A DNA stretch of 64,000 nucleotides. Source: a virus. The stretch lies in IMG/VR virus record IMGVR_UViG_3300024265_000035, positions 38,389 to 102,388 of that record, one strand, 5' to 3'. The notes under the pieces were generated by a model, which was not told the DNA's origin, searched no databases, and saw only the letters and a list, made by a program, of their open reading frames with translations. The position numbers and the translations under genes were made by a program. Below, one piece after another: positions 1-64,000 of this stretch; the stretch's first letter is position 1, and each line of letters begins with the position of its first letter.

Positions 1-384
1 GACTGTCATGTAGTTCATATCTGGGTTTATCGTGTACAGCTTTCCATATTCAGTTCGCTGAAAGCTGTTCCTGTTGGGAATGTATCTCTCCACGCTTCCA
101 TCACCAACTTTTCCAAGGTCATGGAAAAGCCCGACAAATGCAAGCTGGTCTTTAGCATAGCGGTCAGGACAAAGATCTTTAACCAGTCGCCAAAGGTTAG
201 CGACCACGAGGAGACTATGGTAGCATAAGCCTCCAGGATACGCGCTATGGAAGCTTTCCCGTGACGAGGCGGGTGCAGTAAAATAACTCTCCCCGATCTT
301 TCCATCCATCATCTCCTTAACTTTCGTACGTCTCGGCTCTGGAAATGCTTCAATGAGCGTCATTACTTTCTCGACATTCTCCAT
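1..384 (-). CDS. HD-domain phosphohydrolase, 3' end outside window
   Basis: Only the first 128 codons are inside the window; the reading frame is still open at base 1. I chose the ATG at 384, eleven bases after the stop of the upstream gene. Visible motifs are HSAYPGGLCYHSL (residues 46-58) and FHDLGK (87-92), the His and His-Asp pairs of the HD metal-dependent phosphohydrolase superfamily. Such enzymes hydrolyse phosphate esters of nucleotides or act as 3'-5' nucleases with an HD domain. It follows a DNA polymerase gene, which suggests a nucleotide-related role, but the substrate cannot be read from the sequence. A different frame in the same place (27-305) is a shadow. Confidence 0.72.
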   Translation of the reverse strand, partial: MENVEKVMTLIEAFPEPRRTKVKEMMDGKIGESYFTAPASSRESFHSAYPGGLCYHSLLVVANLWRLVKDLCPDRYAKDQLAFVGLFHDLGKVGDGSVERYIPNRNSFQRTEYGKLYTINPDMNYMTV

Positions 385-394
385 TTTCTGTAGT

Positions 395-694
395 TCAGCT
401 ATCACGGCTTTCTCTTTCTTCGACAAGTTTCTGTGCAAAATACCTAATGAAGTCTGTCTCAAAGAACTCCATGGCTGCTTCGAACACAAGCTCCTCAGAC
501 TGATCGACATATGATACATCTACCTGAGGATAGTGTAAACACCATAATGTTAGTGGGTTTCCTTCTGGATCCTTTGGATCCCTGACATCATCCTTGTGTA
601 GACGATATTCTGCTTTTACCTCAGCACCCTTCACACACATTTTTGCTGAGTCTTGTCTAACCAAATTCTCGAGGTTTAGTTGAAAGTCAATCAT
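395..694 (-). CDS. Hypothetical 99-aa acidic protein
   Basis: I do not recognise this protein. It is acidic, with a C-terminal stretch (about residues 65-99) of probable amphipathic helix rich in Glu, Phe and Arg. Its ATG overlaps the last eight bases of the DNA polymerase gene, and it ends eleven bases before the start of the HD-domain gene, so the three are probably translated from one transcript. No signal peptide, membrane segment or metal-binding cysteine cluster is visible. Confidence 0.6.
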   Translation of the reverse strand: MIDFQLNLENLVRQDSAKMCVKGAEVKAEYRLHKDDVRDPKDPEGNPLTLWCLHYPQVDVSYVDQSEELVFEAAMEFFETDFIRYFAQKLVEERESRDS

Positions 695-2144
695 TTTGAT
701 CCCAATAGTTTAGACCCGATTTTACCTTAACTTTCAGTCTCATTCCGAAAAGTCTAGCTGAACCGAGTTCCATTATGTCTCGCATCTCATCGAGGTACTC
801 CATCTCGTCTGGATGCATATCGATAACTAGCTCATCATGCACAGTGAATAGCATCACTGATTTCTTGTCCTGAAGAAAATCATGTAGACTTACGATTGAA
901 TCCATGAACACATCACTTGTGCAAGTCTGTGCATAAAGAGCGAGCACTTTGCCTGGATGTTCTGATCCATTCAGATCAATTTTCATGTCATCTGGTGTAA
1001 TTACATACCCTTGATTCATTGATTCAGAATACATCTTCTCTCTGAAGAACACGATTGGTGCGAATAGTTCATTGAGTTTCTCAACGAGAACTCCTACTTT
1101 CTCACTCGACAAACCAGTTGTCTTTGGCAGATTCTTCAATGATCCACCGTAAAGTCGTGTATACGTGATTGTCTTTAGAACACGTCGTCTGATACCAGAT
1201 GTGTCATGGAACTCGTTATCTCCAAAGATATACTCTACAGTTCTATCGTGAAAATCGTCGCATCCTTCATAGTATGCGTTAAGGTTCTCATCGTCAACTG
1301 ATGCTACAATGCACCTATAATCCGCAGCGTTGAAATCGAAGGTTGCAATCTTGCCGCCATCAAATCTACTGACGATACTCTGACGTACATGGTTTCTTGG
1401 TATATTCATGCATTTGAAAGAACCTTTCGCTGTATGGACTCTTCCGGTCTTGGTTCTTTGTGGTATGAACTTGTTATAGACATATGATCCAGACATCTTG
1501 TCTCTGATGTGTTGGATGAATGCCAAATCGTGTGTTGTCATGCCTGCATCAAGATCAATATTATCAGGGTCTACGTGCACACTATTTTCTTCCATGAGAT
1601 ATAGGACACGTGCTCTATCATAACCAAAAGATCGAAACTGTTCACTATCAAACTTCTTCACCAGTGTATTGACCATCCAGTTTCTTAATCTATAGAATGA
1701 TATTACCACCTTACTTGGGATTATATCAATGAGAGAGTGTTCGTCAAGATTAATCTTCGCTGTTTTACATGCCTTGATATGTGAATTGTACTCATGTCTT
1801 CCTGCAAGATACTCAACGACATCAGCATCTTTGATATGCTTATTGACTGCTTTGTACAGGTTTTCCTCACCTGCCATCACTGACACATCTATCACATCAC
1901 AGTATCTCTTGAAATTACAACCAAGCTTAAGCACATCACGCATGTCAAAACAGATCTTCTCATGCTTGTGAGAGAAGATCTCATGAATGAAACCATCGAA
2001 TTCGTCCCAGTCGTTATTCAGGACAAAATAATGATCTGCACCAAAGGATAGAGAAATGCCTTTGACTCCGGTCGAGTCCTTCACTGCTTCGAAAGTGAAC
2101 CCTTCATTCTGGGCTCTCTTCTTCAGAGTCTCCAAATGCGCCAT
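687..2144 (-). CDS. DNA polymerase, family A (Pol I type)
   Basis: This enzyme extends DNA primers from dNTPs and is the likely replicative polymerase of the phage. In the 485-residue product the palm motifs are clear: motif A FDFNAADYR (catalytic Asp about residue 270), motif B RRVLKTITYTRLYGG on the fingers (about 320-334) and motif C TVHDE (about 434-438). The N-terminal part (60-110) has only a faint trace of the DnaQ-like exonuclease fold (FDMRDVLKLG, then DVIDV), and I cannot find a complete set of exonuclease acids, so proofreading is doubtful. The start is uncertain: ATG at 2144 abuts AAAGGAG directly, a TTG at 2135 has better spacing, and a TTG at 2174 would add ten residues. Classical T4 relatives use a family B polymerase instead. 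Confidence 0.88.
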   Translation of the reverse strand: MAHLETLKKRAQNEGFTFEAVKDSTGVKGISLSFGADHYFVLNNDWDEFDGFIHEIFSHKHEKICFDMRDVLKLGCNFKRYCDVIDVSVMAGEENLYKAVNKHIKDADVVEYLAGRHEYNSHIKACKTAKINLDEHSLIDIIPSKVVISFYRLRNWMVNTLVKKFDSEQFRSFGYDRARVLYLMEENSVHVDPDNIDLDAGMTTHDLAFIQHIRDKMSGSYVYNKFIPQRTKTGRVHTAKGSFKCMNIPRNHVRQSIVSRFDGGKIATFDFNAADYRCIVASVDDENLNAYYEGCDDFHDRTVEYIFGDNEFHDTSGIRRRVLKTITYTRLYGGSLKNLPKTTGLSSEKVGVLVEKLNELFAPIVFFREKMYSESMNQGYVITPDDMKIDLNGSEHPGKVLALYAQTCTSDVFMDSIVSLHDFLQDKKSVMLFTVHDELVIDMHPDEMEYLDEMRDIMELGSARLFGMRLKVKVKSGLNYWDQND

Positions 2145-2200
2145 CTCCTTTATTATAACACATCTCTGTGCCAATTAATACTAAGTATGACACAAAAGTG

Positions 2201-2229
2201 TTTACAAGCCGAAGGTGAGATGGTATAAT
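2201..2229 (+). promoter_or_regulatory. Sigma70-type promoter on the plus strand
   Basis: TTTACA (2201-2206) and TATAAT (2224-2229) are separated by exactly 17 bases. The -10 box is perfect and the -35 box matches at five of six positions. It lies in the only divergent gap in the window. Transcription would begin near 2236, after the first ATG (2228) and right at the second ATG (2237) of the small plus-strand frame. Confidence 0.6.
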
Positions 2230-2413
2230 GAGACACATGCTAACATGGTTTATTCTCACAATTCTCATCAGTTGCCTTGGACTCGGATGGTTCGGCTACG
2301 ATATGGTCACGAATTTCTGGGACTACTATAAGGAAGCACCAGTGTTCATTCAAATTCTTGGACCACTAGTGTTCCTCGGATCACTCAGTGGTGGACTAAA
2401 GCAGTACGAGTAG
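2228..2413 (+). CDS. Small membrane protein, the only plus-strand gene
   Basis: The product is 61 residues and very hydrophobic, with two likely membrane segments (about residues 4-24 and 39-55) separated by an aromatic, charged loop (FWDYYKEAP). I do not recognise a family; size and topology would suit a small inner-membrane effector or holin-like peptide, but this is a guess. ATG 2228 has a Shine-Dalgarno-like GAAGGTGAG eight bases upstream. ATG 2237 (58 residues) would instead coincide with the predicted transcription start of the promoter at 2201-2229, giving a leaderless message. It converges on the minus-strand gene ending at 2420. Confidence 0.5.
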   Translation: MRHMLTWFILTILISCLGLGWFGYDMVTNFWDYYKEAPVFIQILGPLVFLGSLSGGLKQYE

Positions 2414-2419
2414 AGAAAA

Positions 2420-4330
2420 TTATTTTCTTCTCTTCTTTCCTTTCTGCTTACCAGTCTTTCTACCAAGAGCTTCGTTAGCTTTATCAACACGGGCTTGAGC
2501 TCTATTCTTTGCTTTTTTCCGGGCGCGCTTGAGCTCGATCTTTGCAAGACGAAGTTCTTTTTCTTTTGCAAGTTGATCGGCACTCAGTAATGTCTTCGTA
2601 TTAAGTGGATCACCACCCTCAGTATACACTTCGATTGAAGTTTCAAAACCATTAGCAGTAAGAACATCAGATCTCTGTCTTATACTAAAGAGACCATTCC
2701 AGGTTGAGACACCAAAATCTATCCAAATATACGAGAACACATTGAAAACAAAATTACCGAGCATGTTGACATTTCCTTTCAACGTGCTTTGCCATATGTC
2801 ATTGAAGTTCTCAGACATTGGTTTTTCTGTTTCAGCTTTCGTCTCGTGTGCTACTTCCTGACGTGTCTTAAGATGCTGCGCGTATCTCTCAATCATTGCT
2901 CGTTGGATTAAAGGATCCATTTCGACTTCAAATGATGCATCTTTTATGAAAGACAGCGCATTTCCAAACGACACATAGGGAATTCCTTTCTCGATAACTT
3001 TCTTTCTAATTCTATCACGAGATATTCTACCTGTCTTTGCATCAGGTTCAAGTTGATCTGACGGATCAAATCTGATAAGTTCCTGACGAATATCAATAAC
3101 CACAACTGAAAGAATCTGCTTTCCTTTCAGGCTCTTTTCTGAGACTCCGATCTTTATTGTCGGTCTAGACTGCGGGCGAGAAGTATCCTTGTTCGTTGCC
3201 CAAGAAGCTCCGCTTCCAGCTATGCTAGTCAGCGTTGTCATGAAGTTTCTCATCGTAACTTCAGACCCTTTTGCTGATAATCTTTTTGCAATATCTTTTA
3301 GTGTTGCGACTGGTATCTCAAAGCTGCCGATTGATTCACCACTCATGTTTCTACTATTATATTTCTTTGTCGTAGTTCCAACGTTGACATTGAAATTTCC
3401 AAGTAAAAGTTCGACATTGTCATAACCCCACTGCTTTGCTCTTCTAGCAATTGTAGGAGCAACCAGTTTATTCATGACATCGATCATTTTAACGTGTGTC
3501 GTTTTATTATTTTTCTTAATTGTCGAAGCTTCAATGAGATCTGTCATTTTCGCTTGGAGTAATTTTCGCAGTGGTTTCGCATTTTCACCAAATAGTGGAC
3601 TCTGTTCAGGATTTAAAGCAAATTGGGAACGATCGAAATTCTCATTTTCATGAACTTCATCAATATCTGCCACTAACATTTTCCTAAGTGCAAAGTCACC
3701 GTTTTGTTTGCCTTTGATGTTAATTTCAAACTCACCATTCTCTCTAATCGTGAATGTATAATAGTATGTCGTGAATAAGACTGATTTGATAGAATCAACA
3801 GCGACAGTTGTATTGCCTATCCTTTCACAAAAAACGTCACCATTTACCAACTCATTCTTTGATGACCCTGCCCAACCGTATCTCACTATGTGTGACTCAC
3901 CAGGAGTAATGAGAGAGACCCATCCATTGTTTTCAGGATCATCAAAGAATGCATCTGGCCTATGGACAACCAGATTAATTTCGACGTCTTGCAATACAAG
4001 CGGACCAAGGTCCTGTGTCGTGCCGATTTTAAACTCTCTGAGAGAGACTGGTGGCCTCTCACCGTGGCGTGTATGGTCTGCTATAGCCAAACCAAACTCA
4101 GGTGGTTTCTGAAAGAAGACGTTAAGTGATTCTGCGTCTTCCAATGGAGAACGTGTACCAGGATCAACACGAACTATCTGAAGGAATGGTACAGCTTGTG
4201 CCATATCCGTAGCAGTAATGCTCTCAAGCATTTCCACCGCACCTTGAGATGCTTGTTGTATTGGTCTTAAATCCGGCCCAGTAACAAACTTTGCAGAATT
4301 TGATGCTGATTGTATGGTTACCAAACCCAT
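2420..4330 (-). CDS. Baseplate or tail-hub structural protein
   Basis: This 636-residue protein has no family I can name with certainty. It follows the tape measure, a tube/baseplate protein and a LysM gp53-like protein, which is where the baseplate hub lies in several myoviruses (for example after gpX in P2). Mostly beta-type sequence fills residues 1-430. A segment around 75-150 (REFKIGTTQDLGPLVLQDVE, then SLITPGESHIVRYGWAG) reads like a hub or wedge domain. The C-terminal 45 residues are strongly basic and Lys/Arg-rich, possibly binding DNA or the tape measure end. The role is inferred from position. Confidence 0.6.
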   Translation of the reverse strand: MGLVTIQSASNSAKFVTGPDLRPIQQASQGAVEMLESITATDMAQAVPFLQIVRVDPGTRSPLEDAESLNVFFQKPPEFGLAIADHTRHGERPPVSLREFKIGTTQDLGPLVLQDVEINLVVHRPDAFFDDPENNGWVSLITPGESHIVRYGWAGSSKNELVNGDVFCERIGNTTVAVDSIKSVLFTTYYYTFTIRENGEFEINIKGKQNGDFALRKMLVADIDEVHENENFDRSQFALNPEQSPLFGENAKPLRKLLQAKMTDLIEASTIKKNNKTTHVKMIDVMNKLVAPTIARRAKQWGYDNVELLLGNFNVNVGTTTKKYNSRNMSGESIGSFEIPVATLKDIAKRLSAKGSEVTMRNFMTTLTSIAGSGASWATNKDTSRPQSRPTIKIGVSEKSLKGKQILSVVVIDIRQELIRFDPSDQLEPDAKTGRISRDRIRKKVIEKGIPYVSFGNALSFIKDASFEVEMDPLIQRAMIERYAQHLKTRQEVAHETKAETEKPMSENFNDIWQSTLKGNVNMLGNFVFNVFSYIWIDFGVSTWNGLFSIRQRSDVLTANGFETSIEVYTEGGDPLNTKTLLSADQLAKEKELRLAKIELKRARKKAKNRAQARVDKANEALGRKTGKQKGKKRRK

Positions 4331-4335
4331 CTCTG

Positions 4336-4629
4336 TTACACCCTATCTAAGACACTTCTTGCGTTGAAAGGAATTCTCAATCTCTGACCTGGCGTTAGGA
4401 ATGGTAATACAATGTTGTTGATAAGTGCGATGATCCACCAGTATCTATCTTCACTAAGATATCTCGCAGCGAGATGGTCGAGCCTATCACCACGCTTCAC
4501 AGTATACTCGAATGTGTTAATTCCAGCAAAAGTATCAGGTTCTTTGATAGCATTGGTCTGTTCAAGAGTAAATGTCTCAAACTGATTGTCATTGATTGTT
4601 TCAAATCTATCGTATCTAGATCTTGCCAT
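4336..4629 (-). CDS. LysM-domain baseplate protein, gp53/gpX-like
   Basis: A 97-residue baseplate protein. Residues 42-88 form a LysM-like domain: YTVKRGDRLDHLAARY, then DRYWWIIALINN and PGQRLRIPF. The pattern of a Trp-Trp-Ile-Ile-Ala helix followed by an Asn-Asn turn and Pro-Gly-x-x-Leu-x-Ile-Pro is typical of T4 gp53 and P2 gpX, small proteins that join tube and baseplate rather than bind peptidoglycan enzymatically. The ATG overlaps the 3' end of the preceding gene by 14 bases, which indicates translational coupling within the tail operon. Confidence 0.82.
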   Translation of the reverse strand: MARSRYDRFETINDNQFETFTLEQTNAIKEPDTFAGINTFEYTVKRGDRLDHLAARYLSEDRYWWIIALINNIVLPFLTPGQRLRIPFNARSVLDRV

Positions 4630-6601
4630 CTATGTTTCCAAATCCCCTGAATCCGTTGCTGGATTCCACCTTGTTCTGTGTACTAACTTCATGTGTTCCT
4701 GTCTTGGTGACACGACTTGTCTTGCCAGTATCGTCAGCAACGATGTCAAATGTACTTTCAGATCTCGATGTCCTGAATTTTCCATCCGGGCCGACGCGTC
4801 CAATTGTGCCAAACTTTCCATTCTCTCCGCGACCGATGATTGTATCGTGAAGTACGTGGAATGAAATTGAAACTCTAATAGACCTAGGCACTTTAGATCC
4901 TTTCTTAAGTTCCCAAATTGAATCCGTGTAGTCAAAGCTGAGCGAGTCAATCACACCTGGTAATCCAAGCTGTCCGCTCTTTATGACATCACCTACTCTC
5001 ATCCTACACACTGGACCTGCTTTCAATAATCTCTCTGAATCATATTCTGGGTAGACCATCGATGCAAGCCAGTTTAGTTTCTGATACATTACTTTGACAT
5101 CTTCGGGCGCGAATGCATGCAGTTCAAGCCCTAGAAAGATTGTTCTAAGCGTAGACATGTATGTTACGACTTGGTCGTGTCTACCATAGAATGTTTTCTT
5201 ATCCCATTCTGGAGCAAAATCTTCTGTTAATGATGTAATGATCGGCCTGAAATACACAGTCCTAAACTTACCATCATTGTTTCCGAATGGTCTAACATCT
5301 GTAAATGATACTGGCACGTACACTTGATCGTCGTAAAATCCATCTACATCTTGCGGTACGCCATCATGTGTAATCGATCCGTCGTCGTCTTCACCAGAGA
5401 AATTCATTGGAATGATTCCTTCTGGGAATGCTGCAGCTGCAAGCGTACTATCTCTTACATATTTAGCAGTACGAATATCAGATCTTGAAGCTTGCGTCGG
5501 AGCCCATCCTAGATCAACACGGTTCTTTTCAAACACAGAGCTAAGATTGAATCTCTTTCGATCGATATTCGTCTGACCCGGGATTGGTTTATTGACAATT
5601 AGATCTGAATCTGTCTCATCAATTATCGCATCGACAATCTCACCAACAGTCCACCTAGCATTAATTTCATATGCTGCTGTAGCACCAGGAGATTCTGCGC
5701 TTGGTGGAGTGTAAAGGTTTCTAATCTTTAATGCTAGATCGACAATGGGAATAGGAGTAAGACCTGCAAGACCTGAATCTGTCGCCATGTCACGTGGCAG
5801 CAGCGATCCATCTTGACTTGCTGCACCAGCTGAACGTGGGCTATTCATGTTCTTCTCTGCAAATGTCCCCGCGAATCCTATTCCAACCTCAAAATTATTA
5901 AACGGAGGATTATAGTCATTTGTTACACGCAAGTTAAATCTATCATTACTCTTAAGATAGTTAGTTAACTGTGTTCCTTCAGAGATGTTGTTTTCTCGAG
6001 TTAATATCCTCTGCTCATATAATCCAGGCTTATCGTTGACGCCCGCTAGTGGATTATTTGGATCATGTGCAACTGGTATGAAGTTATTAATAATCGGTGC
6101 ACGGTTTACAAAATATAAAGGATCCCAAATCTGTTGACCGTCATTATTCAATGCGAAGAGTGTTGCTTGCTGTACACCGAACAACGCAAGACCTGACTTT
6201 CCGAGAGCGTTTCCTATGTTGATTAACGACTTCGTGTATATCCTAGGATCAAGACCCAATGTACCCTGTGCACCGAACGGACTATGCGGTGCTATAGCGT
6301 TCGGTGCGAACTTTCCACCGATGCCAAGAACTTCAAATGCAGCGTTGTCAATGTTATTTAATAGATCTCTAATACGCTCATCAGCCTGACGCACTTGTGG
6401 ATGCCACTCGGCGCGCTGGTTTGGATTCGCAGTTAGTGGATCAATTAAGGAACTAGGGCGATCATCACGCTGACTTCTTGCACCCACAAGATCTTCGAGC
6501 TTATTCGGAGTCGGTCCAAGCTCAGGAAAGGTAGCATCAGGATCTGGAATATGGAATCTTTTACCCCCGATTGATAGTTTATTTCTTGGATCGTCTGCCA
6601 T
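4616..6601 (-). CDS. Baseplate / tail-tube connector protein (gp48/gp54-like position)
   Basis: A 661-residue structural protein encoded directly after the tape measure. The N-terminal 120 residues are polar and probably flexible. Residues about 475-590 (LHAFAPEDVKVMYQKLNWLA, then MVYPEYDSERLLKAGPVCRM and GLPGVIDSLSFDYTDSIWEL) read like the module of myovirus baseplate proteins that cap or start the tail tube. T4 has gp48 and gp54 in the same place after the tape measure gp29. The C-terminal 70 residues are low-complexity and rich in Ser, Thr and Gly. Its ATG shares a base with the tape measure stop. Confidence 0.6.
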   Translation of the reverse strand: MADDPRNKLSIGGKRFHIPDPDATFPELGPTPNKLEDLVGARSQRDDRPSSLIDPLTANPNQRAEWHPQVRQADERIRDLLNNIDNAAFEVLGIGGKFAPNAIAPHSPFGAQGTLGLDPRIYTKSLINIGNALGKSGLALFGVQQATLFALNNDGQQIWDPLYFVNRAPIINNFIPVAHDPNNPLAGVNDKPGLYEQRILTRENNISEGTQLTNYLKSNDRFNLRVTNDYNPPFNNFEVGIGFAGTFAEKNMNSPRSAGAASQDGSLLPRDMATDSGLAGLTPIPIVDLALKIRNLYTPPSAESPGATAAYEINARWTVGEIVDAIIDETDSDLIVNKPIPGQTNIDRKRFNLSSVFEKNRVDLGWAPTQASRSDIRTAKYVRDSTLAAAAFPEGIIPMNFSGEDDDGSITHDGVPQDVDGFYDDQVYVPVSFTDVRPFGNNDGKFRTVYFRPIITSLTEDFAPEWDKKTFYGRHDQVVTYMSTLRTIFLGLELHAFAPEDVKVMYQKLNWLASMVYPEYDSERLLKAGPVCRMRVGDVIKSGQLGLPGVIDSLSFDYTDSIWELKKGSKVPRSIRVSISFHVLHDTIIGRGENGKFGTIGRVGPDGKFRTSRSESTFDIVADDTGKTSRVTKTGTHEVSTQNKVESSNGFRGFGNIDGKI

Positions 6602-9600
6602 TATGTGCTTGAATTCTCAAGGATGCTGTTAAGAAGGTGTCTTCCTACAAGTCTTCCATCTAAATATACAGGACCTGCTGTTACGGTCGCAACAGCTTTA
6701 TTATCTCCTGAAGAACCACCTGATGCATAGTTTACCAATTTCTTAGCAGCACCACCGCCAAATCTCGTAGGTTGTCTGCCCTTGCCGCGTGCCATTGTAG
6801 AAAGTGGAATGATTGCTTCAGGGCCTCTTTCACCGATTAACGACATCGTTGGACGTGTTACGATACCACCGTCAGCTTTCCTAACAGCGCCGCTAACTTG
6901 GCCAGTTTCGATCATTGCTTTTAACAAGCCGCCGCCAATCCCTTGTTTTTTTGCTCCACCCTTGCGGAGGAACTGCGTGAGAATATCTTTCTCAGTGCCT
7001 CCTGCAAATTTCTCTTGTTGACTAAACTCTATGAATTCAGTAGATCTTTTTATGAGTCCTGCACGCTCGATCGCAATGACTTGTTTTGTATGTCCAATCT
7101 TAAGTCGAATCTCTTCGTTCTGTGCTGTCTTTAATTTCTTTTCTGCAGATCGAGACTCAATCTTCGTACGATTTCTTTGTTCTTTTAAATCACGATAAAG
7201 CTTAAGTTCCGCTTGTCTTTGTGGTTTAAGTGTCGTATTATTGTATCTTGCTGCATCTTCCTGAAATTCAAGATCCTTAAGGTGTCTTTCCTGTTCAGAA
7301 CCAAATCTCTTCTTTGCAAGTTCTTCGGCGCGCTTGGCCTCATCACTCTGTAGTTTAAATTCCTCTACTTCAGCAGTTTTTAATCTACGTTTTGCACCGA
7401 TCCCTTCGATCTCAATCTTCTGAAGAGCTGCAGCTGTCGCTTTCTCTGTTGCTTCCTTAAGCTCACTGAGTTTTTCCTCATATTTTATGGATGCATTATA
7501 AATCGCTTTAAGTTGTTTTCCTGAGAGTTTTGCTGGACCTTCCCCAGCGCCTAATTCGTCAAGTGCACTCGTAACTTTCTTATTTGCAAGCCCGAAGTCA
7601 CCAAGGACATTTATCTTATCTCTAAGTGATGCCGCTTCTTGTCCTGAGAGGATTACTCCTTTTTTCGTAGCCTTGTCAGATAAGTCTTTTAGCTTTGCGT
7701 TATCTTTGGCACGAAATATAGCTTCTCGTCTTTCAACTATCTGATACTTTGTTGCTTGTATAGACCTTCGGCGCTCTTCCATATTGAGATCTTTAAGAAG
7801 ACCAACACGTTCCTTCTCAAGTTTTACCATTTGCGCTTTATGAATATCTTCTGCAGATGGTGTTGTAAAATAATCGACAATACCTTGCAGTTCCTTTCCG
7901 ACAAGACCACCTATAGCTCCACCAAGTGCAGAACCAAGCGGACCAAAGACCATTCCCAAAGCGCCGCCAGCGGCTCCACCGATTGTACCGCCAGTTGTTC
8001 CGCCACCAGTTAATTGACCAACACCGGCGCCGATACCAGCTCCCATTAGACCCTTGCCAGCAACCGATGCGGCACCACCAACCCTGTGTTTAAATCTTCC
8101 CCATTTAATATTCGAACTTGGAGCACCACTACCACCTAGCCCAAGCTTCTTGCCGCCCCAACTTCCAGCAACACTACCAGCGCCAAGACCACCAACCGTG
8201 CTAGCCATTCTACCAAGATTTAGAAGCATAGCTGTAACTTTACCGCCGATCCAAAATGCAATAAGAACTTGTGACCATTTTACGAATGATCGAATGCCAC
8301 TGATCATCTTATCAAAGAAACCGGTAATGTCAGCTGACTTCAGGTTTGCTACCCACTTTGCGGCACCTTTAATGCTCCTGCCTAAACCTTGCATCATCTT
8401 TTTCCATTCATCAGACTTTGCAAGTGAATTGAACATTTTGACGAGCGTTGCAGTGACTCCCTTCATGATACCACTGAAACCAGACCATGCATCACTACCC
8501 TTCTCAACGAGACCGATTTCTTCAAAGAGTGGTCGCAGTGCGTTTGCAATCGCAGTCGTTACCTTATCCATTGCAGAACCGAAGTCGAATAAGGTCTGCA
8601 CAGTTGCTTGCATTTGTTCCTGCATCATCTTCTGTGCATCACGCTCACTAATCTCTACTTTGGCTGCTTTGGCTTTGAAGTCAGCATAGGAAATGCCAGC
8701 TTTTTTACGATCAAGCATGAATGCGATTTCCTGCTCGCCGATCTTTAATGTATCTGCAAGAGTTTTCCTCTCGAAACGTGATAGATTCTCGAATGTCTTG
8801 CCCTGCGCAAGCAATTCTTGTCTAACAGTCTCAAATCTCTCAGCTGGATCTTGCTTGAGTAGCATGTCCATTGAGCTGATAGTTGTGCCAAAGATTGTAT
8901 TCAATCTTCCAGTTGCTTCAGTCGCACTATCAAATGTGTCCCATACATCCATGAAACGTACAGTGTCTTTAAGTCCAATATTGAATTGTTTAAGATATAC
9001 TGTTGACTGAATTAAAGCTTTCTGACCTGAGCGACCAAACTCAGACATGAAATCGCCTGCCTCAGCGAGATCTTTCATTACTTCTTGTACGTTTACATCA
9101 ACTCCTTCTAATCCGGATATACCAATCATTTGTGCAAGTTCTTTTGTGGCTTCACCTGCTGAAAACCCCAGTGTTCTGAGTGTCTTGGTTAAGTTACCAG
9201 AACCCTTGGCACCAAGATCAAATCCGCGAGCTAGCTGTAGACCAAGCTTATTGAATTCCTGTACGTGCTTGCCAGTTGTCTCAAGCGTGGCAGCATACTC
9301 CGTGAACATCGCACCACCGAGTTTGAAATCACCTGTCAACCCTCGCATGGTTCCTCGCCAAGCATTAGCTGTCTTGGTTAAGTTCTTGATATTGGGAGTC
9401 AATGCTCCCATCTTCATATTCAATAGGCCTGTGGCTTCAGCCCATCTCTCTTTTAACTCGTAGACCCTTTGTACGGCAGTAATGAGAAGACCCACTCCTA
9501 AGCCAATGATCGATGCATTGAGACTGATGAGACTCCTACCAAGTTTGTCGAATACATTGAGAAGTCCACGAGATCCTTTCTCAAGTTTGGACATCGATTT

Positions 9601-9819
9601 TGCAGCGCTATCAGTGCCCTTACTGATCTTGTCCATCGAGTTACCGATGTCAGCACTAGTCTTGGCTGCAGTCTCACCAGCGTTGCCCAGTTCCTTAACG
9701 AAACCAAGCATCTTGCTGCTCATTCCATCAATACGATTGGCGATATCATTAATACGACCACCTAAACCTCTAAGTTGAGATTCAGTTGCGCCGAATATTG
9801 GATCTTTAGTTCCTGCCAT
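6601..9819 (-). CDS. Tail tape measure protein
   Basis: This 1072-residue protein sets tail length and probably helps DNA enter the cell. The N-terminal 450 residues are largely helical, with low-complexity Lys, Asp and Ser repeats. A Gly/Ala-rich hydrophobic stretch (about 590-650, with GAGIGAGVGQLTGGGTTGG) could insert into the host membrane. Residues 660-960 are charged and coiled-coil-like. The C-terminal signature ADGGIVTRP followed by LIGERGPEAIIPLS is the standard ending seen in many tape measure proteins. It lies after the gp26-like chaperone genes and before the baseplate genes, as expected. Confidence 0.92.
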   Translation of the reverse strand: MAGTKDPIFGATESQLRGLGGRINDIANRIDGMSSKMLGFVKELGNAGETAAKTSADIGNSMDKISKGTDSAAKSMSKLEKGSRGLLNVFDKLGRSLISLNASIIGLGVGLLITAVQRVYELKERWAEATGLLNMKMGALTPNIKNLTKTANAWRGTMRGLTGDFKLGGAMFTEYAATLETTGKHVQEFNKLGLQLARGFDLGAKGSGNLTKTLRTLGFSAGEATKELAQMIGISGLEGVDVNVQEVMKDLAEAGDFMSEFGRSGQKALIQSTVYLKQFNIGLKDTVRFMDVWDTFDSATEATGRLNTIFGTTISSMDMLLKQDPAERFETVRQELLAQGKTFENLSRFERKTLADTLKIGEQEIAFMLDRKKAGISYADFKAKAAKVEISERDAQKMMQEQMQATVQTLFDFGSAMDKVTTAIANALRPLFEEIGLVEKGSDAWSGFSGIMKGVTATLVKMFNSLAKSDEWKKMMQGLGRSIKGAAKWVANLKSADITGFFDKMISGIRSFVKWSQVLIAFWIGGKVTAMLLNLGRMASTVGGLGAGSVAGSWGGKKLGLGGSGAPSSNIKWGRFKHRVGGAASVAGKGLMGAGIGAGVGQLTGGGTTGGTIGGAAGGALGMVFGPLGSALGGAIGGLVGKELQGIVDYFTTPSAEDIHKAQMVKLEKERVGLLKDLNMEERRRSIQATKYQIVERREAIFRAKDNAKLKDLSDKATKKGVILSGQEAASLRDKINVLGDFGLANKKVTSALDELGAGEGPAKLSGKQLKAIYNASIKYEEKLSELKEATEKATAAALQKIEIEGIGAKRRLKTAEVEEFKLQSDEAKRAEELAKKRFGSEQERHLKDLEFQEDAARYNNTTLKPQRQAELKLYRDLKEQRNRTKIESRSAEKKLKTAQNEEIRLKIGHTKQVIAIERAGLIKRSTEFIEFSQQEKFAGGTEKDILTQFLRKGGAKKQGIGGGLLKAMIETGQVSGAVRKADGGIVTRPTMSLIGERGPEAIIPLSTMARGKGRQPTRFGGGAAKKLVNYASGGSSGDNKAVATVTAGPVYLDGRLVGRHLLNSILENSST

Positions 9820-9821
9820 TT

Positions 9822-10097
9822 CTAATCGTATTTCCTACCGTGTGGGTCTACGTGTCCTTCACCACTACCTTCCGCTGCTTGTTCTTTCTTGATTGCTTTA
9901 TTGGTTCTATCTATCCACCATTTTCTAACTTCTACAGGTAAATCCCATGCTTCAGAAAATGTTAACTTGCAGTGTCTAACACAGGTGAATATTTCTTCAT
10001 AGATATATTTTTTGTTACTTGAGCTCAGGCCAAAAGAAATCCGCGCCAAAAGGCACGTCCACCTCCGATTCTTCACCACACGCAGGACATGTAACAT
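9822..10097 (-). CDS. Tail assembly protein (chaperone extension, gp51-like place)
   Basis: The frame overlaps the end of the gp26-like gene by 83 bases and ends three bases before the tape measure ATG. The likely functional part begins after residue 26: KKYIYEEIFTCVRHCKLTFS, then DLPVEVRKWWIDRTNKA. The Leu-Pro-x-x-x-Arg-x-Trp-Trp pattern is seen in small tail assembly proteins encoded before tape measure genes. No good ATG start exists in the non-overlapping part. It may be made as a fusion with the upstream protein by a +1 ribosomal slip at 10032-10035, or from an internal start such as a TTG. The upstream boundary is therefore uncertain. Confidence 0.6.
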   Translation of the reverse strand: MLHVLRVVKNRRWTCLLARISFGLSSSNKKYIYEEIFTCVRHCKLTFSEAWDLPVEVRKWWIDRTNKAIKKEQAAEGSGEGHVDPHGRKYD

Positions 10098-10884
10098 TTC
10101 CCTTTAATTCTACACCGGGAGAAATCTCATCGATATATTTTCTCAACCCAAGTGAATCCCTTGCAGGAATATTCCTGATCATCTTAGCTAACTTCTGCCT
10201 GTCGTTAACAGCTCCGATTGAAACGACTTGGTGCAATAAGCGCATCGTTACGTTGCTTTCCTGTGCACCCACGCCACGAGCTTTTCTCGAACGATCCTGA
10301 AGAGTGTTCAGTTCACGCTCTTCGGCACCGGTCAGCAACTTGAATACGACTCGTTTCTTTAGTACCGGTAATTCAAAGTAGAAGAGATTTCGCCCTTCTT
10401 CAACCGGCTCTACCTTGAGCTCTTTCATTGGAATATGCCCAAGGCTGAATACGTGATCGAAGGACTCAGTACACTCTGGGCAATCGAGCTTACCATCATA
10501 CTCAGCACCGTAGCCTGATACTCTGATCGCAATCAACACAGCGTTCCTGTCACCCACCAGCATCTGCTCTGGATCAATTGACTTATCAATGATGCAGCTT
10601 CTAAGAAGAGCAGACATCGCTTTCCCTTGTTTAAGCAGAGGCATTGATGTGAGGATATCTTCCTCCTTTGCCGTCATTGACTTGATGTCAATCTCTCCCC
10701 TGTTGTGGAGCGGCGACTCAACTGGGTAAATCTTACCTCTACTTGGAATAGAAACAGATGCTACTGGCACCTGAATATCATCTTCTCCGCCTGCTGCAGC
10801 CTGTTCCATCTGTGTCTGATGTAGCGCTCGCTGCTCATTTACAGTCGGCGCAGCATTCGACAAATCAATCTTATCCGTAGACAT
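10015..10884 (-). CDS. T4 gp26-like baseplate hub / tail assembly protein
   Basis: A 289-residue member of the T4 baseplate protein family (gp26 type). Visible family features are SIPSRGKIYP (about residues 45-54), a segment of MTAKEEDILTSMPLLKQGKA type, a first CxxC pair in LDCPECTESF (about 138) and a second in VTCPACGEES (about 268), probably a split zinc-binding site. In phages with this layout the gene is between the tail tube and the tape measure, the position of tape measure chaperones. An HNH endonuclease gene separates it from the tube gene. A GAGC... ribosome site overlaps the end of the spacer before its ATG. Confidence 0.85.
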   Translation of the reverse strand: MSTDKIDLSNAAPTVNEQRALHQTQMEQAAAGGEDDIQVPVASVSIPSRGKIYPVESPLHNRGEIDIKSMTAKEEDILTSMPLLKQGKAMSALLRSCIIDKSIDPEQMLVGDRNAVLIAIRVSGYGAEYDGKLDCPECTESFDHVFSLGHIPMKELKVEPVEEGRNLFYFELPVLKKRVVFKLLTGAEERELNTLQDRSRKARGVGAQESNVTMRLLHQVVSIGAVNDRQKLAKMIRNIPARDSLGLRKYIDEISPGVELKGNVTCPACGEESEVDVPFGADFFWPELK

Positions 10885-10939
10885 TCAAGCTCCTTTATTC
10901 TTGATATTGCTCCACATAAGTATGTCTCGGAGCATCTTT

Positions 10940-11641
10940 TTAAGACGTGATCTCTGAGAGAGATAGATGTCTTCCTAAGTTCTTTTCTTCCATATGCAGA
11001 ACCTCGTGACATTCTTGACAAAGTGTGATACCAGAGACACTTTCTTTTAAATGATATGCGATGACATCTTCAACAACTTCAGTCTCTTCATCCCATGACA
11101 TCTTAGGCCAATGTTCTGACATGAATCTTTGGATGATCTCAGCCATTCGTTCCTCATAGTGATGAACAATAAGATTTTCTGTCGACTTGCATTGTGCACA
11201 TTGGAAATTTGCTTCTTTAAGAATCGGTCGTTTCCAGTGTTTATAAAGTTGATGTGAGCCACGAATTCTCTGTGTGACTGCAGAACTTCCACCTTTCCAC
11301 ATGGGATGATCGGGACCTGTGAGAGGTAAGTTTATAGTTCCTTCTTTCCATCTCTTTTTGAGAGAATTAGATCTTCGTAATTTTCCTTCTTCTGACTTTG
11401 CTTCAGTTATCAACCCTTGGATATTTTTCTTCACGCGCTCATCTGATTCTATAGTCTTTCCCTTATTCCAAACTTCAGGCATAATACCGTCTTTATGTCT
11501 TTTTTTCATAGATACGCGACGTCTTTCTCTGATGTCGGCACGTTTTGAAACGTTATTAACCCGTGAATGGTGACCACGAACCCACTTATTCTTTACCTCT
11601 GCGCCGCAACCACACATACAATACTTCTTCTCTTCAGACAT
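10940..11641 (-). CDS. Free-standing HNH homing endonuclease
   Basis: The 233-residue protein starts with a small cysteine motif (CMCGCGAEV), has repeats of NUMOD type (RADIRERRRVSMKKRHKDG, WNKGKT, LRRSNSLKKRWKEG, then GPDHPMWKGG) that are DNA-binding modules of homing enzymes, and ends in an HNH domain: CAQCKSTENLIVHH (about 150-163) and GITLCQECHEVLH (about 205-217). Such genes cut phage DNA lacking the insert and spread by repair. It splits the tail tube and gp26-like genes. Its ATG follows a rho-independent terminator by only two bases and has no Shine-Dalgarno sequence, so expression must be low or come from an unusual message. Confidence 0.9.
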   Translation of the reverse strand: MSEEKKYCMCGCGAEVKNKWVRGHHSRVNNVSKRADIRERRRVSMKKRHKDGIMPEVWNKGKTIESDERVKKNIQGLITEAKSEEGKLRRSNSLKKRWKEGTINLPLTGPDHPMWKGGSSAVTQRIRGSHQLYKHWKRPILKEANFQCAQCKSTENLIVHHYEERMAEIIQRFMSEHWPKMSWDEETEVVEDVIAYHLKESVSGITLCQECHEVLHMEEKNLGRHLSLSEITS

Positions 11642-11643
11642 AG

Positions 11644-11676
11644 AAAACCCCCTAGCAGTTTTAGCTAACTAGGGGG
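11644..11676 (-). terminator. Rho-independent terminator after the tail tube gene
   Basis: Read on the minus strand, CCCCCTAG (11676-11669) pairs with CTAGGGGG (11655-11648), with a 13-base loop, followed by TTTT. It lies 38 bases after the tail tube stop and directly before the HNH gene ATG. Confidence 0.8.
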
Positions 11677-11713
11677 TCATCGTGTTTGATTATGCTTTAA
11701 TATAAAGCGTTAT

Positions 11714-12202
11714 CTAAAATTGCTGGATCGCGTTGTCAAATCTTATGCTCAAACTAATCTCTACGTTATCTGAGCTAGCGTAGTCTAGGTCACCCCAGTT
11801 GATGTCCATCGGCCATGCGCCCTTTAAGTCCCATAGCTCAACAACTGCACCTTGTGGGTCAAGAAGCTTCAGTGTGATATCTTTCTTATACACTGTAGCA
11901 TATCCCATCCTGCCTGTTAAGTTCTCGTAGTTCAATCGCATCCAGTCCATGATCTTCTGTGATGCAGACGGAGCGATAGGATCATGGAGCGTAACAGCAA
12001 TCGGGTTCCATGCTTGCTTACCAGAGATCCATCTCTTTGCATTGATATAGTCAATGACTGTCTCTTCGAATGTTGCCTGTGGACGTGCAGCTGTCTTCAT
12101 AACAAATGCATCAACACCGTCGATCTCGAGCAACCAACGAAATTTTCTTTTCGGTTCGTATGTGTTAGCCAGTAACTGCCCAACTTCAAGTACTTCTGCC
12201 AT
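11714..12202 (-). CDS. Tail tube protein, gp19-like
   Basis: A 162-residue tube subunit. The opening RKFRWLLEIDGVDAFVMKTA, the conserved LHDPIAPSASQKIMDWMR and the ending WGDLDYASSDNVEISLSIRF match the T4 gp19 / contractile tube family. Rings of this protein form the channel through which DNA passes. It has a ribosome site GGGAGAA seven bases before the ATG, a 189-base leader region before it and a strong terminator after it, which suits a heavily expressed gene. Confidence 0.93.
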   Translation of the reverse strand: MAEVLEVGQLLANTYEPKRKFRWLLEIDGVDAFVMKTAARPQATFEETVIDYINAKRWISGKQAWNPIAVTLHDPIAPSASQKIMDWMRLNYENLTGRMGYATVYKKDITLKLLDPQGAVVELWDLKGAWPMDINWGDLDYASSDNVEISLSIRFDNAIQQF

Positions 12203-12391
12203 TTTATTATTCTCCCGCGCGCTTCTGCTGCGCCCGCTACTACTAAATAATGAAATGTGTCTGTTTTCACATAGTTTCTTATAAATCTATGATAATGTCA
12301 CGTACTTCGAGCGACTCTAGACTTAGCATGTTAAATACTCCACGACCCCCTAGACTGAAAACAACAGAGAGGAGCTGGTGGCCACTGGCGC

Positions 12392-13036
12392 CTATGAGAA
12401 TTGCTTATAGCCTACAATTCTCATTGTAAATTCCGTGAGAGATGTAAGATCATCCTTTATGACTACTACGGCTTTATCTTCTGTGCCTCTACCTAGACGA
12501 ATACCATTGGGAACAATGGCTGCGACATCAAGAACCATCATCAATGCATTGTCTGTAGAAGTCCAGTTAGTAATCTGATTAACTGCACTCGCGGTGCCCC
12601 AAGCAGCAGCCATTGCCGTTGAAGCTAAGAACTGACCGTTTGTTTGAACATCTTGTACAACAAACGTTTCAACTCCAGATTCTTCAATCTTTATATCAAC
12701 ACCGTTTGTTAAACCGCTAATGATATTTCCAAACCTATTTGTTGGAACGGCTGAATCTGCGACTATTATTATGATTTTTCCGATGTGAATATCTGCATCG
12801 GCATCTGCAGCAATAAAGAATTCTTGATTAGTCGTGGATCCATCAACATTCATATTTCCATTTACACGACCTGTAATACCACTCGACCCTATATACCCGC
12901 CGAAAAACCTAAGACGATTCGAAGTTCCAATAGCAGGAAGCTCATCGGGTACATTAGTAACTCTAAGAGCTCTCTGCTTAGTAACAATAGCCGCTGTTTC
13001 ATCGTCAGGGTTTATTATAATATTCTTTATTGGCAT
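12392..13036 (-). CDS. Putative virion structural protein, 214 aa
   Basis: I do not recognise a named family. The sequence is beta-rich, with repeated short strands and glycine turns, for example RLRFFGGYIGSSGITGRVNG and VEVHIGKI-like strands in the middle. It stands between the sheath and tube genes with three other small beta-rich proteins and starts where the preceding gene stops. These features suggest a minor virion or decoration protein. A 189-base gap follows before the tube gene. Confidence 0.55.
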   Translation of the reverse strand: MPIKNIIINPDDETAAIVTKQRALRVTNVPDELPAIGTSNRLRFFGGYIGSSGITGRVNGNMNVDGSTTNQEFFIAADADADIHIGKIIIIVADSAVPTNRFGNIISGLTNGVDIKIEESGVETFVVQDVQTNGQFLASTAMAAAWGTASAVNQITNWTSTDNALMMVLDVAAIVPNGIRLGRGTEDKAVVVIKDDLTSLTEFTMRIVGYKQFS

Positions 13037-13609
13037 TTATTCTTCTAAGAGATCAAAGAATCTAACAAATGGCGTAACTCTGAGAAATGTATTTCCTGGC
13101 GGAGGAGTTATTTGCATTCCTAATGATGATCCAGGAGGAAGAGTAATAGGTACAGTTCCAGTGACAGTCCTACCAGTTGGCACATATCCAGAAAAGAATA
13201 TCTGACCATTGTCGAATGTCGTTCCTTCGCCGCCGAGTTGCGCTGAAACAACCGGTGCTTTCAATGAACCAAAATTCATGTTGGGTGTTTCAACAATTGA
13301 ACCCGATGATATTGAACCAGGGTTTCTAAAAAATTCAACTAATACAGATCCAGTACCAGGACCAATCGGTGTGTCTATTACGACGCCTTGAACTTTAGCT
13401 AAGTAATTAACTGTGCTGTTATTCATAAGAAACAACACTGCGCTAGGATTAGCAGAAGTCAAAGTTATAGAGCCTGAGTTGAAATTATAAAGAGTTAATG
13501 TTTCAGATGCGTGAGCTTCATCTGATTCAGTTATTGCTCTTGTCTTTAAACGATTATCAAAGCTTACTTCTGCTCTTCTTCCTGTTGATGGTGATTGGAT
13601 TAATGCCAT
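13037..13609 (-). CDS. Putative virion structural protein, 190 aa
   Basis: The protein is Gly-, Ser- and Thr-rich and probably all-beta. It opens with MALIQSPSTGRRAEVSFDNR and includes the strand-and-turn segment SGYVPTGRTVTGTVPITLPP. It has no metal site or membrane segment. It is coupled to the next gene (stop and start adjoin) and belongs to the sheath-to-tube group of small structural genes. The function is not known to me. Confidence 0.55.
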   Translation of the reverse strand: MALIQSPSTGRRAEVSFDNRLKTRAITESDEAHASETLTLYNFNSGSITLTSANPSAVLFLMNNSTVNYLAKVQGVVIDTPIGPGTGSVLVEFFRNPGSISSGSIVETPNMNFGSLKAPVVSAQLGGEGTTFDNGQIFFSGYVPTGRTVTGTVPITLPPGSSLGMQITPPPGNTFLRVTPFVRFFDLLEE

Positions 13610-13651
13610 TTCTCTTATTCCCTAACGCGTTGGTGGATCCTTACAATCATA

Positions 13652-13936
13652 CTAAATATCAATGTCTTCTTTCTCTATATTCTGGTCGTTAATCAGTGAG
13701 AAATGCGCATTCATAATTTTTAATTCACACAGAATATCTTCCAAAAGTGAAACCTGTGTCGGTTGTAATCTGAGATTCATCAACGCAGATCCACTGATCG
13801 CAGATCCTGGCCCAAGACTGCCACTTATTGAATTTAAAGAACCTGTAGCTTCTGCAAACGAACCAGTAAGTTCATCTAACCTATAAAGATTCTCATCTGG
13901 GAAATAATCACCAGCTGGTGGACAACCATGAGTCAT
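13652..13936 (-). CDS. Hypothetical 94-aa protein of the tail module
   Basis: The first half is rich in Gly and Ser (TGSLNSISGSLGPGSAISGS); the second half forms a helix, LLEDILCELKIMNAHFSLIN. Short proteins ending in such a Leu-Arg/Lys-Ile-Met-Asn helix occur beside structural genes in T4-like phages, but I cannot give a role. The ribosome site before ATG 13936 is weak. A 42-base gap separates it from the next gene. Confidence 0.5.
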   Translation of the reverse strand: MTHGCPPAGDYFPDENLYRLDELTGSFAEATGSLNSISGSLGPGSAISGSALMNLRLQPTQVSLLEDILCELKIMNAHFSLINDQNIEKEDIDI

Positions 13937-13959
13937 ACATTATACTTAGATTACACAGT

Positions 13960-14535
13960 CTATGATGGAACCGCGAAGCTAGCAGATGGTTTCCAATGAA
14001 CTTGAACTGTCAAATCTGCAGATTCACCACCTGTGACTTCATCAAGCACTACGCCGAGGAGTTCACCTGCCGCCCAACTACTTGAACCTGGTGCGAATGT
14101 AGATGTCTCAGCAACAGCTCCATCACCGTCAGAAGCAGAGAGATTGCACTTGAATACCAAGTCAGAGAAAATCGACTCATTTGTACCTGGAAGTGCACCG
14201 GCCGCAATCTTCTGAATATCGACTGTAGTCGTTCCGCCGGATCCGCTCATTCTCTGGAATGCAGTGATCTTCGTGATGATTCTGTTAGACTGTGCATTGT
14301 AGCGTAGTCCACCGTAATACTCACCACCAACATCCTGACCTTGCCCCAAGTGCTCGGCGATTGTGCCGGACACATGCATTACCTCATTAAATGAAGCTGT
14401 CAAGTGTCCGACAAGTGAATCTATCTGATCACGATTGTAATTTTCGATTCTATCATCTTCAAGACGAGAGGTATAATGTAGCGGACGTGTTGCTAGTTCT
14501 GACCCGGATAATCCGAGAACATGAGTTATTGACAT
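13960..14535 (-). CDS. Putative virion structural protein, 191 aa
   Basis: An unrecognised protein that follows the sheath gene by 14 bases. The C-terminal 110 residues have the alternating pattern of a beta sandwich (RIITKITAFQRMSGSGGTTT, then VDIQKIAAGALPGTNESIF). Similar sandwich domains occur in phage appendage proteins. No catalytic motif is visible. A structural role is inferred from the neighbours. Confidence 0.55.
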   Translation of the reverse strand: MSITHVLGLSGSELATRPLHYTSRLEDDRIENYNRDQIDSLVGHLTASFNEVMHVSGTIAEHLGQGQDVGGEYYGGLRYNAQSNRIITKITAFQRMSGSGGTTTVDIQKIAAGALPGTNESIFSDLVFKCNLSASDGDGAVAETSTFAPGSSSWAAGELLGVVLDEVTGGESADLTVQVHWKPSASFAVPS

Positions 14536-14549
14536 TCTCTATTGTCTCC

Positions 14550-16913
14550 CTACGCAGTGAACTCAACACCAGATGCGGTGATAATGAACTGCAAGTCAAT
14601 GAATTCAGCTGTCCTGGTTGGCTGCAAGAAGATCTTTCCGATCATGATGTTCCTGTCAACCACGTCAGGCGTGTTGAGGTTTGTGTCCATTACAACCTGG
14701 AATCTTTCAAGACCCTGTTTCTGCCTGATGTCTTCCAAGATTGGATTGACGAGGTTTGTGAACCTCTGGTATGTAGCAGGATTGTTCGGCTCGAAGACTA
14801 GGAACTTAGCTGCAGATGCAATCGTCTTCTTTGCGAAGATGAGAAGCCTACGCACATTCACTCTGTCGAGTGCCGATGCTGCAACTTGAAGAGTCTTCTG
14901 ACCCCAGACCGTAATTCCCTCATTTGGGAACGACGCGATTGGATTGACCCTGTTGTCATACAGTGAATCTCTATCAGAGAATGTCAATCTGTCGATTACA
15001 TCAACGACACCAAACTGGTTGAGACCACCACGATTCAGACCTGCTGGAGCAAACCACTGCTGTCCGACGCGGTCAGAGAATGCATACGCACCCAAAACCA
15101 CAGTCGACGGCTTGACTCTAACAATCCTGTTATTGTCCCTATCATCGATCTTGACGTCTGGATAGTATGTTGCAGTATAGTTGTCATCAATTTCACGAGA
15201 CTTCAATCCATCAATTGCTTCAGTTGGCGTTGCGCCGGTGATGTCCATGATGTAGATTGCATCCATCCTATCATTTACAAGCAATCTCGCGTGATCAGTG
15301 ACCTTAAGGTTCTCAACACCAGGTATTGCCAAGATGTTGATATCGATGAAGTCAGGATTCGCGATAGTATCGAGAGATCTCTTCATGGATGTAACAGCGA
15401 GGTTCGTGTCACTGGCATTGTTAGCGATATCAAGTGGATCTTCAACTCTAAGATCGAAACCATCGAAACCACCCTGTATTGCAAACGTGAACTGCTGTAA
15501 TGAAGCACTAATGAAGATTGGCGCATATGCCGTGATTGCCGTGTTGTACTCGTACCTCTCTCTGCCCGTTGCGAACGATGCACTGAGATGTTTAAGTGAG
15601 AAGTCAGTATCATCCTGACCGGCTATGCTTACTACATTATCAATTACCTCTTGGTCGGTAAGTGCAGGAAGTGACCTCATCCTGTCAGCAATTCCACCAG
15701 ACACAAACTGGACTCCCCAGTAAATCTTGGAATTGAAGTTTCCATTTGTGTCAATTTGGTTCGGCTGGAACTTAAGTTCAGGAATCCTATTATCTCCGTC
15801 ACCATCAAGCTCAGTATCATGACGAGAGTACGCCATCTTATCATATCCACGGAATCCCCATGGAAGTGCTTCCGACGGTGCACCATTGTTCTTTAAAGCT
15901 TCAACTCTGATTAGCTTGCTCTTTGTTGGGAAATCTCCGTGTGAAACAAACTTGCGCTCATTCGTATCGAACTCTTCCCACATATCACCAATCCTACGAC
16001 AAATGTAATTCCTATCATCAGGATCAAGAGAAAGACCGATAAACGTCTCGAAAACCTCAGGACGAATGTCGGTATCATAGAAGTTTCTTACAACTAGATC
16101 AAAGCTTCCAAACGGAGTTGACAAGTCATTTACAGATGGTCGAATATTCTGGATTGAAATCTTTATTTCGTCATTTGTCGAACGACCATGGCCAAGTGTA
16201 TGGAGCTTAAAGAGGTTAAACTCATTACCACCGAGTAATTGTGACTTAACGAATGTCGTAGAACCAGATGTAAAGTTCTTTGCAAACGATGTAATTGTTC
16301 CTGAAACAGCTACTATATCCCATGAAGCTGATGCGGGAAGGTCTGCATACTTGAAAATCTGGTATACGTAGTGATTATCTGTGCTATATCTTGTCGGGTC
16401 TGTATTAAGAACCTTTCCGATATATTCTGCAGATGACGTCAAGAATGACGCAGTTGCAGAAAATGTTCCAGCTGTAAACACAAACTTGTCAGCATCACCA
16501 TCAACACCAACAACACTGATTTCGCTCACTGTACCGCTATGATGGATTACAGCAAGAATGCTACCTGTAGTTTCAATCGAACCACTGGTATCATAAATTC
16601 CACTAATTCCATCTACGGAATATCCAGCAGTTACATTAGCCAGACCATCATTATGGCCTAGAACTCTAACAAAATTCAGAGTTGAGTTGTTCGCAAGGTA
16701 ATTCTGTGCGGCATAAGGTCCTTCCTTAAGCACGTCTAGACCACCCAGTCTCTCAAGGAATTCTTGGAAATTAGCTAGCGTAACTGGAACCATAGCTGGT
16801 CCCTTCTTGGAAGTACCGATAACTGCGGCGCCGATTCCAGCAACTCCCTGTGCTAAGAATGACTGGTCGATCTCGCTGGTAAAGACACCTGCGCTTAAAA
16901 ACTTTGAAGCCAT
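14550..16913 (-). CDS. Tail sheath protein, gp18-like
   Basis: The 787-residue contractile sheath subunit. The N terminus MASKFLSAGVFTSEIDQS and the following GIGAAVIGTSKKGPAMVPV are standard for the T4 gp18 family, as is the C-terminal region with GITVWGQKTL, VNVRRLLIFAKKTI and FVVVMDTN-like strands (about 660-760). The sheath contracts to drive the tube into the host envelope. ATG 16913 has a ribosome site TAGGAGATATCATCG upstream. A 128-base AT-rich gap precedes it, probably containing expression signals. Confidence 0.95.
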   Translation of the reverse strand: MASKFLSAGVFTSEIDQSFLAQGVAGIGAAVIGTSKKGPAMVPVTLANFQEFLERLGGLDVLKEGPYAAQNYLANNSTLNFVRVLGHNDGLANVTAGYSVDGISGIYDTSGSIETTGSILAVIHHSGTVSEISVVGVDGDADKFVFTAGTFSATASFLTSSAEYIGKVLNTDPTRYSTDNHYVYQIFKYADLPASASWDIVAVSGTITSFAKNFTSGSTTFVKSQLLGGNEFNLFKLHTLGHGRSTNDEIKISIQNIRPSVNDLSTPFGSFDLVVRNFYDTDIRPEVFETFIGLSLDPDDRNYICRRIGDMWEEFDTNERKFVSHGDFPTKSKLIRVEALKNNGAPSEALPWGFRGYDKMAYSRHDTELDGDGDNRIPELKFQPNQIDTNGNFNSKIYWGVQFVSGGIADRMRSLPALTDQEVIDNVVSIAGQDDTDFSLKHLSASFATGRERYEYNTAITAYAPIFISASLQQFTFAIQGGFDGFDLRVEDPLDIANNASDTNLAVTSMKRSLDTIANPDFIDINILAIPGVENLKVTDHARLLVNDRMDAIYIMDITGATPTEAIDGLKSREIDDNYTATYYPDVKIDDRDNNRIVRVKPSTVVLGAYAFSDRVGQQWFAPAGLNRGGLNQFGVVDVIDRLTFSDRDSLYDNRVNPIASFPNEGITVWGQKTLQVAASALDRVNVRRLLIFAKKTIASAAKFLVFEPNNPATYQRFTNLVNPILEDIRQKQGLERFQVVMDTNLNTPDVVDRNIMIGKIFLQPTRTAEFIDLQFIITASGVEFTA

Positions 16914-17041
16914 CGATGATATCTCCTATTAATCTGGCCTAGGATTCAAGGTAAACGACCAGATATAGCTACCGTTAATTAGATTTGTTGACAGTCAAAG
17001 TCCCTTTTTTCTGGAAAGTTTTTTGGCAAAATATTCAAAAC

Positions 17042-17926
17042 CTAACTAGGGAGCGTATAGTATGTCTTAAGAATTGCTCCTGGAGAGAAAATCTCATCAA
17101 GTTCATCTTCACTATCCACAAAACAAACGTTTTCATCTGAGAACTTGATATCAAAAGCAGTTTTTTCAGTTTGAATAGCAGGACGTGTACCCTGCGGGTC
17201 AAGTTGAAGGTATGTCGGAACTGTCACGTTGAAAGAATATTTCACGATTCTCTCTTGATCTGTGAATTCTTCGAAGTTCCCAGCGTCTGTGAGGCTAGTG
17301 TCGATTAATCCGATGAAGTAATAACCTTTGAGCGGATCTTTATTTTCGAATTCGACACCTTGACTCGACTTATTCTCGAACTTACTCCTGTAAAGAGGTG
17401 CGACGAATTGGTTCTGTATATCAAGTGCATTGAAGATTTTCTCAACAATCTTATTCATCTGCAGGATATACTGAGCTTGGATTGTTACTTCGTATGTAGT
17501 CACGAACCAGTCTGGCATCGGTATCTTCGTTAGTTCATAGACGATTTTTCCACTTCTATCCTGGTTCGGCAACGTGCGTGAACTGATTGCATTCTGCACG
17601 ACACTAGTCTTCTTGTCTACTCTCCTCGCAATTGTTAGGTTTGCTTGTTCAGTACCAAGAGCCATCATCGACCTATCACGTTCCATGGAAGTGCGTCTAA
17701 CACTAACGAGAGGGAGTATCAGAAGACCATTTTTGTCTCTCAGTCCGCGCTGATCTCGAGCTGTCGACCATCTCTCACCTGATGCGAAGATAACAGGTAC
17801 TTTCTTGAGTTCTCGAGTAGGCGTCTCAACGAATGCATCAACAGAACGATCGAACCAATCATAAATTGATTGATCGACATCTTCTATCGTAATGTCTTGA
17901 TATTCTGTTCTCTCGTCAGTTGACAT
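17042..17926 (-). CDS. Tail sheath stabiliser / tail terminator, gp15-like
   Basis: At 294 residues it matches the length of T4 gp15 (272). The arrangement also matches: an early strand KKVPVIFASGERWSTARD (compare VPITYASKEHFMMKL in T4), a central IVYELTKIPMPDWFVTTYEV and a helix ILQMNKIVEKIFNAL. Such proteins cap the finished tail so that it can join the head. It lies between the gp14-like and sheath genes, as in T4 where gene 15 is in the neck group. Its start overlaps the protease gene by 11 bases. Confidence 0.75.
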   Translation of the reverse strand: MSTDERTEYQDITIEDVDQSIYDWFDRSVDAFVETPTRELKKVPVIFASGERWSTARDQRGLRDKNGLLILPLVSVRRTSMERDRSMMALGTEQANLTIARRVDKKTSVVQNAISSRTLPNQDRSGKIVYELTKIPMPDWFVTTYEVTIQAQYILQMNKIVEKIFNALDIQNQFVAPLYRSKFENKSSQGVEFENKDPLKGYYFIGLIDTSLTDAGNFEEFTDQERIVKYSFNVTVPTYLQLDPQGTRPAIQTEKTAFDIKFSDENVCFVDSEDELDEIFSPGAILKTYYTLPS

Positions 17927-18785
17927 CTTCTTCTAATCCCAAATTGACAGGATCCTTTTCATTCCAATTTCGAAGTGCGTAATCAATGAATGGAGCTACT
18001 TTATCAATTCCAGGTCCCCAGCTGAGATGTGGATAATCCATGTTTGCTATTGTAAGTATAGCAACGAGCTTTCCTTTGTAGTAAACACCTGATCCACTCA
18101 TACCAGATGTTACAGGAATAGAAGTGTGGTAAAACCCGCTATATCCAAGAATTGTGCTCTTGTTGATACCTGAAAAGAACCCATAGACGACATTTACATC
18201 ATCTGCTCCCCAATTTCCCTTTGGAGCTCCAGCAGTCAATAGGTATGCTTGTCTTGGAGGGTGGGACGTCGCCACGATAGCTGGTTCACCAGCGAGTCCT
18301 GTAGTTTCCATTGCACAGATATCATTTGCAATATCTCTATAAAGCACTCTTGCTTTCAGTTTTCTCCCATCAACAGTCACGATATATTTTGCTATAGAAA
18401 GCACAATTCCTTCATTAACCAGATCTCCAACACTGAATGCATTAACACATACGTGACTAGCGGTCAATATTAGGCTCTCATTTACATCTTCATCAAGAGC
18501 AATAACTGTCCCCGTTCCTGACGATCCGACAATTGATTTATCTAGACCAAGTATGGTTAAGTCTTCTATGATAAAAACCGCATGTGAAACAAGTGCTCGA
18601 CGTTCTGCAGCATCTTTGTCAAACGATCCAATTGGATCTTCATGTGGCATCGTTATCGGCTGGATGTTTATCACATCCGGCTCGAATTCTATTGTAGCTT
18701 CTTCCTGTGTAGCTCGATACTCTCTAGAAGAGAGCAGAAATGCCACGCCACAAATAATAATCCAGTATTTCAACCATCTAAGCAC
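17916..18785 (-). CDS. Trypsin-like serine protease with N-terminal membrane anchor
   Basis: A chymotrypsin/HtrA-type protease of 289 residues. Residues 4-20 form one membrane segment or uncleaved signal anchor. The probable triad is His111 (SLILTASHVC), Asp155 (DIANDICAME) and Ser232 (TSGMSGSGV). There is no PDZ domain. The start is GTG 18785, chosen because GGGAG lies seven bases upstream; the nearby ATG is out of frame. It is placed between the gp14- and gp15-like neck genes. Possible roles include virion maturation, cleavage of a host envelope protein or defence against host proteases; none is shown by the sequence. Confidence 0.82.
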   Translation of the reverse strand: MLRWLKYWIIICGVAFLLSSREYRATQEEATIEFEPDVINIQPITMPHEDPIGSFDKDAAERRALVSHAVFIIEDLTILGLDKSIVGSSGTGTVIALDEDVNESLILTASHVCVNAFSVGDLVNEGIVLSIAKYIVTVDGRKLKARVLYRDIANDICAMETTGLAGEPAIVATSHPPRQAYLLTAGAPKGNWGADDVNVVYGFFSGINKSTILGYSGFYHTSIPVTSGMSGSGVYYKGKLVAILTIANMDYPHLSWGPGIDKVAPFIDYALRNWNEKDPVNLGLEEDVN

Positions 18786-18788
18786 CCA

Positions 18789-19298
18789 TTAACTCCCACA
18801 AGTTGACGGATCAACTGGGTGGGAATTATCAATGAATTGAGCGGAATCACTATGTATTTGCATTTGACCCTCACGTGATGGTGTACACCTGCACTGAGTC
18901 ATGATCTTCTCATTGACCTGACCAAATACAAGCTGTGGCTGCGTGACTGATGTTATCTCAAACACTACTTGACCAAACTCAATGAAGTCACCTTCTTTTG
19001 GTGAAACATTCCTGCCGATAAGTTCATCTGTGTGGAAATAAACATCAAGACTGTATTTTGAATCTAGTGTAAACTGTGTCGTATCGACGCCTGGATTATC
19101 ATAATTGACCAAAGCATTGATTTTCACAGGACTAAACCATATCTTATTTATGCTTTCCTGATACAACCTGTGTGAGACAGTGTGTTCTTCAGAGATTGCG
19201 TAGTAGATGACCTCTTGACCAACAAAGTTCTGGATGAGTTCTTTGTTTATCTTCGATATAAAATCGAGCTCTTTCGATGTTATGAATTTTCTAGAGAT
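18789..19298 (-). CDS. Neck protein, gp14-like, apparently starting at ATC
   Basis: The 169-residue product resembles T4 gp14, which seals the head and joins it to the tail. Conserved parts are GQEVIYYAISEEH and RLYQES (T4: ECYYVPRE and LIFGED) near the N terminus and SPKEGDFIEFGQVVFEI later. The first ordinary start codon in frame is TTG 19166, which would delete the conserved N-terminal block. Upstream of it the frame is open back to a TGA at 19316-19318 with no ATG, GTG or TTG. ATC 19298 is preceded by GGAGG at eight bases spacing and gives MSRKFITSKELDFI. I therefore annotate ATC as the start. Confidence 0.7.
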   Translation of the reverse strand: MSRKFITSKELDFISKINKELIQNFVGQEVIYYAISEEHTVSHRLYQESINKIWFSPVKINALVNYDNPGVDTTQFTLDSKYSLDVYFHTDELIGRNVSPKEGDFIEFGQVVFEITSVTQPQLVFGQVNEKIMTQCRCTPSREGQMQIHSDSAQFIDNSHPVDPSTCGS

Positions 19299-19672
19299 TG
19301 TTCTGGCCTCCGTATATCAAAAATTGATCCAGGTTCTTCAATATCGACATCAACGATTGTCGCTAATTTATATGCAAGAGCTCCAATATCTTGCTGTGAT
19401 ATTTTCATTAACATGTGTGGTTTACCGGTTGCGCCAGCATCATAAAAGAAACCCTTAAGGCCTTTTTCGAGTTCATCAATAACAACATCAATATCATTAT
19501 GCTCACGATGAATATCATTAATCAAATCTACTGTAGATTGCTTCAGATCATCTACTATCTCATGGTTAACATCACCTCGTCGATTTTTAACCCATGTATC
19601 GATCACGTCATCTACAATTGTAGATATTTCATCGTTTTCACAAAGTTTATATACTTCAGTAAGTCTAATCAT
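19280..19672 (-). CDS. Leader-bearing small protein (candidate internal head protein)
   Basis: A 130-residue acidic protein of unknown function. The start is ATG 19672, with GGGAG four bases upstream; the longer frame to 19747 overlaps the preceding gene. The N terminus MIRLTEVYKLCE matches the leader shared with genes at 21817, 22173, 22995 and 23282 and contains an (I/L)xE site (LCE, residues 10-12) of gp21-protease type. The rest is helical, rich in Asp and Val, with no known motif. The start of the gp14-like gene lies within its 3' end. Confidence 0.62.
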   Translation of the reverse strand: MIRLTEVYKLCENDEISTIVDDVIDTWVKNRRGDVNHEIVDDLKQSTVDLINDIHREHNDIDVVIDELEKGLKGFFYDAGATGKPHMLMKISQQDIGALAYKLATIVDVDIEEPGSIFDIRRPEQSLENS

Positions 19673-20201
19673 CACGCTCCCACCATCCAATGAGCTCGCC
19701 GCCCGCACCAGTATCTGGTGTATTGAATGCCGCAACTTCCATATCAAAACCTTCCAGCATTTCTTTTGTGACTGTCACTGCATGTTCTTCACGATCATTT
19801 CCATATGATGCCTTCTGCGGACATAAGCCCCACGGACATCCGTATATGATCCTCTTCACATTTTTCTTCAACATTTTGGTAACTTCACCGAGCCATTCTT
19901 CATTGAGAGCATGCTCAGGACCGTGATCCCAGTGTACAGTGTGCCACTCATCTTTCTCAAACATCTTATGCAAGTCTGCGATGTCACCGAGATGTTTTTC
20001 AATACCTTCTACATCAAATTGAGCCAGATTAGGTTTGAATATCTCAAGTAGACCGATCCTCTCCGCACCGAGCTTCTTTGCATAGTCTACCCAGTGGAGA
20101 TATGATCCCTTTCTCCATCCGACATATAGGAATGAAGAAGTAGGAGTAAATTTTTCTACGCTATTGTCCAACCAATCGTATGCTGGTTTATTGTGTGGCA
20201 T
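19665..20201 (-). CDS. Rossmann-like protein, possibly SAM-dependent methyltransferase
   Basis: The 178 residues suggest a class I methyltransferase-like Rossmann fold: SSFLYVGWRKGSYLHWVDYA (about 22-41) as strand and glycine loop, ERIGLLEIFKPNL (about 46-58) with a conserved acid after strand two, and WHTVHWDHGPEHALNE followed by KRIIYGCPWG. The glycine loop is imperfect (G-W-R-K-G), so catalytic activity is uncertain. It lies among the neck genes between gp13- and gp14-like genes, an unusual place for an enzyme. The substrate is unknown. Confidence 0.5.
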   Translation of the reverse strand: MPHNKPAYDWLDNSVEKFTPTSSFLYVGWRKGSYLHWVDYAKKLGAERIGLLEIFKPNLAQFDVEGIEKHLGDIADLHKMFEKDEWHTVHWDHGPEHALNEEWLGEVTKMLKKNVKRIIYGCPWGLCPQKASYGNDREEHAVTVTKEMLEGFDMEVAAFNTPDTGAGGELIGWWERDD

Positions 20202-20206
20202 TATTT

Positions 20207-21349
20207 CTATCCTACGTAAATTCCTAATGGCACCTGAGCCAACTGCCTATTCAAGTTTTCTGCCACCTCTGCTTCACGTGCAGCTATATTTTGATATGTC
20301 GTATCTTCCAAGAACTCTCTTATCTCTGACCTAAGTCTTTCCTGTTCAGTCCTTGCATCTGAAATAAGCTCTGGACCGTTCAAAGTGAGGTCACCGTTTG
20401 GAATCGGGATCGTGGAAATCTTTGAACGAATCTCACCTAACACTTCTTTCGATAATGCGTGAGTCATCTTCCAAATCCACGACCTTGAAATAGAATTCAA
20501 GTTGCAGTATTCAATGTTACTAAACGGTACATTCGATACGTTTGAAACCCCGTCGAGCTGTGCATCATCATAGTCCGGAACATAAGGGTCTTTCGGCAAC
20601 CAGTATGTAAAGTGGATTCGTGTTGCATTTGTCGGAGTCGGATACATCTTAATCACGTTGTTATTGATATCGTAACTAAACTGTGATCTCCTAACTCTAT
20701 TGGATGTTTCAAACTGCATTCCGCGAAGGATATCTTCCCAGACAGGAAGGAGATAGAATATAGTCTCAGGTGTGAATGACTCAAAGCTGAACTGATTATT
20801 CAGGAAGTTAACTGCAGACGTCGTACCGAAGAATCTATACTGCGTTAGTGGACTGAAGTGGAAGACTTCCTTAATCTGTGCTTTTCTTATTCGACCGTCT
20901 GATCCTGTGAGTGAGCCCGATATGATGACTTGAATGTCGTAGTCTTGCTGTCCGACCGTCGTTGTGAAAGAGCCACTGTGTAGCGTAAAAGAACCTCCGA
21001 CACCAGCAAGCTCTCCGTACGGTTCTGCCTGTCGACGCTGGAATTCAAGAAGATTCTGTGAGTACCTATTCTCTTGCCCGCCGCCAGCAACTGATCCAGT
21101 AAGAGAACCGGTTGGAGAACCGAGCACACTAGCTGCCACAGATTTATATTGGTACTGGTTAATGTATGCACCGTACTCGATTGCTGCTTCTTCGAATGAT
21201 GAATACACGTCAGACGCACTGAGTTCTACACAGATTTTTGATCCCCCAAGCTTCTTGCGAACCCAGTTCTCAACTTTGTCTGCGTCATCCTGGAAACAGA
21301 CGTCACTATCAAAAATACCGAAAGGTGTTGCGCCTACTGTAAATGCCAT
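20207..21349 (-). CDS. Neck / head completion protein, gp13-like
   Basis: A 380-residue protein placed between the capsid group and the gp14-like gene. It has the features of the gp13 head-closure family: an N-terminal helical region (DDADKVENWVRKKLGG, ASDVYSSFEEAAIEYG), a Gly/Ser-rich loop, then DILRGMQFETSNRVRRSQFS and a C-terminal helix pair (ISRSWIWKMTHALSKEVLGE). T4 gp13 (309 residues) binds beneath the portal after packaging. The family assignment is from pattern and gene order. Confidence 0.75.
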   Translation of the reverse strand: MAFTVGATPFGIFDSDVCFQDDADKVENWVRKKLGGSKICVELSASDVYSSFEEAAIEYGAYINQYQYKSVAASVLGSPTGSLTGSVAGGGQENRYSQNLLEFQRRQAEPYGELAGVGGSFTLHSGSFTTTVGQQDYDIQVIISGSLTGSDGRIRKAQIKEVFHFSPLTQYRFFGTTSAVNFLNNQFSFESFTPETIFYLLPVWEDILRGMQFETSNRVRRSQFSYDINNNVIKMYPTPTNATRIHFTYWLPKDPYVPDYDDAQLDGVSNVSNVPFSNIEYCNLNSISRSWIWKMTHALSKEVLGEIRSKISTIPIPNGDLTLNGPELISDARTEQERLRSEIREFLEDTTYQNIAAREAEVAENLNRQLAQVPLGIYVG

Positions 21350-21817
21350 TTATTTTAATCTTCCACCAAATGGGTCATAACCAAAATCTTTAAGTATCTC
21401 AGGTTCTCTACCGAGATGTATGTGACGTTCCCAAGTTTTACCGCCATCAATATCTGGATGTGCTAAGAATACAAAAACTTCACCTGAGTCCGGGTCAATT
21501 ACTTCAGTTCTAAACTTCTTTCCACCATGATCCCATAAAGTCACGTCTGTCAATTTTCCAAGATCTATACCTTCTTCTTCAATTTTTTCTCCAAAAGCAG
21601 TATGTAGCTGATTGCCGACTGTGCGATAGAAGTCGACATTTTGAATCTGCTTACCGTCGGTGGTGGCATCTGCATTCCCGACGCCGAGATCTTTTGATGT
21701 TAAACCAGCACTTGGAGGAGTCGGTCTTGCACGATGTTTTCCCTTTGGATCTTTAAACTTACCCCAAGGGAAGTTGGCTTCAAAAATTCGCTTGTATATC
21801 TCAGTGAGCTTGATCAT
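21350..21817 (-). CDS. Leader-bearing small protein (candidate internal head protein)
   Basis: 155 residues, starting at ATG 21817 with GGAGGG six bases upstream. The N terminus is MIKLTEIYKRIFEA, the clearest copy of the shared leader, with IFE at residues 11-13 followed by Ala as in T4 internal proteins. The body has a basic, Pro-rich linker (GKFKDPKGKHRARP) and a compact C-terminal domain (VTLWDHGGKKFRTEVIDPDS, FVFLAHPDID). No enzyme motif is recognised. It ends one base before the gp13-like ATG. Confidence 0.6.
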   Translation of the reverse strand: MIKLTEIYKRIFEANFPWGKFKDPKGKHRARPTPPSAGLTSKDLGVGNADATTDGKQIQNVDFYRTVGNQLHTAFGEKIEEEGIDLGKLTDVTLWDHGGKKFRTEVIDPDSGEVFVFLAHPDIDGGKTWERHIHLGREPEILKDFGYDPFGGRLK

Positions 21818-22173
21818 GGTCCACCCTCCCAAACCTTGTTTCGTTCATCCCACCAAAGATAATCTTCTCCAATTTCAGATTTCAAATTATCGTTATATGC
21901 ACGCCACTCACCTGAAAAATCTTCGAATTCCCATTTTGACGCATCTAAATCCATATTTGGATGGCCACTCCAATCATTAGCAAACTTGTCTGCAGCTTCT
22001 TTTTCTTTTGTTGTAAATTGATCCCATGTAAACACTGGAATCTTATCAGTCGATGATGTACCAGTTGATTGTTTTTGTTTTTCCCATGGGTTTGGATCAC
22101 TAGGTTTTATTGGCTGTTGCTTATCGAAATCCCATTGAAGCGTGGCTTCGTATAATTTGATGAGCTTGATCAT
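21814..22173 (-). CDS. Leader-bearing small protein (candidate internal head protein)
   Basis: 119 residues, starting at ATG 22173; the frame open to 22329 lies over the preceding gene in another frame. The N terminus MIKLIKLYEATLQWDF shows a short leader with LYE at residues 7-9 followed by Ala-Thr. The rest is polar, Trp- and Asp-rich (WDQFTTKEKEAADKFANDW, EWRAYNDN, YLWWDERNKVWEGG). No known family. The 3' end overlaps the next start by four bases (ATGATC...). Confidence 0.58.
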   Translation of the reverse strand: MIKLIKLYEATLQWDFDKQQPIKPSDPNPWEKQKQSTGTSSTDKIPVFTWDQFTTKEKEAADKFANDWSGHPNMDLDASKWEFEDFSGEWRAYNDNLKSEIGEDYLWWDERNKVWEGGP

Positions 22174-22177
22174 CTCT

Positions 22178-22555
22178 CTACTTAAATCTCCTCTCGAATG
22201 CGCCGAGTTCCCTGAGGAACACACGCCACTCACGAAGCACTCTTCCCATAGCGTGTGACTCTGCTGTATTGTAAGCTCTCTTGTCCTCTCTAAGGGCCAC
22301 ATCCTCAAGGATATCCTGCACTGTCTCATTGAGCTTGCAAGCCATCTCGCTGAGCTCCAGTTTCACTCGTGAGCCATGAGCCAGCTCCGCCACATACTGC
22401 CCAAACTTGCCGGAAGATTCGGTCTTATTGTGGTCGACCTTCTCCTTCGGTGACATCATTCCTGAGGGTTGTTCTGCAGCTCCTTGCATGCCCTTGATGT
22501 CTTCCGGGTCAATTTCAACAGAGATCTTAAATGCTTCTGTTAATCGTGTTCTCAT
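22178..22555 (-). CDS. Small helical protein with related N terminus
   Basis: 125 residues with ATG 22555 and a GAGAGAA ribosome site. The N terminus MRTRLTEAFKISVE is similar to the LTEIYK leader, but its Glu is not preceded by Ile or Leu at the P3 position, so protease cleavage is less convincing. The remainder is helical and charged (VKLELSEMACKLNETVQDIL, ALREDKRAYNTAESHAMGRV). No recognised family. It overlaps the preceding gene by four bases. Confidence 0.58.
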   Translation of the reverse strand: MRTRLTEAFKISVEIDPEDIKGMQGAAEQPSGMMSPKEKVDHNKTESSGKFGQYVAELAHGSRVKLELSEMACKLNETVQDILEDVALREDKRAYNTAESHAMGRVLREWRVFLRELGAFERRFK

Positions 22556-22995
22556 TTTTGTTCTCTCGCTTGAGCACTTCGTTTAAATTCTCTGCCCAGT
22601 TCATTTACAAATCGATAATCCAAGTCTCTAACAAAATTAGCTATTGATTGTTTTTCACGTGTGGCTGTTGCAAAGGCTTCCAGTATCCATGTAGCAGCAT
22701 ATTTTGCTTTGAGGTTGTACCATTTTTCAGGACCGTCATATACTAACCATGCTTTATCTGCTGTCCTAAGTTTTAAATCCTGAACAGTTTGATCAAGATA
22801 CTCTGAACCGTCTATATCTCTGCCTTCTCCGTATGCTTCCACTGAATCAGCAAGAAGTGTTATCAGTATCTCTCTTCCGTTGGACCATTTCTTTAGATGT
22901 ACACTGTTGGGATCGACATACTGATTAACAAGCTTCTCTATTCTTTTTGTTGTAATGTCTGACGCTTCAAGAAGATATAGACTTGTTAGTTTCAC
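22552..22995 (-). CDS. Leader-bearing small protein (candidate internal head protein)
   Basis: 147 residues, starting at GTG 22995. The N terminus MKLTSLYLLEASDITTK has the shared leader, with LLE at residues 8-10 followed by Ala-Ser. The remainder appears alpha-helical (IEKLVNQYVDP, AKYAATWILEAFATATREKQ) with a basic C terminus (ELGREFKRSAQAREQK). I do not recognise a family. It is part of the run of five small genes between the capsid terminator and the gp13-like neck gene. Confidence 0.58.
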   Translation of the reverse strand: MKLTSLYLLEASDITTKRIEKLVNQYVDPNSVHLKKWSNGREILITLLADSVEAYGEGRDIDGSEYLDQTVQDLKLRTADKAWLVYDGPEKWYNLKAKYAATWILEAFATATREKQSIANFVRDLDYRFVNELGREFKRSAQAREQK

Positions 22996-22997
22996 TC

Positions 22998-23282
22998 TTA
23001 TCTCGGTGTCTTTCCTACAACGCCAAGCAATTGCTTAAACTTCTGCTGCACTACGTCATCGACCCCTGCATGATCCAAGATAACAATTGCGAGCTGAATG
23101 AGCTCATGTTCGTTCATGTCCCTGACAATTGGACTCTTAAACATCAGCTTAATTGCTTTATCGATGCGTGTGCCATGATTGTCGGCATCTTTGCCAAAAT
23201 CTTTGTTAGCATCCTTATTGACATCTTTATCAGCTTCTTCTTCTTCTTCTTCTACGATTCGAAACACTTCATTCAATTTCAT
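22998..23282 (-). CDS. Leader-bearing small acidic protein
   Basis: 94 residues, starting at ATG 23282 because GGAGG lies eight bases upstream; the longer open frame to 23372 runs through the terminator hairpin. The N terminus MKLNEVFRIVEEEEEE carries IVE at residues 9-11, then an acidic run and repeats of the type DKDVNKDANKDFGKDAD. The C-terminal half is a helical domain (NEHELIQLAIVILDHAGVDD) that resembles other small phage assembly proteins. It is the first gene after the capsid terminator. Confidence 0.58.
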   Translation of the reverse strand: MKLNEVFRIVEEEEEEADKDVNKDANKDFGKDADNHGTRIDKAIKLMFKSPIVRDMNEHELIQLAIVILDHAGVDDVVQQKFKQLLGVVGKTPR

Positions 23283-23339
23283 ACCACAAACCTCCGCCGT
23301 TGTTTTAAATATGGGTTCGTAAGATCTTGTGTCTTCGGG

Positions 23340-23374
23340 CAAAAAAATGGTGCCGTCCGAAGACGGCACCATTT
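23340..23374 (-). terminator. Strong terminator after the major capsid gene
   Basis: On the minus strand an 11-base stem (ATGGTGCCGTC / GACGGCACCAT, 23372-23362 and 23357-23347) closes on a TTCG tetraloop within C(TTCG)G, a very stable loop, followed by TTTTTTT. It lies 27 bases after the capsid stop. Confidence 0.93.
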
Positions 23375-23400
23375 GATTTAGTACACTCTAGTAACCAGAC

Positions 23401-25119
23401 TTAGATTACGTTGAGGTCCTGCACCTGTACGGTTCCATAAAAGTCGCTTCGAACCAATTTCTTAGCGTACCTGGTCATCACACCCTTGCGAGGCGTGAAG
23501 TCTTCAGGTGCGTAGATCGTCGGAGTGACAATCAATGGCACGTAAGGTGCATACACAAAGCCCGTCTCGAGGAAGCTACCTCCCTTGTATCCAACAAGAA
23601 CCTTGTTCCTGATGAAGTACGGATCCTTGTAGACCGTGAACCTGTTGTTCAGGCTACCGACCTTTTCAGTACCGACGGTGAACTGGCTCTCCTTTGGGTC
23701 CATCGAAAGGTTTGGCTTATAGAGCACTGATGCTTCCAGAATCGTGCAGACATCCGGAGATGTGACGAGGAAGTTAGCTGCTCCACGAAGCGTCTTGCGA
23801 TGGATGTTGTTTGCGACGTCGATGACTGTCTCGATGAGAGTCTCGTACCACTCGCGAACAGTACCAGTGAAGGACGCACCAGTTGCGGTGTTGCCCGTGG
23901 TCTTATCCAGGAAGTTACCAGGCTTACGTGACCAGAAGAAGTTCGCGCCAGTTGCATTGTATAGCAAGTCAGCGAGAATTTCGCGGTCGATTTCAAGAGC
24001 GATCTGCTCTGAAAGCACCTGAGTAAGCTCAACCTCTGCATCCAAGTTCTGGTATGCAGCGAGGTCCTGAGCAAGCTCCGGAGTCCAGCGAGCCCTAAGC
24101 TTCCTGGTCTCAGCAGTCACACTGACTGACTGGATACGCAGGTCGATTTCTGGGATCGACGGAGTTGGGCTGGTAGCAAGGTCAGACTCGAAGACCGGGA
24201 GGGTCAACGTACCAGAAGTTCCACCTGTGAGGCTAGGATCAATCAGGTAACTGATCTTGATGGCGCCGTCAACACCGACACCTGCACCACCGAGCTGTGG
24301 CAGTGTACCACTTACGATGAATACAACATTATCACCGTCTCTTACCGTGTGGCGCCTGTAGACTACGACATCTGCTGTTGCATCTGTACCGAGTCTAATA
24401 GGAACACCGTCGCTCGTTGTCGTGAATGACGTTGACGAACCTGACACGGGTACCCAATGCTTCAAGCCACCGATAGAAACATCAGAACCTGAACCGACTA
24501 GAATCGAGCGTGCACTTGTAACAGTGAGCTTGATAAGATTCGTCACTGAACCTGAAAGATCAGGATCATGTGCGACGTCTGACAACGATGCAGTTGCTGC
24601 AGTGTAGTTGAATGACGCGACTGATACTCTTTCCCTACTTGAGAAGCTCGTACCGAAGTTATAGAAACCTCCAGTACCTAGGTTCTCAGTTCCAGGTGCT
24701 GTCTGGTCACCGAACAATGAACCACCGACCGTAAAGTCGTCGTTCTTATTGCCGGCCTTGACAGTATCAAACCTGTAGTCGAGGTAGAAGAGAAGTCCTG
24801 ATGGCAGACTCATTGGCTGCACAGAAACGAGCTCGTTCGCGATCAGACCACCGAATACACGGCGTACGATTGGGAATGCAACGTTCTGGAAACCGATAAT
24901 GTCAGCTACCTGTGACTGCTCGTTAAGAAGCTCGCCAGCCATGTTCTCGAGAAGAACGGCCATGTTAGACTTGTCAGCCTGGTTACGACTGTCGTCTAGA
25001 CCCTCGAGAAGACCGGTGACGGTCCACTTCTCAACTAGTCTCTTTACCTCAGCTTTACGATCATTCTTATAAATGTCCTTCGTAAGTGCTGCGAGGTTGA
25101 AATTAGCTTGCCTTGGCAT
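23401..25119 (-). CDS. Major capsid protein, gp23-like
   Basis: The 572-residue precursor of the main head protein. Similarities to T4 gp23 include EKWTVTGLLEGL near the N terminus (T4: NKWKPLLEGEGL), PIVRRVFGGLIANELVSVQP, and the late segments KARWTPELAQDLAAYQNLDA, EIDREILADL and YVPLIVTPT. Several (I/L)xE sites (LLEG about residue 38, LLEN about 57) are candidates for removal of the N-terminal peptide by the gp21-like protease. A strong ribosome site AAGGAGATACAAAAG precedes ATG 25119. The terminator at 23340-23374 ends the transcript. Confidence 0.95.
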   Translation of the reverse strand: MPRQANFNLAALTKDIYKNDRKAEVKRLVEKWTVTGLLEGLDDSRNQADKSNMAVLLENMAGELLNEQSQVADIIGFQNVAFPIVRRVFGGLIANELVSVQPMSLPSGLLFYLDYRFDTVKAGNKNDDFTVGGSLFGDQTAPGTENLGTGGFYNFGTSFSSRERVSVASFNYTAATASLSDVAHDPDLSGSVTNLIKLTVTSARSILVGSGSDVSIGGLKHWVPVSGSSTSFTTTSDGVPIRLGTDATADVVVYRRHTVRDGDNVVFIVSGTLPQLGGAGVGVDGAIKISYLIDPSLTGGTSGTLTLPVFESDLATSPTPSIPEIDLRIQSVSVTAETRKLRARWTPELAQDLAAYQNLDAEVELTQVLSEQIALEIDREILADLLYNATGANFFWSRKPGNFLDKTTGNTATGASFTGTVREWYETLIETVIDVANNIHRKTLRGAANFLVTSPDVCTILEASVLYKPNLSMDPKESQFTVGTEKVGSLNNRFTVYKDPYFIRNKVLVGYKGGSFLETGFVYAPYVPLIVTPTIYAPEDFTPRKGVMTRYAKKLVRSDFYGTVQVQDLNVI

Positions 25120-25154
25120 CTTTTGTATCTCCTTTAAATCTTTCTTTTCAATGT

Positions 25155-26510
25155 TTATGATACGAGGCCAGCGAGTTCCCTCTGACGTGCGAATTGTGTT
25201 CGCATGCTATTTCCATCCACAGATTCCCTGAGGACCTTTTGGTCCGGTGATCCGCTGGTAAGCCTTCGTTGAGCGTTTGGTCGGTTGCGACGGACTCTTC
25301 CTTCATTGAGGTGGAGCGCCGACTTGAACGAAGCCTTGAGAGCCTCGGACACGATGCGTGCTTCCCTGACATTTGCAGCCTCGTCAATCTTAGAGATGAC
25401 AAGCTTCTTCTGCTCATTGGTCAAGTTCTTACCGAAATCATTGAGGATTTCGTTTACATGGAGAACCTTTCTATTGAAGAGGTTAACTTCATGGATTTGC
25501 TTCTTTAGTTCCTTGATGACGCCAGCTGCCTGAGCGAACTGTGATTCAAGGTACATGACGTAGCGTGCAAGCTCCTGGTTTTCCTTGAGACCCTTTTCGA
25601 TTGCCTCTTTTACCTGGTAGTCCTGCGCCTGCGGTGGCTTGCCCTCTTCCCAAGGCTTATCACTATCTTCATCGTGAAGACCCTGTGAGTCATTTGCCTT
25701 GCGAGGATTCTCAGTTTCCCACTTAGAAGTATTATATGTGTCAGCGTAACCACTCGTTACGTTTGGGCTCCAATCAACGGAAGTTTCCTGCAGTGCTGCA
25801 GCAGACTTCATCACGTTTTCGTAAGCCTTCCTTAGACCTGCTTCGTCGATAGTGATTTCTTCGTCCATGTCTTCTTCCTCTGGTGCACCCTTTTTTTCAC
25901 CGAGTGTAGGTATTTGTGATTCGTCTTCACGATCATATTCTTCTTCATCGCCACCGAAGTCACCACCATAGTCACCCATCGGAGGCATGTCACCCATTTC
26001 AGGCAGTTCTTCATCGCCGCCCATATGGCCCATTTCGGGCAGTTCTTCGTCACCCATGCCGCCCATCGGAGGCATGCCGCCCATTTCATATGACATGTCC
26101 TGCATAGCATCCATGTCGCCTTCAGCACCGCGACGTGGCATTCCGCCGAGCTCTTCTTCATCACCCATTTCGGCAATACCAGGGAACATAGATTCAAGAG
26201 ACTCTTTCTCGAGTTCCTTCTCGTCCTTCTTACCCTTGTCGTCTTTCTTCTCGGCCATTGTGTCTTCTCCCTCGAGCTGCTTTCCTTCTTCAAATTCAGG
26301 ATTTTCGCCTCGGCCCTCTTCTCCTCGACGGACTCGGTCGACATCTTCTGATCTGACAGAATGATTGATATGCCTCTCGACGAGATTTCGAATAGATGAA
26401 GACATCTCCTCGACGAGCTTCTGTTTCGCAACCTCAACGGCTGCATTCTTAACCTGTTGCGCGTCTGCCACAGCTTCTTTAACGATGTTTCTACCGCTAG
26501 CTCCCATCAT
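25155..26510 (-). CDS. Prohead core scaffolding protein, gp22-like
   Basis: A 451-residue scaffold. The N-terminal 110 residues are helical, the middle (120-215) is a Met/Gly/Glu/Asp-rich low-complexity stretch, and the C-terminal part has the conserved core pattern LFNRKVLHVNEILNDFGKN, TNEQKKLVISKIDEAANVRE and VSEALKASFKSAL seen in gp22-type scaffolds next to the capsid gene. In T4 the core is digested by gp21 during maturation. It starts at ATG 26510 with GGAG four bases upstream; ATG 26507 is equally possible. Confidence 0.83.
   Translation of the reverse strand: MMGASGRNIVKEAVADAQQVKNAAVEVAKQKLVEEMSSSIRNLVERHINHSVRSEDVDRVRRGEEGRGENPEFEEGKQLEGEDTMAEKKDDKGKKDEKELEKESLESMFPGIAEMGDEEELGGMPRRGAEGDMDAMQDMSYEMGGMPPMGGMGDEELPEMGHMGGDEELPEMGDMPPMGDYGGDFGGDEEEYDREDESQIPTLGEKKGAPEEEDMDEEITIDEAGLRKAYENVMKSAAALQETSVDWSPNVTSGYADTYNTSKWETENPRKANDSQGLHDEDSDKPWEEGKPPQAQDYQVKEAIEKGLKENQELARYVMYLESQFAQAAGVIKELKKQIHEVNLFNRKVLHVNEILNDFGKNLTNEQKKLVISKIDEAANVREARIVSEALKASFKSALHLNEGRVRRNRPNAQRRLTSGSPDQKVLRESVDGNSMRTQFARQRELAGLVS
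25985..26065 (-). repeat. In-gene repeat in the scaffold gene
   Basis: Two close copies encode GDEELPEMG (one starting MGDEELPEMGHMG, the next GGDEELPEMGDMP), within a run of Met-Gly-Pro-Met repeats. The repeat keeps the reading frame and makes an acidic flexible linker. Confidence 0.7.
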
Positions 26511-26575
26511 TGATCTCCATTGACCTAATGAATCTACAACTAAATAATGTAAGACTTTCTTTTCAAACTATTTTT

Positions 26576-26797
26576 CTACTTTCTAACGTTATTTCTTGCA
26601 GTCCATTTCGCCTTTTCTTTCTTACGTCTTCTAATAACGGATGGTTTCTCGAAGTATGCCCTGTGAGTTACCTCTTTAAGTATTCCATTGTCTCTCACTA
26701 GCTTTGCGAAGCGCTTAATCATACGATCTGTAGCTTCATTCTTACGAGGGGTAACTTCAAGGTGTTTAATCAGGACAGCATCTCCGGGTGGTTTCAT
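26576..26797 (-). CDS. rpsU: Ribosomal protein bS21 homologue
   Basis: A 73-residue basic protein that matches bacterial small-subunit protein S21 along most of its length: RKNEATDRMIKRFAKLVRDN, then GILKEVTHRAYFEKPSVIRR, followed by a Lys/Arg-rich tail. In E. coli S21 the equivalent parts are NEPFDVALRRFKR and REFYEKPTTERKR. bS21 helps the 30S subunit start translation at Shine-Dalgarno sites near the anti-SD end of 16S rRNA. I start at ATG 26797, one base before the previous gene's stop; an ATG-independent extension to 26830 overlaps that gene. It lies among head assembly genes, next to the scaffold gene. Confidence 0.9.
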   Translation of the reverse strand: MKPPGDAVLIKHLEVTPRKNEATDRMIKRFAKLVRDNGILKEVTHRAYFEKPSVIRRRKKEKAKWTARNNVRK

Positions 26798-26798
26798 G

Positions 26799-27386
26799 TT
26801 ATTTCTTCTTTCTTCTTGAGGTATTTTCAATTAACCTCTTACTATGTGATTGAGTTTCCATCGACTTAACATATTTCGGCTCGCGAGGCTTAAAATTCTT
26901 TGACTCTCTGACTGGCACGCTGTACCAGTGAGCTAGCTGCTCCCAGACAGCTCCTTCCTTCTTTGTAGTTTTCCAGCCTTCCATCTTTGGATTGCTCATA
27001 CTACCTTGCTTTCCCATATGTACACGTGTGTTATACGGTGCAGATTCTTTCATCTTCGCGTTCGGCATTGGTTTGAGCTTGAACTCTTCCATCATCGTGT
27101 GTTTCACGATTGCTCTAAGCGCAGACTCAGATGTCCACGGTCCCATGTTGGACTTGCCCTGTCTCTGCAAGCGATTGCCTTCCTTTGTTGAAGTACTGAG
27201 AGGTTGTGAGAAGTCCAAATTCCCTCCAGAACTAAAACCACGAGGAGATACATCTTCATCGACATAACCATCAACGCCCTTCTTGCCCTTTTCGTCTTTC
27301 TTCTTGTCGTCTTTTGCTTTTTTCTCGACAAGATTTCTAGCTACTTTACGAATAACGCTCTTTAGTTCTTCTATAGTAAGCTTCAT
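26799..27386 (-). CDS. Basic protein of the head module, 195 aa
   Basis: Starts at ATG 27386, directly after the stop of the preceding gene (TAAAATG). The N terminus MKLTIEELKSVIRKVARNLV forms an amphipathic helix and partly matches the leader seen in the small genes (MKLT...), with IEE at residues 5-7. The next 25 residues are very rich in Lys and Asp; the rest is polar and basic. I do not recognise a family. Position between the prohead genes and the scaffold suggests a core or internal protein. Confidence 0.58.
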   Translation of the reverse strand: MKLTIEELKSVIRKVARNLVEKKAKDDKKKDEKGKKGVDGYVDEDVSPRGFSSGGNLDFSQPLSTSTKEGNRLQRQGKSNMGPWTSESALRAIVKHTMMEEFKLKPMPNAKMKESAPYNTRVHMGKQGSMSNPKMEGWKTTKKEGAVWEQLAHWYSVPVRESKNFKPREPKYVKSMETQSHSKRLIENTSRRKKK

Positions 27387-27387
27387 T

Positions 27388-28593
27388 TTAATAGTGCCCC
27401 GCTCCGCCAATTGCTTTCATGATCCTCTCAGACATTCTCTCGATGTTCATTCCTTCACCGGTGAGCACGTCAGATGCCCATGTTTCATAAATACCGAGAA
27501 GTTTGTCTTTTCCGATTTCTCCGAGAGATTTCATGAAATGTTCTGGTTCTATTTGAATGAGAAATTTCACAAGACTAGGTTCGTCCATTGTATCAAGTTG
27601 CTTACGTGCAGTCCCATGTACGTCCATGAACGTATTCTTTGCAAAATCTAGATCTACATCATGCATGGAGTGAGAGCACTGCTTCGGTGCTGCAGGTGTA
27701 TCTTTCATGCTAACGAAAGCTTCTATCAATCCGTAGTGATAGTTTTCTTTCCACGTAAATCCAGGCTGCATCCTAGAGTATTTCAATGAATGACCAGGTG
27801 TCTGTGTAAACTTAGCTCCACCGACCTGTTTCATCCTAGCATCAATAGTGTCCGTATCTTTTGTCTCATCGTCTGTTGGAATATGGAATGCTATGATATC
27901 ATCATCTTCTGGGTGTTGGACACTCATCTCAGGAGAACGCTTCATAATATTTCCCTGAAATGGCAGTCCATAGTTATACTCGTCTTGCCTGCGGAAAGGA
28001 CCTTCTCCTTTACCAGCCCTCTCAAGATCATCGTCAGTCACGGCATTATCCCATGGATTACCCTTTGGTCGAGCGCTCCACTGACCCGAAGTGCCTGGAT
28101 GTACCCTTCCACCAGTATGTTGGCCGCCCGTTCCTTGTCCAGCTTTGGCGACGTTGAATGGGACGCCCATTGCTTCAGCTGTCTTATCAAGCCATGGATC
28201 ATCTTTCTCGTCTGGCACACCAAACTTTGACCTAGAACGCGGCGGATTGCTTACGATATTTCCCTGCATGGGAGTGCCGTTCAAGACTCCATCGATCTCA
28301 TCCATCCCGTCCATCCCGTCTATCCAACGTTCATCATCTGACGGTACACCTTTAGGAACTGGAACTGACTGAAGTGATGGTCCGTGTCCAGCACTATCAC
28401 GTGAATATGCGTGCGGTTGACCCCAGCTAGGTTGTGCTTTACCGTATGGGAATTTATCATCTCCCGTCTGGTATGCCTTGCGATTGACTCCTTTTCCACG
28501 GATACCAGATGTATCCGGACGGAAGAACATCGAGCCACCATAGCTAGACTGGTCTTCTCTCAGTGAGCGATAGTATGTTTCTCTTATGCTCAT
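27388..28593 (-). CDS. Unknown 401-aa head-module protein
   Basis: The N terminus MSIRETYYRSLREDQ has LRE at residues 11-13, again the (I/L)xE pattern close to the start. Residues 20-260 are polar and Gly/Pro/Asp-rich with repeated short motifs (GTPMQGNIVSNPPRSRSKFG and GLPFQGNIMKRSPEMS both contain FQGN/MQGNI), suggesting internal repeats and little fixed structure. The C-terminal 110 residues are helical (VKFLIQIEPEHFMKSLGEIG). No family recognised. A core or internal head role is inferred from location. Confidence 0.55.
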   Translation of the reverse strand: MSIRETYYRSLREDQSSYGGSMFFRPDTSGIRGKGVNRKAYQTGDDKFPYGKAQPSWGQPHAYSRDSAGHGPSLQSVPVPKGVPSDDERWIDGMDGMDEIDGVLNGTPMQGNIVSNPPRSRSKFGVPDEKDDPWLDKTAEAMGVPFNVAKAGQGTGGQHTGGRVHPGTSGQWSARPKGNPWDNAVTDDDLERAGKGEGPFRRQDEYNYGLPFQGNIMKRSPEMSVQHPEDDDIIAFHIPTDDETKDTDTIDARMKQVGGAKFTQTPGHSLKYSRMQPGFTWKENYHYGLIEAFVSMKDTPAAPKQCSHSMHDVDLDFAKNTFMDVHGTARKQLDTMDEPSLVKFLIQIEPEHFMKSLGEIGKDKLLGIYETWASDVLTGEGMNIERMSERIMKAIGGAGHY

Positions 28594-29198
28594 TACCTCG
28601 TAATTGGAGCTTTGCTCGTATCAATACGAATCTCATCAAGTTTCTTGCGTCGTTCCTCAAGTGCACGTTCTTGGCCTTGAGTTGTCTGCTGCATTATTCC
28701 TTTATTGCTTTGACCTGACATCTTTCTAAAGATCTCACCGTAGCGTGACGGATCTGACATTTCTAATTCGCCACGAGAATTTGTCTCCACAGGTCCCATA
28801 ATTGGTATTGAGGGTTTGCCAGCACCTTCACGCATGTTTGTAGGGACGACATTTTTGAACATTGACGCAAGCAGCGGATTTTCTTTTGCGAACAGCGCAG
28901 ATCTTGCTGTTTCGTTCTTACGAGTAATTGTCCCCTGTTGATAGATTCCCTCGTCTGAGTTGTCCATCATTTCAGGAACATGCTCATCTCTTGCATTTGA
29001 AAGTTCTTTCTCGTAGATATCTTCAAACTTCATTGATTGACGCTGCGGTGATGGTGGCCTCTGCGGTTGGACTGGTGATCCAACAGCTTCATGTACAAGG
29101 TTCTTTATGTACATCTCAGATACGACTTTAGGAAGTAGCTTTCGCACTTCTTCCGCTACGATCACTCTGATCATCTCTACCATTGTTGGTTTCTTCAT
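28593..29198 (-). CDS. Unknown 201-aa head-module protein
   Basis: Helical N terminus (VEMIRVIVAEEVRKLLPKVV) with a Pro/Gln-rich linker and a polar C-terminal half. It is the first gene downstream of a sigma70-type promoter at 29220-29248 and begins the run that leads through bS21 and scaffold to the capsid gene. Its stop overlaps the next ATG by one base. The role is unknown; a scaffold or core component is plausible. Confidence 0.55.
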   Translation of the reverse strand: MKKPTMVEMIRVIVAEEVRKLLPKVVSEMYIKNLVHEAVGSPVQPQRPPSPQRQSMKFEDIYEKELSNARDEHVPEMMDNSDEGIYQQGTITRKNETARSALFAKENPLLASMFKNVVPTNMREGAGKPSIPIMGPVETNSRGELEMSDPSRYGEIFRKMSGQSNKGIMQQTTQGQERALEERRKKLDEIRIDTSKAPITR

Positions 29199-29219
29199 CT
29201 TAATACACTTTCATTTAAT

Positions 29220-29248
29220 TTTATCTACCATCTAAGTATAGATGTCAA
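29220..29248 (-). promoter_or_regulatory. Sigma70-type promoter before the scaffold-capsid genes
   Basis: On the minus strand TTGACA (29248-29243) and GATAAA (29225-29220) are 17 bases apart. The -35 box is perfect and the -10 box matches at four positions. The TGA of the upstream esterase gene is inside the -35 box. Transcription would start about 29213 and run through the gene starting at 29198. Confidence 0.55.
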
Positions 29249-30021
29249 CTACAAACAGGTATAAAAGCATCTAATGCAGCTCCCAGTAGTTCTCCTAGTT
29301 CAGCGCAACCATCGGCGGTGTAATGCTTATTGTCTATATCTAGGTTGATCACGTCCGGATTCACGACTGTGACACGCGAGTCAGCCGCTGCTACAGCATC
29401 CTGCGCCGTGCGAATAGTCCCCGCAAAAGCCGCGACGTTGTCTGCATTAAGTCGCGCGATAATAAATGGCATCGTGGCGTTATTGAAGTCAATACGAGCC
29501 TGTGCAATGAAACTATTCAAGTTTGTCTCGTATGCGTCGGCTTCGACCTCCACTATGGAATCCGCCTCACCCTGAATCCAAATCATGCCGACGACTTCGT
29601 AGCCTCCAGCCCATGCATTGAGCTGTGCTGCTCTATTCTCCAGGAATGCTTTCATGCGACTGTAAAGTACGGTACCAGTAGATGCCGTCTCGTCCCAGTC
29701 ATTGGCTAAATCAGTAGCGCCGGTAGCGCATTTAACTAAGTAGACTTCTCCGTGTGTCTGAATGTTTGGTATATTACGAACAATGCCAACTTCAGGCCCA
29801 AACTCTCCCTGTGAGTTGACGCGCGATTTTGTATCGTGCCATCCCCACTCAAATGCGCAAGGCGATGCACCGTCATCACTAGAACATTGCAATTGTTGCA
29901 CGATTCTCACGCCCGGGAATTCGTCTCCGTAATTAGCGAAACCTCCAGTCAGGTTTGCAGGGTCGGTGGCCAAGCCGAGTGCGTTGCTCTGGCCAGCGAG
30001 AATGATAACCTGATTAGCCAT
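29245..30021 (-). CDS. SGNH-type carbohydrate esterase (sialate O-acetylesterase-like)
   Basis: A 258-residue esterase. Catalytic features of the SGNH / SASA family are visible: IILAGQSNALG with Ser12, the central WIQGEADS (block with Gly-Glu-Ala-Asp), and DIDNKHYTADG with Asp230 and His233. Such enzymes remove acetyl groups from sugars. In phages they act on acetylated capsule or O-antigen. The gene is in a GC-richer block between head genes, directly followed by a promoter, and its neighbours have lectin-like folds, so a virion-displayed receptor-modifying role is likely but not shown. Confidence 0.85.
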   Translation of the reverse strand: MANQVIILAGQSNALGLATDPANLTGGFANYGDEFPGVRIVQQLQCSSDDGASPCAFEWGWHDTKSRVNSQGEFGPEVGIVRNIPNIQTHGEVYLVKCATGATDLANDWDETASTGTVLYSRMKAFLENRAAQLNAWAGGYEVVGMIWIQGEADSIVEVEADAYETNLNSFIAQARIDFNNATMPFIIARLNADNVAAFAGTIRTAQDAVAAADSRVTVVNPDVINLDIDNKHYTADGCAELGELLGAALDAFIPVCS

Positions 30022-30908
30022 TATGCTGTCACCATCTGTGTGTGAAAGGTTGCGAGAGATGCTTGTGTAACCGCTTCCGCTGCGGCACCCTCGAACAGTA
30101 GGACATAAGCAATGTCCGCACCTGCTGCGGGGAAGCGTGAATCCCCGATCGTGAAGTAGCTGTTATTGGTAACGAAGGTCAGTGTACTCACGTCACGTGT
30201 ATGCTCCGATATTTCATTCATTGTCTTGACCGTCTGCGCGGTCGCATTATAGACCATGCCACCGATGTGCCAGTTTCCGTCATTACTATCACCGACGATC
30301 AGGCTATTGGCTACGCTGGCCGTGCCATCACTGATCGTAGTGGTTAGGCGTCCGAGCGAGTCAAACGAAGAGACAATACCAGCATTGTCAGCCGCGGGCG
30401 CGGCAGCCAGCCCCCGCCCCTTTGAGAGCAGTGCCAACGTCGCCGCGTTTTCGACAGCTACGTTATACACGGCCATCCATGCGGTGCTCTGTGTAAGGTC
30501 CCCGATGAGGACGTTGCTCGCGGCAAATCGTTCACTGGATAAGATTGTAAGTCTGATCGCTGTTCGGCTGCCTTGTAATCCTGATGTTGCAATTGCCCAT
30601 TCCGCACCATCTACATCACCCTCGAAAAGCTGCTCATCCTGAAGCGCATCGACAAGGTTGTTATCGGTTGTTTCTTGACATGTCCAGATGTAACTGGGTG
30701 TTGCGGCAGGTACGCCGAGGGCTGTAGCCACTGCTGCTGCAGTAATGGGAAAATTTGTGTCAGTGACAGCAGAAGATACTTCAGCCCCCGTTGGAATGCA
30801 CGAAGTCCCTATTGAATCCGAATGTGACAGATCTCCACTAAGAATACGTGGGTCTTCGTGCAAACCACCAGTAATCAATCGACCGAATGCATCATAGAAT
30901 GGAGTCAT
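30021..30908 (-). CDS. Concanavalin/LamG-like virion protein A
   Basis: A 295-residue protein. The N terminus carries GGLHEDPRILSGDLSHSDSI, closely matching GLREDPRVLGGDLAHSESV in the protein encoded at 31463-32308. The remainder is a beta-sandwich of LamG/ConA type (IRLTILSSERFAASNVLIGD, ISDGTASVANSLIVGDSNDG, YFTIGDSRFP). It probably displays or binds sugars on the virion. The base composition is more GC-rich than that of neighbouring head genes. The final base overlaps the esterase gene start. Confidence 0.6.
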   Translation of the reverse strand: MTPFYDAFGRLITGGLHEDPRILSGDLSHSDSIGTSCIPTGAEVSSAVTDTNFPITAAAVATALGVPAATPSYIWTCQETTDNNLVDALQDEQLFEGDVDGAEWAIATSGLQGSRTAIRLTILSSERFAASNVLIGDLTQSTAWMAVYNVAVENAATLALLSKGRGLAAAPAADNAGIVSSFDSLGRLTTTISDGTASVANSLIVGDSNDGNWHIGGMVYNATAQTVKTMNEISEHTRDVSTLTFVTNNSYFTIGDSRFPAAGADIAYVLLFEGAAAEAVTQASLATFHTQMVTA

Positions 30909-30911
30909 AAT

Positions 30912-31463
30912 CTATGCAAATAGCTGGTACAATGAAAGTAGACCAAATCCACCAGCTACAAGATATGCAACTATCGCACGGTTCTTCCACTTGGTTATTT
31001 CTGACTTCTTTGTGACTATGAGGTCTGATGGTTTCGCGTTCTTCTCTATTTCTTTCATCTTTTCCTCTGGAATATCAAGAAGATCTTGTTCTGTCTCTAG
31101 CTGACCAAGACCTTCGACAAAATGCGGACCATCTGAGATGGGTGCGGAGAAGAATATGACTTCTGATAGAAGTTCCGCTCTAAGCATGTCCATCTCATCT
31201 TGACTAAGCTTATTCTCGAACCCAATCTGACCAACCGCCAGCACGTCAAAGATCCAGTCATCCGGCTCCACGTCCGCTTGGGGTCCTACTAGTGCTGCGA
31301 CACGGGCGCGAACGATTGTTTTTACAGGAGCGGGGTTCTCCAGCACAGTGCGGATCTGCGACAGAAATGCCTCGAACTCGGGCACCGTGACGCGCGCGCT
31401 GTGCTCGCTGACGTCGTTACTCGTCGGCCAGCCCAGATGAACAGTGTTATCAGGTACGGCCAT
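30912..31463 (-). CDS. Unknown 183-aa protein with C-terminal membrane segment
   Basis: Residues 1-125 are acidic and mixed alpha/beta (VKTIVRARVAALVGPQADVE, DMLRAELLSEVIFF). A membrane helix is predicted at about 164-182 (AIVAYLVAGGFGLLSLYQLF). No known family. It lies between the two LamG-like genes, with stop-start overlap at 31463. A possible role is anchoring or assembly of the neighbouring virion proteins, without direct evidence. Confidence 0.55.
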   Translation of the reverse strand: MAVPDNTVHLGWPTSNDVSEHSARVTVPEFEAFLSQIRTVLENPAPVKTIVRARVAALVGPQADVEPDDWIFDVLAVGQIGFENKLSQDEMDMLRAELLSEVIFFSAPISDGPHFVEGLGQLETEQDLLDIPEEKMKEIEKNAKPSDLIVTKKSEITKWKNRAIVAYLVAGGFGLLSLYQLFA

Positions 31464-32308
31464 TATACAAACGCCACATCAGTGGAGAACGTCGGGAGAG
31501 CTGGAGCACCTCCGCCGCCAGCGGTCGGGGTAAGAGTCCATCCGTTACCGCTCGCGTCCAACCAAACGTTGTTCAACTGGTGATAGGCTTCCAGGCCGGG
31601 CTGCGCGGTGATGTGAGCTAGTTTGTTGGCGTCGATCTGCGGCTGAGTTCGGATTGTGCTCCACACACGTGACTCGTCTTGCCTGCCATCAATGGATGCT
31701 ACGGCTCCGCTGAGCGTCGAACTGCCACCGATAGAAAATCTATCACCGCTGACGGTCGATGACCCGGCTCGCGCTATGATGATTGTCCCGTTTCCCTGCG
31801 ACACTCCATCGATGAAAAGTTCGTGCTGTACCGCCTGTGATGCGGCAGCGGCAAGCCACGTCCACGCCACGTGCGTCCAGACGTTATTTGCGCCGCCAAC
31901 CCAAGTCCATCTCTGCTGCTGAAACCCGCCCGTGTCTGTTCGCACAAAAGCGTGGAAAACTCTATCAGGACCTGACGAGGTGATTAACAGAGCGTCGTTT
32001 TGAGTGGCGGCGACAAAGCCCCATCTCGACATCAGTGTTTGGGTGGCGGCCCCGGTAAAGGTGTCTAGCTCAAATAGCGTCTCGTACGTCCGGTCGCCAG
32101 TCGTGTTGATTCCCTCGCCTCCAACCAGCCCAAGGATCTCTGCAAGGTTGTTGGTGTTAGTGCCGGCATGAGTGAACTGAGCGCTGTGAGTGTTGACCAG
32201 CTCTCCATTCACTGATTCAGAATGTGCCAAGTCCCCACCGAGGACACGTGGATCCTCTCTAAGCCCCCTCGTCACGAGCTCTGGTCCATATAGAGGTGTT
32301 AGGATCAT
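31463..32308 (-). CDS. Concanavalin/LamG-like virion protein B
   Basis: 281 residues with a clear LamG/ConA-like domain (about 65-240): YETLFELDTFTGAATQTLMS, WTHVAWTW, HELFIDGVSQGNGTI, RFSIGGSSTLSGAVASIDGR and DESRVWSTIRTQPQIDAN. These are the usual strand and turn motifs of phage lectin-like decoration or fibre proteins. The N-terminal 35 residues are shared with the protein at 30021-30908, perhaps a common attachment peptide. The block has high GC. Confidence 0.8.
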   Translation of the reverse strand: MILTPLYGPELVTRGLREDPRVLGGDLAHSESVNGELVNTHSAQFTHAGTNTNNLAEILGLVGGEGINTTGDRTYETLFELDTFTGAATQTLMSRWGFVAATQNDALLITSSGPDRVFHAFVRTDTGGFQQQRWTWVGGANNVWTHVAWTWLAAAASQAVQHELFIDGVSQGNGTIIIARAGSSTVSGDRFSIGGSSTLSGAVASIDGRQDESRVWSTIRTQPQIDANKLAHITAQPGLEAYHQLNNVWLDASGNGWTLTPTAGGGGAPALPTFSTDVAFV

Positions 32309-32614
32309 TTAATCAGAAGTAAGCTCCGTGACCATCGCAGATCCCGTTGTCGCAGTCCAAATACCTGTTATAGATCCAGTGTACATTGGCAATGGAACCT
32401 CATAGTATGAACCTGAACCCATCTTTACAGTGAAGTCATTGCTTGATGCATTTGTTCCAAGTTTTAAAAACAGTATTGCCTCACTGAAATTGTAAATCAT
32501 TGCAGCACGACGATGTAGATTCTCAGGAATTACAGTAGTAAGTGCGCCTGTTGCTGGCACTCTTGTTCCACTAGCTGCTGCAACTCCTAAAAAATTTCCG
32601 ATGTGTAATGCCAT
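32309..32614 (-). CDS. Small beta-rich virion protein, 101 aa
   Basis: A short protein with the pattern RRAAMIYNFSEAILFLKLGT, then DFTVKMGSGSYYEVPLPMYT and GSITGIWTATTGSAMVTEL. Proteins of this type, which resemble a single beta sandwich domain, are common beside head or tail fibre genes in T4-like phages and probably decorate the virion. It stops one base after the LamG gene start and follows the prohead protease by four bases. The exact role is unknown. Confidence 0.65.
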   Translation of the reverse strand: MALHIGNFLGVAAASGTRVPATGALTTVIPENLHRRAAMIYNFSEAILFLKLGTNASSNDFTVKMGSGSYYEVPLPMYTGSITGIWTATTGSAMVTELTSD

Positions 32615-32618
32615 ATTG

Positions 32619-33212
32619 CTACTTCCTCACTCGTATATCATTAAGAGCTCTATAGATCCTGTCAGCCTTGCTCCATATTCTCTTAACGTCAACTTCAACT
32701 GATTCATTCATGAACGCGCCAGGAGTTGATGGTTCACTAACTGCGTCAAAACAAATGAGCTGGTAGTCATCCTGTACAACGTCAGTACCTTCATTCGTTG
32801 ACTCTGTGCTTCCCACTCCCCTGCTCGACATTCCAATTCTGACGCCTGATTCAAGAAGTGACTCAAGGATCTTTCCTTTCGGTGTATTTAGAACTTCTAC
32901 CATCCCACGAACTACATCACCTTCCCAGAAGATTTCTCTGACAATGTGAGATGTCTTATCGAGTGCAACTGTTGATGTTTCAGGATGATCAAGTTCGCCT
33001 AGAGCTCTGTTCTCACGAACGACTTTCTCATAGTTCAATACTTCACGTTGAAGGATCTCATTTGGATAGATTCGACCATTCTGATTCTTCGTACCAGACT
33101 TCTGAAGAATTGCTGGCAGAAGAATTTTTCCACCATTCTTATTCCTTGACTCATTGATGGCATCGGCAGTACATTCAAGTGCATACCACTCTCTTAAAAG
33201 TGTCTTTTTCAT
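32619..33212 (-). CDS. Prohead core protease, gp21-like
   Basis: The 197-residue serine protease that matures the head. Conserved motifs are NQNGRIYP (about 44-51), GELDHPE with catalytic His76, and RIGMSSRGVGS with nucleophile Ser130 (or Ser129), as in the T4 gp21 / herpesvirus-like prohead protease family. It cuts capsid, scaffold and internal proteins after (I/L)xE in T4. The N terminus MKKTLLREWYALE may allow self-processing. The gene order portal, two core-like genes, protease, scaffold, capsid corresponds to T4 genes 20 to 23. Confidence 0.93.
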   Translation of the reverse strand: MKKTLLREWYALECTADAINESRNKNGGKILLPAILQKSGTKNQNGRIYPNEILQREVLNYEKVVRENRALGELDHPETSTVALDKTSHIVREIFWEGDVVRGMVEVLNTPKGKILESLLESGVRIGMSSRGVGSTESTNEGTDVVQDDYQLICFDAVSEPSTPGAFMNESVEVDVKRIWSKADRIYRALNDIRVRK

Positions 33213-34375
33213 TATGATATTTTCCTGTACTTAGATGTTAGAGTACGTTTAAGCATCGTGATTTCGAGTGCATTGAGATCTGCCACGAACCCGTCTACTT
33301 TCTTCTCCATCTTCATGAGGTACTCATCACGCTTCTGAACTGCCTTAGCAACGTCATCTGACGTATCGAGTGCATCCTCTTGAATAGCCATCATCTCTGC
33401 TCTGAGCACTTTGGATCTTTCTGGATCAATCTTTCCCATCGTGCCACGTGCATTCTCAGAGACATCAATCTTTGGGTACCCATTCACGATAATCAAGTAG
33501 AATGGACCTACCTCACCAGTTCCTTCACTGTCTCCAATGTAGAACTCCATGTAGAGCTCACCCTTCTCAACATCTTTCTTTACGCCCTTCTCCTTAACTT
33601 CGAAGCCCGCAGATTCAAGCGAATTCTTTATTGTCCCCGCTGCGTCTTTCAGTGCTTTCTCGGACTTCTTTGCAATATTCTTCTGCATGCCCTGAAAGGT
33701 TTTATCAGCGAGGACTGCTTGCTTTGAGAGTTTGCTTACGTACTCGTCCCAACTACTTCCGCTCTTTTCCTCACGGAAGATCGACTCAGTTATGCTCGCT
33801 ACGAGCCTATTAAGAGATTCTTTCTTTCCATGTTTCTTCGAAGCTGGAGCTTTGGTCTTGGGATCTTTTTCTTTTTCAGCAGCTTTCTCAGGATGCTTGC
33901 GTAATTGCTCAACATCTTTCTTCATCGCTGCAAGCTTTGATGGATCCCTTGGTGGAAATCTACTGAGCTCAGAGCGACGTGCGGCTAGCTTCGTTGGAAA
34001 TTCACCGACCTCTTTCGAGCCTTGCTTCTTTCCTGGATTCGGTGCATAGAGGACGTACCCCTCACCACCCTGTTTCTTTCGAACGATCTCACGGACCTTA
34101 CTCCTAATGACCTGACGCAGTGCATTCTCTGCGAATCCTTTCTTGATCATCTCAGCTAGCTTGACGTACTCGTTCTCATCAAGCATGCCTTCCACGATGC
34201 CAGATGATTCCTCATCAAGACCACAGAAATAAGCAATTGCTTCAACAACACTAAGGGTCTCATTCATGTCGAGCATCTCGTCGACTTTCTTCTTCCTTTT
34301 CTTGATGCCAACTGGTACCTGGAACCCCGCGATTCCACCGACACCAGAAAATTCTTTTAGTGTCTTCTTAGCCAT
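33212..34375 (-). CDS. Lys/Glu-rich head core protein, 387 aa
   Basis: The N terminus MAKKTLKEFSGVGGIAGFQV precedes a helical region (AEMIKKGFAENALRQVIRSK), a long charged low-complexity linker (KHPEKAAEKEKDPKTKAPAS) and a C-terminal domain with beta strands (GELYMEFYIGDSEGTGEVGP). Position between portal and protease suggests a prohead core protein comparable in place to T4 gp67/gp68; no sequence match is claimed. Shares a base with the protease gene at its end. Confidence 0.6.
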   Translation of the reverse strand: MAKKTLKEFSGVGGIAGFQVPVGIKKRKKKVDEMLDMNETLSVVEAIAYFCGLDEESSGIVEGMLDENEYVKLAEMIKKGFAENALRQVIRSKVREIVRKKQGGEGYVLYAPNPGKKQGSKEVGEFPTKLAARRSELSRFPPRDPSKLAAMKKDVEQLRKHPEKAAEKEKDPKTKAPASKKHGKKESLNRLVASITESIFREEKSGSSWDEYVSKLSKQAVLADKTFQGMQKNIAKKSEKALKDAAGTIKNSLESAGFEVKEKGVKKDVEKGELYMEFYIGDSEGTGEVGPFYLIIVNGYPKIDVSENARGTMGKIDPERSKVLRAEMMAIQEDALDTSDDVAKAVQKRDEYLMKMEKKVDGFVADLNALEITMLKRTLTSKYRKIS

Positions 34376-35234
34376 TAGAGTTTAATTCCTCCACGAGCTT
34401 GCAATAAAGCAGCATGTCTTCAACGTGTGAACTATGAGATTCTCTCAGGTTCAATTCACGAAGCATGTTTTCAGCGTCTTTTAATTTCTTTATCATCTGC
34501 TTATCTTCATGAATTTCTTTTACACCATGAGCAGACTGCATCTCAAATAGAAGTCTCTTTCTTTCAACAACGAGCATTGCAGTAACGAGTCTAGAACTAT
34601 TCTCTGATGCTAGAGCAACGACATACTTCTTGAGCAATCTCTTCTGTGACTCACACAATGTATCATTGTATCGCTCATTGAATTTCTTGACAGTAATTGA
34701 ATAAACCAGAGGATCGATCTTTTCAGTTATAGCATGTCTCTTTGTATCGACTGACATGTAGTTTATGAGTGCTTCTTCGAGATGTACTCGCTGGACGCTC
34801 TCGTTGATAGTACTCTTCGGATTACACCCGTTAATCAACATCTGGATCGATGCGTATGCTTTGTAGTCAGCAAACTTGTAATCAGAGAAGAGATTCTTTC
34901 CGAATGCACGATGAATCTCCTTGATTGCATTGCTCTTCTTTATGTCTATCAGTCTATGATCAAGCTTCTTCGCTACAATGATAACTTCTGCCAACACTCG
35001 ACGTGCGACATTCGGTTTTACACCTCGAGTTGAAGCTATAATTTCAAAGAGCTGTCTCTCCTTTGCCATCGGTTGGCCAGCAGCAAAGTACTTCTTTGTA
35101 ATTGCCAGGGCACACTTATAGCTTCGAGAGTCCTTGTCGATCAACGACTCAGACATCTTTCTAACGAGAAATTCATAGACTAACCCAGAATTCCTGCGCT
35201 TATTATGCTTAAACCTCATCTTCTTAGAGCTCAT
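34368..35234 (-). CDS. Conserved phage protein next to portal, 288 aa
   Basis: A basic, helical protein opening MSSKKMRFKHNKRRNSGLVY and EFLVRKMSESLIDKDSR. Proteins that start with RFKHNKRRN and lie next to portal genes occur in several T4-like phages, but the function is not known to me. The C-terminal half is helical (ERKRLLFEMQSAHGVKEI). A head assembly role is inferred. It follows the portal by 38 bases with ribosome site GGAGAAT and overlaps the next gene by eight bases. Confidence 0.6.
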   Translation of the reverse strand: MSSKKMRFKHNKRRNSGLVYEFLVRKMSESLIDKDSRSYKCALAITKKYFAAGQPMAKERQLFEIIASTRGVKPNVARRVLAEVIIVAKKLDHRLIDIKKSNAIKEIHRAFGKNLFSDYKFADYKAYASIQMLINGCNPKSTINESVQRVHLEEALINYMSVDTKRHAITEKIDPLVYSITVKKFNERYNDTLCESQKRLLKKYVVALASENSSRLVTAMLVVERKRLLFEMQSAHGVKEIHEDKQMIKKLKDAENMLRELNLRESHSSHVEDMLLYCKLVEELNSNG

Positions 35235-35272
35235 ATTGTTGATGTCTCCATTCTCCTATGGATTTAATCTAA

Positions 35273-38200
35273 CTAGGAAGAATTCTTAGTGCTGTATCCT
35301 CTATAGAGATTTTCTTTAAGAATGCTATTCGTTTTTCTAAGGTCATTTTCAAATTTCTCTACTCTAGCCAACGAAGATTGCACATACTGACCGATTGGGT
35401 CGGGTTCATTTGATTCTGTCACATTCTCAGAAAATGGGTTTGATATCATTCTTTTTATTGATCTCATATCGAAAGGATCAGATGCTGTCTGTTTCTCAGT
35501 ACCGAATACATGGTTAAACAAGTCTTCACTCGGGTCAAATAAGTCCTTACCCTTGTTAACTGATACCTCTGAGCTACAGCCGCGGCTTCCAGGGTTATGT
35601 CTTTCGTCACCTTCGCCAGACTCATCGATTTCACTTTTATCTTCTTCGCACTCATCTTCATCTTTTAATAGAATAGGTGCCATCGATAATGTTAGTTCAT
35701 CGTCATTCTGGTCATCGTAGTCGACGCCAGCTTCAAGTTCTTCTTCGCCGCCGAGTGATGTTGGCAGTTCTTCTTCTCCTGGTATTGCTTCACCGCCTGG
35801 CTCTGGTTCTGCTCCTGGTGCTGCACCTATGCTAGGTTCTTCTTCATCAGTCTCTGGTTCAGCAGTTATGCCATCAAGCTCCATCTGGAATAACTTATCA
35901 GCGCGCATCTCATCCTGCATCTCTTCAATTTCTTGTTTCGACATGCCAAGGATGTCACGCCATGTCTGTGTCTTGCTGACCATGCCCTCCTGGACAGAAC
36001 CTGCAATCTCAAGCTTTAGTCTCCATAGTTCAAGTTTCTGCTGCTCAGCAATCGTAGATGGATTAGCCATCTTAATATCATAATCGATTAGCTCGTTATC
36101 ACGGAATCCAAGAAGATAAAGATGGATAATCGCGATTTTCATGAGCTCTGAGAGCACAATCTTCTGAATTCGCTGAATTGTCCTTGAGAATCTAACATCT
36201 TCTTGCGCAAGTGTCGCTTTAGATCCCACATCACCCTCATATCCGAGGTACGCCTTTGGAATCTGAAGTGCTGCAAAGAGCTTATTCTGAATATACTCTA
36301 CATCTTCGATATCGCCAGTGAATTGACCACCCGGCAATGTTGTAATGTCTGAACCCTTCCCGTCTCTTTGGGGCAGGAAGTAATCTTCATCGACAGAGAG
36401 AGGGTTGTAGCGAAGATCGACACGTCCTGTGGCTGCATCAATAATCTTGCTTCTCTTCAGTCTATTCTGGATCTGCTCCATCTCTGCTGGCACATCTTCT
36501 GGTTTGACGTTACCAACTTCAATCTTAAAGACTCTCCTCTCAGGAGACCTCACGATCCTGTAGACTAGCATTGCATCCTCGATGAGGATAAGCTGACGCC
36601 AAATGCGTCGTGCTGGTTCAATGATGCTAGCACCATATGGCAAGAAGTTATCATTACCCAGAAGTCTAAAATGAATGATCTGCCATGCTTCCAGGATCAT
36701 GTTGCCCTGTGTCAGCCACCTGAATCGGAATGCGAACGGATTCTTTGGATCATAGCCTTCTTCCCTCTCTACCTCATTGATAGGAATCGGGAGCATGTTC
36801 AGAATTCCATTCTGCTCACTTGCATCCACGAACAATATGAAATCACCGTATTTGCACAGGTTTCTTACCCACGAATGCAGGTTAAACTCGATATTAAGAA
36901 TATCAAAGAACAGCGTCTCAAGAATATTCTTGATTTGTTGGTTATCAGACTCAATCTCGATCATGTGGCCTTTCTCATCCACATTCGTTACTTCATCTGC
37001 GTAGATATTCAGAGCAGAAGCAATCTCTGGAGTGTTATGTGATATTACTGAATCTGTTGCAAAGTTCTTGTATTTGTCAACTGTTAAATCATATACGTCT
37101 TCATGTCCATAATATTCAACAGACACAACCTTACAATTGTTGTAGTTTCTACAGAAGTCTGCAGTACTCTTATAACCGTGTTGTTTAACTCTACCTTTAA
37201 TTTTCATGGGCGTGACATCTAACTTTCTCACAAGATCCATGCCTTTCATGTTTGGTGTCCATGCATCACAGATCATTTGAAACGTTAGAGAATCATCCCA
37301 TCTTGGGTTTTTACTTCCTGCATTATCCCAACCGTGGTTTTTCCACTCGGAATTATATGTTTTCGCAAAGATCTCCCAATTAGCGAAACTATATCTTTTT
37401 AATTTTCTCTTTATAACATTGGGATCGGTATCAAAAACTTTGCATGTCTCATAGAGATTAAATCCGTTATTCTCAGCGGCTTGTAAAATCTTTGCAAATG
37501 TTATATCTCGACGCTCAGCAGGATTATTCTCCTTCATGAATTTCGAATGTTCACGTTTGAACTTCTCAATCCACTCACTATTCTTTTCGTAGTTCCACTT
37601 ATGTTCTTTGTTATAAATAATCCTATGAAGACGTGAATGATCATCACGATTCATTATCTCAAGATTTTCTGGTCTATTATCAAACTTTAAGAAATTCTTA
37701 TGATGGACTACTTCATTTTCTTCCATGATTCTATCAGAAGACCATTCAGCAATCATTTTATGTTCTGTCTGCCACCCGTTTTTCGTATCGGGTGTCATTG
37801 AATAGATATACTGATAGTGTTCTGTGTCAAATCTACCTTTAGGCGAACGAAATGAACGACGATAGAATGGCATCATAGAATCACCAGCAACTAATCCACA
37901 GATCTTCCTATAAGATCCGTCTCTTAACATGAGTCTATGGTCAGATGTTCCTATGATTTCTTTTCCATTATCGAATGTTACTTTCCACGCGTGTTCTGTT
38001 CTTGTTTTTCTAGCTTGCTTAGCTATAGCAGGAACAATCTGTCCAACTTCATGGTCATAAGAAAAAACAACAAACTCTTTCTCAAGACCATATTCTTCAG
38101 CTAGTTCTTTAATTGTCTTATATCCACCAGGTACAGCTATAAGTGTACTTCCTAGAATGCAATATTCCATTTCTGAGTAATCTGCATACCTCGCCAGCCG

Positions 38201-38392
38201 CTCGTACTGTCCATATGATGCAAGAGAGTTAACGTAGAGCGACGAGAGCTCTTTTCTATACGCGCGTGCAGTGCCCTGAGGCTCGTACATTTTCGAGCTA
38301 CTCGCGACCTTGTGGCGTACGACGGGACCGTTGCGGAACAGCCTAGTTAACTGAGCCCAGATACTCTCTTGTTGTCTAATCAGTGGTGGCAT
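35273..38392 (-). CDS. Portal protein (gp20-like) containing an intein
   Basis: The 1039-residue precursor. Residues 1-77 and 454-1039 form the 663-residue portal; residues 78-453 are an intein. Portal features are NIYADEVTNVD, HFRLLGNDNFLPYGASIIEP, RIVRSPERRVFKIEVGNVKP and LPGGQFTGDIEDVEYIQNKL followed by LQIPKAYLGYEGD, the standard T4 gp20 core. It forms the 12-fold ring at the head vertex used for packaging and ejection. The C-terminal 180 residues are acidic and flexible. Splicing must be efficient for a working portal. It precedes the head genes and follows a zinc-ribbon gene by eight bases. Confidence 0.93.
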   Translation of the reverse strand: MPPLIRQQESIWAQLTRLFRNGPVVRHKVASSSKMYEPQGTARAYRKELSSLYVNSLASYGQYERLARYADYSEMEYCILGSTLIAVPGGYKTIKELAEEYGLEKEFVVFSYDHEVGQIVPAIAKQARKTRTEHAWKVTFDNGKEIIGTSDHRLMLRDGSYRKICGLVAGDSMMPFYRRSFRSPKGRFDTEHYQYIYSMTPDTKNGWQTEHKMIAEWSSDRIMEENEVVHHKNFLKFDNRPENLEIMNRDDHSRLHRIIYNKEHKWNYEKNSEWIEKFKREHSKFMKENNPAERRDITFAKILQAAENNGFNLYETCKVFDTDPNVIKRKLKRYSFANWEIFAKTYNSEWKNHGWDNAGSKNPRWDDSLTFQMICDAWTPNMKGMDLVRKLDVTPMKIKGRVKQHGYKSTADFCRNYNNCKVVSVEYYGHEDVYDLTVDKYKNFATDSVISHNTPEIASALNIYADEVTNVDEKGHMIEIESDNQQIKNILETLFFDILNIEFNLHSWVRNLCKYGDFILFVDASEQNGILNMLPIPINEVEREEGYDPKNPFAFRFRWLTQGNMILEAWQIIHFRLLGNDNFLPYGASIIEPARRIWRQLILIEDAMLVYRIVRSPERRVFKIEVGNVKPEDVPAEMEQIQNRLKRSKIIDAATGRVDLRYNPLSVDEDYFLPQRDGKGSDITTLPGGQFTGDIEDVEYIQNKLFAALQIPKAYLGYEGDVGSKATLAQEDVRFSRTIQRIQKIVLSELMKIAIIHLYLLGFRDNELIDYDIKMANPSTIAEQQKLELWRLKLEIAGSVQEGMVSKTQTWRDILGMSKQEIEEMQDEMRADKLFQMELDGITAEPETDEEEPSIGAAPGAEPEPGGEAIPGEEELPTSLGGEEELEAGVDYDDQNDDELTLSMAPILLKDEDECEEDKSEIDESGEGDERHNPGSRGCSSEVSVNKGKDLFDPSEDLFNHVFGTEKQTASDPFDMRSIKRMISNPFSENVTESNEPDPIGQYVQSSLARVEKFENDLRKTNSILKENLYRGYSTKNSS
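37034..38161 (-). mobile_element. Intein with HNH endonuclease in the portal
   Basis: The intein starts at Cys78 (CILGSTLIAVPGG) and ends at His452-Asn453, followed by Thr454 as the first residue after splicing. Block B is GTSDHRLML, block F VYDLTVDKYKNFATDSVIS, block G SHN then T. A homing region is inside: VVHHKNFLKFDNRPENLEIM and RDDHSRLH, the HNH core with DNA-binding helices following. It joins EMEY and TPEIASAL. Hint elements at both ends suggest a functional protein-splicing element. Confidence 0.93.
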
Positions 38393-38400
38393 GTTCTATT

Positions 38401-38835
38401 TTAAATCTTCGAAATCTTGTCAATTATATTTTGATAAGATTTCTTATACTCTGGCGAAATTAATTCATTGCTTTTAGCAATTTCAACCATTTTTTTTATC
38501 AATTTCCAATCTACATTTGAAGCTAACTTTGCATTTGTCGTATCATGTGTTACTTGTCCAGAACTATTCGTAGATCTGCCATTCACAACAAAGCTAACAA
38601 GTTTTTTTCTATCTGAATCTGATATTTCTCCATCTAACCACGGAGCATCGGCACTACTGGCTAATGAAATTATTTGTTTCAATTCTTCTTTTGAAAAATG
38701 ACTAGCTATGTCAGCTCCTGAATGTCTACACCCGGGATTTTTGCAATCTACATCATGCATTCCCACATATGCACCTGGTTCCCCACATTCTGGACAGTCA
38801 GCTTCAAAGAGATATATGTTATGTATTTGCTTCAT
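38401..38835 (-). CDS. Zinc-ribbon protein with leader, 144 aa
   Basis: The N terminus MKQIHNIYLFEA matches the shared leader with LFE at residues 9-11 followed by Ala-Asp. Next is a four-Cys element, CPECGEPGAYVGMHDVDC and NPGCRHSG, and then a helical domain of 100 residues (SKEELKQIISLASSADAPWL). Function unknown. It lies between the ADP-ribosyltransferase-like gene and the portal. Like the small capsid-side genes it may be an internal head protein with a DNA- or RNA-binding zinc ribbon. Confidence 0.6.
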   Translation of the reverse strand: MKQIHNIYLFEADCPECGEPGAYVGMHDVDCKNPGCRHSGADIASHFSKEELKQIISLASSADAPWLDGEISDSDRKKLVSFVVNGRSTNSSGQVTHDTTNAKLASNVDWKLIKKMVEIAKSNELISPEYKKSYQNIIDKISKI

Positions 38836-38836
38836 A

Positions 38837-39346
38837 CTACGATTTTACCATGTAACCCTTGATATAATTAGCAGGAATATTAGAAGGATACATTACCTCT
38901 GCAAGTTCCCAATATCTAGGGTTTCCTTTGCCTTTCTTTTTCCATGTCTCATGGTCATAGATCCTGGTATCTCTCTTTGATGTAACGAATTTATCCCACA
39001 TGTTCGACGGAAGCTGCACTACAATAACAGCTCTCTCACTCATCGGTGCGCTCTTGACAGCTTTAGAGCGCCTGAAATCCCTCTCGCCACCTGCTCCTGC
39101 CATTGCAGCATAGCCGCGTGCAGTAAACGGATCTAACGCTAAATAAACTCCGACACCTTTTGCTCCATGGCCAGCCTGAAGTCCTCCCTTTGATATCTTA
39201 TCGAGATTGCTAATGTGAGTACCATGAAATAAGATACCAGTGTCCTGCCACCAAGCGTTCTCATCGAACGACCATGGCATCTCCCTCATGTTTAGTTCAT
39301 CAAACTTCTCAATGATGAAGATCTCGTCAAGTCGTGGCCAACTCAT
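38837..39346 (-). CDS. ADP-ribosyltransferase-like protein with leader
   Basis: The 169-residue product starts at ATG 39346 inside the terminase stop (ATGA overlap). Residues 39-82 show the NAD-binding core of the H-Y-E type: ILFHGTHISNLDKISKGGLQ with His41, then GVGVYLALDPFTARGYAAM with Tyr68. The final conserved Glu is probably in WELAEVMYP. The N terminus MSWPRLDEIFIIE resembles the leader and has IIE at residues 11-13. T4 injects the head-borne ADP-ribosyltransferase Alt; this protein could be a small counterpart. The target is unknown. Confidence 0.75.
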   Translation of the reverse strand: MSWPRLDEIFIIEKFDELNMREMPWSFDENAWWQDTGILFHGTHISNLDKISKGGLQAGHGAKGVGVYLALDPFTARGYAAMAGAGGERDFRRSKAVKSAPMSERAVIVVQLPSNMWDKFVTSKRDTRIYDHETWKKKGKGNPRYWELAEVMYPSNIPANYIKGYMVKS

Positions 39347-41028
39347 TTGCTTGAAATCAACCAACCTAAATTTTCTACAGTACCATCAGGCAGCACTAGT
39401 TCGTACGGATTAACTCCTGGACTAGCAGATATCCTGTCATTTGCTTTAACAAATCTAGGATCCTTCGTAGCTCCCGGTATCTGAGTGTGATCTGTCACGT
39501 TTTTACTAATTAGACCCAACAATGTCTTGCTCATATCTTCAGTTAACATGTTTGGAGAAAGAAATGTTTCTTTTACCCAGCATGCAAGAGCCATGGAAAT
39601 AACGAGATCATCGTTATAACCCTTCATTGCTTCAGGTTTGCCATTGTTCCAGATGAACTTTCTTAGTTCTTCAAGCATTCGATTTGATCGAATCGTTATG
39701 TTTCTCGTTCGAATATACTCCTCGAACTTCTGTAGCATTAGCGGTCTTGTGCGAACAGATGTCGTAAACCCTGGAACATACTCTGTCATTGATGGAAGTG
39801 GCAGAGCTGCATTAAATGACTGCCCTGGCTTAAAGTCTCCCTTACGTGAGAAATAGATATTCTCATATTCAGCTAACTTAATGTGTTCTAAGCATGCTAG
39901 CCCGACTGAATTGTTCTCTACAACAAGAAGTGCTCCATTATAGTCATTCCCTGTACGGACAAGTAATTCCGCAAACTGATCAGGTGGAACTTTTGCATAG
40001 TACTCAGCATGCTGTGTCAGTGTGCCAATATCAAAGATATGTGCTCCAGAATAGTCATTCCCATCTCCTCTGGCAACATCTGCAGTAATCATATACTGAA
40101 TCACTGGCTGCGGTGGTGTCCACACGTGGAGTTTTCTATCCCAGTTTTCGAATGAGACAGGTGGAAGAATTGTATTATCTTGGATCCACTGCATCTGTTC
40201 AGATGTGATAAAGTTATCACCAGATGCATTGAAGTTGCACTCAAGCTCCTGTGCAACCTCTCGCTTGTCCATTCCAGCTGTTTCTTTTTTGAACCAACTG
40301 CTTATCTTGTATCCGGGTCTTACTGGATCATCTTCAAGATCATTAATCCCATTCTCATCGATGACTCGCTCAGGATGCACATACCACATGAGCTTCGTTA
40401 ATTTAAACTCATTCTCCCCCGTGTCAGCACCAACAAAAATCTTGTGGAACGTATTTCCGATGCCTTTCGGAGTCGACATCATTACGACACTACCACCAGC
40501 TGTAACAACCGGACGAAGACCAGTCCAGATCTCCTCCATGTTCTCAATATGAGCAGCTTCATCGATGATTAGCAATGAACCTGCTTCTGAACGGCCAGCA
40601 TCCTTGGCTGTTGAGACAGCCTTGATACGTGAACCATTTGTCAGCTCGATTGAGAATACGTTGTTTGCAACGACTGACGTGAGCATCAGCCATGCTGGTA
40701 GATTCTTGATCGCTGTGGCGACCTTGCGAATGATATTTCTCGCTGTCTCTTTCTTTGTTGCTATAACGACGATATTCTTATCACGTCGGAATAACATCAT
40801 CCATGTAGCATATGCAGCTGTGGTCTCAGAGATACCCAGCTGTCGTGCTTTTAGAATGCAGTTGAAGCGATTCTCTTGGTAGTCCTTTAGCAGGGTTGCT
40901 TGATAGTCGTACAAGTCAAAGGGAATTAATCCTCTGACTGGATGCTGAATCTTTACATAATTTCGTATGAAATATTCAGGATCAGTGCCACACTTTATGA
41001 TCTCAGCTTTTAAGGACTTCCTGTTCAA
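39343..41028 (-). CDS. Terminase large subunit, gp17-like
   Basis: The 561-residue packaging motor and nuclease. The ATPase has an adapted Walker A loop, KARQLGISETT (60-70), Walker B with catalytic Glu, LLIIDEAAH (152-160), and the coupling STPKGIGNTF. The nuclease domain contains MITADVARGDGNDYSGAH with Asp317, VVENNSVG (Glu in the middle) and YNDDLVISMALACW. No intein is present. The small subunit could be one of the unrecognised genes upstream (41040 or 41507) but nothing confirms this. Confidence 0.95.
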   Translation of the reverse strand: MNRKSLKAEIIKCGTDPEYFIRNYVKIQHPVRGLIPFDLYDYQATLLKDYQENRFNCILKARQLGISETTAAYATWMMLFRRDKNIVVIATKKETARNIIRKVATAIKNLPAWLMLTSVVANNVFSIELTNGSRIKAVSTAKDAGRSEAGSLLIIDEAAHIENMEEIWTGLRPVVTAGGSVVMMSTPKGIGNTFHKIFVGADTGENEFKLTKLMWYVHPERVIDENGINDLEDDPVRPGYKISSWFKKETAGMDKREVAQELECNFNASGDNFITSEQMQWIQDNTILPPVSFENWDRKLHVWTPPQPVIQYMITADVARGDGNDYSGAHIFDIGTLTQHAEYYAKVPPDQFAELLVRTGNDYNGALLVVENNSVGLACLEHIKLAEYENIYFSRKGDFKPGQSFNAALPLPSMTEYVPGFTTSVRTRPLMLQKFEEYIRTRNITIRSNRMLEELRKFIWNNGKPEAMKGYNDDLVISMALACWVKETFLSPNMLTEDMSKTLLGLISKNVTDHTQIPGATKDPRFVKANDRISASPGVNPYELVLPDGTVENLGWLISSK

Positions 41029-41039
41029 AAGAAGTCTCC

Positions 41040-41423
41040 CTATAGCTCATATGTGCGTGACGACCTGTAGTAGTATCTATTATTTAATGAGACCTTCTCG
41101 ACACTACCGCAACGCTCTGCTTTACGTTCTTTGAGCTTTAAGGCAGAACGAGTACGTGACTTGAAATCAGCTTTCAAGCGCTTCTCGTACTCCTTGAGAT
41201 ATGTTTCTGCCTGAGCGTCGACCTCTTTTATTCTCGATGGAAGATCGATCTCAAAACAATGGTAGGTAACCGTCATTTGGTTACCATTGTGGAACTTTAC
41301 TTTGAAGCCATAACCAGCATGATCCGAGATCATATCCTCGGTAATCTGGTTAATCATCGCGGTTTTATCCGCAGTCTGCTCGTACGGTGTTCCTTGTACT
41401 TCGTAGCTCTCTACATTTGGCAT
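41040..41423 (-). CDS. Hypothetical 127-aa protein before the terminase
   Basis: ATG 41423 is chosen because AAGGAG lies ten bases upstream; the frame extends to 41450. The protein has a charged helical C-terminal half (EYEKRLKADFKSRTRSALKL) and a short beta section (GYGFKVKFHNGNQMTVTYHC). No family recognised. Position just before the large terminase makes a small terminase or packaging accessory role possible but it lacks a visible helix-turn-helix. Confidence 0.5.
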   Translation of the reverse strand: MPNVESYEVQGTPYEQTADKTAMINQITEDMISDHAGYGFKVKFHNGNQMTVTYHCFEIDLPSRIKEVDAQAETYLKEYEKRLKADFKSRTRSALKLKERKAERCGSVEKVSLNNRYYYRSSRTYEL

Positions 41424-41506
41424 GCTCGATTTCTCTCCTTGGAAAATCAATCAAGTCATGCATAAGTAGATACTTTTTTCTAAAAAAGCCGAAAAATTTA
41501 GTTCCT

Positions 41507-41731
41507 CTAACTATTTCCCTGCAGCATATCACTAAACTTTTCAATCGTTTTCTCATCTGGTCGCCAACCGTCTTTCCACCTCTGTTCACGGCCTTCAACG
41601 AATTCAATAAAACAATGTGTGCAGCACTTATAATCATAATACGTGTGGTTTGACTTGCTTCCCTTCATGATACTCCTGCATACAGGACACCACATAGGTA
41701 CACGCAGTGATTTTCTCATTTCTTCATTCAC
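41507..41731 (-). CDS. Zinc-ribbon protein, 74 aa
   Basis: A small protein with two Cys pairs, MWCPVCRSIMKG and CCTHCFIEF, then a conserved aromatic tail GREQRWKDGWRP. The start is taken as GTG 41731, overlapping the preceding stop (GTGA), with GGGTGA upstream; ATG 41719 is an alternative. Similar small zinc-ribbon proteins occur in T4-like phages with no assigned role. Confidence 0.6.
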   Translation of the reverse strand: MNEEMRKSLRVPMWCPVCRSIMKGSKSNHTYYDYKCCTHCFIEFVEGREQRWKDGWRPDEKTIEKFSDMLQGNS

Positions 41732-42036
41732 TTGATCACCCAAAAACTAAATTTTTCAACCACATTTTTACCACTATCTGCAGCTGCTCTCAATCTTACC
41801 ACACATACACCATCGGGTATTGTCTCATTGAGTACAAAAGTACAATTAACTTTTCTTCCCCACCTGCGTACGTCGACTTCCATAAGGTCATTATTCGCAT
41901 CAAGTATCTTAACATCGACGTCATGACAGTTCTTGAATAGTTTTGGATTGAGGACTATCTTAAAACTGTATTCACATAATTCGTGATATGTCTCACGAAG
42001 ATCAAAGACAACTATATTACCATCGAATTTCTTCAT
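41728..42036 (-). CDS. Beta-rich hypothetical protein, 102 aa
   Basis: The alternating pattern (FSFKIVLN-like strands, VDVKILDANNDLMEVDVRRW, VNCTFVLNETIPDGVCVVRL) suggests an Ig-like beta sandwich. No catalytic or membrane feature is present. The start joins the spanin-like gene and the end overlaps the zinc-ribbon gene. The role is not known. Confidence 0.5.
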   Translation of the reverse strand: MKKFDGNIVVFDLRETYHELCEYSFKIVLNPKLFKNCHDVDVKILDANNDLMEVDVRRWGRKVNCTFVLNETIPDGVCVVRLRAAADSGKNVVEKFSFWVIK

Positions 42037-42861
42037 CTATTGCCTCGAAAATGGAGACCACGAGTAATTAATGGTCGTGTACCACCCTAAACTACTAGTA
42101 TCAGAATCTGCCCAGACGCCGCCGGACAGATATACTGGTCCGACCGGATAAGATAAGCCAACGTATGGAATGATTCCTACTGAATGTATGTCCATGCCAA
42201 AGTCTAGGGAGATTTTCTCGTACCACCTTTCCTTGAAAATGAATGGATTGACCCCAGATAGTTTTACGTCTAGGTCTACGTTGTCCTCGCTCGACGTAAC
42301 ATACGTTGTCCAATGACCATCTCTCGCTTGTGTAACACTTAAAGTCAAGAGCAGAGGACGCTTTTGCTTGATGCTTACCCAAGCGTGTGGAGGGTTTGTG
42401 AGTGTAAATCCCTCCACAGTGATATAACCGAAGTCATTATCAAAATCAACACGAACCCTATCATCAGTTGGATCGTCTGGATCATCTCCTGGAAGAGTTG
42501 TCTCTTTTGCATTAATTGCAGCCTCATATGCTTTCTTCCATGTCGCAGAAACTCGGCTTGCTACAAGGATCTCTTCATCACGTTTCTTAATTTGCTTACG
42601 AAGTTTCTTTATCGTCTCAGCGTCATGTTCGCCTTCAGCTTCAAAAGTCTTAAGAACATCTTCGAGATTTTCTAACTCAACAGACTTCTTCTCAAATGCA
42701 TTCTTGTGGATCTCAACTGTCTTTGTCGACATCGCAATATCGTTATGGAGCTCCACGATCTGTTTTCTATGAATACGTTGTTGTACCCACATTGTAAGAC
42801 CCATTGCTATGATAGACACAACAAGAATTACAACAATATATTTCTGAAGCTTCTTTAACAT
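42037..42861 (-). CDS. Spanin-like membrane protein, 274 aa
   Basis: Residues 7-26 are a single N-terminal membrane segment (YIVVILVVSIIAMGLTMWVQ), followed by a coiled coil to about 115, an acidic linker DDPDDPTDDR and a C-terminal beta-rich domain (FGMDIHSVGIIPYVGLSYPV, then VYLSGGVWADSDTSSLGWYT). This shape suits an inner-membrane spanin that links to the outer membrane during lysis, although the C-terminal domain looks more like outer-membrane beta strands and no lipobox partner is seen. It sits beside a holin-like gene. Confidence 0.5.
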   Translation of the reverse strand: MLKKLQKYIVVILVVSIIAMGLTMWVQQRIHRKQIVELHNDIAMSTKTVEIHKNAFEKKSVELENLEDVLKTFEAEGEHDAETIKKLRKQIKKRDEEILVASRVSATWKKAYEAAINAKETTLPGDDPDDPTDDRVRVDFDNDFGYITVEGFTLTNPPHAWVSIKQKRPLLLTLSVTQARDGHWTTYVTSSEDNVDLDVKLSGVNPFIFKERWYEKISLDFGMDIHSVGIIPYVGLSYPVGPVYLSGGVWADSDTSSLGWYTTINYSWSPFSRQ

Positions 42862-42862
42862 G

Positions 42863-43129
42863 CTAGCTCTCTAGAGTTGTATCTTGATTTTTGGGATGCT
42901 CGGCACTAAACTTCTTATCAGTATAACGTCTTGAGACGTACGCACCCAGTGTCGGCGTAAGAACTGCTGCGATTTCTGCCGCCCCAATATCACCAAAAGA
43001 GTACGTATTGTCATTAAAGATGAGTGTACTACCAGCTAGCAATAGCTTGATGATAACAACTACGAATCCCATCAGTGTTAATGTTAGGATTGCATCTGGA
43101 TGACCGCTAGTATTCTTAATCCACCTCAT
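42863..43129 (-). CDS. Holin-like membrane protein, 88 aa
   Basis: Two hydrophobic stretches are visible (AILTLTLMGFVVVIIKLLLA, about 13-32, and GAAEIAAVLTPTLGAYVS, about 49-66), followed by a charged C terminus (RRYTDKKFSAEHPKNQD). The size, two membrane segments and polar tail fit a class II or III holin. It precedes the spanin-like gene by one base, supporting a lysis role. No endolysin is recognised in the window. Confidence 0.5.
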   Translation of the reverse strand: MRWIKNTSGHPDAILTLTLMGFVVVIIKLLLAGSTLIFNDNTYSFGDIGAAEIAAVLTPTLGAYVSRRYTDKKFSAEHPKNQDTTLES

Positions 43130-43359
43130 TAGTTCTTTTTCCTTTTCTTAATCCTGTATCCTCGATCGTGTTCTAAAAATTCCAGCTCTTCACCTTCATT
43201 AATGCCACCGTGTGTAAACCGCTCGCTGTATGTAATCTTCTCACCAGGTTTTAAAACATTCTTAGGTTTCCCAATTCTCTCTCGAGCAGAACCAATAAGG
43301 TCTTCGATCATCTTACCAAAACCACCTTCTTTACGAAACTTCAACCATTTATCTTTCAT
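43129..43359 (-). CDS. Basic hypothetical protein, 76 aa
   Basis: A Lys/Arg/Glu-rich protein (KWLKFRKEGGFGKMIEDLIG, then SARERIGKPKNVLKPGEKIT). The C terminus RGYRIKKRKKN is strongly basic. No known domain or membrane segment. It is joined by one-base overlaps to the zinc-finger gene before it and the holin-like gene after it. The function is unknown. Confidence 0.48.
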   Translation of the reverse strand: MKDKWLKFRKEGGFGKMIEDLIGSARERIGKPKNVLKPGEKITYSERFTHGGINEGEELEFLEHDRGYRIKKRKKN

Positions 43360-43640
43360 TATTCTTCTCCAAACAACTTAAAAGATACTGGAATTTGATA
43401 TGCTGCATAGATTTGATTACGAATATATTCCATTTCGTCATTTAAACCCATAGGTTCATATTCCACAATATGTTTTATTGTTACGTCATGTCGTTGGATC
43501 CATTCACCTGTATATTCAAGCGTTAAAGGATCATATTTTAATCTTCGCTTTAGTCTTGGAACCTTATCACAATCATTTGAACAATAAAAAGAAGTAAATA
43601 ACATCTTCAATTCTATTCCACAGTGTTTACAGTTATTCAT
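43359..43640 (-). CDS. Zinc-finger protein with portal-like C terminus, 93 aa
   Basis: The N terminus has a treble-clef type cysteine set, CKHCGIELKM and FYCSNDC. The last 30 residues, GLNDEMEYIRNQIYAAYQIP followed by VSF, resemble portal segment GDIEDVEYIQNKLFAALQIP. The fusion may be chance or reflect a recombination between a portal-like fragment and a zinc-finger gene. The role is not known. It abuts the fused recombination nuclease gene. Confidence 0.5.
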   Translation of the reverse strand: MNNCKHCGIELKMLFTSFYCSNDCDKVPRLKRRLKYDPLTLEYTGEWIQRHDVTIKHIVEYEPMGLNDEMEYIRNQIYAAYQIPVSFKLFGEE

Positions 43641-46600
43641 TTAGCATACCTCGATGTGCGAATATCTTTCCTTATCAGAGGATATATCAATATTGTTATC
43701 AACCATGTCTTTAAGTGCGTCGATGTGGCTGATAATAATCACGTGATCAAATACTGACCGTAAGTAGTCGAACATTTTGCTCACGTTGTCCATATTCTTT
43801 GGGTCAAGCTTACCAAATCCCTCATCGATTATGAACATGTTCGTCTTTGGGAGATTCGTTATACTAAGAAGAGCAGTTCTTATTGCAATGGATGCTAACT
43901 CACGCTCTGCTCCACCACCTAATTCTAGCAGTCGACCTCTATAGTCACCGTACTGAAGGAAGAGTCTTATTGACTGCTCTTCTGCGTCATGTTCAATGAA
44001 GACATTGAAGTCAGCTACTGCAGACAGGATCTTATTGATCTCGTCATTTATCATCGGCAGTTTTTCTACAAGGATCTGGTATGCAATACCGTATTTGCCC
44101 ATTGCATCTAGATAATGTTCATATGCATCACAGAGAGTTCTAATCTCCTTGAGAGACTCGATCTCGCTCTTGATATGTTTGATTACGTTTTCTTTAGCAC
44201 CCAATTTCTTGCTATATTGCAAACGCCTGTCATTATGTCCTGATCTGAGTTTTTCCTGCTCAGAAAGGAGAGCAAAACGTGCTGCAATGTCAGCGTCGAT
44301 TTCTTTATTCTTAGCAATTGCCTCTTGATTTTCTTCGTATCGATTTAAGTCAGCCTCTGCATCTTCAATCTTTTTCTTTTCGCTCTCAATCTTAAGCTTA
44401 GTATTTTCGATTGATAGTTCGAATTGTCGAATTAGATTTCGATCTTTCTTTGCAGATGACACTTTATGCATGTATTCGTTGTATTTAGACTCAAAATCTT
44501 CCTTCTCTCTATTCTTTACTTCTATATTGAGAGCAGTCATCTTCTTAGTCAATGATACAATTAGCTTCTTCTGCTCTTTGATCTTCGTTTTCTTATCAAC
44601 AGCAGTTATGAGGAATTGACACTTTGGGAACTTATCGCCACATGGGACTTTCTTCAAGATTGCTACATCTTCTTCCCAGCGATCTAGTCTCTGTTGTTCC
44701 TTAGCCAGTTCATCTCGTATATCATCATACGAAGCTCTCAGCTCCTCCAGTCCACTCAGAGACTCTCTAATCTCCTCTATATTGGTCCCCTCAATCTCCA
44801 ATTCAAGCTCACCGATATACTCTAGTACACTCGTGCGCTTGTCTATGCGCTCATTGAGCTCTTGCTCTAGTGTGCTCTTCTCTGATTCGGCAGCTAGTAA
44901 CTTATCTTTTACTTCATGTACGTCAATATTCCATGTAATCTTATCCTTGCTCTCACGTAGACATGCGATCTCATCACGGAGAGCTTCTATCTCTGCATCA
45001 CACAGATCGATGTGAACCTCACAGTCAAGAATCTTCTCATCAACAACCTGAGACTCTACTGTTTCCATGGCTAGCACATCTTCTAGGTTGCCATCCTCAA
45101 AATCTTTCAATCTCGTGAGATGTTCCTTGCTCTCATCTTTTGCCATCCTTCCCTTCTGCTCGAACATGTCAAGGTCCATGAATCTAGAAAGAATCTTCCT
45201 CCTGTCAGTCTCCTTGCATTTTACGATGTCATGTTCACGCCCTTGTTCTAGGAATGACGTGAGCAGAAAGTCTTCGTGACTACCGAGCATTCTCCTAATA
45301 TTTCGTTCGGTCTCTGACCTGAGAGTTCCATTTAGTGATCGAGTCGTCTCATCTTTGTTGATCTTGAAGAGATTAAGTGATGTCTTTCCCCACTCTTTTT
45401 CCTCGTCAAGCTTTCGCTTACCGTACTTAATGCGTTCAATCGTTCTCTCAATAACGTATGTCTCATCGCCCACGGAAACCTGAGCTACCATGTGTGCGTT
45501 TTCCTTGTTATCATTAATGAGAAAGATATTCTTTGAAACACTTTTCGTTGTTCTATCAAAGAGTGTCTCAGTTATAATATCAATGAGTGATGATTTTCCT
45601 GAAGAGTTTGGAGCGAATATTCCTGTCACACCTTTTAGTTTCTTTAGATCAATGAAGTTCCCATCACCGTAGTTGAACATGTTATTCCAAGCAATTGTAT
45701 CAAGCTTCCAGTGAGAGTCACGCAACACATCTTCATTCTTTTCGAGGTGTGCTTGGTGTCTTCTATTAAGTTCAAGTATCTTGTCCATTACTTCATTTGT
45801 TAGTTTACGATCTTCAAGGTACTTGCGGAGAAGTCGTTCCTGTATCTTTTGGTCACGAAGGTTCTCCATCTTAATGGATTTGCCAGTGACTGTCTTGTAT
45901 TCTTGTCTGCCAATATTCTTGGCAGCAAGAGAGATGATGTCAAATGGATCGAATTTCTTTCTTACTTCCTTCTCAAATGCCTGCTGTTCTACTAGCGTAT
46001 ACTGCTTAGGGGAAATTATACGAATGCGAGAATTTGATTCAATGTCCTCTTTAGGTAAACTAAGATCTTCATTCAATCTGATAGTGTAAAATTTTCTCGA
46101 ACCACCGAGCTGAACGTGTCGAACATTGAAAGAGTTCTTCCCTGCAATATCCCACACAAGAAAACCCTTATCTGGCTCTTCACCAAAATTCTGTTGAATG
46201 AGAGAGCCAGCATATGCAATACGACCAGCACTATCCATAAATTGATGCTTGTGGATATCACCCAATAGAACAAAATCCAGACCATTGAATATCGAAAGGT
46301 CTGTATCTGCTTCTGACATTCTCCACCCAATGTCTGTCTCTGACCTGAGCAGTGAACCGTGATAAAGTCCTATGTTTATATCTTTCCTATCACTCCAATC
46401 ATTTGGTTTAGGAAAATTATCTTGATCTGCGCAGCTAAATATCCACAGGCCAGCATCCTGATATTTGTGTCCAAGTTCATATAGACCAGATCCACTGTGC
46501 AGCACGATTGGATATGCTGTATTGCCTTGAATGCTATCCACGATGGGAGATATCGCATCCTTCCTATTCGGATTCACGAGGTTTAGATCGTGATTACCAA

Positions 46601-46829
46601 GAAGAATGTGGTACGGTGCGTATGATGCAACAGCTCTGATGTGTTCAGAACACATATCAACGAATTCAGGAGATATCTGGGTTTTCGTGTGCGCCGTATC
46701 GCCTGTATTTATGACGAGATCTGGTCGAAGCTCATCTAGCTTCTCATAGAAATTATCGAATACCTTCCTGTAATCAGAGTGGTATTTTAAATTCCTGATA
46801 TGGATATCGGATACATGAACTATCCTCAT
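43641..46829 (-). CDS. Mre11-Rad50 (SbcD-SbcC / gp47-gp46) fusion
   Basis: One 1062-residue chain carries both subunits of the repair nuclease. Residues 1-340 are a metallophosphoesterase with Asp8, His10, Asp44, GNHD (78-81), YHG (156-158) and GDIHKH (190-195). Residues 385-1062 are the ATPase: Walker A GIFAPNSSGKSS (403-414), two coiled coils, a zinc hook CGDKFPKC (730-737), signature LLELGGGAERE (967-977) and Walker B FIIDEGFGKLD (999-1009). T4 encodes these as separate genes 47 and 46, which process DNA ends for recombination-dependent replication. The usual CxxC hook is here C-x6-C. Confidence 0.93.
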   Translation of the reverse strand: MRIVHVSDIHIRNLKYHSDYRKVFDNFYEKLDELRPDLVINTGDTAHTKTQISPEFVDMCSEHIRAVASYAPYHILLGNHDLNLVNPNRKDAISPIVDSIQGNTAYPIVLHSGSGLYELGHKYQDAGLWIFSCADQDNFPKPNDWSDRKDINIGLYHGSLLRSETDIGWRMSEADTDLSIFNGLDFVLLGDIHKHQFMDSAGRIAYAGSLIQQNFGEEPDKGFLVWDIAGKNSFNVRHVQLGGSRKFYTIRLNEDLSLPKEDIESNSRIRIISPKQYTLVEQQAFEKEVRKKFDPFDIISLAAKNIGRQEYKTVTGKSIKMENLRDQKIQERLLRKYLEDRKLTNEVMDKILELNRRHQAHLEKNEDVLRDSHWKLDTIAWNNMFNYGDGNFIDLKKLKGVTGIFAPNSSGKSSLIDIITETLFDRTTKSVSKNIFLINDNKENAHMVAQVSVGDETYVIERTIERIKYGKRKLDEEKEWGKTSLNLFKINKDETTRSLNGTLRSETERNIRRMLGSHEDFLLTSFLEQGREHDIVKCKETDRRKILSRFMDLDMFEQKGRMAKDESKEHLTRLKDFEDGNLEDVLAMETVESQVVDEKILDCEVHIDLCDAEIEALRDEIACLRESKDKITWNIDVHEVKDKLLAAESEKSTLEQELNERIDKRTSVLEYIGELELEIEGTNIEEIRESLSGLEELRASYDDIRDELAKEQQRLDRWEEDVAILKKVPCGDKFPKCQFLITAVDKKTKIKEQKKLIVSLTKKMTALNIEVKNREKEDFESKYNEYMHKVSSAKKDRNLIRQFELSIENTKLKIESEKKKIEDAEADLNRYEENQEAIAKNKEIDADIAARFALLSEQEKLRSGHNDRRLQYSKKLGAKENVIKHIKSEIESLKEIRTLCDAYEHYLDAMGKYGIAYQILVEKLPMINDEINKILSAVADFNVFIEHDAEEQSIRLFLQYGDYRGRLLELGGGAERELASIAIRTALLSITNLPKTNMFIIDEGFGKLDPKNMDNVSKMFDYLRSVFDHVIIISHIDALKDMVDNNIDISSDKERYSHIEVC

Positions 46830-47764
46830 ACACGAGCTTTCAATCTCAACGCTTGAATTTGATTGTGTACCCAGAATGCAGTGTGTTTCGCGTGTTTAAA
46901 CTGTCCACGCGTCATGTCGCCTACATCTAACGCATCATGTTTTTCTACTTCGATCAAACCGACTGGCACTCCATAGCTCATAAATAGTTCCATTAACTTC
47001 ATCTGCTTTGCTCTAGCGTCTGCATCTAAAGCCAAATAAACAGGTTCTTTCGATGTTACAATTTTCGCAAAAAGCAATGAATCCTCGTTTAGGATTGTAC
47101 CTTGCAATGGTACTGAATTCTCTGCGACGAACGAGTCAAATGGTCCTTCAACAAGGGTAACTGGCTCGTCCCAATCTACTAGATAGTCATTGAATATTAT
47201 GTTCTTGTCAAAGTTACCATGCTTGTAGGACAGTCCTGCCCAATCATAGAATTTTCTTCCTACGAAGAAGTTAAGATCTCCTCCACTATCGAATGAAGGA
47301 ATGATGATTCGCCCTTTGTACGGACCTTCAAGACAATATCCTAGCTTATATCGTAGAATATCTTTATTCGATATTCCTCTGTCTTGAACATACCGTACCG
47401 CATGTAATCTATACGGGCAATCGGTTGTGATGCTTCTTGAAAGAGACCTGAACTCTGCTGGGAGAGTGGGGACGTCATATTCTTCCGATGCTCTATCTCT
47501 AGAATCTTTCGCATCTTTTCTTCCAATGTTTTCTGCATACTTGTCAGCTTCTTCATTTCGTCCTTTAAAATACAAAAGTGGCTTAAGGTTAAATCCCTTG
47601 AAACCACACACCCAACAGTTAAAATTATCAGTCTTTATGTTAACGCTTAGTTTAGCTTTATGGTGTTGATGTTTCGGGCAGAAGAAAATGCATTCATCAC
47701 CTTTTCGAAATTCTTCATGACCTAAAATTGATCGAAGCGCTTCTAGCTTTCTTGCTGATCGCAT
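46826..47764 (-). CDS. DNA primase, DnaG/gp61-like
   Basis: A 312-residue primase with a CHC2-type zinc finger at residues 25-56 (CPKHQHHKAK, then CWVCGFKGF) and a TOPRIM domain (GRIIIPSFDSGGD, then VTLVEGPFDSFVAENS and YLALDADAR). It synthesises RNA primers for lagging-strand replication. The start is ATG 47764; a TTG extension to 47797 overlaps the resolvase gene. The stop overlaps the next start (ATGA) of the Mre11-Rad50 fusion gene. Confidence 0.9.
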   Translation of the reverse strand: MRSARKLEALRSILGHEEFRKGDECIFFCPKHQHHKAKLSVNIKTDNFNCWVCGFKGFNLKPLLYFKGRNEEADKYAENIGRKDAKDSRDRASEEYDVPTLPAEFRSLSRSITTDCPYRLHAVRYVQDRGISNKDILRYKLGYCLEGPYKGRIIIPSFDSGGDLNFFVGRKFYDWAGLSYKHGNFDKNIIFNDYLVDWDEPVTLVEGPFDSFVAENSVPLQGTILNEDSLLFAKIVTSKEPVYLALDADARAKQMKLMELFMSYGVPVGLIEVEKHDALDVGDMTRGQFKHAKHTAFWVHNQIQALRLKARV

Positions 47765-48294
47765 GCGTGCTTTAAGTAACCAGCACGAGCCACGCAATAT
47801 GCATCGGCCATGTCATAGCAATATGGTTGTGGATTACCATTTCTAGTCTCAACATATTTAAATTCAGGTACGATTTCCCTTACAAAGTCAAGAGTAAGCT
47901 TTTTCTTATTACTACCCTTTGGTATAATTAGGCCATCTCTTTTCATCGTCGCCTTCACTGTAGAAGGGTGGAGCATAATAGGTTCATTAAGTCCACTAAA
48001 GTGATACCACATCCACGATACTATTCCATTGAATGCCGCAAGCTTCATAATTGTCTGCTGTGATGTTCTACCACCAGAGAACCCTGATAACTTATCTTCT
48101 ACAAAGATGTGTGTGAAACTGTCATCTAGACAACGGTCAACATCATGAAGATAACCTTCGACAGCTTTGGCTTTAGTCATGAGTGACTTATCGACTTTTC
48201 TCAAATCGATATAGTTAGCTGCATAGAATGACCCATCATCATTAAGGTAACACACACCCGTAATGGATGTTGAAACGTCTAAACCAACTATCAT
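47743..48294 (-). CDS. RuvC-like Holliday junction resolvase
   Basis: 183 residues with an RNase H-like nuclease fold: MIVGLDVSTSITGV (Asp6), FVEDKLSGFSGGRTSQ (Glu66) and YDMADAYCVA (Asp161, Asp164). These supply the four acids of the RuvC family, which resolve four-way DNA junctions. It precedes the primase and the recombination nuclease, forming one replication-recombination group. Overlaps the primase start by 22 bases. Confidence 0.88.
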   Translation of the reverse strand: MIVGLDVSTSITGVCYLNDDGSFYAANYIDLRKVDKSLMTKAKAVEGYLHDVDRCLDDSFTHIFVEDKLSGFSGGRTSQQTIMKLAAFNGIVSWMWYHFSGLNEPIMLHPSTVKATMKRDGLIIPKGSNKKKLTLDFVREIVPEFKYVETRNGNPQPYCYDMADAYCVARAGYLKHACDQQES

Positions 48295-50057
48295 TAGAAA
48301 TCCAATTTGAGCCGGACGTTAATTTTATCCCGCTCTCGATTTCTAACTGGCTGTGCGAGTTTTGCGATGCCGACCAACTTACGCTCTTTGTTATAGAGAC
48401 CTACTGCAGTTACATAGGTGGTCGGATTGTCTCTTATAACACGTAGCTTATTGGATCCAGAGTCAAAAGTTGTGAAAGATGAATTATTCGATGCATTTGT
48501 TGCAGCGCCGTTAATACGACACATGAATACCTTAGTCGGCACTCGTTGTTGGCCGGCGAATGACACTCGTAGTAAGTCATTTGGCATTTGTGAACTCGGA
48601 TTGACCTCTCCAAAATTCAGTAAAGCTGGATCCCTGATGACGATAAGACCCTCACTGTAAAATACATTGCCAACTTTATTCCAATGCACACCTCTATAGT
48701 TTTCTTTATCTGCCGGGAAAGATGCAGAAGTTGCAGAACCTGATAGATATAGTCCACCTCTACCATCATCAACGAGAATTCTCTGGATTGACTGGGAGAG
48801 AAATGAGTTACACTCTAGACGAACACTACCTGTAGCGATTGCTCGTCCATAGTATAAACTTGGGATATGAACAACTCGAAATTCATTAATAGTTGCTTGT
48901 GATGATGGGATTAACTTCTTCTGTGTTATAAAATCCGCATTGTCATTTGGTGTCCATATTGGTCTCTGAGAAGAATTAAAGTTTTGCAATCTTCCATGTA
49001 ATGATGAGCCATCTGGCGCATAATTAAACGCACCGGAGCCTGCTGCTCTTCCATGCAGGATCGACTTGGGTCCATCATTTAATCGTGCATATACAAGCAA
49101 CCTTGAATCAGATCCACTTAAAACAAGTGTTCTATCAAAACTTGATGACATCTCCGAAAAAGTACGATTGTATGCCCAAACTTTAGCGTCGAACATATAA
49201 CCATGAAAAGTTTGAACCGTGTCACCTAAGCTAAAAAGACGTAAGCTCTCTGTTATTTCTGGTACAGGTAACGTTAGACTGCTAGTTGATCTGACACCAG
49301 CATCAACCATGTCGATTGTAAAGCTACCAGTATTATTTGAAACCCTAAATGCAACATGTTGCCAGCGATCTCTTGTCACAGAGAAAGACGATGTTAGATT
49401 AATTGTTGCATCATCATCATTATTGAAAAACCCAAGTCTTCCATTTGATCCAGTGATGTAGAATCTCCACTTCATCATAGTGGAATTAACAGTCATAGCC
49501 ATGATTGTGTAGTCGTTATTACTACCACTAATCGATAGTGGTTTAATCATGGCTTCGATAGTATATGATGCAGTCATCGTAGAGAAATCAGGGCCATCAC
49601 CGAATGTTACTATATTCTGTGTACTCGGTTCAGAATACAACATGTAGTAATCATATGATGCAGTCGTATAATCTACACTTACTTTCTCGTAGTAATCATA
49701 TAAATTGAGGATTGGCCTAAAGTGCTCATCTCCCAAAAACTTATCATGTTGTTCTGTGTTTTTATCAACAGCACGATTAACTACTTGAACATATGATACA
49801 GATCCAGTAAATGGATATGATGCACTGATCTGAACTTTCCCATCAATCGTATACGTATCCAGATTGTAGGTCGGCTGGATCGTTAGATCGGTACCAGTAG
49901 TTTCTCTTGAGCGGATACCCCCATAGAGACTTATGGAACCAGATGTGCCAACGCTGCCACGCCAACCAGCTGTTCCTGATGCTAATATTACCTTTGGACT
50001 TGTGTTAAGATTATAGTGAACAATGTCCGCAGGTCCAAATTTGTGGTAAACTGCCAT
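48294..50057 (-). CDS. LamG-containing virion protein, 587 aa
   Basis: A large structural protein with a LamG/ConA domain at about 170-320 (TASYTIEAMIKPLSISGSNN, then WQHVAFRVSNNTGSFTIDMV and YMFDAKVWAYNRTF). The C-terminal 90 residues end with TYVTAVGLYNKERKLVGIAK and LRLKLDF-like strands, shared with the protein encoded at 50088-51113 and typical of cyanophage structural proteins. The start is ATG 50057. It lies outside the tail operon near replication genes. Confidence 0.72.
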   Translation of the reverse strand: MAVYHKFGPADIVHYNLNTSPKVILASGTAGWRGSVGTSGSISLYGGIRSRETTGTDLTIQPTYNLDTYTIDGKVQISASYPFTGSVSYVQVVNRAVDKNTEQHDKFLGDEHFRPILNLYDYYEKVSVDYTTASYDYYMLYSEPSTQNIVTFGDGPDFSTMTASYTIEAMIKPLSISGSNNDYTIMAMTVNSTMMKWRFYITGSNGRLGFFNNDDDATINLTSSFSVTRDRWQHVAFRVSNNTGSFTIDMVDAGVRSTSSLTLPVPEITESLRLFSLGDTVQTFHGYMFDAKVWAYNRTFSEMSSSFDRTLVLSGSDSRLLVYARLNDGPKSILHGRAAGSGAFNYAPDGSSLHGRLQNFNSSQRPIWTPNDNADFITQKKLIPSSQATINEFRVVHIPSLYYGRAIATGSVRLECNSFLSQSIQRILVDDGRGGLYLSGSATSASFPADKENYRGVHWNKVGNVFYSEGLIVIRDPALLNFGEVNPSSQMPNDLLRVSFAGQQRVPTKVFMCRINGAATNASNNSSFTTFDSGSNKLRVIRDNPTTYVTAVGLYNKERKLVGIAKLAQPVRNRERDKINVRLKLDF

Positions 50058-50087
50058 CAATTCATGACGTCTAAATAAATTTAAAGT

Positions 50088-51113
50088 TCAGTAATCCAAT
50101 CTTATACGAAAAATTGCTTCAGTATCTGGGCTTTTTGTAATTGGTTTGTTGACTTTCGCAGCTGCAAGGAGATTATCATTTGGATCATAAAGACCAATTG
50201 TCGTGATATATGTCCTTGTCTGAAGGATATTGCTGCCAGATGTCACCCTGATTCTTTGTTCTGCGTCAATGAACGTTGAGTTACTAGAATAATTGAACTC
50301 CGTATTCGTTGCTCTTGCGAAGTAAATCGTTGAGTGTAGGTTTGTCTGGTTGTGTAGATCCTTGCGTTCAATGTGTTCACGTAAACCGTCAACCAATGAG
50401 TCGATTGAAGATGATGCTTGAGCACCTTGTAGTGATACAGAACCTGTCCATGCAGCTACACCATTTTGAGTAATAGATGAATCCCATACGGTAGATGTAG
50501 GAAGAACAATCACTCCAGCATTATACCAAACCTGACCGACTTCATTACCAGAAGAACCGCTGATCTTCAACGGAGCATATTCGCCGCCGACATCTTGCTT
50601 GAAAGATGTTACTGCACCTTCGTCAGAAGCTGTATACTGTGCGACACCTGACTCTGCTAGATCTGTGTTGATCGTTAAAGCAATCGTACCTTTCTTAAGT
50701 TCATCTTTGTGGATGTTCCTCTTAAAAGCAATGAAGAATATCTCACTTCTTTCTGAACCAGCGACAGTGAATAATGAATCTCTATTTCCAAGAAGTGTTG
50801 AAGCAAAATGTCTGTACATCTTGATCTTCTCATTCTGAGAACTAGCTGCTGCTAGGTTTTGATTGAATGACGAGCCAGTCGCGTAACCAAATGTCATATC
50901 AAACAATGGAGTACTCAATGAACTCGTTGGCGACGCGTCATATGCTGTCTGCCAATATCCACCAAGCTTTGTTGATGAACCAGATGAAATGTTATCGAAG
51001 AATTTGATGTTCTCCTCAACAGAATAAATCGATCCTGAGACCGCAATTACCTCATTTACAAATGAAACGATTGACGCTACGTCGTTAGCTAAATCGAACT
51101 TCTTAAACGACAT
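50088..51113 (-). CDS. Virion protein with cyanophage-type C terminus, 341 aa
   Basis: The N terminus MSFKKFDLANDVASIVSFVN and the C-terminal segment YITTIGLYDPNDNLLAAAKV followed by IFRIRLDY are those of structural proteins in T4-like cyanophages. The last 60 residues are paralogous to those encoded at 48294-50057. The middle is Ser/Thr-rich and beta-like. It probably builds part of the tail, baseplate or fibre. The exact place in the virion is unknown. Confidence 0.7.
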   Translation of the reverse strand: MSFKKFDLANDVASIVSFVNEVIAVSGSIYSVEENIKFFDNISSGSSTKLGGYWQTAYDASPTSSLSTPLFDMTFGYATGSSFNQNLAAASSQNEKIKMYRHFASTLLGNRDSLFTVAGSERSEIFFIAFKRNIHKDELKKGTIALTINTDLAESGVAQYTASDEGAVTSFKQDVGGEYAPLKISGSSGNEVGQVWYNAGVIVLPTSTVWDSSITQNGVAAWTGSVSLQGAQASSSIDSLVDGLREHIERKDLHNQTNLHSTIYFARATNTEFNYSSNSTFIDAEQRIRVTSGSNILQTRTYITTIGLYDPNDNLLAAAKVNKPITKSPDTEAIFRIRLDY

Positions 51114-51127
51114 TTTCTATTTTACTC

Positions 51128-51844
51128 CTAGCTCGTTGCAAACTCGGTGATAGTGACACCAATTTTAATGTTCATGCCTGATTGCTGTCCAGTAACGACA
51201 ATATTTGCACTAATCGTCCTAGGCTTAGTAACGCTTGCGCCAACCAAAGTGTCAAATGCTTCAGTTGTTAATGTCTGTACGCGAAGATTGAACTTGAGTT
51301 CAGTTCCACCTGCCGATGTCACTCTTCCTGGTACAGCAGCAACGATATACTGTGCTGTGCCAAATGGTGAGATCGATACTGGGATCTCATCATGTACAAA
51401 GAGAAGATCATTGTCAACTTCAATTGAATAGTTTACGTCGATAATCTCTGCTGGCAAGACTGTCTGAGACCTTGAAATATCTTGGCTGACGATCACGTCA
51501 ACACCACCGCCGACAGAGTCTGTCTGTTCCTTAAGACTGATAGTTGTTGGTTTGGACGTGAACTTGGGCAAGAACTGCAGTCTAGCATTTCTGATCGTTA
51601 TGAGCGGATTCCTGAGAGCAATGTTCTCATTTGTGAATGCTTCGAATATTGGAGTATCGAGGATCTTACGATCTTTTGAGTCAGAACCAGTAAGTTCATT
51701 CCAGAACCTATAGTCTATCTCGTCGTCGCCCAGTCTAAAAGCAACAATCTCGAAACTTCCGTCGTTTCTTGCAAGTTTCTCACGACCCAAGTCTGTGAGG
51801 ACTGCGTCGATGAAGATCTGCCCAGAATTGTCTTGAAAACCCAT
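51128..51844 (-). CDS. Virion protein, LTDxGRE family, 238 aa
   Basis: The N terminus shows the conserved AVLTDLGREKLARN and GDDEIDYRFWNEL, a pattern recurring in the protein encoded at 59406-60131. The C-terminal half is beta-rich (VDVIVSQDISRSQTVLPAEI, TVTGQQSGMNIKIGVT-like strands). Proteins of this type occur in T4-like cyanophage tail gene clusters. A hairpin region lies just before its ATG. A tail or baseplate role is likely. Confidence 0.7.
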   Translation of the reverse strand: MGFQDNSGQIFIDAVLTDLGREKLARNDGSFEIVAFRLGDDEIDYRFWNELTGSDSKDRKILDTPIFEAFTNENIALRNPLITIRNARLQFLPKFTSKPTTISLKEQTDSVGGGVDVIVSQDISRSQTVLPAEIIDVNYSIEVDNDLLFVHDEIPVSISPFGTAQYIVAAVPGRVTSAGGTELKFNLRVQTLTTEAFDTLVGASVTKPRTISANIVVTGQQSGMNIKIGVTITEFATS

Positions 51845-51859
51845 GATATCAAACTCCGC

Positions 51860-51886
51860 GGGAACCTACGTTCCCCATAATTATGG
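51860..51886 (-). other. Stem-loop region before an LTDxGRE virion gene
   Basis: GGGAAC and GTTCCC (51860-51865 and 51870-51875) pair around a four-base loop, and CCATAATTATGG (51875-51886) is a 12-base palindrome next to it. Both lie between the preceding stop (51899) and the ATG at 51844, covering the area just upstream of the CGGAG ribosome site. No T-run follows, so a terminator is unlikely. Confidence 0.45.
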
Positions 51887-51898
51887 TTCTTTTTCCTT

Positions 51899-54298
51899 TT
51901 ATAACTTACCAAAGAGCTGAGTTGCATAAAGCCCCTTGTGGCGTCCTCTATCTGCTCTTGGATCCTCGACTATACCAGTAACGCCAGTAGATATAGCTTG
52001 GTCAAGGAAATCTCGTATATTTTTGTCATCTAGCTTTGGTTTATCCACTTGGATATGTACTGTCTTTTCACGTTTCGTTATCTCTGGTTTCAAATTATCG
52101 AAAACCATTGTAACCAATATGTCTTGTTTCTCACCCGTATCCAGAGATTCCATTCTGAGGCAGTATGTGGTATCTGAGAATACGCGATTGTTTGTTCCTG
52201 GTCGTGATGTCATGATTAGTGTATCTTGGAATGTCGTCTCTCTGAATATTCTCGCTGGTGGGTTCGTGGCGAATGCACCAATTGCCTCTAGCCTCACACC
52301 AGCAGCTGAGATACTTTCTATTGGATACTCGCCTTCGTTCTTGAATTGTTCATTTAGACGAACAGCGAGCTGGCAAGATAAAAACGAGAACTCGTCATGT
52401 CTTGTAACAGTTTGAGCAGCATAAACATACTTTAGATTCCCGTCTTGGAAGTACTTTACGTCATTGTCAAAGAATAATACATTCTGCGCACCGAACCTAA
52501 TGTCAATCAGATCCCAATCTGTAAGATCATTTCCAGCGCCATCTTGTAACTTTCTGAAGAGCCTGTAGTAATGGATATCACGCTGGCTATTGCACGGAAG
52601 CTTCCACGTCACGACGACTCTCTTCCTGTGTGACTCAGTTCGAACTGAGAATTCATCTGGCGGACCTGGTAGCTTTGTATCAACAATTGCTCCATATCGC
52701 CAATTCCTGCCCCACTCGCTTGTAAAATATGAACTCTTATGTGTTGCAAGACCCTTTGTCTGTGTAAAGTCAGCATCGAAGAAGTTTCCATCCTCGAACC
52801 CCATATGAGTAATATTACCCTTCCGTGTCCACTTGAGGATAATCTTTATCCTATATCGATAAATGCCTCCATACAAGACTTTCGTATCAATAAATTCAGT
52901 ACAATCAATGTCTGGAATCTCAATCTCGTCAATGAGCTGAAATACACCATCAGATCCTTGTGTATATTTTTCTATGACATAGCCAACATATTCAGTACCT
53001 GATTCTTCCTGTGTTGCTGGAAATGTTGGAATATTAGATTTCTTCTTAATCTCAGGTTCTGTTTCTGATAGAACACAAAGATTTGGCAGGAATTGTCCGA
53101 GACCAGCGATAACTTCAGCATGTTCTGGGTATTCAATTAGATCAACTTTACCTTCGCTCACGAGACCAGTAATCGCAGGATCAACAAACACAACTTCAGT
53201 GAATGCAGTCATGTCAGTTACTCTCCGTGGAGCTGCAACTGTCTCATAGATTATATGAATAAGTGGATCTTCTTCTTGTGTACCAAACGTTCCAACAGAC
53301 TGTGAGCTTTTCTCTGCTGTCACTAATCTCATTGTCATTAGTGGAGATGATGGTAGGATCCCTTGGATTGTTATAGCTGCAGGAGCGTCATGGGCTGAAA
53401 ATATTGAACGTGTTGGACTACTTGTTTTTACTATCGAAAACTTACCATCATATAGGTCTCCCTTTATGCTCTTGGCTTTTTTCGACATTACCCCCACCGA
53501 TGTCTTCGATGCTCTAATGATACCATTATCAGAATTGATATTTGTTTGGATATCATGTAGTTCGATGCCGTTCGTGCTTTCAGAACACAGATATTCCATC
53601 TCATCAACTCTTGCTGTTGGTCCTACAGTAGAATATCCTGCTTTCGTAAGAGGCATCTCAACAATTGCCGAGATAACACCCGGGCATATGAAACCATTGG
53701 CGACAGCTTTCCTTATGACGCCGAATTTCATAGCGCTGAGTCTATCGAATCTTATGCCGCGTTTGATGTCAGAACGAATTGGTTTGTTGACTCTAAGTGA
53801 AAAGCTTCTCGTTCTCTTATCGGTCGGTGGTGATATTCTGGATGATGGTGGCTTATCTGTAAACGGAGCGCGCTGCCATTTGAGTTTGATATATCTGGGT
53901 ATATCTTCTACTTTCTTGTTGCCGCGGGGCTCATCGTCATTTGTCTCTTCATCTTCAATATAATAATTGTAGTGTGGAATAGCCTCAAATTTGAATGCAG
54001 TAAACAAAGTATTAAACGACCCAGGAGATGACTCTCTTGTTTCTACAACAGAAAACTGTGGTTCTGTTGTTACTTCAAAATCACTAACTAAACCATTATT
54101 AGCTTCAGGGATAATTGGAGCCGCTAAGTCACGATCATCTTCTTCATTAAAATCAGATATTACAACAATACCATCAGCTGATATAACTCTACCACCTATA
54201 GGATCTCCCAATCCACCTGGTAGACCTGTATCAGAGTTAGAATCAAATACTCCTACAGTATCTCCCAAACCTCCAAATGAAAAGAACTTAACTGCCAT
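51899..54298 (-). CDS. Large virion protein with FN3 domain, 799 aa
   Basis: A mainly beta protein. A fibronectin-III domain is clear at about 535-615 (LPGPPDEFSVRTESHRKRVV, then VTWKLPCNSQRDIHYYRLFR). An earlier segment (EYVGYVIEKYTQGSDGVFQL and GGIYRYRIKIILKW) suggests a second one. No enzymatic motif is found. Its neighbours are other FN3 proteins, so it likely forms a tail or head appendage. The stop is 54 bases before the next gene. Confidence 0.68.
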   Translation of the reverse strand: MAVKFFSFGGLGDTVGVFDSNSDTGLPGGLGDPIGGRVISADGIVVISDFNEEDDRDLAAPIIPEANNGLVSDFEVTTEPQFSVVETRESSPGSFNTLFTAFKFEAIPHYNYYIEDEETNDDEPRGNKKVEDIPRYIKLKWQRAPFTDKPPSSRISPPTDKRTRSFSLRVNKPIRSDIKRGIRFDRLSAMKFGVIRKAVANGFICPGVISAIVEMPLTKAGYSTVGPTARVDEMEYLCSESTNGIELHDIQTNINSDNGIIRASKTSVGVMSKKAKSIKGDLYDGKFSIVKTSSPTRSIFSAHDAPAAITIQGILPSSPLMTMRLVTAEKSSQSVGTFGTQEEDPLIHIIYETVAAPRRVTDMTAFTEVVFVDPAITGLVSEGKVDLIEYPEHAEVIAGLGQFLPNLCVLSETEPEIKKKSNIPTFPATQEESGTEYVGYVIEKYTQGSDGVFQLIDEIEIPDIDCTEFIDTKVLYGGIYRYRIKIILKWTRKGNITHMGFEDGNFFDADFTQTKGLATHKSSYFTSEWGRNWRYGAIVDTKLPGPPDEFSVRTESHRKRVVVTWKLPCNSQRDIHYYRLFRKLQDGAGNDLTDWDLIDIRFGAQNVLFFDNDVKYFQDGNLKYVYAAQTVTRHDEFSFLSCQLAVRLNEQFKNEGEYPIESISAAGVRLEAIGAFATNPPARIFRETTFQDTLIMTSRPGTNNRVFSDTTYCLRMESLDTGEKQDILVTMVFDNLKPEITKREKTVHIQVDKPKLDDKNIRDFLDQAISTGVTGIVEDPRADRGRHKGLYATQLFGKL

Positions 54299-56224
54299 CT
54301 ATAATATAGTAGGTGGAGTTCCACCTTCTCCTGCACCAGGTGCCATCAATGTTGCTTCTCCGCTGATTCCAACTCGAAGATCCTGTCCACTAGGTCCTGA
54401 CCCGAAACTAGCTCTATTTGGATTGAGATCAAAGAATAGCCTAATCGTCCGTACGAATTCGCTCATTCCTTCAAATGTCGTCAAGTCAAGAACTTCTACA
54501 CTTGGGTCAAACTCGCCCACGAATTGAATCGGGTCCTCAGCTGACTCTGGTTTATCATCTGTATCTGGTACATCAATCTCTGTCGGTGAGGACGACTCGT
54601 CGACTCGAGTGGCATCTGTGCTACCCTGTAGGACGATTAGGAGATTGCTTACAAGAGATTCCATGTCAACTGTTGCTGTTTCAGGATCTATTGCTGCCAA
54701 CACTGTTGTCAACCCACCAAGTCTACGCTCATCAAATACTGCAGTCGCTCTTGTGAATGTGTCTTCCTGTGGTGATTCCTTCGAACCAAAGAATAAATCT
54801 AAACCCGTCGCTTCGATAATCTCTAAAATTGTCTGTGAGACACCAAATGTAGCAATGCTTTCCTTCAAGTTCTTAATCACTTCATTTGGATCGAGTGGAC
54901 GGAAGAATTTATTAAGCTGTATCTGATCCCTCAAAAAACTAAGATCTGCACCCAGATATGAGAATCTTCTTACTGTAGCTCGATCATCACCACGTTCAAT
55001 TGCTGCCAATGTATTTGCTGCAGCTATAATCCAATCGTACTTATCATGACCATAATATTTCTTTGATAAGAATGGATATGGACTGATGTCGTTAAATGTC
55101 GCACCTTCCAGTTTTGTCCCGATGGTGCTGTCAACGTGGTTTTGCATCTCTTTCTCAATATCTGACAGCTGTAACATAGCAATCGGAAATGGAGCTACAT
55201 CGACATCGAATACAAATCTAGAATCCCTACGAGCATTCTGAACTGCCTTCAAGTGGTATGTGTAAAAATTGTGTTTCGTGACGTTCTTATCAAGGAATGC
55301 ATAAATCGAATTATCATCGAACTGCTCATAGAATGATAAAACCCATTCCTTGATATAATCCTTGAGAGCATTATACTGTATTGCAGCCTGCTCATTTGAG
55401 AGCTCAAATGTCACGTCTTTGTTATCAAATACACTATGACGTCTAAGTCTATATCCTGACGCGTCGGGAATTCTCTTCCACCCTACTATAGCACCTTGAA
55501 ATACATTGTCAGGATCATATTTTGCAGTGAAGATTATCTTTGGAATACGATTCTTGAAGTTAAGCTGACCCAGTGATTCTCTGATGCGTGCTCTCTTTAT
55601 CTTATCTACATTTGGAATAAAACTGAGGAGGTCTACTACACCTTCCGCGAGTGGCATATCATATCCTGCCAGCTGCAATGAATATGACGAAATCTGTCCT
55701 GCGGCGGCACCTGTTGTTGAAGATCTTTCGTTAAATCCGAGAGTACCCTCTTTTTCACGTTCTGCAAGGCGCAGTAGTATATCTAAATTGAATGCAAGAT
55801 CATCTGCAAGCTGTCTATCGATCATGATAGGCGCAATTAATCTCTGTCCTTTTGTCTCACTAATAGCAGAAAACTTCAAGGAGCGATTCTCATTAAATCT
55901 TGCAATCTCAGCAAATGGATTAGAAGGAGGTACGAACCCTGCTGCTTTTGCTCTTGAGATGAACATGCTAATATCATCAATAACTTCTATTACATTATTT
56001 GCTGCAGATCTTATCGCTTGAATCTCTCCGTGTGATAATGGAACTCCCGAGTCAGTAAATGGTATGACGTCACTGGGGTTATTTACTAATGCTGCTGAAT
56101 TGTCACATTTTTGAAGTAAAGCTGGCGCGCCACCAGTCAACATATTAATAGCACTGTCTTTTAACCTCAAGCTAAAGAGACAGTCAGCAAGTGCTATTAT
56201 CTTATTTTGATTTTCTGTAGGCAT
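54299..56224 (-). CDS. Large virion-associated protein, 641 aa
   Basis: Residues 1-220 are helical (AIRSAANNVIEVIDDISMFI, IDRQLADDLAFNLDILLRLA); the middle contains an FN3-like strand set (GWKRIPDASGYRLRRHSVFD); the C-terminal 120 residues are acidic and Gly-rich, ending in a flexible tail. No known family. Its start and stop adjoin those of two FN3 proteins, so it is probably a partner in the same appendage or neck structure. Confidence 0.6.
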   Translation of the reverse strand: MPTENQNKIIALADCLFSLRLKDSAINMLTGGAPALLQKCDNSAALVNNPSDVIPFTDSGVPLSHGEIQAIRSAANNVIEVIDDISMFISRAKAAGFVPPSNPFAEIARFNENRSLKFSAISETKGQRLIAPIMIDRQLADDLAFNLDILLRLAEREKEGTLGFNERSSTTGAAAGQISSYSLQLAGYDMPLAEGVVDLLSFIPNVDKIKRARIRESLGQLNFKNRIPKIIFTAKYDPDNVFQGAIVGWKRIPDASGYRLRRHSVFDNKDVTFELSNEQAAIQYNALKDYIKEWVLSFYEQFDDNSIYAFLDKNVTKHNFYTYHLKAVQNARRDSRFVFDVDVAPFPIAMLQLSDIEKEMQNHVDSTIGTKLEGATFNDISPYPFLSKKYYGHDKYDWIIAAANTLAAIERGDDRATVRRFSYLGADLSFLRDQIQLNKFFRPLDPNEVIKNLKESIATFGVSQTILEIIEATGLDLFFGSKESPQEDTFTRATAVFDERRLGGLTTVLAAIDPETATVDMESLVSNLLIVLQGSTDATRVDESSSPTEIDVPDTDDKPESAEDPIQFVGEFDPSVEVLDLTTFEGMSEFVRTIRLFFDLNPNRASFGSGPSGQDLRVGISGEATLMAPGAGEGGTPPTIL

Positions 56225-56225
56225 G

Positions 56226-59200
56226 TTACAACGTCACAACTCCCGGTCTTCTAGGTCTGACTATTGATTTCTTTGTTGTCGTGACTGACCTCTTTTGAGA
56301 AAAACCGCGAATTAGTGGGCTTCTAATCCTAAGTGGTTTCGTATCACGTGCTAGTAGATTTCTCTCAGTCTGCGTTATAGATGCGTTAATCTTTCTTTCA
56401 AATGACGGATCAGATATCTTAATGCCCCTAATGATTGGTTTCGCTGTATTTCCAGTATTAATACCGACTGCGGTTAATCTATAGAAGTATGTGTTTCCAA
56501 ACTCAACATCTGAATCAATATAGTGATGTTGACCCGATAGAACACGATTCTTTCTTGAATCTTTATTAACTCTTGAATCCATTACATCGAAAACTCGTGC
56601 ACGAGAACGACTAGATTCCTTAAATACGTCGATTACATGTTCGAAGTTTAACTTCTCAATATCTTTCGTATTCGTAACATTCAAACGTGCTGCTGCAAAA
56701 TTGTTAACAACAGCTCTCTCAATCTTCCACCTATCAACAGTACCAGAGTTCTTCGGTGTATCCCAATTCAATGTAGTAAAGAATGGTTCACATTTCGTAT
56801 CGCATGACTTAATCTTAAACTTGATTGGTCGAGCGACAGGAGTAAATGTGTTAATGCTAACTGTGTTTGAGAAGTTGCTAATGAAATTTCCTGTCTGCAT
56901 TGCGGAAACACGATACATATAATTTGAATCTACTTCGAGGAATACAGGTCTATATGACGGAGTTTTTTCACCTGACTTTGCAATACGATCGTCAAATGAT
57001 CTATGTTCCGTTAATGGAAATTGATCCCATATTTCAGAACCTTTCTTCTTGCGCTCAATCTGATATAGCGTTCTGAATATTGTTTCCTCAAGAACATCTC
57101 TATTTCCGATTCTATCCTCTGGATCTATATCGATATTTCCATCATCCCATGCCAGTGTCACGACTCCATTTTTTCCACTAATAGCCGTAATATTCAATGG
57201 TGCGTCAACAAGTGGTCTAGTTGAGATAAAGAGAGGAGAAGAGACTGCGTATGACGACTTATTACCGAATCTATCTACCGCGTACACACTATATTGATAC
57301 GTATTATCTATTCGTGTCGTCTTATCGAGAAATAATATCTGCTTGTTGTTATTCTCGAAATAACCAGTCCATGCATTGTCACTTGATCGCATTACAGTGT
57401 CTTCAAATGTCTTGCAGCCGGCCGACTCACAATTACCTTGTCGAATTTGACTTGGTTGTGTTGGTATCGTAAATGCACGTTCTTTAAGTGTATTATTCTT
57501 TCTTGCGAGGAAGAATGCTTTTACACGAGGGTCATCACCGATTATTGTGATACGAATATTCTTTGTCGTAGCATCGACCTCTGCAAGAATCGTTGGCTTC
57601 CTAAGATCTGTAATACGACTTGATCTTTCATTTAAGAAGACAACGATTTCCTTTGGGTGTTGTGACTTATTACCGTGTACATCAACAGAATAAATTCGAT
57701 ATATGTACTTCTTACCTTGAACTGAAGTTTTATCTACAAATGTTGAACCACCGAACTTTGTATTTAACGACTCACCAACTTGAACATATCCCGTATCAAG
57801 TGCTTCACGGGACTCACGCTCTACAGTAAATCCCAATTCACTATCAATCACTGGAATATTCTCAGGAGCAACCTCTTTACGGTTAGACATCGATAATTTT
57901 CTATAAATCTCAAATTTAACGACATTGTCTTCTAGATTAGCTAACATGCAAAGTGTTACGAAACTACCATTCTTCGCTATAGCGATACTACGAGGCTCAC
58001 GAGGTGGTACCACATCTTCTATAGTAATCTTAACGATTCTTGATCTGACACTTTCAGTAATTGTCTCATCGAGTGAAGAGACATAGTATGTGTATGTACT
58101 CCCAAGTTCTACAGTGTTATCAATGTAAGAGAACTCCACAAGCTCTGCACCGGGCGGCCCGACCTTACGGTTCTTAAGACGTATGATTGGAACGACTGTA
58201 AGCTCCTTATAGTTGCTTGCATTCGGCTTATCCATAACAAGACTACTTTGAATCTTGGCGCGCTTTTTAATTTCTTTTCTATGTCGATGACCTAGCTTTG
58301 ACAACGTGTCAGCACTAACTTCCGTACCACCTGATAGAATGCTTACTGGGTCATACTTTGTTGTCAAGTTTGGATTCTGAATCTGAATATTTCTTATTGC
58401 TTTTAGATCATTTACAACTGACGCGTCAATTTCACCGATCTCTGTCAGATCAAGAAATGAAAGTAAAGACTCAAGGTTTTTATTATCAGAACTTTTTGTT
58501 TCCATTTCAGGATCACGCGTCGCAAAAACTGCAGATCCTGAAGAACTAACAAGACCCGTGCGTAATCCAGTGAATTCATCGATTTTTGTCGTTAGTGAGA
58601 GTGAGTTCTCAATTCCATTCTGATCAAACCTGAGACTCTCGTATGCTCCCTCTTTTGCGAAGTTCTTATTTCTCGTTCGCATCGTGACACCCTGTATCTC
58701 AGCAGCACCATGTCTATTAAGACGGACGCGGTGTGGTCGTGTAGATTCAGGAGACTTCTTCTTTGCTCTAAAGATGCGAAAAGCTTTTACTTTCTCTTCA
58801 CGAATAAGTTTGTTAGGTAACGTGAATTTAACCTGTGTAGAATACCTGTCAACCAATCCACGATCACTGAAGACTATTTGCACAAAGTCAATATCTGGAA
58901 CTGCTTTATTTATGCGTGGTGATATAATTGGTTTATCTTCGATTGAAGATACAGTACCACGCTTGATGAGGCTGCTGACAGCAGACTCAACCATCACTCT
59001 TGCATCACTACTATTGATTGTTTCAAGACCAATAGCAGTAACGACTGAGTCAATAAAACTATTCTGTATTGCCTGCAAATCTGACTTTGCATACTTCGTG
59101 CCTTGAAATCCTCGCTTATCATCTCCAGTATCAGTTTCGATTGACTCACGTATAGTTTGATCAAGTTCACCGAGTGTTTGTCTTGCTGCGGCGGCGGCTT

Positions 59201-59405
59201 TTTCAACAGCTCTTGCTACAACATTCATACCAGATGCCGCTTCAACAAGGTGATCAGAGTTCGATTTAGACTTTACAAAGACATCATCTTGACGATCTAA
59301 AGGCTGCTTGCCAAAGAACTTTCGTGTCTGCGTTCCTTTGCCAAGCGGCAGTTTAAATCTGCTGCTAATAGCTTGCTGGTCAGATCTACTATTAGAACCA
59401 GCCAT
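56226..59405 (-). CDS. Multi-domain FN3 virion protein, 1059 aa
   Basis: Several fibronectin-III-like repeats are visible from about residue 470: PREPRSIAIAKNGSFVTLCM, then YVSSLDETIT-type strands, PLNITAISGKNGVVTLAWDD (about 745) and PIKFKIKSCDTKCEPFFTTL (about 870). Each repeat ends with a YxYRxxAVD-like strand. The N-terminal 400 residues differ and are basic. Such proteins form long appendages or whiskers that bind sugars. It begins directly before the LTDxGRE gene and has no membrane segment. Confidence 0.7.
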   Translation of the reverse strand: MAGSNSRSDQQAISSRFKLPLGKGTQTRKFFGKQPLDRQDDVFVKSKSNSDHLVEAASGMNVVARAVEKAAAAARQTLGELDQTIRESIETDTGDDKRGFQGTKYAKSDLQAIQNSFIDSVVTAIGLETINSSDARVMVESAVSSLIKRGTVSSIEDKPIISPRINKAVPDIDFVQIVFSDRGLVDRYSTQVKFTLPNKLIREEKVKAFRIFRAKKKSPESTRPHRVRLNRHGAAEIQGVTMRTRNKNFAKEGAYESLRFDQNGIENSLSLTTKIDEFTGLRTGLVSSSGSAVFATRDPEMETKSSDNKNLESLLSFLDLTEIGEIDASVVNDLKAIRNIQIQNPNLTTKYDPVSILSGGTEVSADTLSKLGHRHRKEIKKRAKIQSSLVMDKPNASNYKELTVVPIIRLKNRKVGPPGAELVEFSYIDNTVELGSTYTYYVSSLDETITESVRSRIVKITIEDVVPPREPRSIAIAKNGSFVTLCMLANLEDNVVKFEIYRKLSMSNRKEVAPENIPVIDSELGFTVERESREALDTGYVQVGESLNTKFGGSTFVDKTSVQGKKYIYRIYSVDVHGNKSQHPKEIVVFLNERSSRITDLRKPTILAEVDATTKNIRITIIGDDPRVKAFFLARKNNTLKERAFTIPTQPSQIRQGNCESAGCKTFEDTVMRSSDNAWTGYFENNNKQILFLDKTTRIDNTYQYSVYAVDRFGNKSSYAVSSPLFISTRPLVDAPLNITAISGKNGVVTLAWDDGNIDIDPEDRIGNRDVLEETIFRTLYQIERKKKGSEIWDQFPLTEHRSFDDRIAKSGEKTPSYRPVFLEVDSNYMYRVSAMQTGNFISNFSNTVSINTFTPVARPIKFKIKSCDTKCEPFFTTLNWDTPKNSGTVDRWKIERAVVNNFAAARLNVTNTKDIEKLNFEHVIDVFKESSRSRARVFDVMDSRVNKDSRKNRVLSGQHHYIDSDVEFGNTYFYRLTAVGINTGNTAKPIIRGIKISDPSFERKINASITQTERNLLARDTKPLRIRSPLIRGFSQKRSVTTTKKSIVRPRRPGVVTL

Positions 59406-60131
59406 TTATCTCCTCTCCTTCGAGAATCCAATAGATCTTGTAAGTGACTCAATCTTGTCAGAATCAGACTTTCTCAAGTTTTTAGTCTCTTCATCTTTGA
59501 AAAGTCTCATATCACAATTGTATGAAAGAACACCTTTCTTGTCACGCTTTGGAACAACTTCTGTTAAACCATTTGAAGCACTAACAAATACACGGACGAG
59601 GTTTCCCTCATGTGATGCTTTATCGAAATAGTCTTCAATTCTCTTACTGAACTCTAATCTTGAGCTATTAAATTTCTTGAACCCACGATCGAATGGACCA
59701 CTCTTTGTGATGACATTACCAGACTGATCTAACGTCACATAGATATCCTGAAGTCTCTGCTGCTTCATCCCTATTGAGCCAGACGTTAGTTCAGGACTCG
59801 TTGATATTCGTGGCAGAATCTTCTGACCCTGTGGCATAGTGAATAACATGTTTTTTATGTTCGTCTGATCCCGAGCTTCACTATTCATACCTTTTTGAAG
59901 TCCAAAAACAGCTTCTCGTACAAGTGTCGCTTCAATTTGCTCACCTTTTGACGCTGTTAACTGAGTGTTTGTTATGCTTCCACTAGTGCTGACATATGGA
60001 TCATAGTCCACTTCATCATCAGAGAACGCATAATATGAGAACTCTAGTTCATTTTTCGAATATAGCTCACGACCATAGTCAGTGAGAACCATGTCTATTA
60101 CACGTGTGTTCTTATCGAGAAAACCAGCCAT
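59406..60131 (-). CDS. Virion protein, LTDxGRE family, 241 aa
   Basis: The N terminus VIDMVLTDYGRELYSKNELE and AFSDDEVDYDPYVSTSG matches the protein at 51128-51844, so the two are paralogues. The rest of the protein differs, with a helical central part (GFKKFNSSRLEFSKRIEDYF) and a charged C terminus. T4-like cyanophages have similar tail genes. The role is structural, exact place unknown. Confidence 0.68.
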   Translation of the reverse strand: MAGFLDKNTRVIDMVLTDYGRELYSKNELEFSYYAFSDDEVDYDPYVSTSGSITNTQLTASKGEQIEATLVREAVFGLQKGMNSEARDQTNIKNMLFTMPQGQKILPRISTSPELTSGSIGMKQQRLQDIYVTLDQSGNVITKSGPFDRGFKKFNSSRLEFSKRIEDYFDKASHEGNLVRVFVSASNGLTEVVPKRDKKGVLSYNCDMRLFKDEETKNLRKSDSDKIESLTRSIGFSKERR

Positions 60132-60142
60132 CTGTCAGATAA

Positions 60143-62041
60143 CTATAAAGATCCTGTAGTTGCCGCCGCAATGATATCACGAGATTGTGTTGTTAATCCC
60201 TTGTTGGCGATGATAGACCTGAGAGTCAATGCTCTTGACACGAGTGGTTTTGGTGCTACAGCATCATTTAGGATTCTAAGATTTTCTGATGGGTCAGTTT
60301 GTATGTCAAATGTTGGCTCTTCTCCTGATCCACTAGAAATTGGAATAAATGGTGTATCATATTCATTAATGAGAAACCAAGTTGTATCACTACCTGTCAA
60401 TCTAGTAGAAAGTGAGCCAGTCAACCTTGAAAAGACTGCAAAATCACTAAGGTTTGATGCTGTGTTTGATGTTATCCCTACAGTTAGACCCGGTGATCTT
60501 GATGTTAGCTCATCATCATAGAAAATTGTAGATGTTCTACCTACAATAACATCTGGATTCACATGTTTTGGTCGATCTTCTCCAGGGCTCAAGGATCCAC
60601 TGACTATTAGTGCTCTTCGCTTTGTTGCGAAAGTATCTGCATTTCTTACACTAAAGAGATGTTGTGACATTCTTCCTATACTTGGATCTTTATTTTTCTT
60701 GTAGGTTATCTCTAATCTTGCTTGTCTAAAATAACCCCTGACAAATGTTGTGTCACCTGTTCCTACTTCATCTGCATATATTCTTAGTGTCCAAACGCCA
60801 TTAATCTCTGTGTTACGTAAACCTGGTCTTCTACCAATAATAAGTGGTGGCTCATGAGCTAACCCTGTTAAGGGCCATTCTTGAAGAAGAGGGTCTAATA
60901 TTGGAAGATATGGTCTTATTGTTTCTGGGCCAAAATTTGATCCAGTTGTTGGCCATTCATTTGATCCAGTAACACCACCCGCAGCTGTGAGCCAACCGGC
61001 TGGAGGAGATCCCGCTGCAGCTTCTGATCCAGTTACGATTCCAGCATCACTTATCCATGATATTGAACTTCCAGTGGCATATGCAACACCGGTTACAGCT
61101 TGCGCAGGAGAGCCTCTACCAAGTAAATGCTCATCTGCTACCTCAGAACCTGATGCAAAATATACTGTTACATCACAGGGATTTCTTTGATTTGATGAAT
61201 CCCAGAAAATCGTTCTCATATTGACATCGGAATTCCAAACTCTTCTTTGCCCAGCAAGTCCAAACCCGACATTCGATGTTCCACCAATCCATAGTAAAAA
61301 CTGATTAGTAAAACGTGATGGGCTAAATTGATCGGAAGCTTCGATATCATTTCCTGCAGGCCAACCATCAAAACCATTTACATTTGGAGATTCCAGTGTC
61401 ACCCAAAGATTACCCAAGCGATGGTCTTTTTCAGATGGAACACCTATTCTCGTTGTTAAACACTCAAACCAAATTTTAATATCAACCAAATTCCCATAAT
61501 CAGAAACTTCAATTGGAATTGATAATGCTGGTACTAGCGCATTTCCGCTATTTTTATACTCTGTACCTTTCACAGCGTCTGTTGTTCCAAGATCTTCAGA
61601 TCCTGATATTTTGTATGTTGTTGTAACAGTAGATGTCTTGCTATAGAATTCTGATCCACTTGCTGACACTGCGGTCGACTCAAGCGCTAAAGAACGACTG
61701 AGGAATACGTTACGACTGTTTTCTATCGATGCTGTTACTTCATTTATCACAAACGCTTGGTTACGTCCAGTGTGTGTCTGTACCCACGACGGTGGAGTAG
61801 AGAAGTCGCTACCCACTCCATCGATAATTTCATGGCCAAGCTCAGTACGCAGTGCTTCGCCTTTCAGCCACTTGTTATATCTATTTCGCTCAGTTATTCG
61901 ACGTGCGTTAATGCTACCTTCAACTTCAAGTGAAGATGTACTAGGTGCTCGTGGAGCATGTGTGATTATCGATGTGGCACCTCGTGCATTGATACCAACT
62001 GAACCACCGGAAATCTTGATTGTGGTATTCTCGTCACTCAT
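60143..62041 (-). CDS. Virion protein with P-domain-like folds, 632 aa
   Basis: A beta-rich structural protein. One section (about 175-215: YGNLVDIKIWFECLTTRIGV, then LGNLWVTLESPN) and another (about 405-445: GVWTLRIYADEVGTGDTTFV, RQARLEITY) have the look of the proprotein-convertase P domain, a beta sandwich often found on phage fibres. The N terminus is Ser/Thr-rich. No catalytic motif is visible. Its start overlaps the 62038 gene. Confidence 0.6.
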   Translation of the reverse strand: MSDENTTIKISGGSVGINARGATSIITHAPRAPSTSSLEVEGSINARRITERNRYNKWLKGEALRTELGHEIIDGVGSDFSTPPSWVQTHTGRNQAFVINEVTASIENSRNVFLSRSLALESTAVSASGSEFYSKTSTVTTTYKISGSEDLGTTDAVKGTEYKNSGNALVPALSIPIEVSDYGNLVDIKIWFECLTTRIGVPSEKDHRLGNLWVTLESPNVNGFDGWPAGNDIEASDQFSPSRFTNQFLLWIGGTSNVGFGLAGQRRVWNSDVNMRTIFWDSSNQRNPCDVTVYFASGSEVADEHLLGRGSPAQAVTGVAYATGSSISWISDAGIVTGSEAAAGSPPAGWLTAAGGVTGSNEWPTTGSNFGPETIRPYLPILDPLLQEWPLTGLAHEPPLIIGRRPGLRNTEINGVWTLRIYADEVGTGDTTFVRGYFRQARLEITYKKNKDPSIGRMSQHLFSVRNADTFATKRRALIVSGSLSPGEDRPKHVNPDVIVGRTSTIFYDDELTSRSPGLTVGITSNTASNLSDFAVFSRLTGSLSTRLTGSDTTWFLINEYDTPFIPISSGSGEEPTFDIQTDPSENLRILNDAVAPKPLVSRALTLRSIIANKGLTTQSRDIIAAATTGSL

Positions 62042-62343
62042 TCGAACTTTAGTACCCTTGTCGCCTTGGGTGTATCTCCTGTTGTATCAACGTTTGCTGT
62101 TCGTCCCAGTTTAATAACACCTGACTCTATCAATATAATTGCTGCTTCCTTGCCCGTAACACTACCTCCGAGCATAACAGCACCTCTTCTTGGAGGAGGG
62201 AAGAGAATATCTTTTGTTGGTTCAGGTGGTGTAATTAGCTCTACATCGAAACCAACACCACCAAATGGTTCATCTAGACCGCCGAACCCACCGTCACCGA
62301 ATCCAGTACCTTCAATGATGTTTTTTAATATAGGTTTTGCCAT
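62038..62343 (-). CDS. Small Gly-rich hypothetical protein, 101 aa
   Basis: The N-terminal 55 residues are rich in Gly, Phe and Pro (GTGFGDGGFGGLDEPFGGVG), followed by a compact beta segment KEAAIILIESGVIKLGRTAN. Such proteins appear near tail fibre genes, perhaps as linkers or assembly factors. No known family. The stop overlaps the next ATG by four bases. Confidence 0.5.
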   Translation of the reverse strand: MAKPILKNIIEGTGFGDGGFGGLDEPFGGVGFDVELITPPEPTKDILFPPPRRGAVMLGGSVTGKEAAIILIESGVIKLGRTANVDTTGDTPKATRVLKFE

Positions 62344-62382
62344 CTATGATTATCCGACTGTATATTCCTCATTAGCGAGATT

Positions 62383-62784
62383 CTATGATTCAACGTCACC
62401 ATTGACGAGCAATCGCGTTTCAAGCTTAAGACGCTCATCGACTTGTCGCAACGCTGTGAGATCGGATGCAATACCGGTCGTGATCGGTGCGGGGTTGCTC
62501 ATGTCAGTGCCGGACTGGTCACCGTACTCGTCGCCTGCTACCGCCGATGATGCTAGGCGAAACCAACGTCGAACGGGTCGTGGATTCGAGAATGGGCCGT
62601 CAGCAGGCGTCATTCTGATTCGCTTCGACACGCGTGTAACCTTGCGTCGCTGGACGACCGGGTCAGCATCGACGTCAGCTAAATTAATCGGGTCGCCGTT
62701 CTCGTCAACGTGATACTTGATGACCGTCTCATCGTAACTATCTGTATCTGTGCTCGTGCTCGTTGTCCAATTTGTCTGTGCCAT
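62383..62784 (-). CDS. Hypothetical structural protein, 133 aa
   Basis: The start ATG 62784 has AAGGA five bases upstream. The sequence is rich in Ser, Thr and Asp near the start and has an Arg-rich central part (RRKVTRVSKRIRMTPADGPF). It is in a more GC-rich stretch with the next genes. No known domain. Position suggests a tail or fibre accessory protein. Confidence 0.5.
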   Translation of the reverse strand: MAQTNWTTSTSTDTDSYDETVIKYHVDENGDPINLADVDADPVVQRRKVTRVSKRIRMTPADGPFSNPRPVRRWFRLASSAVAGDEYGDQSGTDMSNPAPITTGIASDLTALRQVDERLKLETRLLVNGDVES

Positions 62785-62808
62785 AATATTCCTTCGCGAA
62801 TTATCTTA

Positions 62809-63249
62809 TTATCCAACTATATACTCTTCACCCTCTTCAAATTGTCCATCTAGACCAACTGAAATAGGTGATTGCCCAGCAAATACAACTGGCGGATGAA
62901 TACCAACGACAGCATTATCACTACTTCGCCTAATTGGTTTGAAACCAAGCGCTAGAATCGCATCACGCTGCGCCACTGTCAGGTCTGCTACCAGTTTAAT
63001 ATCAGCACCAAGATGTGCAAGTGCAATTAAAATTTGCTTGGAGCCTGAACCGATGAACCAGAGTTTTCCTGCGAGTCGACCGATCTTGAAGACGGTCAAT
63101 GCGTGGCCATCCCAACTCGCTGTGAATATCCCTGGCCCGGTCTTGACGAAGTACTCGCGGACGCCTTCACCAATATCCGGCACCGTGCGTGTTCCGTGCT
63201 CATCGGTGATCTCGATTAGCTCGACGCCTATGACTACGGGGCGGCTCAT
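62809..63249 (-). CDS. Hypothetical protein of fibre region, 146 aa
   Basis: ATG 63249 is chosen because AAGGA lies six bases upstream; it overlaps the preceding stop as ATGA. The protein has a beta-strand N-terminal half (RTVPDIGEGVREYFVKTGPG, then ALTVFKIGRLAGKLWFIG) and a helical section (ILIALAHLGADIKLVADLTV). I do not recognise a family. Its neighbours are LamG-like and fibre-like proteins. Confidence 0.5.
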   Translation of the reverse strand: MSRPVVIGVELIEITDEHGTRTVPDIGEGVREYFVKTGPGIFTASWDGHALTVFKIGRLAGKLWFIGSGSKQILIALAHLGADIKLVADLTVAQRDAILALGFKPIRRSSDNAVVGIHPPVVFAGQSPISVGLDGQFEEGEEYIVG

Positions 63250-64000
63250 GGTACATCCTTTCTCGGTTTGTTCCAAATGCGGATGCGTGCAATGGTCCCA
63301 TTCAAGTATTGAGCCCCACCAGTGACGAAACCAAGACGTATTTTATCTGCGTTATTACCGGCAGTCCATGTAACCGCAGCTCCTGCCGTTCGTACACCGT
63401 TGACATGAATGTCCCAGTTTTCCCCGGCGTGTTCGTCTAGTTCGTCCACTGAATCCCAGCGATAGCGAACCGTGTGTCCAAGGTGGTGCGATGTCGCTGG
63501 TGAGGTGACTGTCTTGGTCACCTTGATTACAGCGCTACTATCCCAATGGACAAAATTCGGTCTATCGTTAACACCGGACGTTCCCTGATATTTCAGGACT
63601 AACCTATCGTTGAGCGGATTTCCAATCATCCAGACGTACCCGTCGGAGGCATCATTATCTAAAGATGCGGCACTAATCGATTCTACTTCGCCGGCCACAG
63701 GATTGTGATACGTGTTACCGCCCGCATTGAGCAAGACCACGTCCGTTTTTATTCGTGTTGCACTCGCACCCGTTGGTGTTGGTATGTATGTCGTTGCCCC
63801 TTCATTTAAGTTGCCTCCAACATTTATCTCGAGCTGCCAGCCCCACTCAGCGATCTTGGAACCGTCGTCAACCTTGAGCCGGAACTCAATAGAGACGCAG
63901 CCGGCCGGCGTCGTGAACGTCGTCTCGTTCCGGCGCACCTTATCATCAACGTTGAAGTCGAGCGCCAATGCGGCGGAACCAATCACAGCTGTGTAAGTAA
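63246..64000 (-). CDS. LamG/ConA-like virion protein, 5' end outside window
   Basis: The frame is open beyond base 64000, so the N terminus is missing. The visible 250 residues form a concanavalin-type beta sandwich: SIEFRLKVDDGSKIAEWGWQ, NDRLVLKYQGTSGVNDRPNF, HTVRYRWDSVDELDEH, NWDIHVNGVRTAGAAVTWTA and NGTIARIRIWNKPRKDV. Such domains bind sugars on fibres or decoration proteins. GTG 63986 is in frame but there is no need for it to be the start. The base composition is GC-richer than the neighbouring structural genes. Confidence 0.68.
   Translation of the reverse strand, partial: TYTAVIGSAALALDFNVDDKVRRNETTFTTPAGCVSIEFRLKVDDGSKIAEWGWQLEINVGGNLNEGATTYIPTPTGASATRIKTDVVLLNAGGNTYHNPVAGEVESISAASLDNDASDGYVWMIGNPLNDRLVLKYQGTSGVNDRPNFVHWDSSAVIKVTKTVTSPATSHHLGHTVRYRWDSVDELDEHAGENWDIHVNGVRTAGAAVTWTAGNNADKIRLGFVTGGAQYLNGTIARIRIWNKPRKDVP

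Follow-up and report, generated by a model that had tools for sequence, protein, structure and literature searches.

The shared N-terminal leaders of a set of otherwise unrelated small proteins in an uncultured distant relative of phage T4 are probably capsid-targeting propeptides of the T4 type, private to the lineage in sequence and carried by cargo that would be packaged in the head and injected. The window analyzed here, 64,000 nucleotides in all, covers positions 38389-102388 of a virus record 102,388 bases long; coordinates prefixed G000:C1 refer to the whole record. The head genes and associated elements of the window were as follows.

23401-25119, minus strand: gp23-type major capsid protein (PF07068, E = 1.7e-78)
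25155-26507, minus strand: probable scaffold protein, gp22-like by position, with NIVKE/AVA near the N terminus and 14 internal [IL]xE triplets
32619-33212, minus strand: gp21-type (S77) prohead protease (PF03420, E = 7.8e-29), as the first-pass annotation had proposed
23345-23374, minus strand: strong intrinsic terminator (13-bp stem, U tract, z = -4.2)
20207-21349, minus strand: neck or head-tail adaptor protein (phrog_211), inside the run of tagged genes and without a leader

The tagged genes had been described as a run behind the capsid gene, within 19280-23282. Their position was borne out, with the terminator at 23345-23374 separating the capsid gene from the tagged genes downstream of it, but the run is interrupted by the adaptor gene and by 19665-20201, from which the leader is also absent, and the set extends beyond the limits given. 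A promoter scan of the DNA returned matches no more numerous than in shuffles. Two further features were observed in the window, both on the minus strand. From visual inspection of its translation (MEYC/ILGSTLIAVPGG ... HHKN ... VISHN/T), the portal-like gene at 35273-38392 appears to contain an intein bearing a homing endonuclease of the HNH type, and 17916-18785, between the neck and sheath genes, encodes a trypsin-like peptidase (PF13365, E = 2.5e-12) with a hydrophobic N-terminal segment.

The leader set consisted of the following genes.

22998-23282, minus strand: 94 aa, MKLNEVFRIVE/EEEEE, predicted cut after E11; body free of internal [IL]xE
22552-22995, minus strand: 147 aa, GTG start, MKLTSLYLLE/AS, predicted cut after E10
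22178-22555, minus strand: 125 aa, weak leader MRTRLTE/AFKISVE
21814-22173, minus strand: 119 aa, MIKLIKLYE/AT, predicted cut after E9
21350-21817, minus strand: 155 aa, leader MIKLTEIYKRIFE/AN
19280-19672, minus strand: 130 aa, leader MIRLTEVYKLCE/ND
38837-39346, minus strand: 169 aa, outside the run first noted, leader MSWPRLDEIFIIE/KF, body resembling an ADP-ribosyltransferase (ART), HGTH...GVYLALDPFTARGYA
G000:C1:35879-36526, upstream of the window: leader MITLKEIYIIE
G000:C1:36526-36984, upstream of the window: leader MIRLKKIYRRLWE

The five N termini on which the original observation was based (genes starting at 19672, 21817, 22173, 22995 and 23282) were recovered as quoted, all on the minus strand and each with an (I/L)xE triplet. 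They conform to a common leader, L-x-x-[ILV]-[YF]...[IL]-x-E, in which the [IL]xE ends at residue 9-13. The bodies, which had been called unrelated, proved to be so by BLAST except for a 14-residue extension of a shared module in one pair. In four of the five run genes the longest mechanical open reading frame starts further upstream; the leader starts are preferred because purine-rich sequence precedes them and because the other starts overlap the gene before or, in the case of the one at 23372, lie within the 13-bp terminator hairpin. The run-gene bodies gave no convincing family match, tblastn searches of 50,697 phage records with the 21350 and 22552 products returned no homologue, and searches of viral contigs with three single proteins (21350, 38837 and the upstream ART-like protein) returned no matches. 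The two upstream tagged genes sit 1.4-2.5 kb before the window start and are directly adjoined by a tubulin/FtsZ gene (TubZ-like, G000:C1:34686-35882, PF00091, E = 1e-10). A protein encoded at G000:C1:38194-38772, partly within window positions 1-384, starts MENVEKVMTLIE/AF and is a possible further leader missed by the pattern.

The leader was evaluated statistically against 104 genes of at least 60 aa called in the 102-kb record with our own gene caller. Four pairs of N-terminal 16-mers scored 32 or more; 500 sets of 16-mers taken from protein interiors gave at most three. The seven top-scoring pairs, which stood above the internal and shuffled controls, all fell within the leader set. The leader pattern matched eight genes, where internal windows predict 0.09, and added three genes to the set (38837-39346 and the two upstream of the window); the regular expressions were written post hoc from these leaders, a source of bias that the controls lessen without eliminating it. 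An [IL]xE triplet was present at residues 8-14 in eight of the nine leader-set genes and in 7 of the 95 others (p = 2e-7, a value that is not independent because the leaders resemble one another). Chance resemblance of the leaders is excluded. The variable length and spacing of the leader, with the cut falling anywhere from residue 9 to 13, were counted against the cargo reading. In IMG/VR, DNA encoding exactly MKLTEIY occurred in 28 stretches against 73 for the scrambled peptide MKTLEIY, with 10 gene starts each. Because MKLTEIY thus begins genes no more often than its scrambled version, the leader is taken to be lineage-specific and not common elsewhere. A tblastn search with the short leader as query gave no matches.

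The genes at 21350-21817 and G000:C1:36526-36984, 23 kb apart, match over residues 1-29 only (62% identity, E = 4.7e-12), and their bodies beyond this module do not match (E = 7.3). They had been entertained as full paralogues, an assignment dropped given that the first 29 residues alone match. DNA identity is ∼0.3 upstream of the start and again from codon 26 onward, and this collapse on both sides indicates a leader that moves between genes like a cassette. The module runs ∼16 residues beyond the predicted cut, so that part of it would remain on the mature protein, a point counted against the cargo reading.

T4 gp21 cleaves after L/I-X-E (PMC9026906) and becomes active when it loses its first nine residues, MNEPQLLIE (PMC9958956). 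The N terminus of the window protease, TLLRE/WYA, corresponds to T4 LLIE/TWG at this self-cleavage position after residue 9, and LLxE was found there in most of the gp21 orthologues collected, a few having LLNS, LLTD, LLCS, LLIN or LLID. At the position of T4 gp23 E65, the gp23 relatives displayed have [ILV]xE, most often as ELLRE with A or S next. The predicted maturation cut of the window gp23, ELLNE/QSQ after E67, aligned with T4 FLTE/A (E65), and two relatives with insertions ahead of the site keep LxE (LME, LNE) followed by A. Conservation of the motif at both the self-cleavage and the gp23 maturation sites makes it very probable that the window protease cuts at [IL]xE, the same motif that ends the leaders.

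Relatives that carry gp23 were found to possess repeated leaders of their own, namely MKITKxQLxxIIxEE (13 matches in G012 against 0.13 expected, six in G005 and five in G002), MKLLLENWxxYLxE (seven in G011 against 0.21 expected) and MKIKPLIFE (eight in G007 against 0.57 expected), and leaders appear to be particular to each lineage. Two leader classes occurred within one genome in G005, G011 and G012. T4 IPII and IPIII were recovered as a positive control, and two N-terminal clusters, the YTGIVEW proteins of G007 and the VGDLV proteins of G012, were set aside as non-leaders. The MKITKxQLxxIIxEE class was also above chance in 66 loci not used for the patterns (14 matches against ∼1), mostly in genes before the capsid gene. 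Among 62 tagged proteins of the relatives, Pfam identified two ART-PolyVal domains, one of them weak, together with a superoxide dismutase and a GNAT acetyltransferase. Two relatives carry tagged genes in tandem downstream of the capsid gene, five with MKIKPLIFE (L030, 18244-21566) and four with MKITESQLRKIISEE (L009, 16629-18595); these runs are apparently hypervariable cargo islands. The literature, in which most subscription papers lay outside coverage, yielded no description of these leaders.

If the tagged proteins were instead prohead core or scaffold parts of the gp67/gp68 kind, they would be bound to the core by the leader and destroyed by the protease rather than delivered. This reading, which we regard as unlikely, accounts for the location of tagged genes in the head operon and for leader-like N termini on other head-region proteins (26799, MKLTIEELKSVIRK; 28593, MVEMIRVIVAEE). 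It fits 22178-22555, for which the first-pass annotation had noted a weaker match. The weak leader stood, but membership of the cargo set is unlikely, since six internal [IL]xE triplets (5.1 per 100 residues) against 1.7 expected make this product more like a degraded core protein, and we regard it as probably of the gp67/gp68 type rather than retained cargo. By the same measure, T4 gp22, gp67 and gp68, which are degraded in the prohead, have 3.5-5.9 sites per 100 residues, compared with 0 for IPI-III and 1.0 for Alt; the other eight tagged bodies have 0-1.7 and so resemble T4 cargo. In addition, these bodies are lineage-private and two are ART-like, which fits effectors better than scaffold. 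After the predicted cut most of the proteins would be acidic (pI 4.4-6.9), as opposed to the basic T4 internal proteins, and this was counted against the cargo reading.

It is more doubtful still that the leader docks the proteins on the neck, baseplate, tail or a phage or host factor and stays uncleaved. The gene at 19280 and those just upstream of the window do have neck, tail or polyvalent-protein genes in their vicinity, and the shared module of the 21350/36526 pair continues past the predicted cut, but eight of the nine leaders end in a motif conserved at known gp21 sites, and the neck, sheath and tube genes lack the leader motif. Least probable of all, and only barely credible, is that the resemblance reflects chance or old homology of whole proteins: the leaders are short, hydrophobic and charged patterns are common and the regular expressions were post hoc, yet the internal and shuffled controls, the unrelated bodies and the independent repeated leaders in relatives and in unused loci all stand against it.

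Two tagged bodies offered a clue to function. The 38837-39346 product matched PF00644 (PARP) with E = 0.004 and 17.1 bits, the sole such match in the genome. It shares 34% identity with Vibrio-phage proteins across residues 18-167 (E = 1e-13), one of which gives a weak ART-PolyVal match itself (E = 0.07). Residues H41-G42-T43, Y79 and E150, candidates for the ART motif H-G-[ST] ... Y ... E, are invariant in three homologues and may have catalytic roles. An AlphaFold model (pLDDT 36) was uninformative on an ART fold. Because the PF00644 score lies under the curated cut-off of 26.7, the protein looks ART-like but is not filed as an ART member. The tagged protein encoded at G000:C1:35879-36526 matched DUF2441, a family of the ART clan (PMC7955679), with E = 7e-4, also under the curated cut-off, and likewise looks ADP-ribosyltransferase-like. 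In relative G007 the one ART-PolyVal match falls on a tagged gene (E = 4.6e-16), and a profile built from two ART sequences found one locus. The Vibrio-phage ART homologue that was read starts without a leader, which indicates that leader and body are separable; its neighbors begin MAKFSHIVNE, MALFKQLVE and MPSFKCIVE, the last of these with a fused InPase domain (E = 8e-34). At L143 (7992-8822), an ART homologue continues in frame into MKSFKEFSEG, which is similar to a T4-type leader; either the two are fused or an internal start codon lies within the frame. In T4 the ADP-ribosyltransferase Alt is injected (PMC5512222), and by analogy the two ART-like cargo proteins likely modify the host at entry.

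A single capsid-targeting sequence (CTS) on diverse internal proteins is established in T-even phages and has been suggested to be a general means by which T4-like phages package various proteins (PMC3012670, PMC9026906). In IPIII the first 10 residues suffice for packaging, with residues 4 and 7 weighing most in targeting (PMC9026906). As in T4 IPI-III, the set described here combines a short N-terminal leader ending in [IL]xE on unrelated small bodies with a gp21-type protease, few internal sites and i/i+3 hydrophobic spacing. It differs in leader sequence, in leader length (9-13 residues), in its mostly acidic bodies and in its extent (at least eight genes at three or more loci), and no sequence homology of the bodies was found. 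Judged on its residues, the leader would act like a CTS and forms its own sequence class, since it is not homologous to T4 MKTYQEFIAE, with which it agrees only in hydrophobic spacing and in the [IL]xE at its end, and is nearer to the N terminus of Alt, MELITELFDE (L-x-x-E-[IL]-[FY]...E), the T4 sequence closest to the window leaders. The 38837-39346 product likewise joins such a leader to an ART-like body, but has 169 aa against 682 in Alt, and its body belongs to another family (PARP-like, with Vibrio-phage homologues).

Polyvalent proteins (Iyer et al. 2017, PMC5512222) share the repertoire of ART, InPase, RNA-ligase-like and nucleotidyltransferase domains and are also predicted to be packaged in the head and injected, whereas the tagged proteins here are mostly small with a leader on each. 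Upstream of the window, G000:C1:26120-33643 encodes a polyvalent protein of 2507 aa (InPase, E = 2e-33; nucleotidyltransferase, E = 7e-14; RNA-ligase-like, E = 1e-4). It starts MSLSYLDKIIRE/Q, resembling leader class A of the relatives. The ejection proteins of the giant phages phiKZ and SPN3US also have propeptides cut after glutamate by a gp21-family protease, but these often exceed 100 residues and end in S/A-x-E, compared with 9-13 residues and I/L-x-E here.

The proposal that the set is head-packed cargo was supported by the available sequence tests, from which we infer docking, packaging, cleavage, retention, injection and host targets of the tagged proteins. The leader, hydrophobic and probably helical (L at 3-4, [ILV] at 6-7, then Y/F), would dock each protein on the scaffold core during prohead assembly. 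Once the shell is complete, the gp21-type protease would cut after [IL]xE, with loss of the leader, and the mature bodies, a cargo of at least eight proteins, would remain in the head and be injected with the DNA. Relative to the T-even CTS, the set represents a device of the same kind that belongs to a distant lineage and is distinguished by another leader sequence, more genes, several loci and mostly acidic bodies. We consider the chances evenly balanced that T4-like phages outside the T-evens use lineage-specific CTS dialects, sometimes two per genome (MKITKxQLxxIIxEE and MKLLLENWxxYLxE), to mark with a movable tag the members of large and rapidly changing repertoires of injected effectors, the effectors including ARTs and single-domain versions of polyvalent-protein enzymes.

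In this phage there are eight candidates, of which the two searched are orphans in the phage records, and the relatives add dozens more. Such proteins are candidate anti-defence and host-takeover factors, whose functions are difficult to find by other means since the bodies lack recognizable relatives. If the cargo reading is true, the virus proteins delivered at entry would be readable from genome sequence by their address tag, and, should the wider reading of lineage-specific dialects also be true, the tag would give a general means of recognizing virion-delivered effectors by sequence alone.

Follow-up and report, generated by a model that had tools for sequence, protein, structure and literature searches.

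A Probable Head-Packaged ADP-Ribosyltransferase and Its Putative Leader in a T4-Related Phage

The prototype of a packaged ADP-ribosyltransferase (ART) is Alt, a large (>600 aa) protein of the R-S-E class that is packed in the head of phage T4. In the T4 records, Alt starts MELITE/LFDE and IPIII starts MKTYQEFIAE/AS, where the slash marks the cut site (known here, predicted for the phages below). The Alt propeptide is cut at ITE-6 (PMC5694885). For packaging, the ten N-terminal residues of IPIII are enough, and the cut by gp21 follows L/I-X-E, with IPIII mutants indicating that positions 4 and 7 target the protein and that positions 8 and 10 direct cutting (PMC9026906). The H-Y-[EDQ] clade of ARTs is recognized by a motif I of H-G-[ST], a conserved Tyr and a motif III Glu, and Pfam places DUF2441 in the ART clan (PMC7955679). 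Iyer and colleagues found about 44% of phage ARTs in contexts suggesting packaging, and capsid-targeting leaders are not mentioned in that paper (PMC9503650). Genome sequences do not normally reveal virion cargo, and few of the proteins that phages inject are therefore known.

Here, a gene is described from a window of 64,000 nucleotides (the whole stretch analyzed), which is part of a 102,388-base IMG/VR record of a T4-related phage. Sequence comparison and structural models suggest that this gene probably encodes a compact H-Y-E ART that is targeted by a leader, cut by gp21, packaged in the head and ejected, and that acts on a host macromolecule.

Genomic Context of the ART Gene

The protein has 169 residues and starts MSWPRLDEIFIIEKFDELN. 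A previous sequence-only reading had placed an open reading frame at 38837-39346 without stating its strand; the frame is real and encodes 169 aa on the minus strand, and the plus-strand frame over the same positions is full of stops. That reading had also placed the ATG of the gene within the terminase stop, which is confirmed by the junction sequence, ...AGCAAATGAGTTGG (also given as ...AAATGAGT...), where the start codon of the ART and the TGA stop of the gene for the terminase large subunit (TerL) overlap. Along the minus strand follow TerL, ART, a 144-aa Cys-rich ORF, portal gp20, S77 prohead protease and major capsid protein (Table 1), and several of the ART relatives described below also sit among head or terminase genes. 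No relatives of the 144-aa ORF were found in viral contigs or phages. No enrichment of the T4 late promoter TATAAATA was seen in the window, so late expression of the ART is deduced from its operon alone. Judged by terminase, the closest relatives are L009 and L010 (67-68% identical), and both lack an ART gene between TerL and portal, which makes the ART an accessory gene.

The TerL-portal junction region is an insertion hot spot, as seen in the portal intein with its HNH endonuclease and in the junction genes of relatives. These include a GIY-YIG gene (L015 9689-10294) and a gene for a protein starting MAQLTDILKE/ (L045 9611-10723). Elsewhere in the window, a 93-aa ORF (43359-43640) has a short Cys-rich start followed by a second half (EYIRNQIYAAYQIPVSF) that resembles the portal stretch EYIQNKLFAALQIPKAY, and this ORF is possibly a portal fragment.

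Table 1. Positions in the window of the ART gene, its predicted leader and catalytic codons, head genes and other leader-bearing genes.
Feature	Coordinates	Strand	Basis
ART gene, 169 aa	39346..38837	minus	ATG start overlapping terminase stop (ATGA); homologues and fold
Putative capsid-targeting leader MSWPRLDEIFIIE, residues 1-13, predicted cut after E13	39308..39346	minus	[LI]xE end, family comparison, same-genome dialect
H41 codon, motif I HGT	39224..39226	minus	invariant in family alignment
Y68 codon, motif II YLA	39143..39145	minus	Ser in most relatives
Y79 codon, second presumed NAD-stacking Tyr	39110..39112	minus	invariant; 11 residues after Y68
E150 codon, motif III LAE, presumed catalytic Glu	38897..38899	minus	invariant; precedes model strand 151-153
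Terminase large subunit, T4 type	39343..41028	minus	PF03237 E 2e-13, phrog_2 E 2e-48
Next gene downstream of ART, 144 aa, Cys-rich start, own leader MKQIHNIYLFE/ADCPECG	38401..38835	minus	sequence
Portal gp20 with intein/HNH	35273..38392	minus	PF07230 E 1e-76, PF14890 E 7e-16
Prohead core protease gp21 (S77), presumed leader-cutting enzyme	32619..33212	minus	PF03420 E 1e-27, phrog_207 E 5e-48
Major capsid protein gp23	23401..25119	minus	position and likeness to annotated gp23 of related phages
Leader-bearing protein MKLNEVFRIVE/EEEEEAD, internal Met	22998..23282	minus	reading of sequence
Leader-bearing protein MKLTSLYLLE/ASDITTK	22552..22995	minus	leader pattern
Leader-bearing protein MIKLIKLYE/ATLQW, start at internal ATG	21814..22173	minus	leader pattern
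Leader-bearing protein MIKLTEIYKRIFE/ANFPWGKF, start at internal ATG	21350..21817	minus	leader pattern
Leader-bearing protein MIRLTEVYKLCE/NDEIS, internal Met	19280..19672	minus	reading of sequence

Fold and Family Assignment

The motifs and models indicate that the window protein is almost certainly a member of the ART superfamily of the H-Y-E type. With the single sequence, no curated cut-off of Pfam, NCBIfam or PHROGs was reached: PF00644 (PARP) gave 17.1 bits, under its gathering cut-off of 26.7, NCBIfam Tpt1/KptA gave 14.3 of 233 bits, and PHROGs and PDB searches gave nothing meaningful. The PADLOC DarT profile matched at E 1e-3. The PARP profile matches nine of the 11 family members, below its cut-off, and profiles built from the family alignment put Tpt1 at the top of the PDB list (E 5e-4), with DarT weaker and lower down. 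AlphaFold models were obtained for the window ART (pLDDT 71, pTM 0.68) and for its relative L098 (pLDDT 82.7, pTM 0.79), and in fold comparison Tpt1 leads for both (Z 10.1 and 8.7, respectively), followed by TreX, DarT, PARP13/16 and the cholera/diphtheria-type toxins, so that ART folds fill both lists. The model of the window ART has the ART fold when compared with Tpt1 bound to NAD (VIA Z 10.1, 2.5 A over 88 residues). The structural check proposed in the sequence-only reading was carried out in part: the models give the ART fold, and the window protein has all the tetrad residues.

Three closer assignments were rejected. Membership in Tpt1/KptA fails on architecture, as the match begins at about Tpt1 residue 87 and only about 33 residues precede it here. 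DarT membership was dismissed on the partner, the neighbors being TerL, the 144-aa Cys-rich ORF and the portal, and scans with Pfam and PHROGs gave no match to a DarG-like macrodomain beside the gene. Homology to T4 Alt was rejected on motif and size (an H-G-T motif I, 169 aa, no ExE), and no sequence relation was found. The initial description of the protein as an Alt-like counterpart consequently does not hold as worded, since Alt is a large R-S-E enzyme and the window ART is of the H-Y-E class.

The fold does not tell the acceptor, because PARP and toxin ARTs have the same fold, and with Tpt1 and DarT among its nearest folds, RNA or DNA has to be weighed seriously against protein. A packaged ART could act on nucleic acid (RNA 2'-phosphate or RNA/DNA ends, as with Tpt1/KptA, or DNA bases, as with DarT) instead of host protein, for example by repairing or disabling RNA early in infection. 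While the best fold and profile matches (Tpt1/KptA and DarT) and the invariance of R92 and R105 in the family would fit such a role, the matches are confined to the NAD-binding C-terminal half of Tpt1 (chain residues 87-181), the protein lacks the Tpt1 N-terminal domain and no DarG-like macrodomain neighbor is seen. Action on nucleic acid is accordingly regarded as a minority possibility.

Family Members and Conserved Residues

Homologues of the ART were found by tblastn in 45 Vibrio phage records (about 33% identity, E 1e-13), and those opened are Ackermannviridae, in which the proteins (Kuja_0200, MYOV002v2_p0037) are annotated only as hypothetical. A single-sequence scan of viral contigs gave no matches and alignments were required; alignment-driven profile scans identified relatives in ten IMG/VR contigs (three with an identical ART protein, one being Kuja itself) and in one contig of a Verrucomicrobia MAG that is probably a phage. 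The relatives share 29-39% identity with the window ART and keep H41, Y79 and E150. Across 11 aligned members, the invariant positions are H41-G-T-H44, Y79, G86-G-E88, F91-R92, R105 and E150. The H-Y-type NAD-binding core proposed from the sequence alone is upheld, as FHGTH spans H41 and GVGVYLA spans Y68, and the third catalytic Glu that was anticipated near WELAEVMYP can be assigned to E150, giving the H-Y-E class. The window ART thereby carries the motifs of the H-Y-[EDQ] clade (H41-G-T, Y68 with Y79, and E150), and the 11-residue spacing of its two Tyr residues is that of PARP1 and diphtheria toxin.

It is highly improbable that the protein is a head-packaged but catalytically dead ART functioning as a structural or decoy internal protein. 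The family does tolerate change, as most relatives have Ser in place of Y68 and the homologue in Vibrio phage 1.244.A (L006 6001-6429) has lost the N-terminal part with the HGTH motif, which suggests that it is probably a broken copy. However, all 11 aligned members keep H41, Y79 and E150, and the window copy retains the full PARP-type H-Y-Y-E set (H41, Y68, Y79, E150). Active transfer to a host macromolecule by the predicted enzyme is reasonably likely.

The Putative N-Terminal Leader

The N terminus of the ART had been noted to resemble a leader and to carry IIE at residues 11-13. The IIE lies at these residues, and the resemblance is to the T4-type capsid-targeting form, which is seen again on relatives and on further proteins of this phage; the leader is disordered in the AlphaFold model. 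The ten distinct members outside Vibrio start MSWPRLDEIFIIE/K (window), MRHFELRE/A, MISFRQYILRE/Q, MKAIELFE/N, MRFYEIFE/S, MLTFKQFLLE/D, MKSFSQFLAE/D, MKFKNYLKE/Q, MLRFSQFITE/AS and MLRLKDFITE/K. These leaders vary in sequence and length yet keep the cut motif, with [LI]xE ending at residue 8-13 in 10/10 distinct members from phage-like contigs. When the residues of the ten N-termini were shuffled, a mean of 1.7/10 carried [LI]xE and 10/10 was reached in 0 of 20,000 trials, a statistic that overstates independence because the members are related. The IPIII-like register is found at positions 4, 7, 8 and 10 in L102, L103 and L105 and at 7, 8 and 10 in L089, and close matches to the IPIII leader include MLRFSQFITE/AS and MKSFSQFLAE/D.

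The leader is absent from the Vibrio Ackermannviridae copies, which start directly at the core with no upstream start codon for a leader. They adjoin a large gene that itself begins MALFKQLVE/ (144E46.1) or MATLKHILSE/. Consequently, either the family does not need a leader everywhere or the Vibrio group delivers the ART differently.

Leader Dialects within Single Genomes

The window ART (LDEIFIIE/K) shares an ungapped core, [LI]xx[IL][YF][LI]xE, with unrelated proteins of its own genome. The core is present at 22552-22995 (MKLTSLYLLE/AS) and 38401-38835 (MKQIHNIYLFE/AD) and in two proteins encoded outside the window, one of 215 aa (MITLKEIYIIE/KLEN) and another starting MISLARIFLFE/S. A leader pattern written after seeing the leaders is found in 7/106 ORFs of this genome, whereas shuffled sequences gave 0.23 on average and 2 at most, so that the leader resemblance goes beyond chance. 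The 215-aa protein (G000:C1:35879-36526, minus), whose leader is nearly the same as that of the window ART, is of DUF2441 type (E 7e-4, below cut-off). A paralogous leader-bearing pair is formed by the window gene at 21350-21817 (MIKLTEIYKRIFE/ANFPWGKF) and G000:C1:36526-36984 (MIRLKKIYRRLWE/ADFPWGKF).

Other genomes with a family member have leaders of a different type. In G008, the ART leader MKSFSQFLAE is accompanied by MKTFGQFLSE and, beside gp21, by MKTFAEFITE and MKTLSQFINE (4 leader-pattern genes vs 0.12 shuffled). In G005, where the ART leader is MKAIELFE, a further 18 genes have leaders of the MR(A/Y)xEL(Y/F/T)E type, some of them in a tandem array (19 vs 0.09 shuffled). Patterns such as these were partly chosen after inspecting the leaders, and the gp21 motif is short. 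Within the array (L112 / L100; contig G005, 18.9-31 kb), nearly all proteins start MR(A/Y)xEL(Y/F/T)E. One leader-tagged G005 protein is ART-PolyVal (E 1e-7, over cut-off), a neighbor with the similar leader MFLVELFE is CTP-transferase-like, and several tagged array proteins have ART-like motifs as judged by eye only; PDB searches with two of the latter gave no support, and Pfam gave none for most. Of five genomes compared, three (the window genome, G005 and G008) have an ART leader in the local dialect, and in the partial contigs G001 and G006 the ART leader has no own-genome match.

Additional leader-like starts are seen on large or ART-related proteins. A 2507-aa multi-domain protein encoded outside the window (G000:C1:26120-33643, minus; locus L097 6120-13643) starts MSLSYLDKIIRE/QLLE and contains an inorganic pyrophosphatase (E 2e-33), a nucleotidyltransferase (IGRFQPFHKGH, E 7e-14), weak RNA ligase and kinase-like stretches and, by eye and unconfirmed by Pfam, an R-S-E ART-like stretch (YRG...FSSWTT...EEQEYIVI); it looks like a polyvalent injected protein. 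A related phage encodes a 1366-aa nucleotidyltransferase-like protein starting MNLINE/VDKPEVKKTVVVYAGRFQPFHKGH (L045 2525-6625), and Atu_ph07 encodes an ART-PolyVal protein with the leader MKWQDLSE/.

Protease and Probable Packaging

The window genome encodes the S77 protease, as do five other genomes with the ART (L007, L101, L103, 144E46.1 and Kuja); the protease gene was not found in G005 and several short contigs, all of which may be fragments. The probable maturation cut of gp23 in the window phage, LLNE67/QSQ, compares with LISE/AN in Mel-JY01 and IVSE/AN in immuto, and this capsid cut site is consistent with the protease preference. The window ART has the sequence marks of a T4-type internal head protein, namely a short leader ending in [LI]xE that is shared by unrelated proteins of its genome, and a gp21-type protease encoded in the same genome.

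An ordinary late cytoplasmic ART, unpackaged and with an N terminus that is a variable extension matching IIE by chance, would account for the Vibrio phage homologues, which presumably function without a leader, and [LI]xE alone is common, occurring in 18.5/106 shuffled N-termini of the window genome. It is nevertheless unlikely given the leader on all ten distinct members outside Vibrio, the octapeptide core common to unrelated proteins of the same genome and the encoded gp21 protease. Packaging of the ART in the head is probable on this sequence evidence, and packaging with delivery is likely because of the [LI]xE leaders, the same-genome dialect and the gp21-type S77 protease.

Proposed Mechanism and Significance

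The assignment to the ART superfamily, the conserved His, Tyr and Glu, the leader with its recurrence and the protease gene are what the sequence and models show; late expression, targeting, cutting, ejection, activity and target are inferred. First, the ART would be made late, translationally coupled to terminase. Next, the 13-residue leader would target it into the prohead core. As the head matures, the gp21-type protease would cut after IIE13, and a mature enzyme of about 156 residues would remain inside. Finally, the mature ART would be ejected with the DNA into the host, where, as infection begins, it would take ADP-ribose from the NAD+ of the host and transfer it to a host macromolecule.

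Head-packaged phage ARTs have been predicted previously (PMC9503650); what is new is a compact H-Y-E family with putative cleavable leaders, together with the leader dialects. Chances are about even that, in environmental T4-like phages, genome-specific dialects serve as a plug-in address that loads an arsenal of NAD-dependent enzymes into the virion. In G005, this arsenal would comprise about 19 tagged proteins, including two ARTs by profile or homology and several ART-like by eye, and in the window phage the tags would mark at least the H-Y-E ART and the DUF2441-type ART, and possibly the 2507-residue protein. If so, effector cargo could be predicted from sequence alone by its leader, and should a short leader with a terminal [LI]xE be a mark of head cargo generally in phages with gp21, injected effectors would become predictable across thousands of uncultured phages. 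Compact PARP-like ARTs delivered by leaders would likewise be new host-takeover enzymes, distinct from Alt and small enough for direct assay.

Comparison with Known Systems

The window ART and T4 Alt both belong to the ART superfamily and occur in phages with gp20/gp21/gp23-type heads, and Alt also has an N-terminal propeptide that gp21 cuts after [LI]xE (MELITE/LFDE; PMC5694885). Alt, however, is several times larger, is also cut at its C-terminus and is encoded elsewhere in the genome. The leader also resembles those of T4 IPI-IPIII, which have about ten residues ending in E with [IL] two before and place one leader on unrelated mature proteins; four ART family members match IPIII at E10, [IL] at 8 and F7. 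In contrast, the IPs are not ARTs, and the window leader, at 13 residues, is longer by three at its N-terminus.

The PARP-like H-Y-[EDQ] ARTs, Tpt1/KptA and DarT share the fold, the HGT motif and the conserved Tyr and Glu, whereas the window ART falls under every curated cut-off, carries a head leader and is without the N-terminal domain of Tpt1 and the DarG partner of DarT. The Vibrio Ackermannviridae proteins (Kuja_0200, MYOV002v2_p0037) belong to the same ART family (33-37% identical) but have no leader and lie beside a large gene (MALFKQLVE/ in 144E46.1) instead of terminase. The phage polyvalent-protein and MuF-fused ARTs are also encoded near terminase or portal and are predicted to be packaged and injected (PMC9503650). 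Unlike these, the window ART is small and free-standing, and its putative delivery is by a cleavable leader and not by fusion to a head protein.
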